From Gammaproteobacteria bacterium (lineage in GTDB: Bacteria; Pseudomonadota; Gammaproteobacteria; Eutrophobiales; Eutrophobiaceae), in the NCBI GenBank assembly GCA_024278135.1, contig JAJRTU010000066.1:1-42401 (forward strand): 42,401 nucleotides of DNA, in the 5' to 3' direction. Numbering within the stretch: position 1 is the first letter of the stretch; each line of letters opens with the position of its first letter. Of the stretch, positions 1-42,401 are shown in pieces. The notes below the pieces were generated by a model. The model worked only from the letters and a program-made list of their open reading frames with translations. It was not told the DNA's origin and ran no database searches. The position numbers and the translations under genes were made by a program.

Positions 1-49
1 AAAATGATCAAGGTTCGTAGTAGAGGTTTCCGTAACAAGAAACGGTTTG

Positions 50-384
50 CTAATGCAATTTACTTTCACCTTGGTGGACTCGATCTTTATCCTGATGGAG
101 TGACTCGGTGAATATTACCCACTCGATCAGGGGAAGAGCCTGTTTTACTGCTGGGGTGCTAAAAACCGTAATTTCGTGCCCGTCGAAATCCTCTGGGTAA
201 CACATGCTGTGGCACCCTCCACAGAAAGTGAGGCCCTGAGACGGTTCGGTATACACATTGCTTTGTCATGCTGTTCCGATACCGGAAGGTGACATTGCCA
301 TCCTGACAGCGGACAATGTCTTTCTCCTGAATCAGGCCGCGGTGAAGGCCCACCAGCGAGATGTGACCAAGACAAGAGACTCAT
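50..384 (-). pseudogene. Decayed IS91-family transposase remnant
   Basis: Minus-strand fragment VGLHRGLIQEKDIV...GNVTFRYRNSMTKQCVYRTVSGPHFLWRVPQHVLPRGFRRARNYGF matches the remembered IS91 Y2 transposase C-terminal pattern (VTFRYRD...FL..HVLP.GF.R.R.YGF). It stops after YGF and similarity seems to continue in another frame (STPAVKQALPLIEW), so it is frameshifted. Confidence 0.75.
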
Positions 385-537
385 AAATCATCACTATTAT
401 TTCCATGCAATGCCTGACCGCAGATTCGCCGCTGAAAGCAGTATTGTGTCTGCAGATTAAATCTGTTTTACTGAAAAACATAAATGGATATGTTGTGAGA
501 CAATAATTAATATTTCGTTACGGAGTTAACATGTAGT

Positions 538-921
538 ATGAAAAATGTTGTTTTCTATCTTGGCATGGGTGCATTGTTCACGCATGAGCTCGACGCCATG
601 ACAAATCACGAATGGCGCATCCTCCCGTTGATACAAGTACTGCCGGATGAAGTGGGGATGAACGTTTTTGTCGTGGCCCATGTGCCTCTTTTCGCATTTC
701 TCATTGCGCTGACAGCCAGTTCAAACGCACAAATCCGCAACACGGCCAGGTCCCTTATCAGCGGGTTTCTTGTGCTTCATGGTGTGGCACATGCTGTTTT
801 CATGAGCCACCCGAATTATGAATTTTCATCTATTCTGTCCAACACTCTCATCTTTGGTTCTGCCGTGCTGGGCGGCCTGTATATCTTTCTCAATGCCCAG
901 TCCAGATCCAAATTGAAATGA
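538..921 (+). CDS. Small multi-spanning membrane protein (DUF6713-like, THELDAMTNHEWR motif)
   Basis: 127-aa ORF, about 4 hydrophobic segments, conserved-looking HELDA/HEW motif near the N-terminus. Confidence 0.6.
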   Translation: MKNVVFYLGMGALFTHELDAMTNHEWRILPLIQVLPDEVGMNVFVVAHVPLFAFLIALTASSNAQIRNTARSLISGFLVLHGVAHAVFMSHPNYEFSSILSNTLIFGSAVLGGLYIFLNAQSRSKLK

Positions 922-980
922 TTTTCATGTTGGCAAAATCTCAAACCGGCCCCTTATAATCAATCTACATTGAAAACTAT

Positions 981-1490
981 ATGAAACTCTTTATTTACCT
1001 TGTCTGCCTGTCGCTTCTATTACCAACAATGGTTTATGCAGAGAATAAATCTCAGCATGCAGAACACAAAATTACTTCGGGGGTGGAGGCGCTCTCCAGC
1101 GATTTACGTGATTTGCTTTCCCGGGAAATGAGGGCGTTAGAGAGCGGCATGATGTCCATCATCCCTGCGTTTCATGCCGGGGAGTGGGATAAAATAGCAG
1201 CCACTGCGGGCAAAATGAAGAACAGTTATGTGTTGAAACAGAAGCTCTCGGAAAGCCAGGCCAGGGAATTACATACTTTGTTACCACCGTCTTTCATAGA
1301 AAAAGATCGGCAGTTCCACTATCTGGCAGGTATGCTTGAACATGCTGCAAAAAACAGGAAAGCGGAGTTAATCAACTTCTATTTTTCCGAAATGAACCGA
1401 TCGTGCCCTGCCTGCCACACGCTGTTTGCCACGCACAAATTTCCGGCCTTATTGCCGGCGAAAGCAGATGAGCAGCATAGTCAGCACTGA
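981..1490 (+). CDS. Exported monoheme c-type cytochrome-like protein
   Basis: Signal peptide (MKLFIYLVCLSLLLPTMVYAE) and a single CPACH heme-binding motif near the C-terminus. Confidence 0.65.
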   Translation: MKLFIYLVCLSLLLPTMVYAENKSQHAEHKITSGVEALSSDLRDLLSREMRALESGMMSIIPAFHAGEWDKIAATAGKMKNSYVLKQKLSESQARELHTLLPPSFIEKDRQFHYLAGMLEHAAKNRKAELINFYFSEMNRSCPACHTLFATHKFPALLPAKADEQHSQH

Positions 1491-1519
1491 CAGTTCCAGT
1501 GGCTGTCGATTCCGCTATG

Positions 1520-3193
1520 CTATTGGCACAGTTGCTTACGCACCTGCGGCATCATGATGAACTTCCAGGGGCTGGGCATTCTCTTTTTCACCGATACCTC
1601 AATAATCACCGGGCCGTCCTGCTTGAAGGCCGCCTCCAGGTTTTTTCGCAATGACTCCGGTGAATCCGCATGGTAGCCGGTAATACCGTATAATTCCGCG
1701 AGTTTGGCAAAGTCGGGATTATGCAGATCGGTACAGATACGACGACCACCGAACCATTCATCCTGTTGTCTTTGCACATTGCCGAATGTGTTGTCGTTAA
1801 AAATAATACTGACCAGCGGAATATTGTACTGGGCGGCGATGGATAATTCCTGCACGTTAAACATAAAGCCGCCATCACCGCTGATTTGCACGACTTTCCT
1901 GCCGGGATTACCGACGGCCACGCCAAGAGCCGTGGCAAAACCATAGCCCAGCGTGCCCATCTCCCCTGCTGTAATATGCTGTCTGGGGCCGTAGGTTGGA
2001 AAAGCATACCAGGACACGAAACCCACCTGGGTGATTTCATCAACAAAGATACCGTCTTCCGGCAGCAGGTCACGGATAACATCAAGATATGCCATTTGCG
2101 GCGCGACCTGTGCGCGTATGTCTGCATACACTTTTTCTCTCAGCGCCAGTAACTCATCCTCACGGGATTCGCGCTTGCTGTTGACTTTGTCAAGCAAGCC
2201 CTGCAAGGCCTGCAAGGTCACGACCGCATCACCGACAATACCAACGTCCGGCGTATCGATACGGGTCATTTCCACCGGATCGATCTCGATCCGGATAATT
2301 TTCATGTCATCATCCTTTCCCCACATCATCAACTGCTCTTTTATCCGCGTCCCCACCGCCAGCACCGCATCGGTTTCCGCCCACAGGGCATGACCCATCG
2401 GTGAGTTGGCATGGAGATAGTGATGGGCGCTGACAATACCTTTACCGCTGCGCTTTGACAGTACCGGAGCCTGCAGGGCTTCCGCGATGGCCAACACCTG
2501 CTCACCCGCCTCCAGCGCACCGGAACCGACGACAATCAGGGGTCTTTTGGCCTTGCCCAGTATTTTCGCCGCCTCGGCCAACAGGTCCAGGTCGACAGGT
2601 GGTTTATCGTAGGACGCCGGTGGCCTCGGCAGCGTCACTTCCGCCTCAGTACCCATCATATCCATGGCCATTTCAATTTCGACCGGGCGTGGTCTGCCCG
2701 TCTTCAACTGGCGCATGGCTTCATCAATCACACCCGGGGTGTAGATCGGATGTTCAATACGTTCGGCCCACTTGGTGATGTGACGAATCATTCCCAGTTG
2801 ATCATTAATCTCATGCAGATCACCATAACCTTTACCGATAGCCTGCGAAGGTATCTGTCCGCAGATACACAGCACCGGCGCATTGTTACCCCAGGCCGTA
2901 CACAAGGCCGCACTGGAATTCAGCAGACCCGGTCCGGGCACGACCGCATAGACACCAACCCTGCCGGTCGACTTGGCGTAACCATAGGCCATATAGGCCA
3001 CACCCTGCTCATGGCGGGAATGTATCAGTTGCAGCTGTTCACCTTCTTTGTACATGGCATCAAAAAAGTGATCGAGCTGACCACCGGGCAAGGCAAAAAT
3101 GGTATCCACACCATATTGACGCAACGATTTAATGATGGCTTCGGCACCCGTCATTCTGGGCATGGCGTCCCCCTGTTTGGATTTTTCAGACAA
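1520..3193 (-). CDS. Thiamine-diphosphate-dependent enzyme (acetolactate synthase/benzoylformate decarboxylase-like)
   Basis: 557 aa; HEQGVAYMAYGYAKSTG (catalytic Glu region) and GDGGFMFNVQELSIAAQYNIPLVSIIFNDN (ThDP GDG...N motif). Start is TTG at 3193 or ATG at 3163. Confidence 0.85.
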   Translation of the reverse strand: MSEKSKQGDAMPRMTGAEAIIKSLRQYGVDTIFALPGGQLDHFFDAMYKEGEQLQLIHSRHEQGVAYMAYGYAKSTGRVGVYAVVPGPGLLNSSAALCTAWGNNAPVLCICGQIPSQAIGKGYGDLHEINDQLGMIRHITKWAERIEHPIYTPGVIDEAMRQLKTGRPRPVEIEMAMDMMGTEAEVTLPRPPASYDKPPVDLDLLAEAAKILGKAKRPLIVVGSGALEAGEQVLAIAEALQAPVLSKRSGKGIVSAHHYLHANSPMGHALWAETDAVLAVGTRIKEQLMMWGKDDDMKIIRIEIDPVEMTRIDTPDVGIVGDAVVTLQALQGLLDKVNSKRESREDELLALREKVYADIRAQVAPQMAYLDVIRDLLPEDGIFVDEITQVGFVSWYAFPTYGPRQHITAGEMGTLGYGFATALGVAVGNPGRKVVQISGDGGFMFNVQELSIAAQYNIPLVSIIFNDNTFGNVQRQQDEWFGGRRICTDLHNPDFAKLAELYGITGYHADSPESLRKNLEAAFKQDGPVIIEVSVKKRMPSPWKFIMMPQVRKQLCQ

Positions 3194-3208
3194 TACATAT
3201 TCATTCCT

Positions 3209-3460
3209 CTATTGTGCAGTTTGTTTGTTTCGATGCCGGCGGCGATAGCGCAGCAAAAAAAATGGAAAGGCTATGAAATACAACCAGACCATGGGTTTCG
3301 ACACTACCCGGCCGAGTACGCTGACAATATCATCCGGACTGACATAGACTTTGGTCTTCATCGCCTGTGCTTTCGCGCTGTGAATAATGATGTGATCCTT
3401 CTTATATTCAAATTCACCGATTTGAAATTCCACATCCGCCAGTTTGCTCCGTACTTTCAT
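3209..3460 (-). CDS. Small membrane protein of unknown function
   Basis: 83 aa, tightly packed between nitrilase (ends 3464) and ThDP enzyme (starts 3193) on the same strand; one C-terminal TM segment followed by RYRRRHRNK. Confidence 0.6.
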   Translation of the reverse strand: MKVRSKLADVEFQIGEFEYKKDHIIIHSAKAQAMKTKVYVSPDDIVSVLGRVVSKPMVWLYFIAFPFFLLRYRRRHRNKQTAQ

Positions 3461-3463
3461 CGC

Positions 3464-4624
3464 TTAACTCTTCTTCAAGCGCCCGGTATCCTGGGCGTAC
3501 TTGATACGTTTATCCAGCAGAGCGGATATTTCATCCGGCGCATATCCGGCTGGCGGTGTAAATTGTCCTCTCGCGTAAATATCATCGAACACTTCTTTAC
3601 AGATGGAGACCTTGTCCGACAGGCTTCGCGGCGGCTTGCCTGAAGGAAAGCGATTGGGTGGATAGATGGGTTTTTCATAGATTTGACGGAAGCCTTCTGT
3701 ACGGACATCGACCCAGCAATTGTGTATGGTCTTGGTGCGATGATGACGCAGGGCTTCTATATCGATCCCCACCGCCAGCACCTGTTCTTCCGGATAGGGC
3801 GTGTGCCGCAACACCATGCCGGTATAGTCGATGGCAAATGAATTGCCCGGGCAAAATGCCTTCGGATAGTATGCATAGTGTACCTTGCCCCAGTGCGACC
3901 CCAGTAAATAACACATGTTGTCGTGGGCCCGCGTCCTGCGGGTAAACATCCAGAAATCCCAGGGTTCCGAGACACCTTCCACCTCCTGAATGGCGCCGGG
4001 ATGACAGATCACTTCCACGCCGTTATAGCCGAGGGCACGAGACACCTCCGGTGTACAGCCATCGTGGCAGGTCATGGTCCCCAGTTTGCCGATAGGCGTA
4101 TCAACGACGGGGAACAGATCCTTGATATCCCCGCCCAGTTTTGCGCAATACTCATCAAACATATCATGAGGGCTCGTTCCCAGGCCGATATAGGCGGGGA
4201 TATGCCACTTGTGGTACTTCAGGACGATATCTCCGTCCGGACCGATGATGAAATTCGTATTAAACCAGCGATCGGGAAACTCGGGAATTTCCTCACAAAC
4301 GCCGCCGGCGACGATGTAGAGATCATATTCTTTGGCTATCGCCGCCAGTTGATCGGTTTCCGGTCCGGGAATAGTCACCACCTTGTCCATTTGATCCTTG
4401 ATCGTACTTTCACCTTTACCCGGCGTACCGACACCCTGCATGAAATATTCAGGCAACACAACGAGCCGAACCGGCTGTTCCCAAAAATAACCCACCCCGA
4501 AATGGATCATATTGCAGACCCGATCCAGGTTTTTTTTGATGCCGGCACGATCTTCGACCACGGTCACTTCGGGCTGAACCACCAACGCGGTGTAGGGCTC
4601 AATTCTTTCTGCTTTTCTCGACAT
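3464..4624 (-). CDS. Nitrilase/carbon-nitrogen hydrolase superfamily (aliphatic amidase/formamidase-like)
   Basis: E-K-C triad context: VVLPEYFMQG, VLKYHKWHIP, GTMTCHDGCTPE. Start placed at the internal ATG (4624) preceded by AGAGG; the ORF extends to 4660. Confidence 0.85.
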   Translation of the reverse strand: MSRKAERIEPYTALVVQPEVTVVEDRAGIKKNLDRVCNMIHFGVGYFWEQPVRLVVLPEYFMQGVGTPGKGESTIKDQMDKVVTIPGPETDQLAAIAKEYDLYIVAGGVCEEIPEFPDRWFNTNFIIGPDGDIVLKYHKWHIPAYIGLGTSPHDMFDEYCAKLGGDIKDLFPVVDTPIGKLGTMTCHDGCTPEVSRALGYNGVEVICHPGAIQEVEGVSEPWDFWMFTRRTRAHDNMCYLLGSHWGKVHYAYYPKAFCPGNSFAIDYTGMVLRHTPYPEEQVLAVGIDIEALRHHRTKTIHNCWVDVRTEGFRQIYEKPIYPPNRFPSGKPPRSLSDKVSICKEVFDDIYARGQFTPPAGYAPDEISALLDKRIKYAQDTGRLKKS

Positions 4625-4654
4625 AATGTTTGCCTCTATGTTTGACATAAACTG

Positions 4655-4748
4655 CGACATGCCGGATCTGATCCAGCATCCAGTGAAACAATGCGCCGCT
4701 ATAAGCGGACTTTATTTAACCGGGTTCCGGCTTTCGCCGGAACGACAC
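4655..4748. repeat. Composite palindromic repeat (two hairpins, REP/MITE-like) inside an operon
   Basis: Hairpin gttccggc-tttc-gccggaac (4724-4743), imperfect hairpin gccggatc-t-gatccagc (4661-4677) and small ccgc-tataa-gcgg between them; resembles widespread GTCGTTCCGGCGAAAGCCGGAAC / CCGGATC..GATCCGGCATG intergenic repeats. Confidence 0.55.
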
Positions 4749-4762
4749 CTGTTTTTCTTATA

Positions 4763-6346
4763 TTAAAAATCAAAATCGTCATCTTCTTCTTTCAAACCAA
4801 GATCCAGCAGGATCTCATTCGCCGCAATGGTCCCCATACCGCTTATGCCGCCGCCGGGATGACAGGAGGGCCCGGTCATATAAAGCTTCTTTACGGGACC
4901 GCGATAGTCGGCATAATTGGGGAAAGGTCTGAATGCCCCCATCTGTGCCAGCGTGCGTTCGCCACCGGTGGTCACGCCGCGATAGAAACATAAATTGGCG
5001 CGTGCCAGGCTGGGACCGGTTTCGATATATTGCCCCAGAATATTGTCGTCACCCATATTGCTCGTGTAATGTCGTAATTGCCCCAGCAATTTATCTCGAA
5101 TATAGTCTTCTGCAATCAGTTCCCAATCTTCACCGTTGCTCAACTCCACCGGCACAAAGGTATCCATGATCAAAGTGTGCTTGCCCTCCGGTGCGCGCGT
5201 CGGGTCCATTGTGGTCCACGCGGCAGTCCATAAAAAGGGATCGCTGGGCGCCAGTCCCATCGCCATTTCCTGATATTGTTTATCGATGTCAGTCATACGA
5301 CCAAACAGCCGTTGGAAGGCGGTCTTGTCCATTTCCGGCCCGTTTTTGAATCGGGGTGCTTCATTCAGTGCATAATGCACCCGGGCGATGGTGATATCGC
5401 CAAATGTAAAATGGTGTACCATGCGCAAAAACGCTTCCGGTAAAACGCCTTCTTCAAAACCGTGCAGATAGGTCTGGAAGGGATCGAGTGCCGAGATAAC
5501 TCCCTGCTTCGCGGTGATCTCTGTCCCGTCCTCCAGACGAAAACCAATACACTCATCATTTTCGACGAGAAACTTTCGCACGGTCGCCCCCGTCATTACC
5601 GTACCCCCGTTTGCCTCAATATAGGCGCACATCGACTCGGACAACATGCCGCTGCCGCCTTCGGGAATGGACTGGCCATAATAGTGAATACTGGGAATCA
5701 TCACATAAAAACCCGCTGCCGTGCCCAGCTGATCCGGCAAGGTTTGTGGTGCCATCGCCCAACCCAGGATAAAGGCACGAACATGATCGTTTTCGAAGTT
5801 TTCCATTGTGAACTGACGGGAACTTAACTGGAAATCACGCAGACGTTGCATACCTTCTTGACTGTTTTCCATAGCCTGGTACAGATAACTGGGAGGCGTC
5901 GGCGGGGAAAACATGCTTTTGGTCACGCCTTCCCTGACCTCGCCGAACTCGTCATAGATTTCTTTATATCTGACAGCATCCTGCTTTGAGTATTCGGCGA
6001 TAGTGTCGCAGGTCTTGTCCACGTCCTTGTAAACGATAATACCCTGGCCTTCGTACTTGTTCGGATGCCCGGTGATATGATCCTCGGACCAGATATATTT
6101 CAGACCGTATTTTTCAAACTCCGGCTTTAACGCCCTGAAGTCCGGATTCAAATGTATCCACACATGGGAGGATCCAAACAGATCATGTTTGAAACCCGGC
6201 AAGGTCACTTCACGCGTTATCGCACCACCACCGACCCAGTCGTTACGTTCCGCGACCAGCACCTTCAAACCATTCCTGACCAATACCGACGCGCAAATCA
6301 GGGCGTTGTGACCCCCTCCCGCGATAATGACATCATAATCCGACAT
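4763..6346 (-). CDS. NAD(P)/FAD-dependent oxidoreductase, phytoene desaturase-like (COG1233 type)
   Basis: Rossmann start YDVIIAGGGHNALICASVLVRNGLKVLVAERNDWVGG; C-terminal FAD region LYMTGPSCHPGGGISGMGTIAANEIL. Confidence 0.85.
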   Translation of the reverse strand: MSDYDVIIAGGGHNALICASVLVRNGLKVLVAERNDWVGGGAITREVTLPGFKHDLFGSSHVWIHLNPDFRALKPEFEKYGLKYIWSEDHITGHPNKYEGQGIIVYKDVDKTCDTIAEYSKQDAVRYKEIYDEFGEVREGVTKSMFSPPTPPSYLYQAMENSQEGMQRLRDFQLSSRQFTMENFENDHVRAFILGWAMAPQTLPDQLGTAAGFYVMIPSIHYYGQSIPEGGSGMLSESMCAYIEANGGTVMTGATVRKFLVENDECIGFRLEDGTEITAKQGVISALDPFQTYLHGFEEGVLPEAFLRMVHHFTFGDITIARVHYALNEAPRFKNGPEMDKTAFQRLFGRMTDIDKQYQEMAMGLAPSDPFLWTAAWTTMDPTRAPEGKHTLIMDTFVPVELSNGEDWELIAEDYIRDKLLGQLRHYTSNMGDDNILGQYIETGPSLARANLCFYRGVTTGGERTLAQMGAFRPFPNYADYRGPVKKLYMTGPSCHPGGGISGMGTIAANEILLDLGLKEEDDDFDF

Positions 6347-6372
6347 TAATTGATAACCCCATCATCCAGCTG

Positions 6373-7722
6373 TTATGGAAAGACTTCCGGCATCGGTCCC
6401 GTCCTCATCGGATCGAAGATTTGGCGTGCCTTTGCCAGTCTGTTTTTCATATTATTCAACACTGCCGGCCTGTTTTCCGCCTGACTGTAGCGTTCAGGCA
6501 AAGACACCGTCATATCAAAGAGCAACTCATAGGCAAAACCCATTTTTTCCTCTATGTTCTCAAAGGCAATATATCGGTTCTTATAATAGGCCCTGACCAT
6601 GTATTTCCAGTCCTGTGTTCTTATTGCGGCAATATCTTCGTTATTGAACAAGTATAAAACCTCATGTGGAGAGAGATCCGATCCCTGTAACAAGGGCCAG
6701 ATATTGCGACCGTCAATAGTATTGAGTCCAGCGGTTTTCCCGGTCAATATTGCCGAAATGGTCGGGAAAATATCAATATTCATAGCGATTGCACGAGACA
6801 CTGTTCCGGCCTGAATATGATCCGGCCACCACGCGATGAAAGGCACGCGATAGGCCCCCTCCCAGCTCAGTCCTTTCATATCACGGTAAGCGGCATAGCT
6901 GCCTTCAAACCATGCCCCATTGTCGCTACTGAAAAAAACCAGCGTGTTTTTATCCAGATGATGTTGCTTCAGCGCCTTGATCACTTCTCCAACACTCCAG
7001 TCCAGTTCTTCCACCGCATCTCCGTACAGACCAGCTTTTGATTTACCTCTGAATTTATCCGAGGCGTGCAAAGGAATATGCGGAAAGGTATGTGCCAAAT
7101 AGATAAAAAAAGGGCCGTCACTGTTTTCTTCAATAAATTTTACCGCTTCGTCGGTATAACGCCGCGTCAATGTGTCTTGATTGACGGGTTGTTCCACTAT
7201 TTCTTCGTCCCTATAGAGCGCCAGTGGCTGCATGTCATTACTGTAGGGCAAACCAAAGAAATAATCGAAGCCATGCCGGGTGGGCCAGTGCTCCGGGGTA
7301 TGTCCGAGGTGCCATTTTCCGATTATCGAATTGTGATATCCATTTTGCTTAAGAAATTCTGCCAGTGTCAGTTCCGCCGCCGGCAAGCCATGTGTTGATT
7401 CCGGCTCAATAACGCTGTTTGCCAGTCCCATTCTGATCGGATAACGACCGGTCAATAATCCCGCTCGCGAGGGTGAACAGACATTGGCGCTGGCGTAAAA
7501 GTCGCTTAGACGGGCACCCTCTTCTGCCAGTTTATCGATATTGGGGGTTTGTATTGGCGAGCCGTTTATACTCAAGTCCCCCATGCCCAGATCGTCCGCC
7601 AGAATAATAATGATATTGGGTTTTGTATCGGCCAGTGCAGATACACCCGAGTTCAGGAAAAACAGCAGTACAAAAACGACAGGAAACTGTATTTTGTGAA
7701 AGTGTTGCCTCAGCTGCATCAT
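6373..7722 (-). CDS. Exported sulfatase (formylglycine-type arylsulfatase family)
   Basis: Signal peptide; metal site NIIIILADDLGMGD; CSPSRAGLLTGRYP formylglycine motif; GKWHLGH. Confidence 0.92.
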   Translation of the reverse strand: MMQLRQHFHKIQFPVVFVLLFFLNSGVSALADTKPNIIIILADDLGMGDLSINGSPIQTPNIDKLAEEGARLSDFYASANVCSPSRAGLLTGRYPIRMGLANSVIEPESTHGLPAAELTLAEFLKQNGYHNSIIGKWHLGHTPEHWPTRHGFDYFFGLPYSNDMQPLALYRDEEIVEQPVNQDTLTRRYTDEAVKFIEENSDGPFFIYLAHTFPHIPLHASDKFRGKSKAGLYGDAVEELDWSVGEVIKALKQHHLDKNTLVFFSSDNGAWFEGSYAAYRDMKGLSWEGAYRVPFIAWWPDHIQAGTVSRAIAMNIDIFPTISAILTGKTAGLNTIDGRNIWPLLQGSDLSPHEVLYLFNNEDIAAIRTQDWKYMVRAYYKNRYIAFENIEEKMGFAYELLFDMTVSLPERYSQAENRPAVLNNMKNRLAKARQIFDPMRTGPMPEVFP

Positions 7723-7760
7723 TTATCTCATTTCTTTATTCTTCTACACAACATGTAAAA

Positions 7761-7777
7761 GGCCTGTCAGGCCGGAT
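7761..7777 (-). terminator. Weak rho-independent-like terminator downstream of mannonate dehydratase gene
   Basis: Minus-strand GGCCT-GAC-AGGCC followed by TTTT (plus strand aaaaggcctgtcaggcc). Confidence 0.35.
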
Positions 7778-7810
7778 TGACGGCTTTGCTCCGGCCCGCT
7801 CACCGCCCGG

Positions 7811-9019
7811 CTACCAGTTCCACATAGTTCCATCTTCCAGCCTGTTGACCGGTAAATAAGCACGTTGATAAGGAAATTTTTCCGCCAGTTTTTCATCAAT
7901 GTCGACGCCATGTCCCGGCACGTCACCCGGATAGAGGTATCCCTGCTTGAACGTATAGGCATGGGGAAAGACTTCATCGGTCTCCCTGGTATGGCGCATG
8001 TATTCCTGAATGCCGAAATTCGGTACCCAACTGTCAAAATGCAACGCCGCCCCCAGGCAGACCGGGGACAGATCCGTCGCGCCATGACAACCGGTGCGCA
8101 CATGATAAAGCGCCGCCAGATCCGCGATACGGCGTAAATGGGTAATGCCGCCGGCATGGACGACTGTGCAGCGAATATAATCGATAAGTTGTTCCTGAAT
8201 CAGCGCCCTGCAATCCCAGACCGTATTGAATATTTCACCCAGGGCCAGCGGGGTCACCGTATGTTGTCGGATTATTCTGAAAGCGTCCTGATTCTCTGCC
8301 GCGACGGCATCTTCAAGCCAGAACAGACGATACTCTTCCAGCGATTTCCCCAGGCGCGCAGCCTCGATGGGGCTGAGGCGGTGATGAACGTCGTGCAGGA
8401 GATGGGGCTCAAAACCGAATTTCTCTCGAAGTTTGTCGAACAGGCCGGGAACATGGTCCAGGTATTTTTCCGTCGACCAGGTATTTTCCGTGGGCAGATC
8501 CGCATCAGCAGGTTCATAGAACATTTTATCCTTTGCTACACCGTAGGTGGAAGACAGACCGGGCACACCCGACTGGGCACGTATGGCCCGGTAACCCATG
8601 TCTATGTACCTGGCGACCTCGTCGACCGTCTCTTCGATATCCTTGCCATTGGCGTGGCCATAGACCATGACGCCTTCACGGCTTTTGCCCCCGAGCAACT
8701 GATACAGGGGCAGGCCGGCTGCTTTCGCCTTGATATCCCACAACGCAGTATCCACCGCCGCGATCGCTGTCATCGTGACCGGGCCACGTCGCCAGTAACA
8801 GCCCCGATACAAAAATTGCCAGATATCCTCGGTTTGATGGGCATCGCGACCAATCAAACAGGGAGCGACATGCTCTTGCAGATAAGCGGCTACGGCCATT
8901 TCCCGCCCGTTTAAAGTGGCATCACCGATCCCGTATATTCCTTCGTCTGTCATGATTTTCAACGTGACAAAATTGCGGCCAGGACAACTGATGATGACTT
9001 TTATGTCGCTTATTTTCAT
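7811..9019 (-). CDS. manD: D-mannonate dehydratase (ManD/RspA branch of the enolase superfamily)
   Basis: [41 protein letters not shown] and C-terminal [14 protein letters not shown] match the ManD family. Confidence 0.85.
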
Positions 9020-9085
9020 TGGACAAGGTCTCAGAACAGACTTACAGCATTGTTTAATATCATATTATTAGATTTGCAACTTAAT

Positions 9086-9103
9086 TAGTTTAAGCATAAA
9101 CTA
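9086..9103 (+). promoter_or_regulatory. Palindromic operator candidate TAGTTTAAGCATAAACTA
   Basis: 18-bp inverted repeat in the divergent manD/SDR intergenic region; related sites at 26635-26652 and 32342-32359. Confidence 0.55.
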
Positions 9104-9233
9104 TTTTATTCTCAGAACTCACTTCTGTCAAAAATATTTAATCAAAAGAAAACACGCAGATCATGCCCGAACAACGCTGACACCAGCAATCGAAACGAGC
9201 TTACGTTCATCACAAAGCAAAGAGACTCATGAT

Positions 9234-10118
9234 ATGGCGACTATAATACTGACCGGTTGCAGCAGTGGCTTCGGGCTGCATGGCGCTCTAGCCTTTGCCC
9301 GCAATGGCGACAGGGTTTACGCCACAATGCGAAACCCGGACGATGCCGATGCTCTGCTGGACGCTGCTGACAGTGAACGGCTCAATATAACGATCAAAGC
9401 ACTCGATGTGACGCAGTCCACGACCTTTTCAGTATTATTTCAGGACATCATGGATGAAACAGGTCGTATCGATGTACTTGTCAATAACGCAGGTATCTTG
9501 CGGGCCGGTGCGTTTGAAGATTTATCTGAAACCATGATCCGTGAAGTGCTGGAAACCAATCTGTTTGGCCCCTTGCTGCTGACAAAAGCAGTGTTGCCCT
9601 TCATGCGCAAGCAGAAGAACGGCTATATTATAATGGTCAGCTCGCTCTCCGGTCTGGCGGGTTTGGCCGGGGATGTGACTTACACTGCCGGCAAGTTTGC
9701 GCTCGAAGGCGCGACAGAAGCCCTGCGCCATGAAGTAGATCGCTGGGGAATCAAGTTGGCCCTGCTGGAAGCCGGTATGTATGCCACGAAGATTATGTCG
9801 CAAAGCCTGCCTGATGAAGCCGCTCTGCCTGAATATTATCCGGATGACTCTCCTTACCGTGCACTTATTGAAAGCAAGCTTCAGATATTACGCCAACGAA
9901 TGCCGGAAGCTCTAGACCCGGCGAGCGTCGGCAGTTTACTGGTGGATATCGCCGGCTCGGACGGTTCACAACTGCGTTGGCCTGCCGATGATGTGGCATC
10001 ACTGGTTTTGGAGAAAATGCTTGCTCAGACAGACCCGGAACGGGATGCGTTTTTACGTCAGGTTGCCGCCACAGACTGGTGGAGTGAAGGCAGGGCGAAA
10101 CCTGAAGTCGACAAATGA
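9234..10118 (+). CDS. SDR family NAD(P)-dependent oxidoreductase
   Basis: TGCSSGFGLHGA (TGxxxGxG), NNAG, and Y-x3-K site in TYTAGKFALEG. Confidence 0.9.
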   Translation: MATIILTGCSSGFGLHGALAFARNGDRVYATMRNPDDADALLDAADSERLNITIKALDVTQSTTFSVLFQDIMDETGRIDVLVNNAGILRAGAFEDLSETMIREVLETNLFGPLLLTKAVLPFMRKQKNGYIIMVSSLSGLAGLAGDVTYTAGKFALEGATEALRHEVDRWGIKLALLEAGMYATKIMSQSLPDEAALPEYYPDDSPYRALIESKLQILRQRMPEALDPASVGSLLVDIAGSDGSQLRWPADDVASLVLEKMLAQTDPERDAFLRQVAATDWWSEGRAKPEVDK

Positions 10119-10149
10119 ACAATATACCCGCTACTGAGGAACATTAATC

Positions 10150-10566
10150 ATGGTTGTACGGCTGGCACATGTCTGTATTGAAACAGATGACTTCGACTCC
10201 ACCGAAAAATTCTATAACTATCTTGGCATCAGCAGACAATTCGAATTCAGAAACAGGCAAAACGAACTTGTCGGCATGTATTTATCCGTTGGCGAGAGCA
10301 CCTATATTGAGATAATAAAAGTAAAAGACCCCCTGTCTGAAGGCAATATGCGGCACTTTGCCCTGCAGGTGGAAGATGTTGAGGCTACCCGCAAACTGCT
10401 GATATCCAAAGGTGTGGAGGTCAGCGAGAAAAAACTGGGCGTTGATCATACCTGGATGGTGACCTGTCACGATCCCAACGGGAATTTTATAGAATTCCAC
10501 CAATACACTGAACTCAGCATGCAACAACAGGGTGGGGTCTGCGAGATAGACTACAGGCCCGAGTAA
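10150..10566 (+). CDS. VOC family protein (glyoxalase/lactoylglutathione lyase-like)
   Basis: LAHVCIETDDFDSTEKFYNYLGI...HDPNGNFIEFHQYT. Confidence 0.85.
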   Translation: MVVRLAHVCIETDDFDSTEKFYNYLGISRQFEFRNRQNELVGMYLSVGESTYIEIIKVKDPLSEGNMRHFALQVEDVEATRKLLISKGVEVSEKKLGVDHTWMVTCHDPNGNFIEFHQYTELSMQQQGGVCEIDYRPE

Positions 10567-10593
10567 AACCTGCTTCTGCCAGGCTGCACTTCG

Positions 10594-11592
10594 CTAGTAA
10601 GCCTCTTTGCTCCAGTCAAAGAGAACGCCCATGGTTTCTTCGCGCCGTTGATCCACCTGCGCATAGGCATCGACACATTGATCGGGCGTAAACTCGTGGC
10701 TAATGAGTTGTTCCAGGTTGAATTTGCCCTGTTCAACCTGCTGAAAAAAGTGCGCATCCACTTTTCTTTGTGTCCAGCCATCGCGATCGTGGGAATCATG
10801 CGTTGCCTGTATACTTAAACCCTTGGTCATAACATCCGAACTGAGGCACTGCCGGGAAGGATAACCGCAATCTCCCAGTAGAATCACTTTCCCGAATCGC
10901 CCTGCTGTGCGCAGTGCATGTTTAAATACCGCCGCGTTGCCCGTGGTATCGATAACAATACCAGGACCCTCACCGTCATTGATGGCTTGTATTTCTTTCA
11001 TACTTTGCTCGATTTCCCCGGCAATGGTCAGCGTTGCCCCTCCCCGCGATGCATGCTCCAGCCGAAATGAAGAAATATCGACAACCGCCAATGTATCGAC
11101 GTCTGCGAGCGAAGCCCAACGCAGCAACATCTGCCCGACGGGACCGGCACCGATAACCAGGACGTGTTGCCCCGGCACCAGACGGCCTGCCCAGGCTGCT
11201 CTGAACGCGGTCTTGGCCAGACCACACCAGCATGCGGATTTCAAATCCATCTCCGGTGGTACGGGCGAACAGGCCGCTGCCGCCAACACCTGGTGCGAGG
11301 CATGGGCCTCGCGCATATAAACAATATCACCCGGTCGATATTCTTTTACATTCCGGCCTGTCTCTTCCACTTCGCCGATAGCCTGGACGCCGGTTTTCAG
11401 TTGCGGGAACGAAAACATGTTGGCGAAATGTGTATCCGGATCGTATTTCTGATGAAGAATGATGCTTTCAGTACCGATACTCATCAAGCTGTAGCAGGTT
11501 CGCACTTTTATTTGCTCCGGCTCCGGTATCGACAGTTCGAACGATTCCAATACGACCCTGCCTTTTTCAGGAAAAATAATTCGCTTTGGCAT
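10594..11592 (-). CDS. MDR (zinc-type alcohol dehydrogenase-like) oxidoreductase
   Basis: VLVIGAGPVGQMLLRWA Rossmann motif; N-terminal GroES-like domain, but SLMSIGTES replaces the usual catalytic zinc Cys region. Confidence 0.82.
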   Translation of the reverse strand: MPKRIIFPEKGRVVLESFELSIPEPEQIKVRTCYSLMSIGTESIILHQKYDPDTHFANMFSFPQLKTGVQAIGEVEETGRNVKEYRPGDIVYMREAHASHQVLAAAACSPVPPEMDLKSACWCGLAKTAFRAAWAGRLVPGQHVLVIGAGPVGQMLLRWASLADVDTLAVVDISSFRLEHASRGGATLTIAGEIEQSMKEIQAINDGEGPGIVIDTTGNAAVFKHALRTAGRFGKVILLGDCGYPSRQCLSSDVMTKGLSIQATHDSHDRDGWTQRKVDAHFFQQVEQGKFNLEQLISHEFTPDQCVDAYAQVDQRREETMGVLFDWSKEAY

Positions 11593-11802
11593 GCTGGTGC
11601 TCTTCCCGCTACCGGCCGGCTTCGGATACAGGTGACATCGTCCGACTAGACAGAAGATCCTGAACGACGGCGATAAGACAGTGCATTGGCCTGAACAGAC
11701 AAGTGGCGCGTACGCAGCAGGCAGGCCGCTTTCGGGCGTGCAGGGTCGGGCTGTGTGGCCGCGTTCTGTTCATGACAATGTACGGGAATTCAGCACTTCC
11801 AT

Positions 11803-13185
11803 TTAGTTATCAACAAAACTTGAGATGACCACAAAAGACACGGCAACGGGGGCAAGATATCTGACCAGAAATGACCACAGGCGATATCCCGCCTCACTCT
11901 TCATCTCCATTTCATCACGCAGAATATGTCGACCGAACACCCAGCCGGTAAAAACCGCTATCAGCAGGGCATTGATTGGCAGCATGATGTTGGATACCGT
12001 GAAATCGAGAATATCAAACATGTTACTGCTCTCGTAAAGCGGGATAAAGGACAGGGGGGTAAAGTCACTCAATATATTAAATGACAGGACGGCGGAGATA
12101 CCGATACACCACACCACAAAGCCTGTGCAAACCGTAACGGGAACGCGGGCATAGCCTTTATGTTCCATTAACCAGGATACGAAAGGTTCCAGCATCGCCA
12201 GCGATGAGCTGAAAGCTGCAAAGAAAACCAGCACAAAGAAGACAATGGCGAAGAAATAACCACCGGGCATTTGTCCCAGAGCGACAGGCAGGGAAATAAA
12301 CATCAGGCCGGGTCCCTCGGCGGGATTCAGGCCGGAAGCAAAGACGATGGGGAATATTGCGAGCCCTGCCATCAATGCGGCGCAGGTGTCGGCCAGCGCA
12401 ATGATCCAGGATGAACTGATGATATTGACGTTCTTTGACATATACGCCCCGTAGGTAAGCAAGGCGCCGGTGCCGACGGACACCGAGAACAGGGCCTGAC
12501 CAAGGGCGATCAAGACACTTTTTGACGTGAGTTTGGAAAAGTCAGGATTGAACATAAAAGACCAGGCCCGCATCGGATCGCCTGTGATATGAGCGTAAAT
12601 CACCAGCATGATGATCATACAGAACAGGGCCGGCATCATGATATTGCTGGCCTTTTCCAGCCCCTGCTTGACTCCTTTGCTGACCACATACACCGTGAGT
12701 ATGAGATAAAGGCTGTACCACATACCCAAACGCCAGGGGGATGCCAATAATTGATCAAACAGAAGTCCCGCCTGTTTCGGCTCGATAGCGACGAAACCTC
12801 CTGCTGTCGCTCTGGCGATATAATCCAGTGACCAGCCTGCAACAACAGCATAAAAACACAGGGCCATCAGTGGCGCAAGAATACTGAACCAGCCTATCAA
12901 CTGCCAGAGTCCACCGGCGGCTGATTCTTCCCGCAGTTTTCTTATTGTATTGACGGGACTCTGTTGCCCCCGCCTGCCCAGAGACAGCTCTGCCATCATT
13001 AAGGGAACACTGATGGCGAAGACGAAAAACAGATAAACAATGACGAAAGCGCCGCCACCGTTCGCACCGGCAACGTAGGGGAAGCGCCATAAGTTACCCA
13101 GGCCTATGGAGGCCCCGATAGTGGCCAGTATAAAGGTCCAGCGTGAGGACCATTGTTCGTGAATTGAATTATGCGTGTTTGCCAT
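11803..13185 (-). CDS. Sodium-dependent transporter, NSS/SNF family
   Basis: WSSRWTFILATIGASIGLGNLWRFPYVAGANGGGAF signature; about 12 TM segments. Start placed at MANTHNS (13185); ORF extends to 13209. Confidence 0.92.
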   Translation of the reverse strand: MANTHNSIHEQWSSRWTFILATIGASIGLGNLWRFPYVAGANGGGAFVIVYLFFVFAISVPLMMAELSLGRRGQQSPVNTIRKLREESAAGGLWQLIGWFSILAPLMALCFYAVVAGWSLDYIARATAGGFVAIEPKQAGLLFDQLLASPWRLGMWYSLYLILTVYVVSKGVKQGLEKASNIMMPALFCMIIMLVIYAHITGDPMRAWSFMFNPDFSKLTSKSVLIALGQALFSVSVGTGALLTYGAYMSKNVNIISSSWIIALADTCAALMAGLAIFPIVFASGLNPAEGPGLMFISLPVALGQMPGGYFFAIVFFVLVFFAAFSSSLAMLEPFVSWLMEHKGYARVPVTVCTGFVVWCIGISAVLSFNILSDFTPLSFIPLYESSNMFDILDFTVSNIMLPINALLIAVFTGWVFGRHILRDEMEMKSEAGYRLWSFLVRYLAPVAVSFVVISSFVDN

Positions 13186-13306
13186 TATTATCTGTTGAAA
13201 TACAGGCACTGCTGTGGATTACTATGACACAGAATATTGCTCAGTCACAGCGGGATTTATCCGCTGAAACCAGGACTGGACAGCCGTTGTAACATAACGT
13301 TTAATT

Positions 13307-13963
13307 GTGACCCGATTAAATCAAGGCCCTGAAGTGAAAACAACCATCCTTGCCAGAAAACTTGTTCCCGTCGCTGTCATCGACGACGTCGAACATGCAC
13401 TTCCTCTTGCCGAAGCGCTGCTGGCCGCTGATCTTAATGTTATTGAAATCACCCTGCGAACAGAAGCCGCAATGGCCTGTATCGAAACGATTAAAAAATC
13501 GATGCCGGAAATGACAGTCGGTGCCGGCACGATACTCGATCAAAAAATCATCCCGAGACTTGTTGACTATGGTATATCATTCGGCATCACGCCCGGTCTT
13601 AATCCACGGGTGATCGAAAGTGCCGAGAAAAAAGGCCTGCTCATCATTCCGGGTGTCATCACCCCATCGGAAATAGAACAGGCACGCCACTACGGTCTCG
13701 ATACATTGAAATTCTTTCCTGCCGAGGCGGCTGGCGGAACCGGCATGCTGAAGGCCCTGGCCGGTCCCTACGCCCATACCGGTATTGCATTTATACCCAC
13801 CGGCGGGATTAATCTTTCCAATCTTGAGAGTTATATCAGCAGCCCCTGTGTTGCAGCTGTCGGCGGTTCCTGGTTTGTTGCCGCTCACCTGCTGAAAGAC
13901 AAAAAATACACCGAAATATCTCAACTGACCAAACAGGCCCTGACTTTAATCCAAAATATTTAG
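13307..13963 (+). CDS. eda: 2-dehydro-3-deoxy-6-phosphogluconate (KDPG) aldolase
   Basis: VIEITLRTEAA, GAGTI, LKFFPAEAAGG, IPTGGI motifs. GTG start at 13307 or 13334. Confidence 0.92.
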   Translation: MTRLNQGPEVKTTILARKLVPVAVIDDVEHALPLAEALLAADLNVIEITLRTEAAMACIETIKKSMPEMTVGAGTILDQKIIPRLVDYGISFGITPGLNPRVIESAEKKGLLIIPGVITPSEIEQARHYGLDTLKFFPAEAAGGTGMLKALAGPYAHTGIAFIPTGGINLSNLESYISSPCVAAVGGSWFVAAHLLKDKKYTEISQLTKQALTLIQNI

Positions 13964-13970
13964 ATCCATT

Positions 13971-15071
13971 ATGACAAAGTTGACATTCAGATCTGACGAC
14001 AGTTGCCAGTATGATTTACTCTCTCTCGGGGAAGTCATGTTGCGACTGGATCCCGGTGAAGGACGCATACGCAACTCACGCCAGTTTCGCGCCGGTGAAG
14101 GTGGCGGCGAGTACAATGTTGCCCGCGGCCTGCGCAAGTGCTTTGGTTTGAATACCGGTATTATCACCGCGCTTGCCGACAATGAGATAGGACATCTTAT
14201 TGAAGATTTTATCATGCAGGGTGGCGTCGACACATCCCGGATCAACTGGTTGCCTTACGACGGCATTGGCAGAACAGTTCGTAACGGCATTAACTTTACC
14301 GAGCGTGGTTTCGGTCTGCGTGGTGCGGTGGGGGTTTCCGACCGGGGAAACACGGCCGCATCACAAATGAAACCCGGTGACATTGACTGGGAAAGTTTGT
14401 TTGGCGAAACGGGTGTCAAATGGTTCCACACCGGCGGTATATTTGCCGCTCTTTCCAGCAGTACCGCCGAGCTCGTTGAAGAGGCGGTGCAGGCAGCACA
14501 AAAATACGGCACCATCGTTTCTTATGATCTGAATTACCGGCCTTCACTATGGCAGGATATTGGAGGTCCCCGGAAGGCACAGGAAGTCAACCGGCGTATC
14601 GCAAAACACGTGGACGTCATGATAGGAAATGAAGAGGACTTTACTGCCTGCCTCGGGTTCGAAATTGAGGGGCAGGACGAAAACATTTCAAGCATTAATA
14701 TTGATAACTTCAAAAACATGATTGAAAGGGTGGTAAAAGACTTTCCGAATTTTAAAGTCACCGCCACCACGCTGCGTACCGTCAAGACCGCAACGATTAA
14801 CGACTGGGGTGCTGTCTGCTGGTCAGATGGCCGCTTTTACGAAGCCATTCATCGCCCTGATCTGGAAATCCTGGATCGTGTGGGTGGTGGCGACAGTTTC
14901 GCTTCCGGGCTGATATACGGTTTTCTCAGTACAGGGGATCCTGACAAAGCGGTCAATTACGGAGCCGCCCATGGTGCATTGGCCATGACCACGCCGGGAG
15001 ATACTTCCATGGCCAGGCTTGCTGAAGTGGAAAAACTGATGCGTGGCGGCAGTGCCCGCGTCGTCAGATAA
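13971..15071 (+). CDS. kdgK: 2-keto-3-deoxygluconate kinase-like PfkB sugar kinase
   Basis: PfkB family: LSLGEVMLRLDPGEGRI, C-terminal DRVGGGDSFASGL; 7 nt downstream of eda. Confidence 0.85.
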   Translation: MTKLTFRSDDSCQYDLLSLGEVMLRLDPGEGRIRNSRQFRAGEGGGEYNVARGLRKCFGLNTGIITALADNEIGHLIEDFIMQGGVDTSRINWLPYDGIGRTVRNGINFTERGFGLRGAVGVSDRGNTAASQMKPGDIDWESLFGETGVKWFHTGGIFAALSSSTAELVEEAVQAAQKYGTIVSYDLNYRPSLWQDIGGPRKAQEVNRRIAKHVDVMIGNEEDFTACLGFEIEGQDENISSINIDNFKNMIERVVKDFPNFKVTATTLRTVKTATINDWGAVCWSDGRFYEAIHRPDLEILDRVGGGDSFASGLIYGFLSTGDPDKAVNYGAAHGALAMTTPGDTSMARLAEVEKLMRGGSARVVR

Positions 15072-15088
15072 TAATCCGAGCCGGGCTG

Positions 15089-16405
15089 CTATAAATAATC
15101 GTCCAGTTTCATCGCGTCCATCCCGGGGATCTGTTTGCGCTCGAAATCATCTCGGCGATGGAAGGGTTTTGTCGCATCGATTAACAATCTTCCCCAATGG
15201 TCCTTGTTGTCATCCCGATAAAAACCGGGAATATCCTTAAGGATCTGCGCCCGGGTATCCGCCCTTCCCCTGGATAAATAGGCCCACCAGACATCATTCA
15301 GATCATAGATATTGACGTCATCATCCACCACAATACAGGTCTTGCTGTAATCCATATGTGCGGCGACAGCGGCCAGCAATACTTTGCGTGCGTGGCCTTC
15401 ATATTCCTGCCGGATCTGTACAACGGTATTCATTAGAAAGGGATGGCAGGCAACGTTGACGATTCCGGGCAGCTGATCGCAGAGATAAGCATAGATCCGG
15501 GCCGCCGTCGTGTAATCCAGTGGATACATATCTTCAGCCGTACCGCAAACAATACTGTGAAACACCGGCTCACGACGCCAGCTGACATGGGATACCTTAA
15601 AGACATGATTATCGCCAACCGGGACGTAATATCCCATGAACTCTCCAAACGGGCCTTCCGGTTTCAATGTATCGGGTAAAAAATATCCTTCAATGACAAT
15701 TTCGGTGTCGGTCGGGAACATCAGATCAATCGTTTCGCAGGATGCCATGCTGACAGTGCTGCCCTTGATGATGGCGGCCATCTGCAATTCATCTTCTTCG
15801 GCAGACAATGAAGCGCAGGCGCTGACAAACAACTCTGGAGATGTCCCCAGCAGCAGTGCGGCAGCCAGAGGTTCATTTCTCGCCTCTGCCGCTTTGTAGT
15901 AGTGATACAGATCGTGAGAACTGCCCAGCCTGACACGTAATTCATCATTATCAACGTACATGGAGCGATGAAAGGAAAGATTGTGGATACCGGTATCCGG
16001 GTGTTTTGCCATAAACACAGCAGACGTGAAATAAGGCCCGGCATCTTTTTCAAAATAGGTGATTAGCGGCAGGTCGCTCAGCTTGCCGGAGATTCTGTCT
16101 TTTCCCGATACCACCTCCCTGTACTTGTTCGCGACGGATGTCTTCAACTGACGATGCAGTTCCGACCAGCGTTGACAAAAGTTACCGTCATCCGCACCGA
16201 CAATTTCACATAAGCGTTGGCGAGATCCGTAGAGATTGGTGGCAACAGGCATATTCGTTCCAGTGACACTGTTAAACATAACAGCGGCATCATCACGTTG
16301 TTGCGACAATAGTGTTAATCCGGCAAGTTCAAATTCCGGATCTACCGGTTTTCGAATGCTTCTAATGTCCCCACGCTCAGTCAATTTTTTTAAATATTCA
16401 CGCAT
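15089..16405 (-). CDS. UbiD family decarboxylase
   Basis: PEGPFGEFMGYYVPVGDNHVFKV plus overall UbiD architecture. Confidence 0.9.
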   Translation of the reverse strand: MREYLKKLTERGDIRSIRKPVDPEFELAGLTLLSQQRDDAAVMFNSVTGTNMPVATNLYGSRQRLCEIVGADDGNFCQRWSELHRQLKTSVANKYREVVSGKDRISGKLSDLPLITYFEKDAGPYFTSAVFMAKHPDTGIHNLSFHRSMYVDNDELRVRLGSSHDLYHYYKAAEARNEPLAAALLLGTSPELFVSACASLSAEEDELQMAAIIKGSTVSMASCETIDLMFPTDTEIVIEGYFLPDTLKPEGPFGEFMGYYVPVGDNHVFKVSHVSWRREPVFHSIVCGTAEDMYPLDYTTAARIYAYLCDQLPGIVNVACHPFLMNTVVQIRQEYEGHARKVLLAAVAAHMDYSKTCIVVDDDVNIYDLNDVWWAYLSRGRADTRAQILKDIPGFYRDDNKDHWGRLLIDATKPFHRRDDFERKQIPGMDAMKLDDYL

Positions 16406-16465
16406 AATATCTTGTCCCTGTATCTATCACATACGGCAGCCGTCACCAAGAGAGCTTCTTTGCGA

Positions 16466-17767
16466 CTACTCCTGTTTATAGACGATACCGTTCTTCATAA
16501 CAAACTTCACATCCTGTAACAGGGTGATATCGTCCAGCGGATCGCCCTGCACTGCAACCAGGTCGGCCAGCTTTCCCGTTTCGATGGATCCGAGGTGGCT
16601 GTCAATACGCAGAAGCCTTGCCGATTCAATAGTGGCACTTTTTATTGCTGTCACAGGTGGTATTCCCGCCGCCACCATGTACTCAAATTCACGAGCGTTC
16701 AAGCCATGGGGGAAGACACCGGCATCACTGCCGAAAACGATCCACAGTCCCTTTTTATAGGCCCTGCTCACGGTAATATCAATCTGTGGCCCCATACTTT
16801 CTGCCCTGGCACGTATTCCGGCCGGCATACTGTCATCGTCTTTTGCCTTGTCTGCCAGCCATTTCATAGCCGTCATTGTCGGCACGTACGCAGTGCCGTG
16901 TTTTTTCATTAATATGATCGATTCTTCATTCATGAAGGTACCATGTTCAATGGAATCCACACCCGCCCTGACTGAACGTAAGATACCTTCCGCTGTATGC
17001 GCATGCGCGGCCACCACCATGTCATAGTCCCTGGCGGTTTCCACTGCAGCATCGAGTTCATCCTGCATCCATTGCGAACCGGGACTGAAACGACCTTTAT
17101 TGATAACGCCGCCGGTCACATTCAACTTGATGACATCAGCACCTTCCTTGTAGCGCTGCCGTACCGCCTTGCGTGCCGAAATCGGGCCATTAATCACACC
17201 CTCGACAAAAGCAGGGTTGTCCATCCATTCCCGACGCAGACCGTTGCCGGAATCGGCAAGCCCGCCGGTTGTGGCCAGGCCTTTACCTGAAGTATAGATA
17301 CGCGGACCATCGATATAACCTTTCGCGATGGCTTCACGCATGGCGATGGTCAGGTTGTGATCCTGATCACCGAGATCCCGTACCGTGGTGAAACCGGCCA
17401 GCAGCGTATCCCGGGCATAGACTGTCGAACGAAATGCGTAATCAGCCGAATCCATGACAAATTTTTCCATAAAGAAATTCGCTGAGATAACCGTGCTTAA
17501 ATGCGTATGCATATCCATCAGACCTGGTAGTACAGTATAATCCTTCAGATCAATGATAGTTTCCGCCCCGTATTTCGTTATATAGCCCGGCTCAACAGCC
17601 CGGATGTGATCGTCTTCAATGACTATTGATATTTCAGTCATGATTTTGCCGGTTTTTACATCCAGCATTCGACCGGCATGGATAATGATATCGCTTGCCT
17701 GTACACCGGGTATTCCAGCAACAAGTGCGACAACGCTGAATAAAAGAGTGTGAAATTTGTGCTTCAT
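16466..17767 (-). CDS. Exported metal-dependent amidohydrolase (imidazolonepropionase/prolidase-like)
   Basis: Signal peptide (MKHKFHTLLFSVVALVAGIPGVQASD), LPGLMDMHTHL, VAAHAHTAEG, SIEHGTF, FGSDAGVFPHG, LADLVAVQGDPL. Confidence 0.9.
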   Translation of the reverse strand: MKHKFHTLLFSVVALVAGIPGVQASDIIIHAGRMLDVKTGKIMTEISIVIEDDHIRAVEPGYITKYGAETIIDLKDYTVLPGLMDMHTHLSTVISANFFMEKFVMDSADYAFRSTVYARDTLLAGFTTVRDLGDQDHNLTIAMREAIAKGYIDGPRIYTSGKGLATTGGLADSGNGLRREWMDNPAFVEGVINGPISARKAVRQRYKEGADVIKLNVTGGVINKGRFSPGSQWMQDELDAAVETARDYDMVVAAHAHTAEGILRSVRAGVDSIEHGTFMNEESIILMKKHGTAYVPTMTAMKWLADKAKDDDSMPAGIRARAESMGPQIDITVSRAYKKGLWIVFGSDAGVFPHGLNAREFEYMVAAGIPPVTAIKSATIESARLLRIDSHLGSIETGKLADLVAVQGDPLDDITLLQDVKFVMKNGIVYKQE

Positions 17768-17865
17768 TTTTCAATTCTCCATCGAATTCCAGAATAATTA
17801 TTCATGGATAATTTACCTGCATACACTATAGTAGCATTCAATTTCCGAAGGCTATCATTTTCTCC

Positions 17866-19140
17866 ATGCAAAAAGACATCACAATAAACAGACGGGGTGG
17901 GATATTTTACGGCTGGTGGGTATTGCTGGCTTGTGTGATTGGTCTTCTTGTGGGCCCCGGACAATTCGTCTTTGGTTCCCTCGGTTTATTTATTATTCCC
18001 ATGCAGGAAGAATTCGGCTGGCGACGTTCGGAAATCAGTCTGGCTTCATCATTCTTTACAGTTGCTCTCATTTTTTCAATGCCAATAGCCGGCAGGCTCG
18101 TCGATCACTACGGGGGTCGAAAAATACTGCTTCCTTCAATGATCATCGTCGCCCTCAGTTTGGCAATACTGCCCCTGGTTGTCAGCCAGCTTTGGCATCT
18201 TTATATTGTTTTTCTGCTGATAGGCTCACTGGGCGCGGCTGCCAACAGCTTACCGTTTATGCTGGCTATTTCCTCATGGTTCAATCGTCGTCGCGGTACA
18301 GCTATCGGCATTGCCATGGCCGGCAGTGGTTTGGGCTATGCCGGTGTGCCGCCGCTGGTGCAGTTTGTCAACAGTCACTTTGGCTGGCACCTGGGCTATT
18401 ACACACTGGCCGCAATAATACTGTTCTTCGCCATCCCGCTTATTGCGGTTTTGTACCGTAACAGGCCCGAAGATTCAGGCCTGTTGCCCGACGGTGACAC
18501 AGTTGATGTCAATATCCCGGCTGCATCATCACCACAGGAAGCGGGGCTCACTCGCCATGACGCACTGCGCAGCCGGACCTTCTGGTTATTGACCTGTATC
18601 TTTTCATTACTGGCCTTCTGCCTGTTTGGTTTATTACAGCACATGGTCCCCATGCTTATTGACCGTGGCATGGTACCCGTAAATGCCGCCTTGGTAGCCT
18701 CTATTGTCGGTATAACGATTCTCTGCGTGCGCGTACCCATCGGTTATTTTATGGATCGTTTTTTCGCACCCTATGTCGCACTGTTTTGTTTTTTATTGTC
18801 TGCGCTCGGCATTGGTATCTTTGCCAGTGGCGTCACAGGGTTTCCAGCGTATGTTGCTGCTGTGTTCGTCGGCTTCAGTATTGGTGCGGAAATAGATCTG
18901 CTCGCCTTTCTGGCAGGACGTTATTTCGGCCTGAAGAATTTCGGTCAGATTTACGGTTTATTGTTTGCCTCGATGATGCTGGGCGTCTCACTGGGTCCGC
19001 CCATATTCGGTTATTGCTTCGACACTTTGGGCAACTATACCGCCATCTTGTCTGTGAGTTGCCTGTTGGTGATCGGCGCATCACTAATGACAGGACTGCT
19101 GCCGAAATATCCGGACTTTGCTGTCCACAACAATCAATAA
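17866..19140 (+). CDS. MFS transporter (oxalate/formate or monocarboxylate-type)
   Basis: IFYGWWVLLACVIGL, 12 TM segments; paralogous to 38811-40070. Confidence 0.9.
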   Translation: MQKDITINRRGGIFYGWWVLLACVIGLLVGPGQFVFGSLGLFIIPMQEEFGWRRSEISLASSFFTVALIFSMPIAGRLVDHYGGRKILLPSMIIVALSLAILPLVVSQLWHLYIVFLLIGSLGAAANSLPFMLAISSWFNRRRGTAIGIAMAGSGLGYAGVPPLVQFVNSHFGWHLGYYTLAAIILFFAIPLIAVLYRNRPEDSGLLPDGDTVDVNIPAASSPQEAGLTRHDALRSRTFWLLTCIFSLLAFCLFGLLQHMVPMLIDRGMVPVNAALVASIVGITILCVRVPIGYFMDRFFAPYVALFCFLLSALGIGIFASGVTGFPAYVAAVFVGFSIGAEIDLLAFLAGRYFGLKNFGQIYGLLFASMMLGVSLGPPIFGYCFDTLGNYTAILSVSCLLVIGASLMTGLLPKYPDFAVHNNQ

Positions 19141-19174
19141 GCTCCCAGACTTCCTTGCTTCCTTCGTTCCATAC

Positions 19175-20173
19175 TCAGTTGAAATAAGGAATTATTTTAT
19201 CGCCAAACAGACGTATTGTTTCACGCGGGTCGGGGCCAAGGGGGCCGCCTACAGAAATTTGTGTTATCCCCGCGTCGATCAACATTTCAATTTTGCTGAT
19301 GGCATCTTCAGCAGTACCGACGATGGCCAATTGTTGCATATCTTTACTTATCAGTGCTCTGGCCTGCTCATACTCCCGCTGTTCAATCAGTTTCGCCGTC
19401 ATGGAAAAATCCTGTTGACTTAAACCGACCGTATTCAATGCCTCTTCGTCCAGATAATTGCCAAAATAAGCAAGGATGTCCTTGAGAGCGTCGGTCTGCG
19501 TGCCCTTCCCGTCCTCGCTGAGCGAAAACCAGGCACAACCGCAAATATCCACTTCAGAGGCCTGTCGACCGGCCCTTTCCACACCTTTCAGTACCCTGTC
19601 CACCATCAGTTTCGCTGATTCCGGCGGCGTTACCATAGGTAAACTGCCATCGCCTATCTCACCGCTGAGCGCGAGATCATCTTGTTCAAAACCGGACACA
19701 TAAATGGGAATATGCTCACGATAAGGATCAAAACGAAGATAGCACTGGTCTGACCAGTGAAACTCCTGACCGTCAAATTCAGCGACTTCTCCCCGCCATA
19801 TTTTTCTCATTAATTCCACGGCTTCCCGCACCCGTGTAATACGGTCATTCACGTCAATGCCCATCCATTCGATCATTTTCTGTGTATGCATGCCAAAACC
19901 CACAGCTGTACGACCACGACTCAGATGATCCAGTGTCGCCATAAATGCAGCCGTTTCACCCGGTGAAACACCATAGGGTTCGGTACCGTTCGCCCCCACA
20001 ATAATGCGATCCGTATGCTCCGCCAGCGCAGCAATAATGCTCCAGGCGTGATACATGAATTTATCACTGGGAAACCATGCATGATGAAACCCGGCCTTGT
20101 CTGCCAGTATGCCCAGTTCGACAATGTCACGGGGACTGCCGAGGTATTGAATTAATCGGACGCCGAAACGCAT
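19175..20173 (-). CDS. LLM class flavin/F420-dependent oxidoreductase (Mer-like)
   Basis: VGANGTEPYGVSPGETAAFMATLDHLSRGRTAVGFG; C-terminal ISVGGPLGPDPRETIRLFGDKIIP. Start placed at the ATG (20173) behind an AGGAGG; the ORF extends 2 codons further (TTG). Confidence 0.88.
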   Translation of the reverse strand: MRFGVRLIQYLGSPRDIVELGILADKAGFHHAWFPSDKFMYHAWSIIAALAEHTDRIIVGANGTEPYGVSPGETAAFMATLDHLSRGRTAVGFGMHTQKMIEWMGIDVNDRITRVREAVELMRKIWRGEVAEFDGQEFHWSDQCYLRFDPYREHIPIYVSGFEQDDLALSGEIGDGSLPMVTPPESAKLMVDRVLKGVERAGRQASEVDICGCAWFSLSEDGKGTQTDALKDILAYFGNYLDEEALNTVGLSQQDFSMTAKLIEQREYEQARALISKDMQQLAIVGTAEDAISKIEMLIDAGITQISVGGPLGPDPRETIRLFGDKIIPYFN

Positions 20174-20231
20174 AGACAACCTCCTGGTTCTGAATAAAAG
20201 TTTTCAAAGAGCATGCAAAACAAGTACATTC

Positions 20232-20345
20232 GCATGAGCAGATAAGCGGGCCGTATGCGACAGGGATATTGTATCCAGGCTTACACGGGCGTATTCACAG
20301 CGCATTTGCATGTTGCTGTACGGGAATTCGAAACGGCTGTTCAGC
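20232..20345. repeat. Intergenic repeat copy A (~114 bp)
   Basis: gcatgagcagataa ... gtattcacag ... acgggaattcgaaacggctgttcagc; same block order in copy B at 30423-30511. Confidence 0.65.
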
Positions 20346-20355
20346 TTATCCATAT

Positions 20356-20829
20356 TTATTTGTTCAACCACTGAAACAATTCAACGGTATACCCTCCCGG
20401 GTCTTTAATCAAAAACGCCCGTATCGGCACATTATCGCTGTTATGGATTTCTTTTAATACCGGCACATCCGGGTTTGCCTTCACCCTGTTGTACCAGAGA
20501 TCAACATTATCAACAACGATACTCAGCATAACCGCGTTAGTCTTCTGTACTTTGTGATAGGCGTTACCACCTTCCTTGACGACACCAATATAGGAGGTTG
20601 CCGTCAGTTTGTACAGGCTGACCCAGTCATCTTGAAAGCTCGCTTCGAGTCCCAGTATGTCCGCATAAAAGTGCCGGGGTGCAGTCATATCCCTGTAATA
20701 AAGCATGACATAGCTCTCTGTTATTTTTGATTCCATCCCTGTGACTTCCAGATTCTCTGTCGCAGAAAGGCTGCCACAAAATAATGGAATAGTCATTATT
20801 CTCAACATTACTGAAAGTATTGTCTTCAT
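20356..20829 (-). CDS. Exported VOC (glyoxalase-fold) protein
   Basis: N-terminal signal-like segment (MKTILSVMLRIMTIPLFCGSLSATE), YRDMTAPRHFYADILGLEASF, KDPGGYTVELFQW. Confidence 0.8.
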   Translation of the reverse strand: MKTILSVMLRIMTIPLFCGSLSATENLEVTGMESKITESYVMLYYRDMTAPRHFYADILGLEASFQDDWVSLYKLTATSYIGVVKEGGNAYHKVQKTNAVMLSIVVDNVDLWYNRVKANPDVPVLKEIHNSDNVPIRAFLIKDPGGYTVELFQWLNK

Positions 20830-20839
20830 ATAATCACCC

Positions 20840-21736
20840 CTAATTTATTTTCTTTGGTCTATCTGTCTGGCCACCATCCATGGCAGGCATCACCCCAGGA
20901 CAAGCACTGCGACTTTTCAGTTTTTCCCCGCTGGTTCTAATATCCAGAAATGTCGTGACGGCATAAGTCGCAATTTCGGGAATATATTTATACTCACCGG
21001 TATCCATCTCGGCTTGTTCGACAAACAGCTGGAAAGTCTCCCCGGGCTGTAATTTTGATGCCGGTATCACATACTCTGTCGCGGCATAAGTAAGATAGTC
21101 AGCCGATCCAAACGGGCCGCCGCTGTGATCAATCTTTTCACCGTGACAATTTCCGGTAACAACGAAGATCAAATCATCCACTATACCGTTGACATCGGCA
21201 TTACCGGATGCAAAAGCACTCCATCGGACCGTAAGATTCTTCTCAGGATCAACTCGTGACGGCGAGACCGGCTGTCCTTGCTGCCACAAATAAATGCTGA
21301 TGGGATCCGGAATACGGGAAGCCTTGCCACCTCTGTGAATGAATACAGGCTGTGAAATAACGACACCATCGGCAAGTCTGTAAGAAAAAATATATTCCCC
21401 GTCGGGATACTCTTCGTCCAGTGCCTGTTCACTGCGATAGCGTCCACCATGCACTTCCAGTACTGAGGAGTCACCTTTAAAATATAACGGCGTATCAGGC
21501 TTGTCAGGCCTGTACAACAATGCGTCCGTCACCGAGCCCTTGTCCTGCAGGAATATTTCTGCAAAAAAATGGTAATTTAACAGGCGATGACCGACATCAG
21601 GTAATTGTCGATAATTGGAAGTTTTACCCAGAACGACAAATGACACGTCCCGCCGTTCATTTTCAACAGCTCCCGCCTGGACCGACAGGAAAAAGAAAAT
21701 AATGGGAATCAATTTGTCTGCTGAAAACCGCATCAC
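20840..21736 (-). CDS. Exported protein of unknown function
   Basis: 298 aa with signal peptide (MMRFSADKLIPIIFFFLSVQAGAVE), 10 nt upstream of the exported VOC gene on the same strand; no family recognised. Confidence 0.65.
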   Translation of the reverse strand: MMRFSADKLIPIIFFFLSVQAGAVENERRDVSFVVLGKTSNYRQLPDVGHRLLNYHFFAEIFLQDKGSVTDALLYRPDKPDTPLYFKGDSSVLEVHGGRYRSEQALDEEYPDGEYIFSYRLADGVVISQPVFIHRGGKASRIPDPISIYLWQQGQPVSPSRVDPEKNLTVRWSAFASGNADVNGIVDDLIFVVTGNCHGEKIDHSGGPFGSADYLTYAATEYVIPASKLQPGETFQLFVEQAEMDTGEYKYIPEIATYAVTTFLDIRTSGEKLKSRSACPGVMPAMDGGQTDRPKKIN

Positions 21737-21816
21737 TTGCAGGTATTCGCTGTTCCACGCATTCTGAATCTTATCGGGATGTGGCGTATCATGCTGCCCA
21801 AGCTTACAGATAATCC

Positions 21817-23307
21817 ATGGATATGAACAACAATAACAAGAGCTCCGATTTGGGCAAACAGGCTAATCTAAGTGAATCCCTGACCGTCATCACTGTTCTC
21901 ATCGGCTGTATTTCCACTGCAGTACTTCTGTTCAGGGATGATCCGACCGGAGGCCCGATACAACTGGCCCTCACCTTCACCGCATTTATCGCCATGCTCA
22001 CAGGTTTCAAAAATGGCGTGCCATGGAAAACGATGGAAAAATCCATCGCGGATTCGGTAGGTGTTGCCACCACGGCAATATTTATACTGTTTTGTGTCGG
22101 CGCGCTGGTGGGGACATGGATATTAAGTGGCACCGTGCCCACTATGATCTATTACGGATTGCTTCTTCTCTCACCCCTTATCTTCTTTCCCACCGCCTGT
22201 CTGTTATGCGCCTTTGTCTCCCTCAGCATCGGCAGTTCCTGGACAACCATGGCGACGGTAGGTATCGCCCTGATGGGCATCTCCAGTGTGCTCGGCCTGT
22301 CGATACCGATTACCGTAGGCGCCATCGTATCCGGCTCTTATTTTGGCGACAAAATGTCACCGCTGTCCGATACCACGAATCTGGCTCCGGCCGTCGCCGG
22401 TAGTGAGTTGTTTCCCCATATTCGTCACATGATCTGGGTCTCTGTGCCCAGTTTTCTTATTGCCCTTGTTTTATATACTGTCCTTGGTTTGAGTATGGCA
22501 TCGACCTCTACCTCTGCCATTGACCTGCATGTCTTCACCAATGCATTGACCGGACACTTTAATATCGGGTTACACCTGCTCTTACCCTTACTGGTGCTGC
22601 TATACATGGCCTATAAACGCATACCTGCACTACCTGCCATTTTTTTTGCGGCCCTGCTCGGGGCCGTGTTTGCTTTGTTATTTCAGACCAAAATGGTGTT
22701 GGCATTGGCCAATGACAGCACCGCGCATACCGGGATTGCCCTCGCCGAAGGCATAGCCCGGGCCATGTTCGCCGGTTACCAGGCTGAGACGGGCGTCGCA
22801 GCGATAGACAAGCTGCTCAGCAGGGGGGGTATGTGGAGTATGGCGCAGACAGTCTGGTTAATTCTATCCGCCATGCTGATGGCGGGTGTGTTCTCCAGCA
22901 TCGGCGTTTTTGATCGCATTGCCAACAGTCTGCTGGGCATCACACGAAAAACCGGCAGCCTGATACTGGTGACCTTGTCGAACAGTGTTCTGATGAACCT
23001 TATCGCCGGTGATCAGTATATTTCTATCGTCGTCCCGGGACAAATCTGGCGCAAGGAATACCAGCGCCGTGGACTGGCCGCCGTTAATCTTTCACGCTGT
23101 CTTGAAGATGCGGGCACGCTCACCTCCCCGCTCGTCCCCTGGAATACCTGTGGTGCCTATATCTATGGGGTACTGGGGCTGGCAAGCTTTGCCTACATTC
23201 CTTTTTGTTTTTTCAATATCATCAATCCTGTCATTTCAGCCATCTACGGCTACACCGGTTTTACCATATTGAACAGCGAGGAGGCGGTAACTGATACTGT
23301 TCAATAG
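21817..23307 (+). CDS. Na+/H+ antiporter NhaC-family transporter
   Basis: GSYFGDKMSPLSDTTNLAPAVAGSELFPHIRHM is the NhaC signature; multi-TM. Confidence 0.9.
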   Translation: MDMNNNNKSSDLGKQANLSESLTVITVLIGCISTAVLLFRDDPTGGPIQLALTFTAFIAMLTGFKNGVPWKTMEKSIADSVGVATTAIFILFCVGALVGTWILSGTVPTMIYYGLLLLSPLIFFPTACLLCAFVSLSIGSSWTTMATVGIALMGISSVLGLSIPITVGAIVSGSYFGDKMSPLSDTTNLAPAVAGSELFPHIRHMIWVSVPSFLIALVLYTVLGLSMASTSTSAIDLHVFTNALTGHFNIGLHLLLPLLVLLYMAYKRIPALPAIFFAALLGAVFALLFQTKMVLALANDSTAHTGIALAEGIARAMFAGYQAETGVAAIDKLLSRGGMWSMAQTVWLILSAMLMAGVFSSIGVFDRIANSLLGITRKTGSLILVTLSNSVLMNLIAGDQYISIVVPGQIWRKEYQRRGLAAVNLSRCLEDAGTLTSPLVPWNTCGAYIYGVLGLASFAYIPFCFFNIINPVISAIYGYTGFTILNSEEAVTDTVQ

Positions 23308-23398
23308 CCGGTATGATTAGGGTCATCATTCTAATAATCCAGACCCGCCTGCCGGCAACTGGATTACACTTTGTCGAGTAACAATACAGGAGAAAAAG

Positions 23399-23626
23399 AT
23401 GAGAAAACATACCGAAAACGAGCCTGAACAGGATACCGACGAAATTTCACGACGACAGTTTTTACGTTCCGCCGCCAGTGGCGGGGTGGCCCTGGCTGTT
23501 GCCACTGCTTTGCCATCAGACAGTATCGCCGGAGAAAATAAAACCGGCTCGAAAACAAAACATCCTTACGAAGAAATTCTGTCTCGCTGTGGCAGTGAGT
23601 TTGGTGACATCAGAACTTCAACATAA
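23399..23626 (+). CDS. Small twin-arginine-signal protein of unknown function
   Basis: 75 aa; SRRQFLRSAASGGVALAVATALPS Tat motif; good RBS (aggagaaaaag). Confidence 0.7.
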   Translation: MRKHTENEPEQDTDEISRRQFLRSAASGGVALAVATALPSDSIAGENKTGSKTKHPYEEILSRCGSEFGDIRTST

Positions 23627-23644
23627 TCATCAGGGGGAAAGAAC

Positions 23645-24001
23645 ATGTCTGTATTTGAAGCAGAAAGCTGGTTTGTGGCCGAGGGCAAAGACAAGGAACA
23701 TGATATCGAAATGCGACGCTGGCTTCGTTGGGTCAAGGAGCATCGTGAATTGTTCCCGGAGTGGAAAAGCCTGCGTTATTTTGACCTGCACGCGGCGGGA
23801 GATGATTCCGGGCGTAAGATGGTGATCTGGGAATACGAAAGCTTTGCAGAATACGAAAAATACAAAACACGTCGTAAAGATTACGAAGGCCCGTATAAAG
23901 AATACAAGGAGAATGATCCCTACTATAAAGGTGTGTTCATTCACAGCCGTATGAAGGTGGAATTCTGGAAGGATCTGGAGCGAGAATTCTGGATTGAGTA
24001 G
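23645..24001 (+). CDS. Small charged protein, possibly Dabb/NIPSNAP-like ferredoxin fold
   Basis: 118 aa, RBS (aggggg), 18 nt after the Tat protein; fold suggestion is speculative. Confidence 0.65.
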   Translation: MSVFEAESWFVAEGKDKEHDIEMRRWLRWVKEHRELFPEWKSLRYFDLHAAGDDSGRKMVIWEYESFAEYEKYKTRRKDYEGPYKEYKENDPYYKGVFIHSRMKVEFWKDLEREFWIE

Positions 24002-24014
24002 CGTATGAAACGAC

Positions 24015-24049
24015 AAAGGCCCCGACTGTTCAAAGTCGGGGCCTTTTTT
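24015..24049 (+). terminator. Rho-independent terminator
   Basis: aaaggccccgact-gttcaa-agtcggggccttt with T6 tract; symmetrical enough to serve both convergent genes. Confidence 0.92.
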
Positions 24050-24077
24050 ATTGCATCAAGTCCGTTTTTCTTACAAC

Positions 24078-26528
24078 CTAAATACCGCCGAAGGAGTAAC
24101 TGATATTGCCGCCGATGGTACGTGTATTCGGGCGTAGTCGAATACCACTGACACCAAAGTTCTCCTGGGTACCGGTATAATACTCTTCATCCAGCAGGTT
24201 CTGCACAAAGCCGGTAATACTCCAGCTACCCATCTCAAAACCGGCGCGCAGGTTCAGGATATCGTAATCCGGGCTCAGGTAGGGAAATTCATTCGGCCCT
24301 GAATTATGGATTTTTGTGGCATCGTTAGGTGAAGGTCCATTCAACTGAAGATTCGTTAATCCTTCGATATCGGAATACTGACCGTCACGGTGAATATATT
24401 CCAGTCGCAGCCAGGCTTCATTGTTGCCTATCGGCCAACGGTATTCACCGACAATGTTCGCGGTCAATTCCGGGGCCTTCGGCAGTCCCAGACCCTGCAA
24501 TTCGGGTCTCCAGCCACCGGAAAGTTCCACGGTTTGCTGAGAGGTAATCTCCGTATCAAGATAGCCAAATCCACCTGATACTGTCAGGTTATCTGTCAAC
24601 AGGGCAACAAACTCCATCTCAATACCGTTGCCTTCCGCATCGGGAATGTTGATGAACTGTTCAAAGTTGGTCGAAAGATTACCTGGAGTGAAGAAAAAGA
24701 AAGACTCGAACTGCAGGTTCGACCACTTCAGGTGAAATGCCGACATGTTTAAGCGCAGACGATTATCAAACAATTCCGATTTAAATCCGAACTCATAATT
24801 CCAGAGAGTTTCCTTCTGGAATTTGGTGCTGAAAGCAGGGCTGCCGGCGGCATTGGTATTGTTACCCACACTGTTGCCGCCGGGCTTGTAGCCTTTGGAG
24901 ACCATGGCATAAATATTCATTTCATCGGTCACCTGAAAACGGGCACCAAAGCGCGGGGCAAAATCAGTAAAATCCGACTCAGCCGAAGCCTCAGGACGTG
25001 GGCTGTTTGCAAAACTTTGGAAAAATGCAAACCCCGGACCACCCGGAAAACCAGGGGAACCCGGAAAACAGCATGTTGGTCCAATACTCTGTGCCAGCAG
25101 GGACTTGTCCACCTGACTGTGGGTAAAACGGCCCCCGGCAATCAGATCCAGCGTATCGGTCATGTGAAAGGTGATATCACCAAACAGAGCCTGCTCTTCC
25201 GTGACAAAGCTCTTGTCATTAAAGGCCAAACCCAGGTCTTCCGGGAACGGAGGTAACCAGCCCACACCGTTAATCGTCGCGGTGGCATTCGTGGAAATGG
25301 CCACCAGGTTGTCCTGGCTCTGATCATCCTTGGAAAACATCATGCCCATGGTCCAGTCCACCGAATCGCCACTGTAATCCAGTCGTAACTCTGTACTCCA
25401 GGAAGTACCTTTGTAGGTGTTGGTACGGTCGAGAGTATCCACGCCGCCGACCAGGTCCTGATCAAAAAAACGTTTTTGCTTCGCATCGATCACACCGGTG
25501 ATGGAGGTCAGCTTCATATTATCGTTAAACTGATGCTGTATATTTAAAATCGCCACCAGGGATTTGTTTTTGTTGAACTCAGGCAAGTCGTGAGAAAGCT
25601 GGCTGCGGTTGTTCGGCCAGAATCCGGTACCCGGGTCCTGTGCCACAGAAATACCCAATGTATCGACTGTGTCGACATCGAGGATGCCGGAGGGGACATT
25701 TTCATCGGTGCCCTGATCCGCATCGGAATAGATCACAGTTACACCCACTGTCGTATCGGCACTGAAATCCCAGTTCGCCTTGAGGCGACCGTAGAATTCT
25801 TCATAACCGCTGTTTTTGGCACCGTTGGGCGTAAACCCGTTGGCGGCGGCGGCGGGACACTCAGCAGCAGACGCACCGGTAGCGCAGGCATTGGTGACGC
25901 GGCCCCCGCTGTTCTCATACTGAAATACACCACGTACTCGAAAGTTATCAGCAAGCGGGGCGTTAATGATGCCGGTCACCCTGCCCATCTCATTGGCTTC
26001 TTCGTAACTCTCACCGCCGAGCGAAATCTTCCAGCCGAATTCGTCCGTGGGTTCATTACTTCTCAGGTTCAGTGCACCACCGACAGCATTGCGCCCGAAA
26101 AATGTTCCCTGAGGACCACGCAGCACTTCAATGCTCTGCATATCCGGGATAGTGGGATTAGCGACCTGATTCGGTACCGAGGCGACACTGAAACCGTCGA
26201 GATAGATACCGATTGAGTTGACCGTCGCATTTTCACCGGAGACCAGATTGCCAATACCGCGAATGGCGATACCCACACCTTTACTGCCGGACTGGCCGTC
26301 ATCAGTAAAAGCCACGTTGGGTGTCAGTGCCAGATAATCTCTGGCGGCGGTAATATTGGTTCGTTCGATAGTGGCGCCAGTGAACGCAGTCACGCTGACC
26401 GGGACTTCCTGCAGATTTTGTTCACGACGTTGTGCTGTTACAACAACCTCTTCAAGTGCGCTTTGAGCAAAGACGGGCATTGCCGTCGCGGCGGACAAGA
26501 CAAGACAAGACAATGTTCTTGTATTCAT
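24078..26528 (-). CDS. TonB-dependent outer membrane receptor
   Basis: 816 aa; signal peptide; EEVVVTAQRREQNLQEVPVSVTAF plug start; IEVLRGPQGTFFGRNAVGGALNLRS; C-terminal beta strand ending in aromatic residues (NISYSFGGI). Confidence 0.95.
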   Translation of the reverse strand: MNTRTLSCLVLSAATAMPVFAQSALEEVVVTAQRREQNLQEVPVSVTAFTGATIERTNITAARDYLALTPNVAFTDDGQSGSKGVGIAIRGIGNLVSGENATVNSIGIYLDGFSVASVPNQVANPTIPDMQSIEVLRGPQGTFFGRNAVGGALNLRSNEPTDEFGWKISLGGESYEEANEMGRVTGIINAPLADNFRVRGVFQYENSGGRVTNACATGASAAECPAAAANGFTPNGAKNSGYEEFYGRLKANWDFSADTTVGVTVIYSDADQGTDENVPSGILDVDTVDTLGISVAQDPGTGFWPNNRSQLSHDLPEFNKNKSLVAILNIQHQFNDNMKLTSITGVIDAKQKRFFDQDLVGGVDTLDRTNTYKGTSWSTELRLDYSGDSVDWTMGMMFSKDDQSQDNLVAISTNATATINGVGWLPPFPEDLGLAFNDKSFVTEEQALFGDITFHMTDTLDLIAGGRFTHSQVDKSLLAQSIGPTCCFPGSPGFPGGPGFAFFQSFANSPRPEASAESDFTDFAPRFGARFQVTDEMNIYAMVSKGYKPGGNSVGNNTNAAGSPAFSTKFQKETLWNYEFGFKSELFDNRLRLNMSAFHLKWSNLQFESFFFFTPGNLSTNFEQFINIPDAEGNGIEMEFVALLTDNLTVSGGFGYLDTEITSQQTVELSGGWRPELQGLGLPKAPELTANIVGEYRWPIGNNEAWLRLEYIHRDGQYSDIEGLTNLQLNGPSPNDATKIHNSGPNEFPYLSPDYDILNLRAGFEMGSWSITGFVQNLLDEEYYTGTQENFGVSGIRLRPNTRTIGGNISYSFGGI
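26494..26513. repeat. Pentanucleotide microsatellite (GACAA)4, TTGTC on the coding strand
   Basis: gacaagacaagacaagacaa read directly; lies in signal-peptide codons of the TonB-dependent receptor. Confidence 0.95.
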
Positions 26529-26634
26529 CGGGTAACTCCCCCTGTTTCAGATTTTTAATTTTCGGCGGCAAGTCTCTATATTTTATGAGGCTTAACCGCC
26601 CGCAATTTAAAGCTATTTCTATTTTCCTGTCAAG

Positions 26635-26652
26635 TAGTTCACATTTAAACTA
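26635..26652 (-). promoter_or_regulatory. Palindromic operator candidate TAGTTTAAATGTGAACTA
   Basis: Upstream of the TonB-dependent receptor start; 14/18 identical to the site at 9086-9103. Confidence 0.45.
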
Positions 26653-26777
26653 ATCCCTGAATAATTGGGTCTTCAGCCCTAATTTAGATCAAAACCACTG
26701 TTGCCAAACTGCAACGCTAACGTATTCGCCAGCCAACATCGTCTGTCAGTGCGTGACCGATTATTTTCACTTTTCTA

Positions 26778-27812
26778 TTAGTTTTTAATCACTTGTGAGT
26801 TTTCAAAGATTTCATTTTTAATGACTTTCACCTGAGTGATCGTTATCTCATCACCTATCGTCATTTTCATCAGATCATGGGCCACCGTCAAAGGCCCGTC
26901 ATAGCCGGGCCGGGTTGCTGTCATCAGCTCCTCTGCCGTCATATCAGGTGGAATAATGTGTGAGTACACCGCCATTGCCGGCCGGGTCTGAGAGAATATA
27001 TAAGCGGCCTGGGCTGGTGTCGAATGAACGGAAAGACTGACATTAGCCAATTTGGCCTCTTTCGACTCTCCAGGGGAGGGCACCTGCACTTCGTGGATCA
27101 ACACATCAACGCCCTTGCCGACCTTGAGCAAATGACTTGTTGGTGTTGACCGCGTATCACCGGAGAACACCACAGAGCGACCCCGATAATCGATCCTGAA
27201 TCCCAGCGTCTGGCCCCTGAAGGGCAGTCGTTCTCCCGTCCTGATATCAATCGGCATATGCTCCACTTCAAATGCGGTGATTTTCAAACCATCCTGATTG
27301 AAAAACACACCGGGTCCCACATTGACGGCCTGCAATTCCGAGCCTTGCAAAGGCACACCGACAATGGCTCTGTAATCAATATCCCATTGATAAGCCTTTT
27401 CGAAATGTTTCATCATGGCGACTGTGCCGACGGGACCGTACACTTTCATGGGAACCCTGCGACCATACAACCATCCGCTCAACCAGAACCCGGGGATACT
27501 GATGGTGTGATCGAAGTGCAAATGGGTCACCAGTATCGTGTCAACACCGGTGAGCATTTTAAACCCGCCCGCCTGGAACAGGCGTTCACGCATACCGGAA
27601 CCGGCATCAACGATTATCCTGTGTTTGCCTGCTTCCACCAGAATCGCCGGACCATATCGATCCAGTGACGGTCGTGGCGCCCCGGTACCGAGAAAGGTCA
27701 ACACAATTGAATTCTCATCCGATGCCAGGGCATCCGCCTGTGGACCCGCTATAGTGACAAGACTGCCCAGCAGGAAAATAATGGATGGAAATGCGAATAA
27801 TCGTAAGTTCAT
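26778..27812 (-). CDS. Exported MBL-fold metallohydrolase (RNase Z/AtsA-like)
   Basis: Signal peptide from MNLRLFAFPSIIFLLGSL; GTGAPRPSLDRYGPAILVEAGKHRIIVDAGSG; VTHLHFDHT; VFSGDTRST. Start placed at 27812; ORF extends to 27899. Confidence 0.87.
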   Translation of the reverse strand: MNLRLFAFPSIIFLLGSLVTIAGPQADALASDENSIVLTFLGTGAPRPSLDRYGPAILVEAGKHRIIVDAGSGMRERLFQAGGFKMLTGVDTILVTHLHFDHTISIPGFWLSGWLYGRRVPMKVYGPVGTVAMMKHFEKAYQWDIDYRAIVGVPLQGSELQAVNVGPGVFFNQDGLKITAFEVEHMPIDIRTGERLPFRGQTLGFRIDYRGRSVVFSGDTRSTPTSHLLKVGKGVDVLIHEVQVPSPGESKEAKLANVSLSVHSTPAQAAYIFSQTRPAMAVYSHIIPPDMTAEELMTATRPGYDGPLTVAHDLMKMTIGDEITITQVKVIKNEIFENSQVIKN

Positions 27813-27999
27813 TGATTTGTTCCTTGACTGATTAACAGAATATGTACGGAATAGCTTAAGCGCGTCGCAGCAAAACGCAATGTCATGTCTGTTCAGCATG
27901 ATTCGACCTCGCTTTTTTAGGGCTTCTTACCTATTTATCGGTTTTTATTTGTCGGATTTTAATACACTAATGTAAAACAACCTATTGAGGTGCCTGTTT

Positions 28000-28986
28000 A
28001 TGAGTCTTGTCGTCGATGTACATACACACATGTATACCCATAGCTGGCTGGCGTTATTGCGTCAGCATGGTGGGCCCGATCTTGAAGTGAAAGCAAGTCT
28101 GGACAGTCCTAATACCGTGTTTTATCGCGGTGCCAGTTTTTGCGTGCTGGAAGATCCTCATTTCGATTATGCGGAACGTATCAGGAATATGGATAAGGCG
28201 GGGGTCGATCTTGCTGTTATTACCCTGCCCGCCCCCAGTGCTTTCTGGGGTGGCCCCGAGCACAGTCTCACTGCCGCACAGACGGCCAACAACGCCTTTG
28301 CACAAGCCCAGCTGGAATATCCTGACAGGATTCGCTGGATGGCATCTTTACCCTGGGAATATCCGCAAGCCGCGGTGGCAGAACTTGAACGCGCCTGTCA
28401 GATCGGCGCCGTCGGCGTACTCACGCTTGGCAATATCAATGGTCGACACCTGACAGATGAACTTTTTACTCCCATCTGGGAGGCCATAGACAAACGTGGT
28501 CTGCCGGTATTGCTGCACCCGACCTACCCTCCCGGCATTGATGAACTCGCCCTCACAGAATATGCCATGGTGGCATCTATCGGCTTTATGGTGGATACCA
28601 GCATCGCTGTGATCAGGATGATTGGCGATGGCTTTTTTGATCGTTTCCCCGATCTGAAACTCATCGCCGCCCATGCCGGAGCGACATTGCCCTATCTGGT
28701 CGGCCGGCTGGATCAGGTATTTGAAAAAACCCGGCGGGCACGAGTCAACATCGAACGGCCACCCAGTGAATATTTACGGCATATTTACTACGACGCCGTG
28801 ACTTACCGGCAGGAATCACTGGAAATGTGCGTGCAGGTCGGTACTGAAGATCGCGTCATGTATGGATCCGACTACCCGTTTAACATCGGTGATATGGTGG
28901 GTTGTCTTTCACGAGTCAATAGTCTGACAGGCAGCGCCCGGAACAAGGTCCGTGGCGATAATGCGCTGCGTATATTCGGTCTGTAA
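28000..28986 (+). CDS. Amidohydrolase 2 family protein (ACMSD-like decarboxylase/hydrolase)
   Basis: VVDVHTHMYTHSW, LLHPTYPP, AAHAGATLPYLVGRLD, YGSDYPF. ATG at 28000 preferred over upstream TTG at 27985. Confidence 0.87.
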   Translation: MSLVVDVHTHMYTHSWLALLRQHGGPDLEVKASLDSPNTVFYRGASFCVLEDPHFDYAERIRNMDKAGVDLAVITLPAPSAFWGGPEHSLTAAQTANNAFAQAQLEYPDRIRWMASLPWEYPQAAVAELERACQIGAVGVLTLGNINGRHLTDELFTPIWEAIDKRGLPVLLHPTYPPGIDELALTEYAMVASIGFMVDTSIAVIRMIGDGFFDRFPDLKLIAAHAGATLPYLVGRLDQVFEKTRRARVNIERPPSEYLRHIYYDAVTYRQESLEMCVQVGTEDRVMYGSDYPFNIGDMVGCLSRVNSLTGSARNKVRGDNALRIFGL

Positions 28987-29002
28987 TTACTGCACTCATA
29001 TC

Positions 29003-30376
29003 ATGCCATCTTCCCGACAAACAGTTCGAGAACACTGGTCGTCCGAAACAACTTTTGTTCTCGCTGCCCTTGGCAGTGCAGTGGGCCTGGGTAATATCTG
29101 GCGCTTTCCCTATGTCGCTGGCGAGAACGGCGGCGGTGCCTTTGTGATCCTCTATCTTTTGCTGGTAATCGGCCTCGGTTTACCCGCCCTGATTGCCACG
29201 ATTATGATAGGTCGACGTGGACAGAGCAGCCCTGTGCATTGTTTTGAAGTCATCGCGAAAGCGGAGAAGCTGAGTCTAAGGTGGACCGGCCTGGGCTGGT
29301 TGCTGGTGCTCAGCGCTTATTTCCTGCTCACTTTCTTCAGCGTTGTGGCCAGTTGGACCTTTGATTACCTAATCAAATCACTGTCAGGTGAATTTAACGG
29401 TCTTAACGCCGCCCGCTCGAATATGCTGTTTAACGAATTGAAAGCCGATCCTCTGCGACTCTCTCTTTGGCATGGATTATTTATGGGGATAACACTTTTT
29501 GTCGTGGGCAAAGGCATTAAAGGAGGCATCGAAAAAGCGATTAAGCTGATGATGCCGGCCTTGTTCTTCCTGTTGCTGATCCTGGCCGTTTATTCTCTGT
29601 CAACGGGAGATGCCGAGGCGGCGCTGCAATTTCTTTTTCAGCCGGATTTTTCAAAACTGACGCCACATGCCGTATTACTTGCTGTGGGCCAGGCAATGCT
29701 CAGCCTGAGTGTAGGCGGTGCCGGCATGCTGGTTTATGGTGCTTACCTGAGTCAGGACGCCTCCATTCCCCGTACCTCAATTGTGATTGCCGGTGTGGAT
29801 ACTCTGGTGGCCCTGCTCACCGGCCTGATCATCTTTCCGGTAGTCTTTGCCTACGGCCTGGAAGCCAGCGCCGGCCCCGGCCTGATATTTGTCACGCTGC
29901 CGATTGCCTTCGGGCAAATGCCCGGCGGCCTGATTTTCGGTGTATTATTTTTCGTTTTGTTATTGCTGGCGGCCCAGACATCGGCCTTTTCCATGTTTGA
30001 GCCCGTGGTGGCCTGGATAGAAGAGAATAAAGGCATATCACGGAAACGAGCAGCCTTGATTACCGGTGTCATTGCCTGGATCATCGGCCTGGCCACCGTT
30101 TTTTCGTTCAATATCTGGAGCGAGGTCAGACCACTCCGGTTTATTGCCAAATTTCAGGATATGTCAATATTCAGAACACTGGAATATCTGGTGACCGCTA
30201 TTGGTATCCCTGTCGGAACATTCATGGTCGCCATATTTGTTGGCTGGGTTATTTCAGAAAAATTGAGAAGTGATGAGTACGGAAACAGTCACACACACTG
30301 GTACACACTGTGGCGCTTCCTGACCCGTTACATCGTTCCTGTCGCTGTGTTAATAATATTCTTTATTAACTTTTAA
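29003..30376 (+). CDS. Sodium-dependent transporter, NSS/SNF family
   Basis: WSSETTFVLAALGSAVGLGNIWRFPYVAGENGGGAF; paralogue of 11803-13185. ATG at 29003. Confidence 0.92.
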   Translation: MPSSRQTVREHWSSETTFVLAALGSAVGLGNIWRFPYVAGENGGGAFVILYLLLVIGLGLPALIATIMIGRRGQSSPVHCFEVIAKAEKLSLRWTGLGWLLVLSAYFLLTFFSVVASWTFDYLIKSLSGEFNGLNAARSNMLFNELKADPLRLSLWHGLFMGITLFVVGKGIKGGIEKAIKLMMPALFFLLLILAVYSLSTGDAEAALQFLFQPDFSKLTPHAVLLAVGQAMLSLSVGGAGMLVYGAYLSQDASIPRTSIVIAGVDTLVALLTGLIIFPVVFAYGLEASAGPGLIFVTLPIAFGQMPGGLIFGVLFFVLLLLAAQTSAFSMFEPVVAWIEENKGISRKRAALITGVIAWIIGLATVFSFNIWSEVRPLRFIAKFQDMSIFRTLEYLVTAIGIPVGTFMVAIFVGWVISEKLRSDEYGNSHTHWYTLWRFLTRYIVPVAVLIIFFINF

Positions 30377-30422
30377 TGAGGCCGATAAAAAAAGTTAAAG
30401 GGCTTGTATAAGGCCTGCATCA

Positions 30423-30511
30423 GCATGAGCGGATAATGGCGCCGACGTTATTCACAGTATGCCCGTGTTCTGTTTCCGCTGATATGCGGAAATTCGGAAC
30501 GGCTGTTCAGC
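30423..30511. repeat. Intergenic repeat copy B (~90 bp)
   Basis: gcatgagcggataa ... gttattcacag ... gcggaaattcggaacggctgttcagc; the last block matches copy A at 23/26 positions. Confidence 0.65.
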
Positions 30512-30531
30512 GGTCGTTCAGATAAAAATGT

Positions 30532-31032
30532 TTATGTCTCCCGTTCATCCCGGATTTCCTCAACCACTTCTTTTACCTTGGCCAGCACCCCGGTAAAAGT
30601 GTCACTGTCATCCAGAGATACGTCCGTAAACAACTTGTCCAGCAATATTTCATACTCCTGTTCCATTTCCTTATAGAGTTTTTTACCTTTACCTGTCAGG
30701 GTGACACAAAATGAACGGCGATCTGTTGGTGTTGGATTCCTTTTAATAAATCCGTCCTCTGATAATCGCTCCGCAATGCCTGTTACATTGCCCTTGGTAA
30801 CCATTAGCCAACTTGACAGTTCACCCATACTCAGACCATCGGGCACGCGATCCAGCGCGGACAACAATTCAAAGCGCGGCAGCGTGGTATCATACTTTTC
30901 CCTGAGCATGATACGGATTTCCTGTTCAACCATTTGTGTACAGGACACTATCCGCAACCACAGTCGCAGACCTTCTTTTTCCCGCGGAATATGCTGCAGT
31001 TTTTTATCTACAATTTGCAGGCGATTCACCAT
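30532..31032 (-). CDS. MarR family transcriptional regulator
   Basis: 166 aa; LPRFELLSALDRVPDGLSMGELSSWLMVTKGNVTGIAERLSEDGFIKRNPTPTDRRSFCVTLTGKG winged helix. Confidence 0.92.
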   Translation of the reverse strand: MVNRLQIVDKKLQHIPREKEGLRLWLRIVSCTQMVEQEIRIMLREKYDTTLPRFELLSALDRVPDGLSMGELSSWLMVTKGNVTGIAERLSEDGFIKRNPTPTDRRSFCVTLTGKGKKLYKEMEQEYEILLDKLFTDVSLDDSDTFTGVLAKVKEVVEEIRDERET

Positions 31033-31079
31033 TGATCTCTACCCTCCGGAATTTCCGAAACCTTGCCGGGTAAGCGTAT

Positions 31080-32234
31080 TCAGGACAACAGCCTGGTGAT
31101 GGCCACACCGATAAACGTGGCGATGGCGTAACCAAAGATGCCGCACATGATTCCCGGCGTGACCAGATTACGCCAGCCCCGCGAAATTGCAATCGCGGCA
31201 GTCACCGCAGGCCCTACCAATGCCGCGCCTGAAGCCACGATGGCATCGGCCAGATCCACCTTGAACAATTTCGCCACCACCAGAACAATGCTCAGATGAA
31301 CGATAATAATAAACATGCCATAGAGAAACAAATTAAATGCAGATGACAGGAACAATGTCGCACTGGTGCCTGCGCCGACAGCGGCAAAAAAGACATACAT
31401 CAGCAACATACCTATATCAAAGTCACCCTGCAGGTTAACAAGCGATTTGGGAAACACATTCGCGATGATAATGGTCAGCACGGTAATAATCAGAATATTA
31501 TAGCGCTCGATATCAAAGTGCTCTCCCAGATAATTCGATATGGCACAGATCATAAAACTGGCCGCGATGGCGGCGCTGACATGCGTGAGACGAAAATGAT
31601 CCAGCTCAGCGCTGTCTGCATGAACCTTCCTGCCTGCGGAAATATCGCTCATCACCGCAGATGGGATCATTTTCACTATCCAGGGAATGGATGGAATGGT
31701 GATTAACATAAGCAGAGCAAGATTACTGACCTGACTGCTGGCACCAATGGCAGCACTGAATTGTTCCGCAGACATCTCCACAGCCTGAGAGACGGCCAGA
31801 AAATTAACCGCACCGCCGATATAGCCGCCGGTATAGACACCCGCCACTTTAGGACCGATATCCCCCAGGTCCATCAGATAAAACCCCAGCACGGCACCGG
31901 TAATCGTCGCCATGCTCGCCACACAAAATACCAGCATAACCTTGCCGCTTTCGCTGAATATTCTGCGCAAATCCGCCTTGAACAACAACATGGGGATGGC
32001 CAGGGGGATCAAGGTCCCGCCGACGAAATCATAGACCGGGCTTTTAAAAGGAATAATATTGAAATTTGACAGGGCCATGCCGGCACTCAGAACCCAGACG
32101 ACACCGGATATTTTTTTACCTATTTCTTTGCTGTCTATCCAGAACCCCAGCCAGGCCATACCAAAAAGTGCAGCGCCCAGCGCAAAAATATTGTCATCGG
32201 CAATTAGCGGCATAGCTGACAGTGTCATATCCAT
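31080..32234 (-). CDS. DUF819 family integral membrane protein (YjcL-like)
   Basis: Multi-TM; GGYIGGAVNFLAVSQAVEMS and SGAALVGPAVTAAIAISRGWRNLVTPGIMCGIFGYAIATF. Confidence 0.87.
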   Translation of the reverse strand: MDMTLSAMPLIADDNIFALGAALFGMAWLGFWIDSKEIGKKISGVVWVLSAGMALSNFNIIPFKSPVYDFVGGTLIPLAIPMLLFKADLRRIFSESGKVMLVFCVASMATITGAVLGFYLMDLGDIGPKVAGVYTGGYIGGAVNFLAVSQAVEMSAEQFSAAIGASSQVSNLALLMLITIPSIPWIVKMIPSAVMSDISAGRKVHADSAELDHFRLTHVSAAIAASFMICAISNYLGEHFDIERYNILIITVLTIIIANVFPKSLVNLQGDFDIGMLLMYVFFAAVGAGTSATLFLSSAFNLFLYGMFIIIVHLSIVLVVAKLFKVDLADAIVASGAALVGPAVTAAIAISRGWRNLVTPGIMCGIFGYAIATFIGVAITRLLS

Positions 32235-32341
32235 TCAGTTTGCTCTGTCGATGATCTTTTATTGATTTTTCTCAGCGAGAATAGACGACACCTTCCACCC
32301 ATCAATTTTGCCTGATTTTCAGTTTTCATCGTACAAGGAAT

Positions 32342-32359
32342 TAGTTTAAGATTAAACTT
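32342..32359 (+). promoter_or_regulatory. Palindromic operator candidate TAGTTTAAGATTAAACTT
   Basis: Contains perfect 7-2-7 inverted repeat AGTTTAA-GA-TTAAACT between divergent DUF819-marR and hisC-like genes. Confidence 0.6.
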
Positions 32360-32390
32360 ATTTTTCGATTTTGTTTAACTAGAACAGAAA

Positions 32391-33506
32391 ATGATGCCAT
32401 CCGAAAAGAATATGACTGCCAAAGTACCGCAGGCGCGTGCCGAGATTCTTGAAATTTCCCCCTATGTACAGGGCAAAAGCGCAATCTCCGGGCAAACGGC
32501 GCCGATAAAATTATCCAGTAATGAGTCCTCTTTTGGCCCCAGCCCCAAAGCCATTGAGGCCTACCAGTCACAGGCCACCGCCCTGCACCGCTACCCCGAT
32601 GGTTCACAGTCGCCATTACGCCAGGCCATTGCCGACATTTACAATCTGGATGCCGATAAAATTATCTGCGGCAATGGTTCAGATGAAATACTCGATTTGA
32701 TCTATCGTACTTATCTTTCGTCCGGCGATGACATCATTCTCAGCGCCAATCATTTTGTGATGTGTGCGCTTTACGCGAAAATACAGGGCGCCAATATTGT
32801 GCTGGCGGGAGAAAATAATTATGTCACCAGTGTCGATGACCTGTTGAGCAAGCTGACACCCGAAACTCGAATGGTCACGTTGGCCAACCCCAATAATCCA
32901 ACGGGAACCTATCTGAATGCAGAACAAATAAGACGGATCCACTCCGGTTTACCCTCTGATGTGCTGTTCGTGATCGATGGTGCTTATGCGGAGTACGTCA
33001 CCTGCGATGATTACGACAATGCATGCGGCCTGGTCGATGAATTCGACAATGTCGTTGTCACCCGTACCTTTTCCAAAATATACGGTTTGTCAGCCTTACG
33101 TGCAGGCTGGGCTTACTGTCCCACAGCCGTTGTTGACATATTGCAACGTATTCGCTCACCTTTCAATGTCAACAGTCCTGCCATGGCAGCGGCCATCGCC
33201 GCTGTCAACGATGTGAATTACATTGACAGGGTTCGTCTGCATACTGCCGACTGGCAACAAAGGATACAAAAAGAACTGGGTGCATTGGGTATCAGGGTGA
33301 TACCCAGTGTCGCCAATTTCTATTTACTGAACTTCAACGAATGCGAGGGCAAGTCGGCCCTTGATGCAGCCGGTTTCCTTGAGACCGAAGGCATCATTCC
33401 CCGCCCTGTCAGCACCAGCGATGGCGATGATGTGCTGAGAATTACAGTGGGACTGGATGCTGAAAACGAAGCGGTGATCAAGGCCCTGACAAAATATATG
33501 TCCTGA
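32391..33506 (+). CDS. hisC: Histidinol-phosphate aminotransferase-like PLP aminotransferase
   Basis: ISPYVQGKS, LSSNESSFGPSPKA, NPNNPTGTY, TFSKIYGLSALRAGW (PLP Lys). True substrate uncertain. Confidence 0.87.
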   Translation: MMPSEKNMTAKVPQARAEILEISPYVQGKSAISGQTAPIKLSSNESSFGPSPKAIEAYQSQATALHRYPDGSQSPLRQAIADIYNLDADKIICGNGSDEILDLIYRTYLSSGDDIILSANHFVMCALYAKIQGANIVLAGENNYVTSVDDLLSKLTPETRMVTLANPNNPTGTYLNAEQIRRIHSGLPSDVLFVIDGAYAEYVTCDDYDNACGLVDEFDNVVVTRTFSKIYGLSALRAGWAYCPTAVVDILQRIRSPFNVNSPAMAAAIAAVNDVNYIDRVRLHTADWQQRIQKELGALGIRVIPSVANFYLLNFNECEGKSALDAAGFLETEGIIPRPVSTSDGDDVLRITVGLDAENEAVIKALTKYMS

Positions 33507-33522
33507 TTCCAGCGTTGCTCTG

Positions 33523-34581
33523 CTAGACGGTCCAGATATCGCCGGAGCGCAGGTGCTTGAAGAAATCCCCCTTGCCCAGCTTCGTCGTCGCCTCTTCAAT
33601 CTGATCATCGAGCAGTTCGCCATAAACGGGCTTGGAAATTTTGCGGAACACCCCCATCGGTACAGGAAATTCTGATTCGTCGAGTTGCGCCAGCAGAAAG
33701 GCCAACGCGGTGCCGGGCGAAGACTCATCGTGTACCAGGATCTCCGAGGCATCGACATCTTTCACATTGACGATTTCCGGTTCCAGTATTCCGGAAGTCG
33801 CACGCCGCAAAGAGATGCCTTTCTCCATATCCTTGCCAAAGAGGATGGGCTCATTGTGTTTGAGAAGTATCTGCCGATCACTTTTTACGGATTTATCCGT
33901 AAATGAACTGTAGGCCTTGTTGTTAAAAACATTACAATTCTGCAATATTTCAACAAAAACGGAACCTTGATGACGTGCTGCCTGTAACAGAATATTACGT
34001 AAATTGCCGGCATCCGTATCCACGGCGCGGGCAATAAAACTGGCTTTGGAGGCAATCGCGATAGACAGGGGATTAATCGGTTTTTCCACCGTACCGAAGG
34101 GACTCGACTTGGTCTTTTTGCCCATCTCCGATGTCGGCGAATATTGCCCCTTGGTCAGACCGTAGATGCGATTGTTGAACAGTAATATCTTTACGTCAAT
34201 ATTGCGTCGCAGACAGTGCATAAGGTGATTACCGCCGATACTCAGACCATCACCGTCACCGGTGATGACCCAGACCTGTAAATCCGGACGGGCTACACGT
34301 AAGCCGGTGGCAATAGTCGGCGCCCGACCATGAATGCTGTGAAAGCCGTAATTGTTCATGTAGTAAGGGAAACGACTGGAACAACCGATACCCGATACGA
34401 AGACAATATTTTCTTTGGGCATATTCAATTCTTCACAGATCTCCGGCATGACACGTTGCATCTGCGCCAGAATGGAATAGTCACCGCAACCCGGGCACCA
34501 GCGTATATCCTGATCAGAGACAAAGTCTTTTCTCTGATAAGACTCGATATGCTTTAAACTGATTTTGGCTTCAACACTCAT
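33523..34581 (-). CDS. korB: 2-oxoacid:acceptor oxidoreductase beta subunit (KorB-type)
   Basis: RWCPGCGDYSILAQMQRV, VSGIGCSSRFPYYMN, GDGDGLSIGGNHLMHCLRRN. Confidence 0.87.
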   Translation of the reverse strand: MSVEAKISLKHIESYQRKDFVSDQDIRWCPGCGDYSILAQMQRVMPEICEELNMPKENIVFVSGIGCSSRFPYYMNNYGFHSIHGRAPTIATGLRVARPDLQVWVITGDGDGLSIGGNHLMHCLRRNIDVKILLFNNRIYGLTKGQYSPTSEMGKKTKSSPFGTVEKPINPLSIAIASKASFIARAVDTDAGNLRNILLQAARHQGSVFVEILQNCNVFNNKAYSSFTDKSVKSDRQILLKHNEPILFGKDMEKGISLRRATSGILEPEIVNVKDVDASEILVHDESSPGTALAFLLAQLDESEFPVPMGVFRKISKPVYGELLDDQIEEATTKLGKGDFFKHLRSGDIWTV

Positions 34582-34610
34582 AAATTTTACTCCCTTGCAG
34601 AATTTCTGAC

Positions 34611-36521
34611 TCAGCCCTGGGCTGCACGCGGGTAATCATGCCCCAACACCTGATAAATTTTTTCTTCCACTTCCGATGTCAACAGCGGCTGCCCCTGGAC
34701 CTTGTTCAAACCGATTATATCGATCAAATATTTTGCCCGCAGCATCATGCGCAGTTGCCCCAGATTCAGCTCCGGTAACAATACCTGCTTGTAGTTGTTT
34801 AACACGGCGCCCAGATTTTTCGGGAAAGGATGGAGATAGCGCAATTGTGCACCCGCCACTGACAGACCCCTGGCCTGGGCCCTCTCGATGGCATGTCGGC
34901 AGGCACCCATCGTACTGCCCCAGCCCAACACCAGCAGATCGCCGGATTGCGGCCCGTGCACGACCAGTTCGGGGATATCCCCGGCAATACCGTCAATCTT
35001 TTGTGCCCGCAGCCTGACCATGCGTTCATGGTTTTCCGAATCGTGACTGACATGACCGGTAATGTCTTCTTTTTCCAGACCGCCGATACGATGTTCCAGC
35101 CCGGGCATGCCGGGCACGACCCACTGCCGGGCCAGGGTCTGCGGATCCCGGGCATAAGGTGCATAGTCCTGCGGGATGCTACAGAAATTATGTTCGAACT
35201 CCGGAAACTCCTCCGGCGCCGGTATGCGCCAGGGCTCTGAGCCGTTGGCCAGATAGCCATCGGATAAAAAGAATACCGGTGTCATGTATTTAATCGCGAT
35301 ACGAAATGCCTCGATGGCCATGGCGAAACATTCACCCGGGCTGGCCGGTGCCACAATGGGTACCGGGCATTCGCCATTGCGTCCGTACATGGCCTGCAGC
35401 AGATCCGCCTGCTCCGTTTTTGTCGGCAACCCGGTGGACGGTCCGCCGCGTTGAATACTGGCGATCACCACCGGCAGTTCCGTCATCACGGCCAGCCCTA
35501 TCGCTTCCGATTTTAACGCGACGCCGGGACCACTGGTGCCGGTCAAACCGAGTGATCCGCCCCAGGCCGCACCGATAGCGATGCCAATCGCTGCAATTTC
35601 ATCCTCAGCCTGGAAAGTCCTGACACCAAAATGACGCAACCGGGACAACTCATGCAGAATGTCGGTGGCCGGTGTGATGGGATAAGAGGCATAAAAAAGC
35701 GAGCGGCCGCTTAATTCAGATGCCGCAAGAAAACCCAGCGCGGTCGCTTCATTACCGGTGATACGCTTGTAGTTTCCCGGCGGCATTTCCGCCTTGCTGA
35801 TACGATAGCGACCGGTAAAGACTTCCACCGTGTCGGAAAAGTTGTATCCAGCCTGCAAGGCCAGCTTATTGGCTTCGGCCAGCTCCGGTTTTTTCGTGGC
35901 AAACAATTGATCAATCCGCTCAACCAGCGCATCCAGGGAACGATCATAAAGCCAGGAAATGATCCCCAGCGTGAACATGTTCTTGCAGAGTTCCGCCTGC
36001 TTCTTGGCCAGCCAGGATTTCTCGACAGCCGCGACAGTCAATGAGGTAATGGGCAAGTCATAGAGTTGATATCCTGCCAGGCTGCCATCCTTGCGTGGAT
36101 CCTGTTCATAGCCTGCTTTCTTCAGGCCCTGCGTGTCAAAAGCATCGTGATTTAAAATCAGGGTGCCACTGCGTCTGACGTCTTTCAGGTGAACTTTCAG
36201 CGCCGCCGGATTAAGCGCCACCAGTACGTCTGGTTTGTCCCCGGGCGTGTGGACATCATAGGATGAAAAATTCAACTGAAAACTGCTGACACCTGCCAGC
36301 GTACCTGCAGGGGCGCGAATTTCGGCGGGAAAATCAGGCAGCGTGCTGATGTCATGTCCCGCTACTGCCGAGTCAATACTGAATATAGCCCCGGTAATCT
36401 GGATACCGTCACCGGAATCACCAGCAAAGCGGATAATGACATTATCTATTTCAAAGATCCCGCCATCCACATTTTTCCTGTTGCCGGTACTTCCGGATCT
36501 CCTATTGCCCTTCTGCGTCAT
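34611..36521 (-). CDS. korA: 2-oxoacid:acceptor oxidoreductase alpha subunit with fused N-terminal gamma domain (KorA-type)
   Basis: RFAGDSGDGIQITGAIF (gamma domain), YPITPATDILHELS, QAEDEIAAIGIAIGAAWGG, GTSGPGVALKSEAIGLAV. Confidence 0.87.
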   Translation of the reverse strand: MTQKGNRRSGSTGNRKNVDGGIFEIDNVIIRFAGDSGDGIQITGAIFSIDSAVAGHDISTLPDFPAEIRAPAGTLAGVSSFQLNFSSYDVHTPGDKPDVLVALNPAALKVHLKDVRRSGTLILNHDAFDTQGLKKAGYEQDPRKDGSLAGYQLYDLPITSLTVAAVEKSWLAKKQAELCKNMFTLGIISWLYDRSLDALVERIDQLFATKKPELAEANKLALQAGYNFSDTVEVFTGRYRISKAEMPPGNYKRITGNEATALGFLAASELSGRSLFYASYPITPATDILHELSRLRHFGVRTFQAEDEIAAIGIAIGAAWGGSLGLTGTSGPGVALKSEAIGLAVMTELPVVIASIQRGGPSTGLPTKTEQADLLQAMYGRNGECPVPIVAPASPGECFAMAIEAFRIAIKYMTPVFFLSDGYLANGSEPWRIPAPEEFPEFEHNFCSIPQDYAPYARDPQTLARQWVVPGMPGLEHRIGGLEKEDITGHVSHDSENHERMVRLRAQKIDGIAGDIPELVVHGPQSGDLLVLGWGSTMGACRHAIERAQARGLSVAGAQLRYLHPFPKNLGAVLNNYKQVLLPELNLGQLRMMLRAKYLIDIIGLNKVQGQPLLTSEVEEKIYQVLGHDYPRAAQG

Positions 36522-36855
36522 AGAAGTCTCCTAACAAATTTGCTCTTGTATAAAGATCGCATTATCACTTATTTCGGCATAAAAATCATATTGTTATTAT
36601 TATCAATTCACAGATAGATTGAATGTTAATTCCGGTTTTATCCGGAAGGCAAATAAAACACTTTTGTCTTTTTACTTCCAGCACAAGACCACTCGAAAAT
36701 TGTGTTTATTCCTCTTCTCATCGACCTGTTGCAACTGCATATTCTTTTGATAAAAGAGAAGAAGAATTCATTCAGTGGTTATACAATAATCCTTCACAAG
36801 CTTGCCAGGTGCGATAATTGATTACCTGAGATAATGTTTACAGGGGATACAGCCA

Positions 36856-37794
36856 GTGTCAAACAATAACGATAACGACAGCATAGCGGATGCCGCCACC
36901 GAGCATTGCGGCATCTTCACCATTGGTCCCGACATTCCCATTATGGGGGCATGGCGTGATATTACCTATGAACCGGTCAGGGATAATATATGGACAGTCA
37001 GTGAAGGCATTTACCGAAGTATTTTCCTTGAGGGAGAAAAAGGCTGTATTGCTTTCGATACGCTGACGACGCCCGGTACCGCTCGGGCCTATGCTGCAGC
37101 GGTCGGACGCGTGTTTCCGAATAAACCTATCCACACCCTTGTTTATTCTCACGATCATCTGGATCACACCGGTTATGCCGCCGATATGGCACCCGAAGCC
37201 GATATTATTGCTCACGATTACGCCAATCGTGTCATTGTCGCCAGACAATCCGATGGGCAGCTTCCTGCCACCGAGGTCTGGCAGGGAGAGCGCAAACAAT
37301 ATTCCATTGATGGCTGTGATTTTGAGTTGATTTATCCGGGCCCGACTCACGGTGACGGCAATGTCGCCGCTTATTTTCCTCAAAGCAAGGTCCTGTTCAT
37401 GGTCGATACGGTCGCCGCCGGCGTCGGTTACTGTTACCTGATGGACTGGCATCTTACCCACTATGTGGATGTCATGCGCCGCTTTCTCAGCCTCGACTGG
37501 GACACCTTTGTTCCCGGCCATTTCTGGATCCTTGACAGAGCGCAGTTCATTGACATTCTCAACTACTGGGAATATCAGATCGAATATGCCCAGCAGGCCG
37601 TTATCGACGGTGTCGATCCGCACGACTGGAAAGGCATCAATCGCTACACAGAAGAGAAACTGGGGCCTTCGGACAAAAACCTGTTTCGTTTTTATGAATA
37701 TGCGGCCATCAACCTCTCACGCTATATGCAGGGCTATCTAAGTGGCGGCTGGGGTATCGAAGGCAACCTCACACCAGACACCTCACCATTATAG
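36856..37794 (+). CDS. MBL-fold metallohydrolase, tandem copy 1
   Basis: YSHDHLDHTGYAADMAP, YPGPTHGDGN, MVDT, VPGHFW: complete set of metal-ligand motifs. Confidence 0.88.
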   Translation: MSNNNDNDSIADAATEHCGIFTIGPDIPIMGAWRDITYEPVRDNIWTVSEGIYRSIFLEGEKGCIAFDTLTTPGTARAYAAAVGRVFPNKPIHTLVYSHDHLDHTGYAADMAPEADIIAHDYANRVIVARQSDGQLPATEVWQGERKQYSIDGCDFELIYPGPTHGDGNVAAYFPQSKVLFMVDTVAAGVGYCYLMDWHLTHYVDVMRRFLSLDWDTFVPGHFWILDRAQFIDILNYWEYQIEYAQQAVIDGVDPHDWKGINRYTEEKLGPSDKNLFRFYEYAAINLSRYMQGYLSGGWGIEGNLTPDTSPL

Positions 37795-37806
37795 GGGCCG
37801 ACAGCC

Positions 37807-38721
37807 ATGAGCGAGAATCGAGGTACATTCAGCCGTGACAGTGCGCAACAATACCTGTCCCATGAACCGGAAATGCAGGTCACAGCACTGTCTGAACGGC
37901 TCTGGACCATCAGTGACGGCAACTGCCGTACGATGTTTATCGAGGCCGACAACAGTATTATCGCATTCGATACATTCGGTACGCCGGGACGGGCCCGCGC
38001 TTACCTGAAGGCAATGACGGCCACCGTCCCCGGCAAAGACGTAAAAACCATTATCTATTCCCATGATCACCTGGATCACTGTGGCTTTGCCGCCGATCTG
38101 GCACCCCGGGCGGAGATCATCGCTGACGATATCTGCGCCAGAGTTATCAAGCTAAGACAGGCGGAGGGACAGTTGACGCCCGGCAGAATCCTCAGCGGCA
38201 ATAAAAACGATATGCAAATCGATGGCGTTGAATTTACCCTGCTCAATCCCGGCCCCACCCACGGTTCGGGCAATATCAGCGCCTGGTTTGTCAAAGAAAA
38301 GATACTGTTTTCTTCCGACACCATTCTGGCCAATGCCAGATACGGTTTCATGCCGGATTATCATATTGCCAATTTTGTGAAATTCATGCGCAGCTTTCTC
38401 GAACTTGAATGGGAGACCTTTGTTCCGGGTCGTTTTGCGCTGAGCGATCGCGCCGGTTTCAAGAAAGGTTGTGATTTTATTGAAGCCGTGCAACTGGAAA
38501 CGCAAAATGCCTTCGCTGAATTTGTGCCGATATGGGCCTTCGAACCTATGCAGGCTTATATCAGCAACAAACTCAGCAAAAAATTCGCTGATCTCGACGG
38601 TTTTGAAGAACACATCGGCCAGACCGCCATTCGTGTCGTCCACCATTATCTGATGGGGGGCTGGGGTCTTGAAGATACCCCTGAAGCTGCCGTGATGCTG
38701 GCGGACACTGTCGACTTATAA
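37807..38721 (+). CDS. MBL-fold protein, tandem copy 2 (altered last His ligand)
   Basis: YSHDHLDHCGFAADLAP, NPGPTHGSGN, SSDT, VPGRFA; 12 nt after copy 1. Confidence 0.88.
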   Translation: MSENRGTFSRDSAQQYLSHEPEMQVTALSERLWTISDGNCRTMFIEADNSIIAFDTFGTPGRARAYLKAMTATVPGKDVKTIIYSHDHLDHCGFAADLAPRAEIIADDICARVIKLRQAEGQLTPGRILSGNKNDMQIDGVEFTLLNPGPTHGSGNISAWFVKEKILFSSDTILANARYGFMPDYHIANFVKFMRSFLELEWETFVPGRFALSDRAGFKKGCDFIEAVQLETQNAFAEFVPIWAFEPMQAYISNKLSKKFADLDGFEEHIGQTAIRVVHHYLMGGWGLEDTPEAAVMLADTVDL

Positions 38722-38810
38722 ATCCTTGCTGCTTTTTGACAGGTGCTTCATTGAACATCAGTTCCGCCTTCCTTTGCCCCTGATTCCAGGATCAACTTCA
38801 TTGACTCTTC

Positions 38811-40070
38811 ATGAATAACAGACCCGGGCGAATATTCTACGGCTGGTGGAATGTGGCAACGGGTTTTGTCGGCATGGGCCTCAGCTATGCCATGTTCACC
38901 GTATTTGCTTTCGGTACCTTTGTTAAACCACTTCAGGAAGAGTTTGGCTGGACCCGTGGTGAACTTTCCTTCGCCTATACGATGACCAACATCGCCGTGG
39001 TGATCGCTTCCCCCTGCCTCGGCATACTCATTGATCGATTCGGCGTTCGACGCATATTGATCCCTTCGCTAATCCTGATGGGCATGACAGTCGCATCGAT
39101 GACTCTGTTGACCGCCAACATCTGGCATTACTATGCACTCTATTTTCTTATCCCTTTTCTTGGCGCGGGCACGCTCCCGCAAAGCTACTCACGTGTGCTC
39201 ATTGCCTGGTTTAACCGACGTCGCGGTCTGGCCCTGGGTTTCTCTCTGGCAGGTTTCGGCGTCGGTGCCGCCCTGGTACCCACCGTTGCACAAATGACCA
39301 TTGAAGCTTATGGGTGGCGAATTACCTACATCGGTTTCGCCTTTGCCGTGTTCGCCCTGGCTTTGCCCATGGCGCTTTTCGTGCTCAGGGAAAAGCCCGA
39401 AACGATGGGCCTGCTGCCTGATGGCGATGAAGCGCATACTGAAACAGGAAAGAAAAAACCTGTCGATCCCGCCAGTGTTGGCTTGTCCGGCAGAGAAGCG
39501 GCCTTAACCCGCAGCTACTGGCTCATTCTGAGCTCGTTTTTACTGGTCGGGATTGGTCTAACCGGTATTCTCGCTCATCTTGTACCGATGCTGATCGATC
39601 GCGGCGTGGCGCCACAAACAGCAGCGTATTGTATGTCGACGCTGGGACTTTGCATCATATTCGGCCGCATCTTTGCCGGTTATTTAATGGATTATTTTTT
39701 TGCTCCCTACGTCACCTCACTGTTTTTAATCGGCATGGTCAGCGGTATTATCATTCTCGCCACCGGCACGACAAGCGCTGTGATATTTGTCGCCGCGGCC
39801 CTGGTAGGGATGGCCAGTGGTTCCGAGATAAGTGAAATAGCCTATATTTGCAGTCGTTATTTCGGTCAAAAGGCCTTCGGACTGATTTATGGAATTATGT
39901 TTGCGGCCTTCCAGCTCGGCGCCGCTTTCGGGGCACCTCTGATGGGCTTCTATTATGACCAGGCTGGTGACTATATCGGGGCACTCTGGTTTATCGCCAG
40001 TATCGTGTTTATCGGCGCGATTCTGATTGCCGCATTAAAGCCCTACCCTGAGCTGCAACACCCTGCTTGA
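38811..40070 (+). CDS. MFS transporter (oxalate/formate or monocarboxylate-type)
   Basis: IFYGWWNVATGFVGMGLS, WFNRRRGLALGFSLAG, MGLLPDGDE; paralogue of 17866-19140. Confidence 0.9.
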   Translation: MNNRPGRIFYGWWNVATGFVGMGLSYAMFTVFAFGTFVKPLQEEFGWTRGELSFAYTMTNIAVVIASPCLGILIDRFGVRRILIPSLILMGMTVASMTLLTANIWHYYALYFLIPFLGAGTLPQSYSRVLIAWFNRRRGLALGFSLAGFGVGAALVPTVAQMTIEAYGWRITYIGFAFAVFALALPMALFVLREKPETMGLLPDGDEAHTETGKKKPVDPASVGLSGREAALTRSYWLILSSFLLVGIGLTGILAHLVPMLIDRGVAPQTAAYCMSTLGLCIIFGRIFAGYLMDYFFAPYVTSLFLIGMVSGIIILATGTTSAVIFVAAALVGMASGSEISEIAYICSRYFGQKAFGLIYGIMFAAFQLGAAFGAPLMGFYYDQAGDYIGALWFIASIVFIGAILIAALKPYPELQHPA

Positions 40071-40187
40071 TGACATCCGTCAAAGGCGGATTCTGATCTG
40101 ACTGAGCGGCAGCCCGGATACTGTAAATGCCACGGACTACTTTTAATTACCCGATATACACGTTAAGCCGGAACCGGGTTCAACCTG

Positions 40188-41135
40188 TTACCAGCCTGCT
40201 TCATATAAATAATCTTCAAGGGTCAACATGTCTTTCAACTCTGAACGAAGCAAATTGATATTGGCATCGTATCCTATGTTATCAATCCAACGATCCATCA
40301 CCGTCATCTCCATACCCGCTGAAAGTTCATATACATCCCAGGGGATCTGAACAAACTCAACCGGGCTGCCGGTAATACGACTGAATATATTCACCACCTG
40401 CTTCATCGTAAATTCTTCAGCGGCTATTTCCAGGGTTCTCCCTGTCCAGTTATCCGGCGCGTTAAAAGCGAGGGCGGCAAACCTGCCGATATCACGTACT
40501 GAAATCTGTTGCAATCGTGTATCCAGGGAAAACGGGCTGCTGATTTTCCCGGCAATTATATTCTCACGGGCATGTTCCCAGTTTTCCATAAACGATACCG
40601 GTCGTAATATTGTAAAAGGCATGTCCAGGGAATGAATATATTGCTCAATCTCATATTTGCTTTCAAAATGCGGGATACCCGTCCCCAGATCCGCACCGGC
40701 GACTGAGCTGAAAACGAAATGTTGAACTTTCGCACGTTTAGCCGCGTCTGCAATATTTTTACCTTGCCGTACTTCCGCTGCATATCCGTGTTCCCAGAAA
40801 TTGGTGACGGAAAATACACCATAAACGTCTTTCAATGCTTTATCGAGCGATGCAGGGTCCTCAAAATCCCCCTGAATCATTTCAACGCCAAGCGCTGTCA
40901 TTGCCAAAGCACGATCACTTTGAGGATGACGACTCAGACCTCTCAGACGGTATCCTCCTTTTAACAAGGCATGTGCCACTGCGCCACCCTGCCTGCCGGT
41001 AATGCCGGTGACGAGAATAACTTTGTCCTGCGTTTGTACTTTCCCGCCTGTATCCATGGCCACCTGGGGTTCACTGCTGTTGTCACAGGCCACTATAAAG
41101 GTCAGTAAAAAAAACAAATGCATTATTCGCTGCAT
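40188..41135 (-). CDS. NmrA-like NAD(P)-binding protein with a predicted lipoprotein signal
   Basis: VILVTGITGRQGGAVAHALLKGGYRLRGLSR (atypical SDR/NmrA); from ATG 41135, MQRIMHLFFLLTFIVAC|DNSS reads as a lipobox. Confidence 0.82.
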   Translation of the reverse strand: MQRIMHLFFLLTFIVACDNSSEPQVAMDTGGKVQTQDKVILVTGITGRQGGAVAHALLKGGYRLRGLSRHPQSDRALAMTALGVEMIQGDFEDPASLDKALKDVYGVFSVTNFWEHGYAAEVRQGKNIADAAKRAKVQHFVFSSVAGADLGTGIPHFESKYEIEQYIHSLDMPFTILRPVSFMENWEHARENIIAGKISSPFSLDTRLQQISVRDIGRFAALAFNAPDNWTGRTLEIAAEEFTMKQVVNIFSRITGSPVEFVQIPWDVYELSAGMEMTVMDRWIDNIGYDANINLLRSELKDMLTLEDYLYEAGW

Positions 41136-41321
41136 GGAGATTAATTTACCTGTGTATTCGCTTGTTGACATAGCGCTGTTTATTTCCAATATTCAAATAT
41201 GTTTTCTACTGTCGAAGAACTTATTATATCCTGAAAAGTCCCAATCAGGGCTGTCTGAGAAACGATAAAGCAATAACAAAATCAGCAGACGTCACATTTC
41301 AGGACAAAACTTTCTTCGTGA

Positions 41322-42102
41322 GTGGAGCCCTTGCATACAGGAATGAATACAACAGTACAATTATTTCCTGAAGTATTCCCGGAGTTTGATCATGGTTTAA
41401 CTTACCGTCACTCCGGCCACCGGGTACTGCCTGTCATTTTATTGTCTCTGGCATTACATCTGTTCGTACTGAATTATTTCACCGACATGGATGGTTTTTT
41501 GACAGTAGATAAACCCCTGAGCATTTTCACCCCCCCTTTCAGTGATCATCCAGGAACCGAGTCCGTCCATTGACACAAAGGGGGAAACAGCCCTTGACGC
41601 CGACCCCGCTGCTATTCAATCAGAAGCGGATGAGAATGTCATTCGCACTTCTGCGAAAACCGGAACCGTCGATAGCGCCTCACCCGCAGCAAACCTGAAC
41701 AATGACAACAGTGATCCGCCGCCTTTGCCCCAAACGGAAACCCGGGCAAGGCTGTCCGCCAAAGATCTGATCGCCATCAGCAAACAAGCTACTGAAACGA
41801 CCGCAAAAAACATGGAATCACTGCTGGGATCAATAAAAATTTTCAATCCGCATTTTCGAAAGCAACTGGAAAAAGCGCGCCGTATTCAATACAAGCGGGG
41901 CAGCGGACAATCAAACTCTTCTGATATTGAGGGCACATTTTACAACAGCATGGGAGATACAATAATTATTTCAGGCGGTAACTGTTTCAGGATTCCAGGT
42001 CTTTTCCTGCTGGATACTTTTAAGGAGCTGAACTCAATTATCGCCATGCCTGATCCATCATGCAGTAAACATGAAACAAAAACCTTCAGCCTGATGAAAT
42101 GA
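41322..42102 (+). pseudogene. TonB-like single-TM protein split by a frameshift at a C7 tract
   Basis: ORF 41322-41573 (TM anchor: VLPVILLSLALHLFVLNYF) and ORF 41542-42102 (acid/Pro linker and C-terminal domain) join if one C of C7 (41530-41536) is removed: ...PLSIFTPLSVIIQEPSPSIDT... Confidence 0.55.
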
Positions 42103-42244
42103 CGGGTTTTCGATTAACTGTATTTACAGAACCGAATCAGCAAAATATTTCTTCATGGTGATTCCCTTAACATAATCTTTTTGCGGCCCTTCCCCTGATC
42201 GAGTGAGGAAATCAACTGTTTTTATCAATATGTATTCCCTGTAG

Positions 42245-42262
42245 GGTCGAATTCATTCGACC
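42245..42262. repeat. REP-like palindrome ggtcgaa-ttca-ttcgacc
   Basis: Perfect 7-4-7 inverted repeat following gta, overlapping the stop of the RAYT-type transposase. Confidence 0.6.
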
Positions 42263-42401
42263 AGCGGCGCTTCATCAAGCCCCGTCATCCAGATGCAATC
42301 CCCATGAGGATAAGGGCCAATATCACGAACTAAACCGGCTCGCAAAGGATTGGCAACGATATATCGGGCCATTTGGCGCAGCGCCTCATCCTGCCTCGCG
42401 G
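42253..42401 (-). CDS. REP-associated tyrosine transposase (RAYT, Y1/IS200-like), C-terminal part, truncated by window end
   Basis: Manual minus-strand translation ARQDEALRQMARYIVANPLRAGLVRDIGPYPHGDCIWMTGLDEAPLVE*; RYIVANPLRAGLV is typical of RAYT C-termini. Not in the supplied ORF track. Confidence 0.85.
   Translation of the reverse strand, partial: ARQDEALRQMARYIVANPLRAGLVRDIGPYPHGDCIWMTGLDEAPLVE

Follow-up and report, generated by a model that had tools for sequence, protein, structure and literature searches.

A predicted MarR-family regulon sharing a palindromic operator in an uncultured gammaproteobacterium

Three 18-bp palindromes in a 42,401-nucleotide stretch of gammaproteobacterial DNA (hereafter the window) are probably operators of a MarR-family regulator encoded in the same stretch. 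This regulator is predicted to control the DUF819-marR unit, a hisC-like gene, the manD operon and a divergent SDR gene, a TonB-dependent receptor gene and, outside the window, a gene for an aldehyde:ferredoxin oxidoreductase (AOR). We read the sites as operators of the neighbouring MarR because the same sequence precedes the same genes in related bacteria. As far as sequence comparison can indicate, the proposal of a new regulon of known MarR type, an ordinary-looking circuit for catabolic and transport genes, is well supported.

Results

The window corresponds to contig C346 of a draft genome (G000; 3.74 Mb, 88% complete, 360 contigs). The three palindromes listed in the initial annotation (Table 1) were found exactly as given, all of them outside coding sequence; the one upstream of the TonB-dependent receptor gene is the weakest, with two mismatches. 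Their consensus is approximately TAGTTTAAGNNTAAACTA, with the symmetric form TAGTTTAA-NN-TTAAACTA. Scanning the window with up to three mismatches returned these palindromes only, giving six two-strand matches against 0.12 expected; none of 100 window shuffles reached six, the maximum being three. When 6 Mb with the composition of the window were simulated by a first-order Markov model, no match to TAGTTTAA-NN-TTAAACTA within two mismatches arose, and a simulation with intergenic composition predicted 0.002 such sites in the 3.1 kb of window intergenic DNA sampled, where three were observed.

Table 1. Location of the predicted operators, promoter-like sites, regulator and target genes. Positions refer to the window unless a contig or locus is named.
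Feature	Position	Strand	Context or evidence
Operator-like palindrome TAGTTTAAGATTAAACTT	32342..32359	.	between divergent DUF819-marR and hisC-like
Operator-like palindrome TAGTTTAAGCATAAACTA	9086..9103	.	between divergent manD operon and SDR
Operator-like palindrome TAGTTTAAATGTGAACTA, weaker	26635..26652	-	upstream of TonB-dependent receptor gene
Promoter-like site for manD, TTGACA-17-TAAAAT	9103..9131	-	11/12 matches; operator begins at last -10 base
Promoter-like site for TonB receptor gene, TTGACA-18-TAAATT	26604..26633	-	10/12 matches; operator just upstream
MarR-family regulator, 166 aa	30532..31032	-	Pfam MarR_2 1.7e-11, MarR 6e-10; proposed binder of palindromes
DUF819 membrane protein, first gene of DUF819-marR unit	31080..32234	-	Pfam DUF819 1.6e-70
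HisC-like aminotransferase, predicted target	32391..33506	+	TIGR01141 297 bits vs cut-off 276.55
ManD-type mannonate dehydratase, first gene of predicted target operon	7811..9019	-	NF043051 760 bits vs cut-off 550
SDR oxidoreductase, divergent to manD, possible target	9234..10118	+	gene order manD, site, SDR retained in G001 and G002
TonB-dependent receptor, predicted target	24078..26528	-	Pfam TonB_dep_Rec_b-barrel 9.9e-39, Plug 2.4e-16
C160-paralogue palindrome	G000:C160:16074-16091 (L031:2801-2818); L032:2799-2816; L080:1501-1518

A pattern search of the whole draft genome for TAGTTT-N6-AAACTA with at most one mismatch found five sites: the three in the window, one on contig C190 and one on contig C150; allowing two mismatches proved too loose (62 matches genome-wide). 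The C190 site (4201-4218) is an identical 18-mer between two AOR genes; the second (AOR2) probably starts some 55-60 bp further downstream. The earlier statement that no other match of such quality exists is thus correct for the window and incorrect for the genome. The regulon it proposed is supported, and 'local' is too narrow a term for it, since a second contig carries this site in front of an AOR gene. At this locus (L017:2398-6122), the two tandem AOR genes, the second preceded by the operator, are followed by genes for an FAD monooxygenase and a PLP decarboxylase.

The fifth site, C150:2758-2775, reads TAGTTTCAAATGTAACTA followed by the repeat TAGTTTCAAATA and lies between divergent hmgA and fumarylacetoacetase-like genes. 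It was excluded from the regulon because it adjoins hmgA, which has its own MarR gene (C150; L016:900-1370), encoding a protein that shares 15% identity with the window MarR. HmgS, a MarR-family regulator of tyrosine degradation predicted by comparative genomics in Alteromonadales (PMC5343134), provides an analogy: in the light of its predicted regulon, the C150 site is probably better read as an operator of the hmgA-adjacent MarR. With C150 set aside, sites of this quality are confined to the window and the AOR promoter. The TAGTTTCAAAT-type repeat between the hmgA-marR operon and the divergent fumarylacetoacetase-like gene (L016:2758-2785), whose 18-mer occurs again at G006:C104:24117, is likely an HmgS-like operator.

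The proposed regulator contains a winged-helix MarR DNA-binding domain (PF12802, 44.6 bits; PF01047, 39.3 bits; both above cut-off). Among the NCBIfam equivalogs for named MarR subfamilies (BilQ, FabT, HpaR, MarR, SlyA and others), none scored above cut-off, the best being BilQ with 40 bits against 125. Among PDB structures, the MarR profile matches 3boq best (E 4.9e-23 over residues 17-156), an entry that names only a MarR-family regulator. Orthologues with 73-89% identity are encoded by 10 of 95 relatives, namely the congeners G001 and G002, G006 and G021 of genus g5, and G016, G033, G037, G041, G044 and G047 of genus g15. More distant relatives were added from the genome collection: SJ809 (L127, 68%), a Cellvibrionales MAG (L128, 56%) and a Halioglobus MAG (L129, 55%); no MarR relatives were found on viral contigs. 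In the alignment, the putative recognition helix has at its start, position 79, a serine in the proteins of g15 and a threonine in those of g1 and g5. In G016 and G021 (g15 and g5; L102 and L105), marR adjoins genes for an SBP_bac_3 solute-binding protein and ABC permeases of the amino-acid-transporter type.

The sites are conserved at orthologous promoters, a check that the initial annotation had itself proposed. In G001 and G002 the site between hisC and DUF819-marR is letter-for-letter TAGTTTAAGATTAAACTT, and in the alignment some 20 conserved bp stand out from diverged intergenic DNA. The manD site is identical in both congeners and differs by one base in G021, and the AOR2 site is present in G000, G001 and G002. 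Conservation is partial for the TonB receptor gene, whose orthologue is preceded by a counterpart in G002 and by degenerate palindromes in G006, G016 (TAATTTAGGCTTAAATTA) and G037 (TAATTCAGGCTTAAACTA). Across species, sites thus precede orthologues of manD in four genomes and of hisC/DUF819-marR and AOR2 in three congeners, with DUF819 also preceded by a site in G021. This pattern supports what the initial annotation had suggested, a predicted MarR regulon in which the regulator acts on its own transcription unit and on hisC, manD/SDR and the TonB receptor gene.

The predicted regulon also extends beyond loci of the window type, as the congeners carry a site before an alcohol-dehydrogenase/sugar-acid operon: in G001 and G002, a perfect palindrome lies between an alcohol dehydrogenase gene and the SDR2-oxidoreductase-KDPG aldolase-KDG kinase genes. 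Unlike in the congeners, no upstream site with up to five mismatches was found for the alcohol dehydrogenase and KDPG aldolase genes of the window. In G001 (C28) and G021 (C134), further hisC-like genes, adjacent to genes for ABC-type permeases, likewise have perfect palindromes in front of them. Sites with at most one mismatch number three, five, four and three in G000, G001, G002 and G021, respectively, and all 15 are intergenic, whereas 32 relatives without an orthologous marR have three such sites among the matches listed, at most one per genome. All genomes with several near-perfect sites carry an orthologous marR. In G046, a genome without this MarR, about 38 copies of TAATTTAACCTTGAACTA, mostly spaced by 675 bp, occupy C6:151007-181456; this array is a long tandem repeat and perhaps represents a giant repeat-protein gene.

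The placement of the sites relative to promoter-like sequences points to the mode of control. For AOR2, TTGATA-17-TACACT (G000) or TTGAAC-17-TACACT (G002) stands directly before the operator in the alignment. Since the manD operator begins at the last -10 base, a dimer bound there would occlude the start of transcription. With operators that coincide with the -10 element or directly follow it, repression is the likely mechanism at manD and AOR. For the site between hisC and DUF819, the promoter search found no sigma-70-type promoter. The gene marR follows DUF819 after a gap of about 47 bp, and the site at 32342 therefore implies autoregulation; judged by sequence, the promoter of this unit contains a palindrome in the 16-20-bp size range of MarR operators.

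The arrangement at the TonB receptor gene raises the question of whether MarR binds the palindromes and activates some of its targets, this gene above all. Here the operator ends one base upstream of the TTGACA of the -35 element, and the placement is similar in G002 and G006, as would suit an activator. Against this, the degenerate operator of the orthologous gene in G016 lies between TTGACA and TAAATT, a repressor position, and the operators of manD and AOR either overlap the -10 element or come after it. At the TonB receptor gene, MarR may therefore repress or activate; overall, we regard activation of some targets as somewhat unlikely.

Whether the palindromes belong to this MarR or to another regulator can be judged where the neighbourhood of marR differs. 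In G021, DUF819 (61% identical) is on a different contig from marR and each has its own site, 22 bp upstream of DUF819 (one mismatch) and about 50 bp upstream of marR (two mismatches). In SJ809, where the DNA before marR has 74% GC, the site TAGTTTAGGCTTGAACTA, with two mismatches, precedes the start of the gene by about 100 bp. For each of the sites before marR in G021 and SJ809, none of 20,000 simulated 300-bp regions contained such a site. In Halioglobus, a perfect 16-bp sister palindrome resembling the consensus, AGTATAGGCCTATACT, is found upstream of the gene for the 55% identical MarR. The occurrence of a site before marR where DUF819 is not its neighbour, together with the co-occurrence of sites and orthologous marR, supports the earlier assignment of the motif to this MarR.

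The association has exceptions. The six g15 genomes and G006 encode an orthologous MarR, yet contain no site with at most one mismatch; the surroundings of marR yielded no palindrome in G016, G033, G044, G037, G041, G047 or L128. The canonical operator may have drifted in G016 and G037, where the palindromes at the TonB receptor gene are degenerate, which is a guess. The g15 genomes, and the further MarR proteins encoded in G000 (C160, C269 and C150), leave some room for the palindromes being genuine operators of another regulator, such as one of these MarR proteins, that merely co-occurs with the cluster. We consider this quite unlikely, as the site tracks the marR promoter across different neighbourhoods in G021 and SJ809 and, in altered form, in Halioglobus; moreover, the C160 paralogue has a distinct palindrome of its own and the C150 MarR lies beside the TAGTTTCAAATGTAACTA site. 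That the likeness among the sites arose by chance, because palindrome and intergenic DNA are both AT-rich, is virtually negligible, being refuted by their conservation at orthologous promoters and by the simulation with intergenic composition.

The C160 paralogue (C160:14774-15187) shows 41% identity with the window MarR. Its own operon has in the promoter the palindrome TACTTTAACATTAAAATA / TATTTTAATGTTAAAATA, which starts with TA(T/C)TTT rather than TAGTTT. G002 has a counterpart, and G021 carries a copy of the motif as well. As read from the sequence, the operon comprises SDR, marR and enoyl-CoA-hydratase-like genes with an apparent acyl-CoA dehydrogenase relative. The paralogue and its palindrome possibly constitute a separate regulon, and a different but similar palindrome is as expected if palindromes of this kind serve as MarR-subfamily operators.

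Discussion

Returning to the window MarR as the regulator that recognises the palindromes, we propose the following hypothetical sequence of events, in which (i) MarR binds each palindrome, probably as a homodimer; (ii) it would thereby control its own DUF819-marR transcript together with the hisC-like gene, the manD operon and SDR gene, the TonB receptor gene and the distant AOR gene; (iii) at manD and AOR, bound MarR would block RNA polymerase and so repress transcription; and (iv) the repression would be relieved by a small intermediate of catabolism, probably an organic acid.

Two known systems are comparable in part. Like HmgS, the window MarR belongs to the MarR family and has been predicted by comparative genomics, and HmgS likewise controls an amino-acid catabolic operon (PMC5343134); in contrast, HmgS targets hmgAB, whereas in the window genome it is the separate C150 MarR gene that adjoins hmgA. 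YvmB/PchR of Bacillus subtilis is a MarR-like protein with a small autoregulated multi-promoter regulon, with a palindromic box, GTTYMMYMGTAAAC, that has a GTT...AAAC core and was demonstrated by gel shift (PMC4992311). The type of circuit is the same, but YvmB/PchR serves the pulcherriminic acid pathway in a different phylum, and the two proteins were compared at the level of the MarR family. Our literature search found no paper combining mannonate dehydratase, the MarR family and a regulon, which suggests that the circuit is undescribed in the literature searched; a search for the motif strings TAGTTTAA and AGTTTAAACTA gave no paper on a bacterial MarR operator among those listed. For DUF819, no functional study of the family was found by title, and one paper mentions DUF819 only as a neighbouring gene.

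The Halioglobus locus offers an indication of function. There, the gene for the 55% identical MarR lies near uxuA, KDPG aldolase, KDG kinase, HisC-like and TPP-enzyme genes, a neighbourhood that supports a connection between the predicted regulon and sugar-acid catabolism plus transamination. As a wider and tentative possibility, the protein might represent a new MarR subfamily acting as master regulator of ferredoxin-linked catabolism, joining hisC-like transamination, AOR and the mannonate/2-keto-3-deoxygluconate route. Its operator might then co-evolve with the protein, being TAGTTTAA-NN-TTAAACTA with T79, degenerate with S79 and AGTATAGGCCTATACT in Halioglobus.

In summary, the proposed regulon joins DUF819, a HisC-like aminotransferase, a ManD-type dehydratase, AOR and a TonB receptor, proteins whose roles are unclear, in one predicted response. 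It thereby provides a testable operator, regulator and list of targets for uncultured Gammaproteobacteria, in which few regulatory circuits have been worked out.
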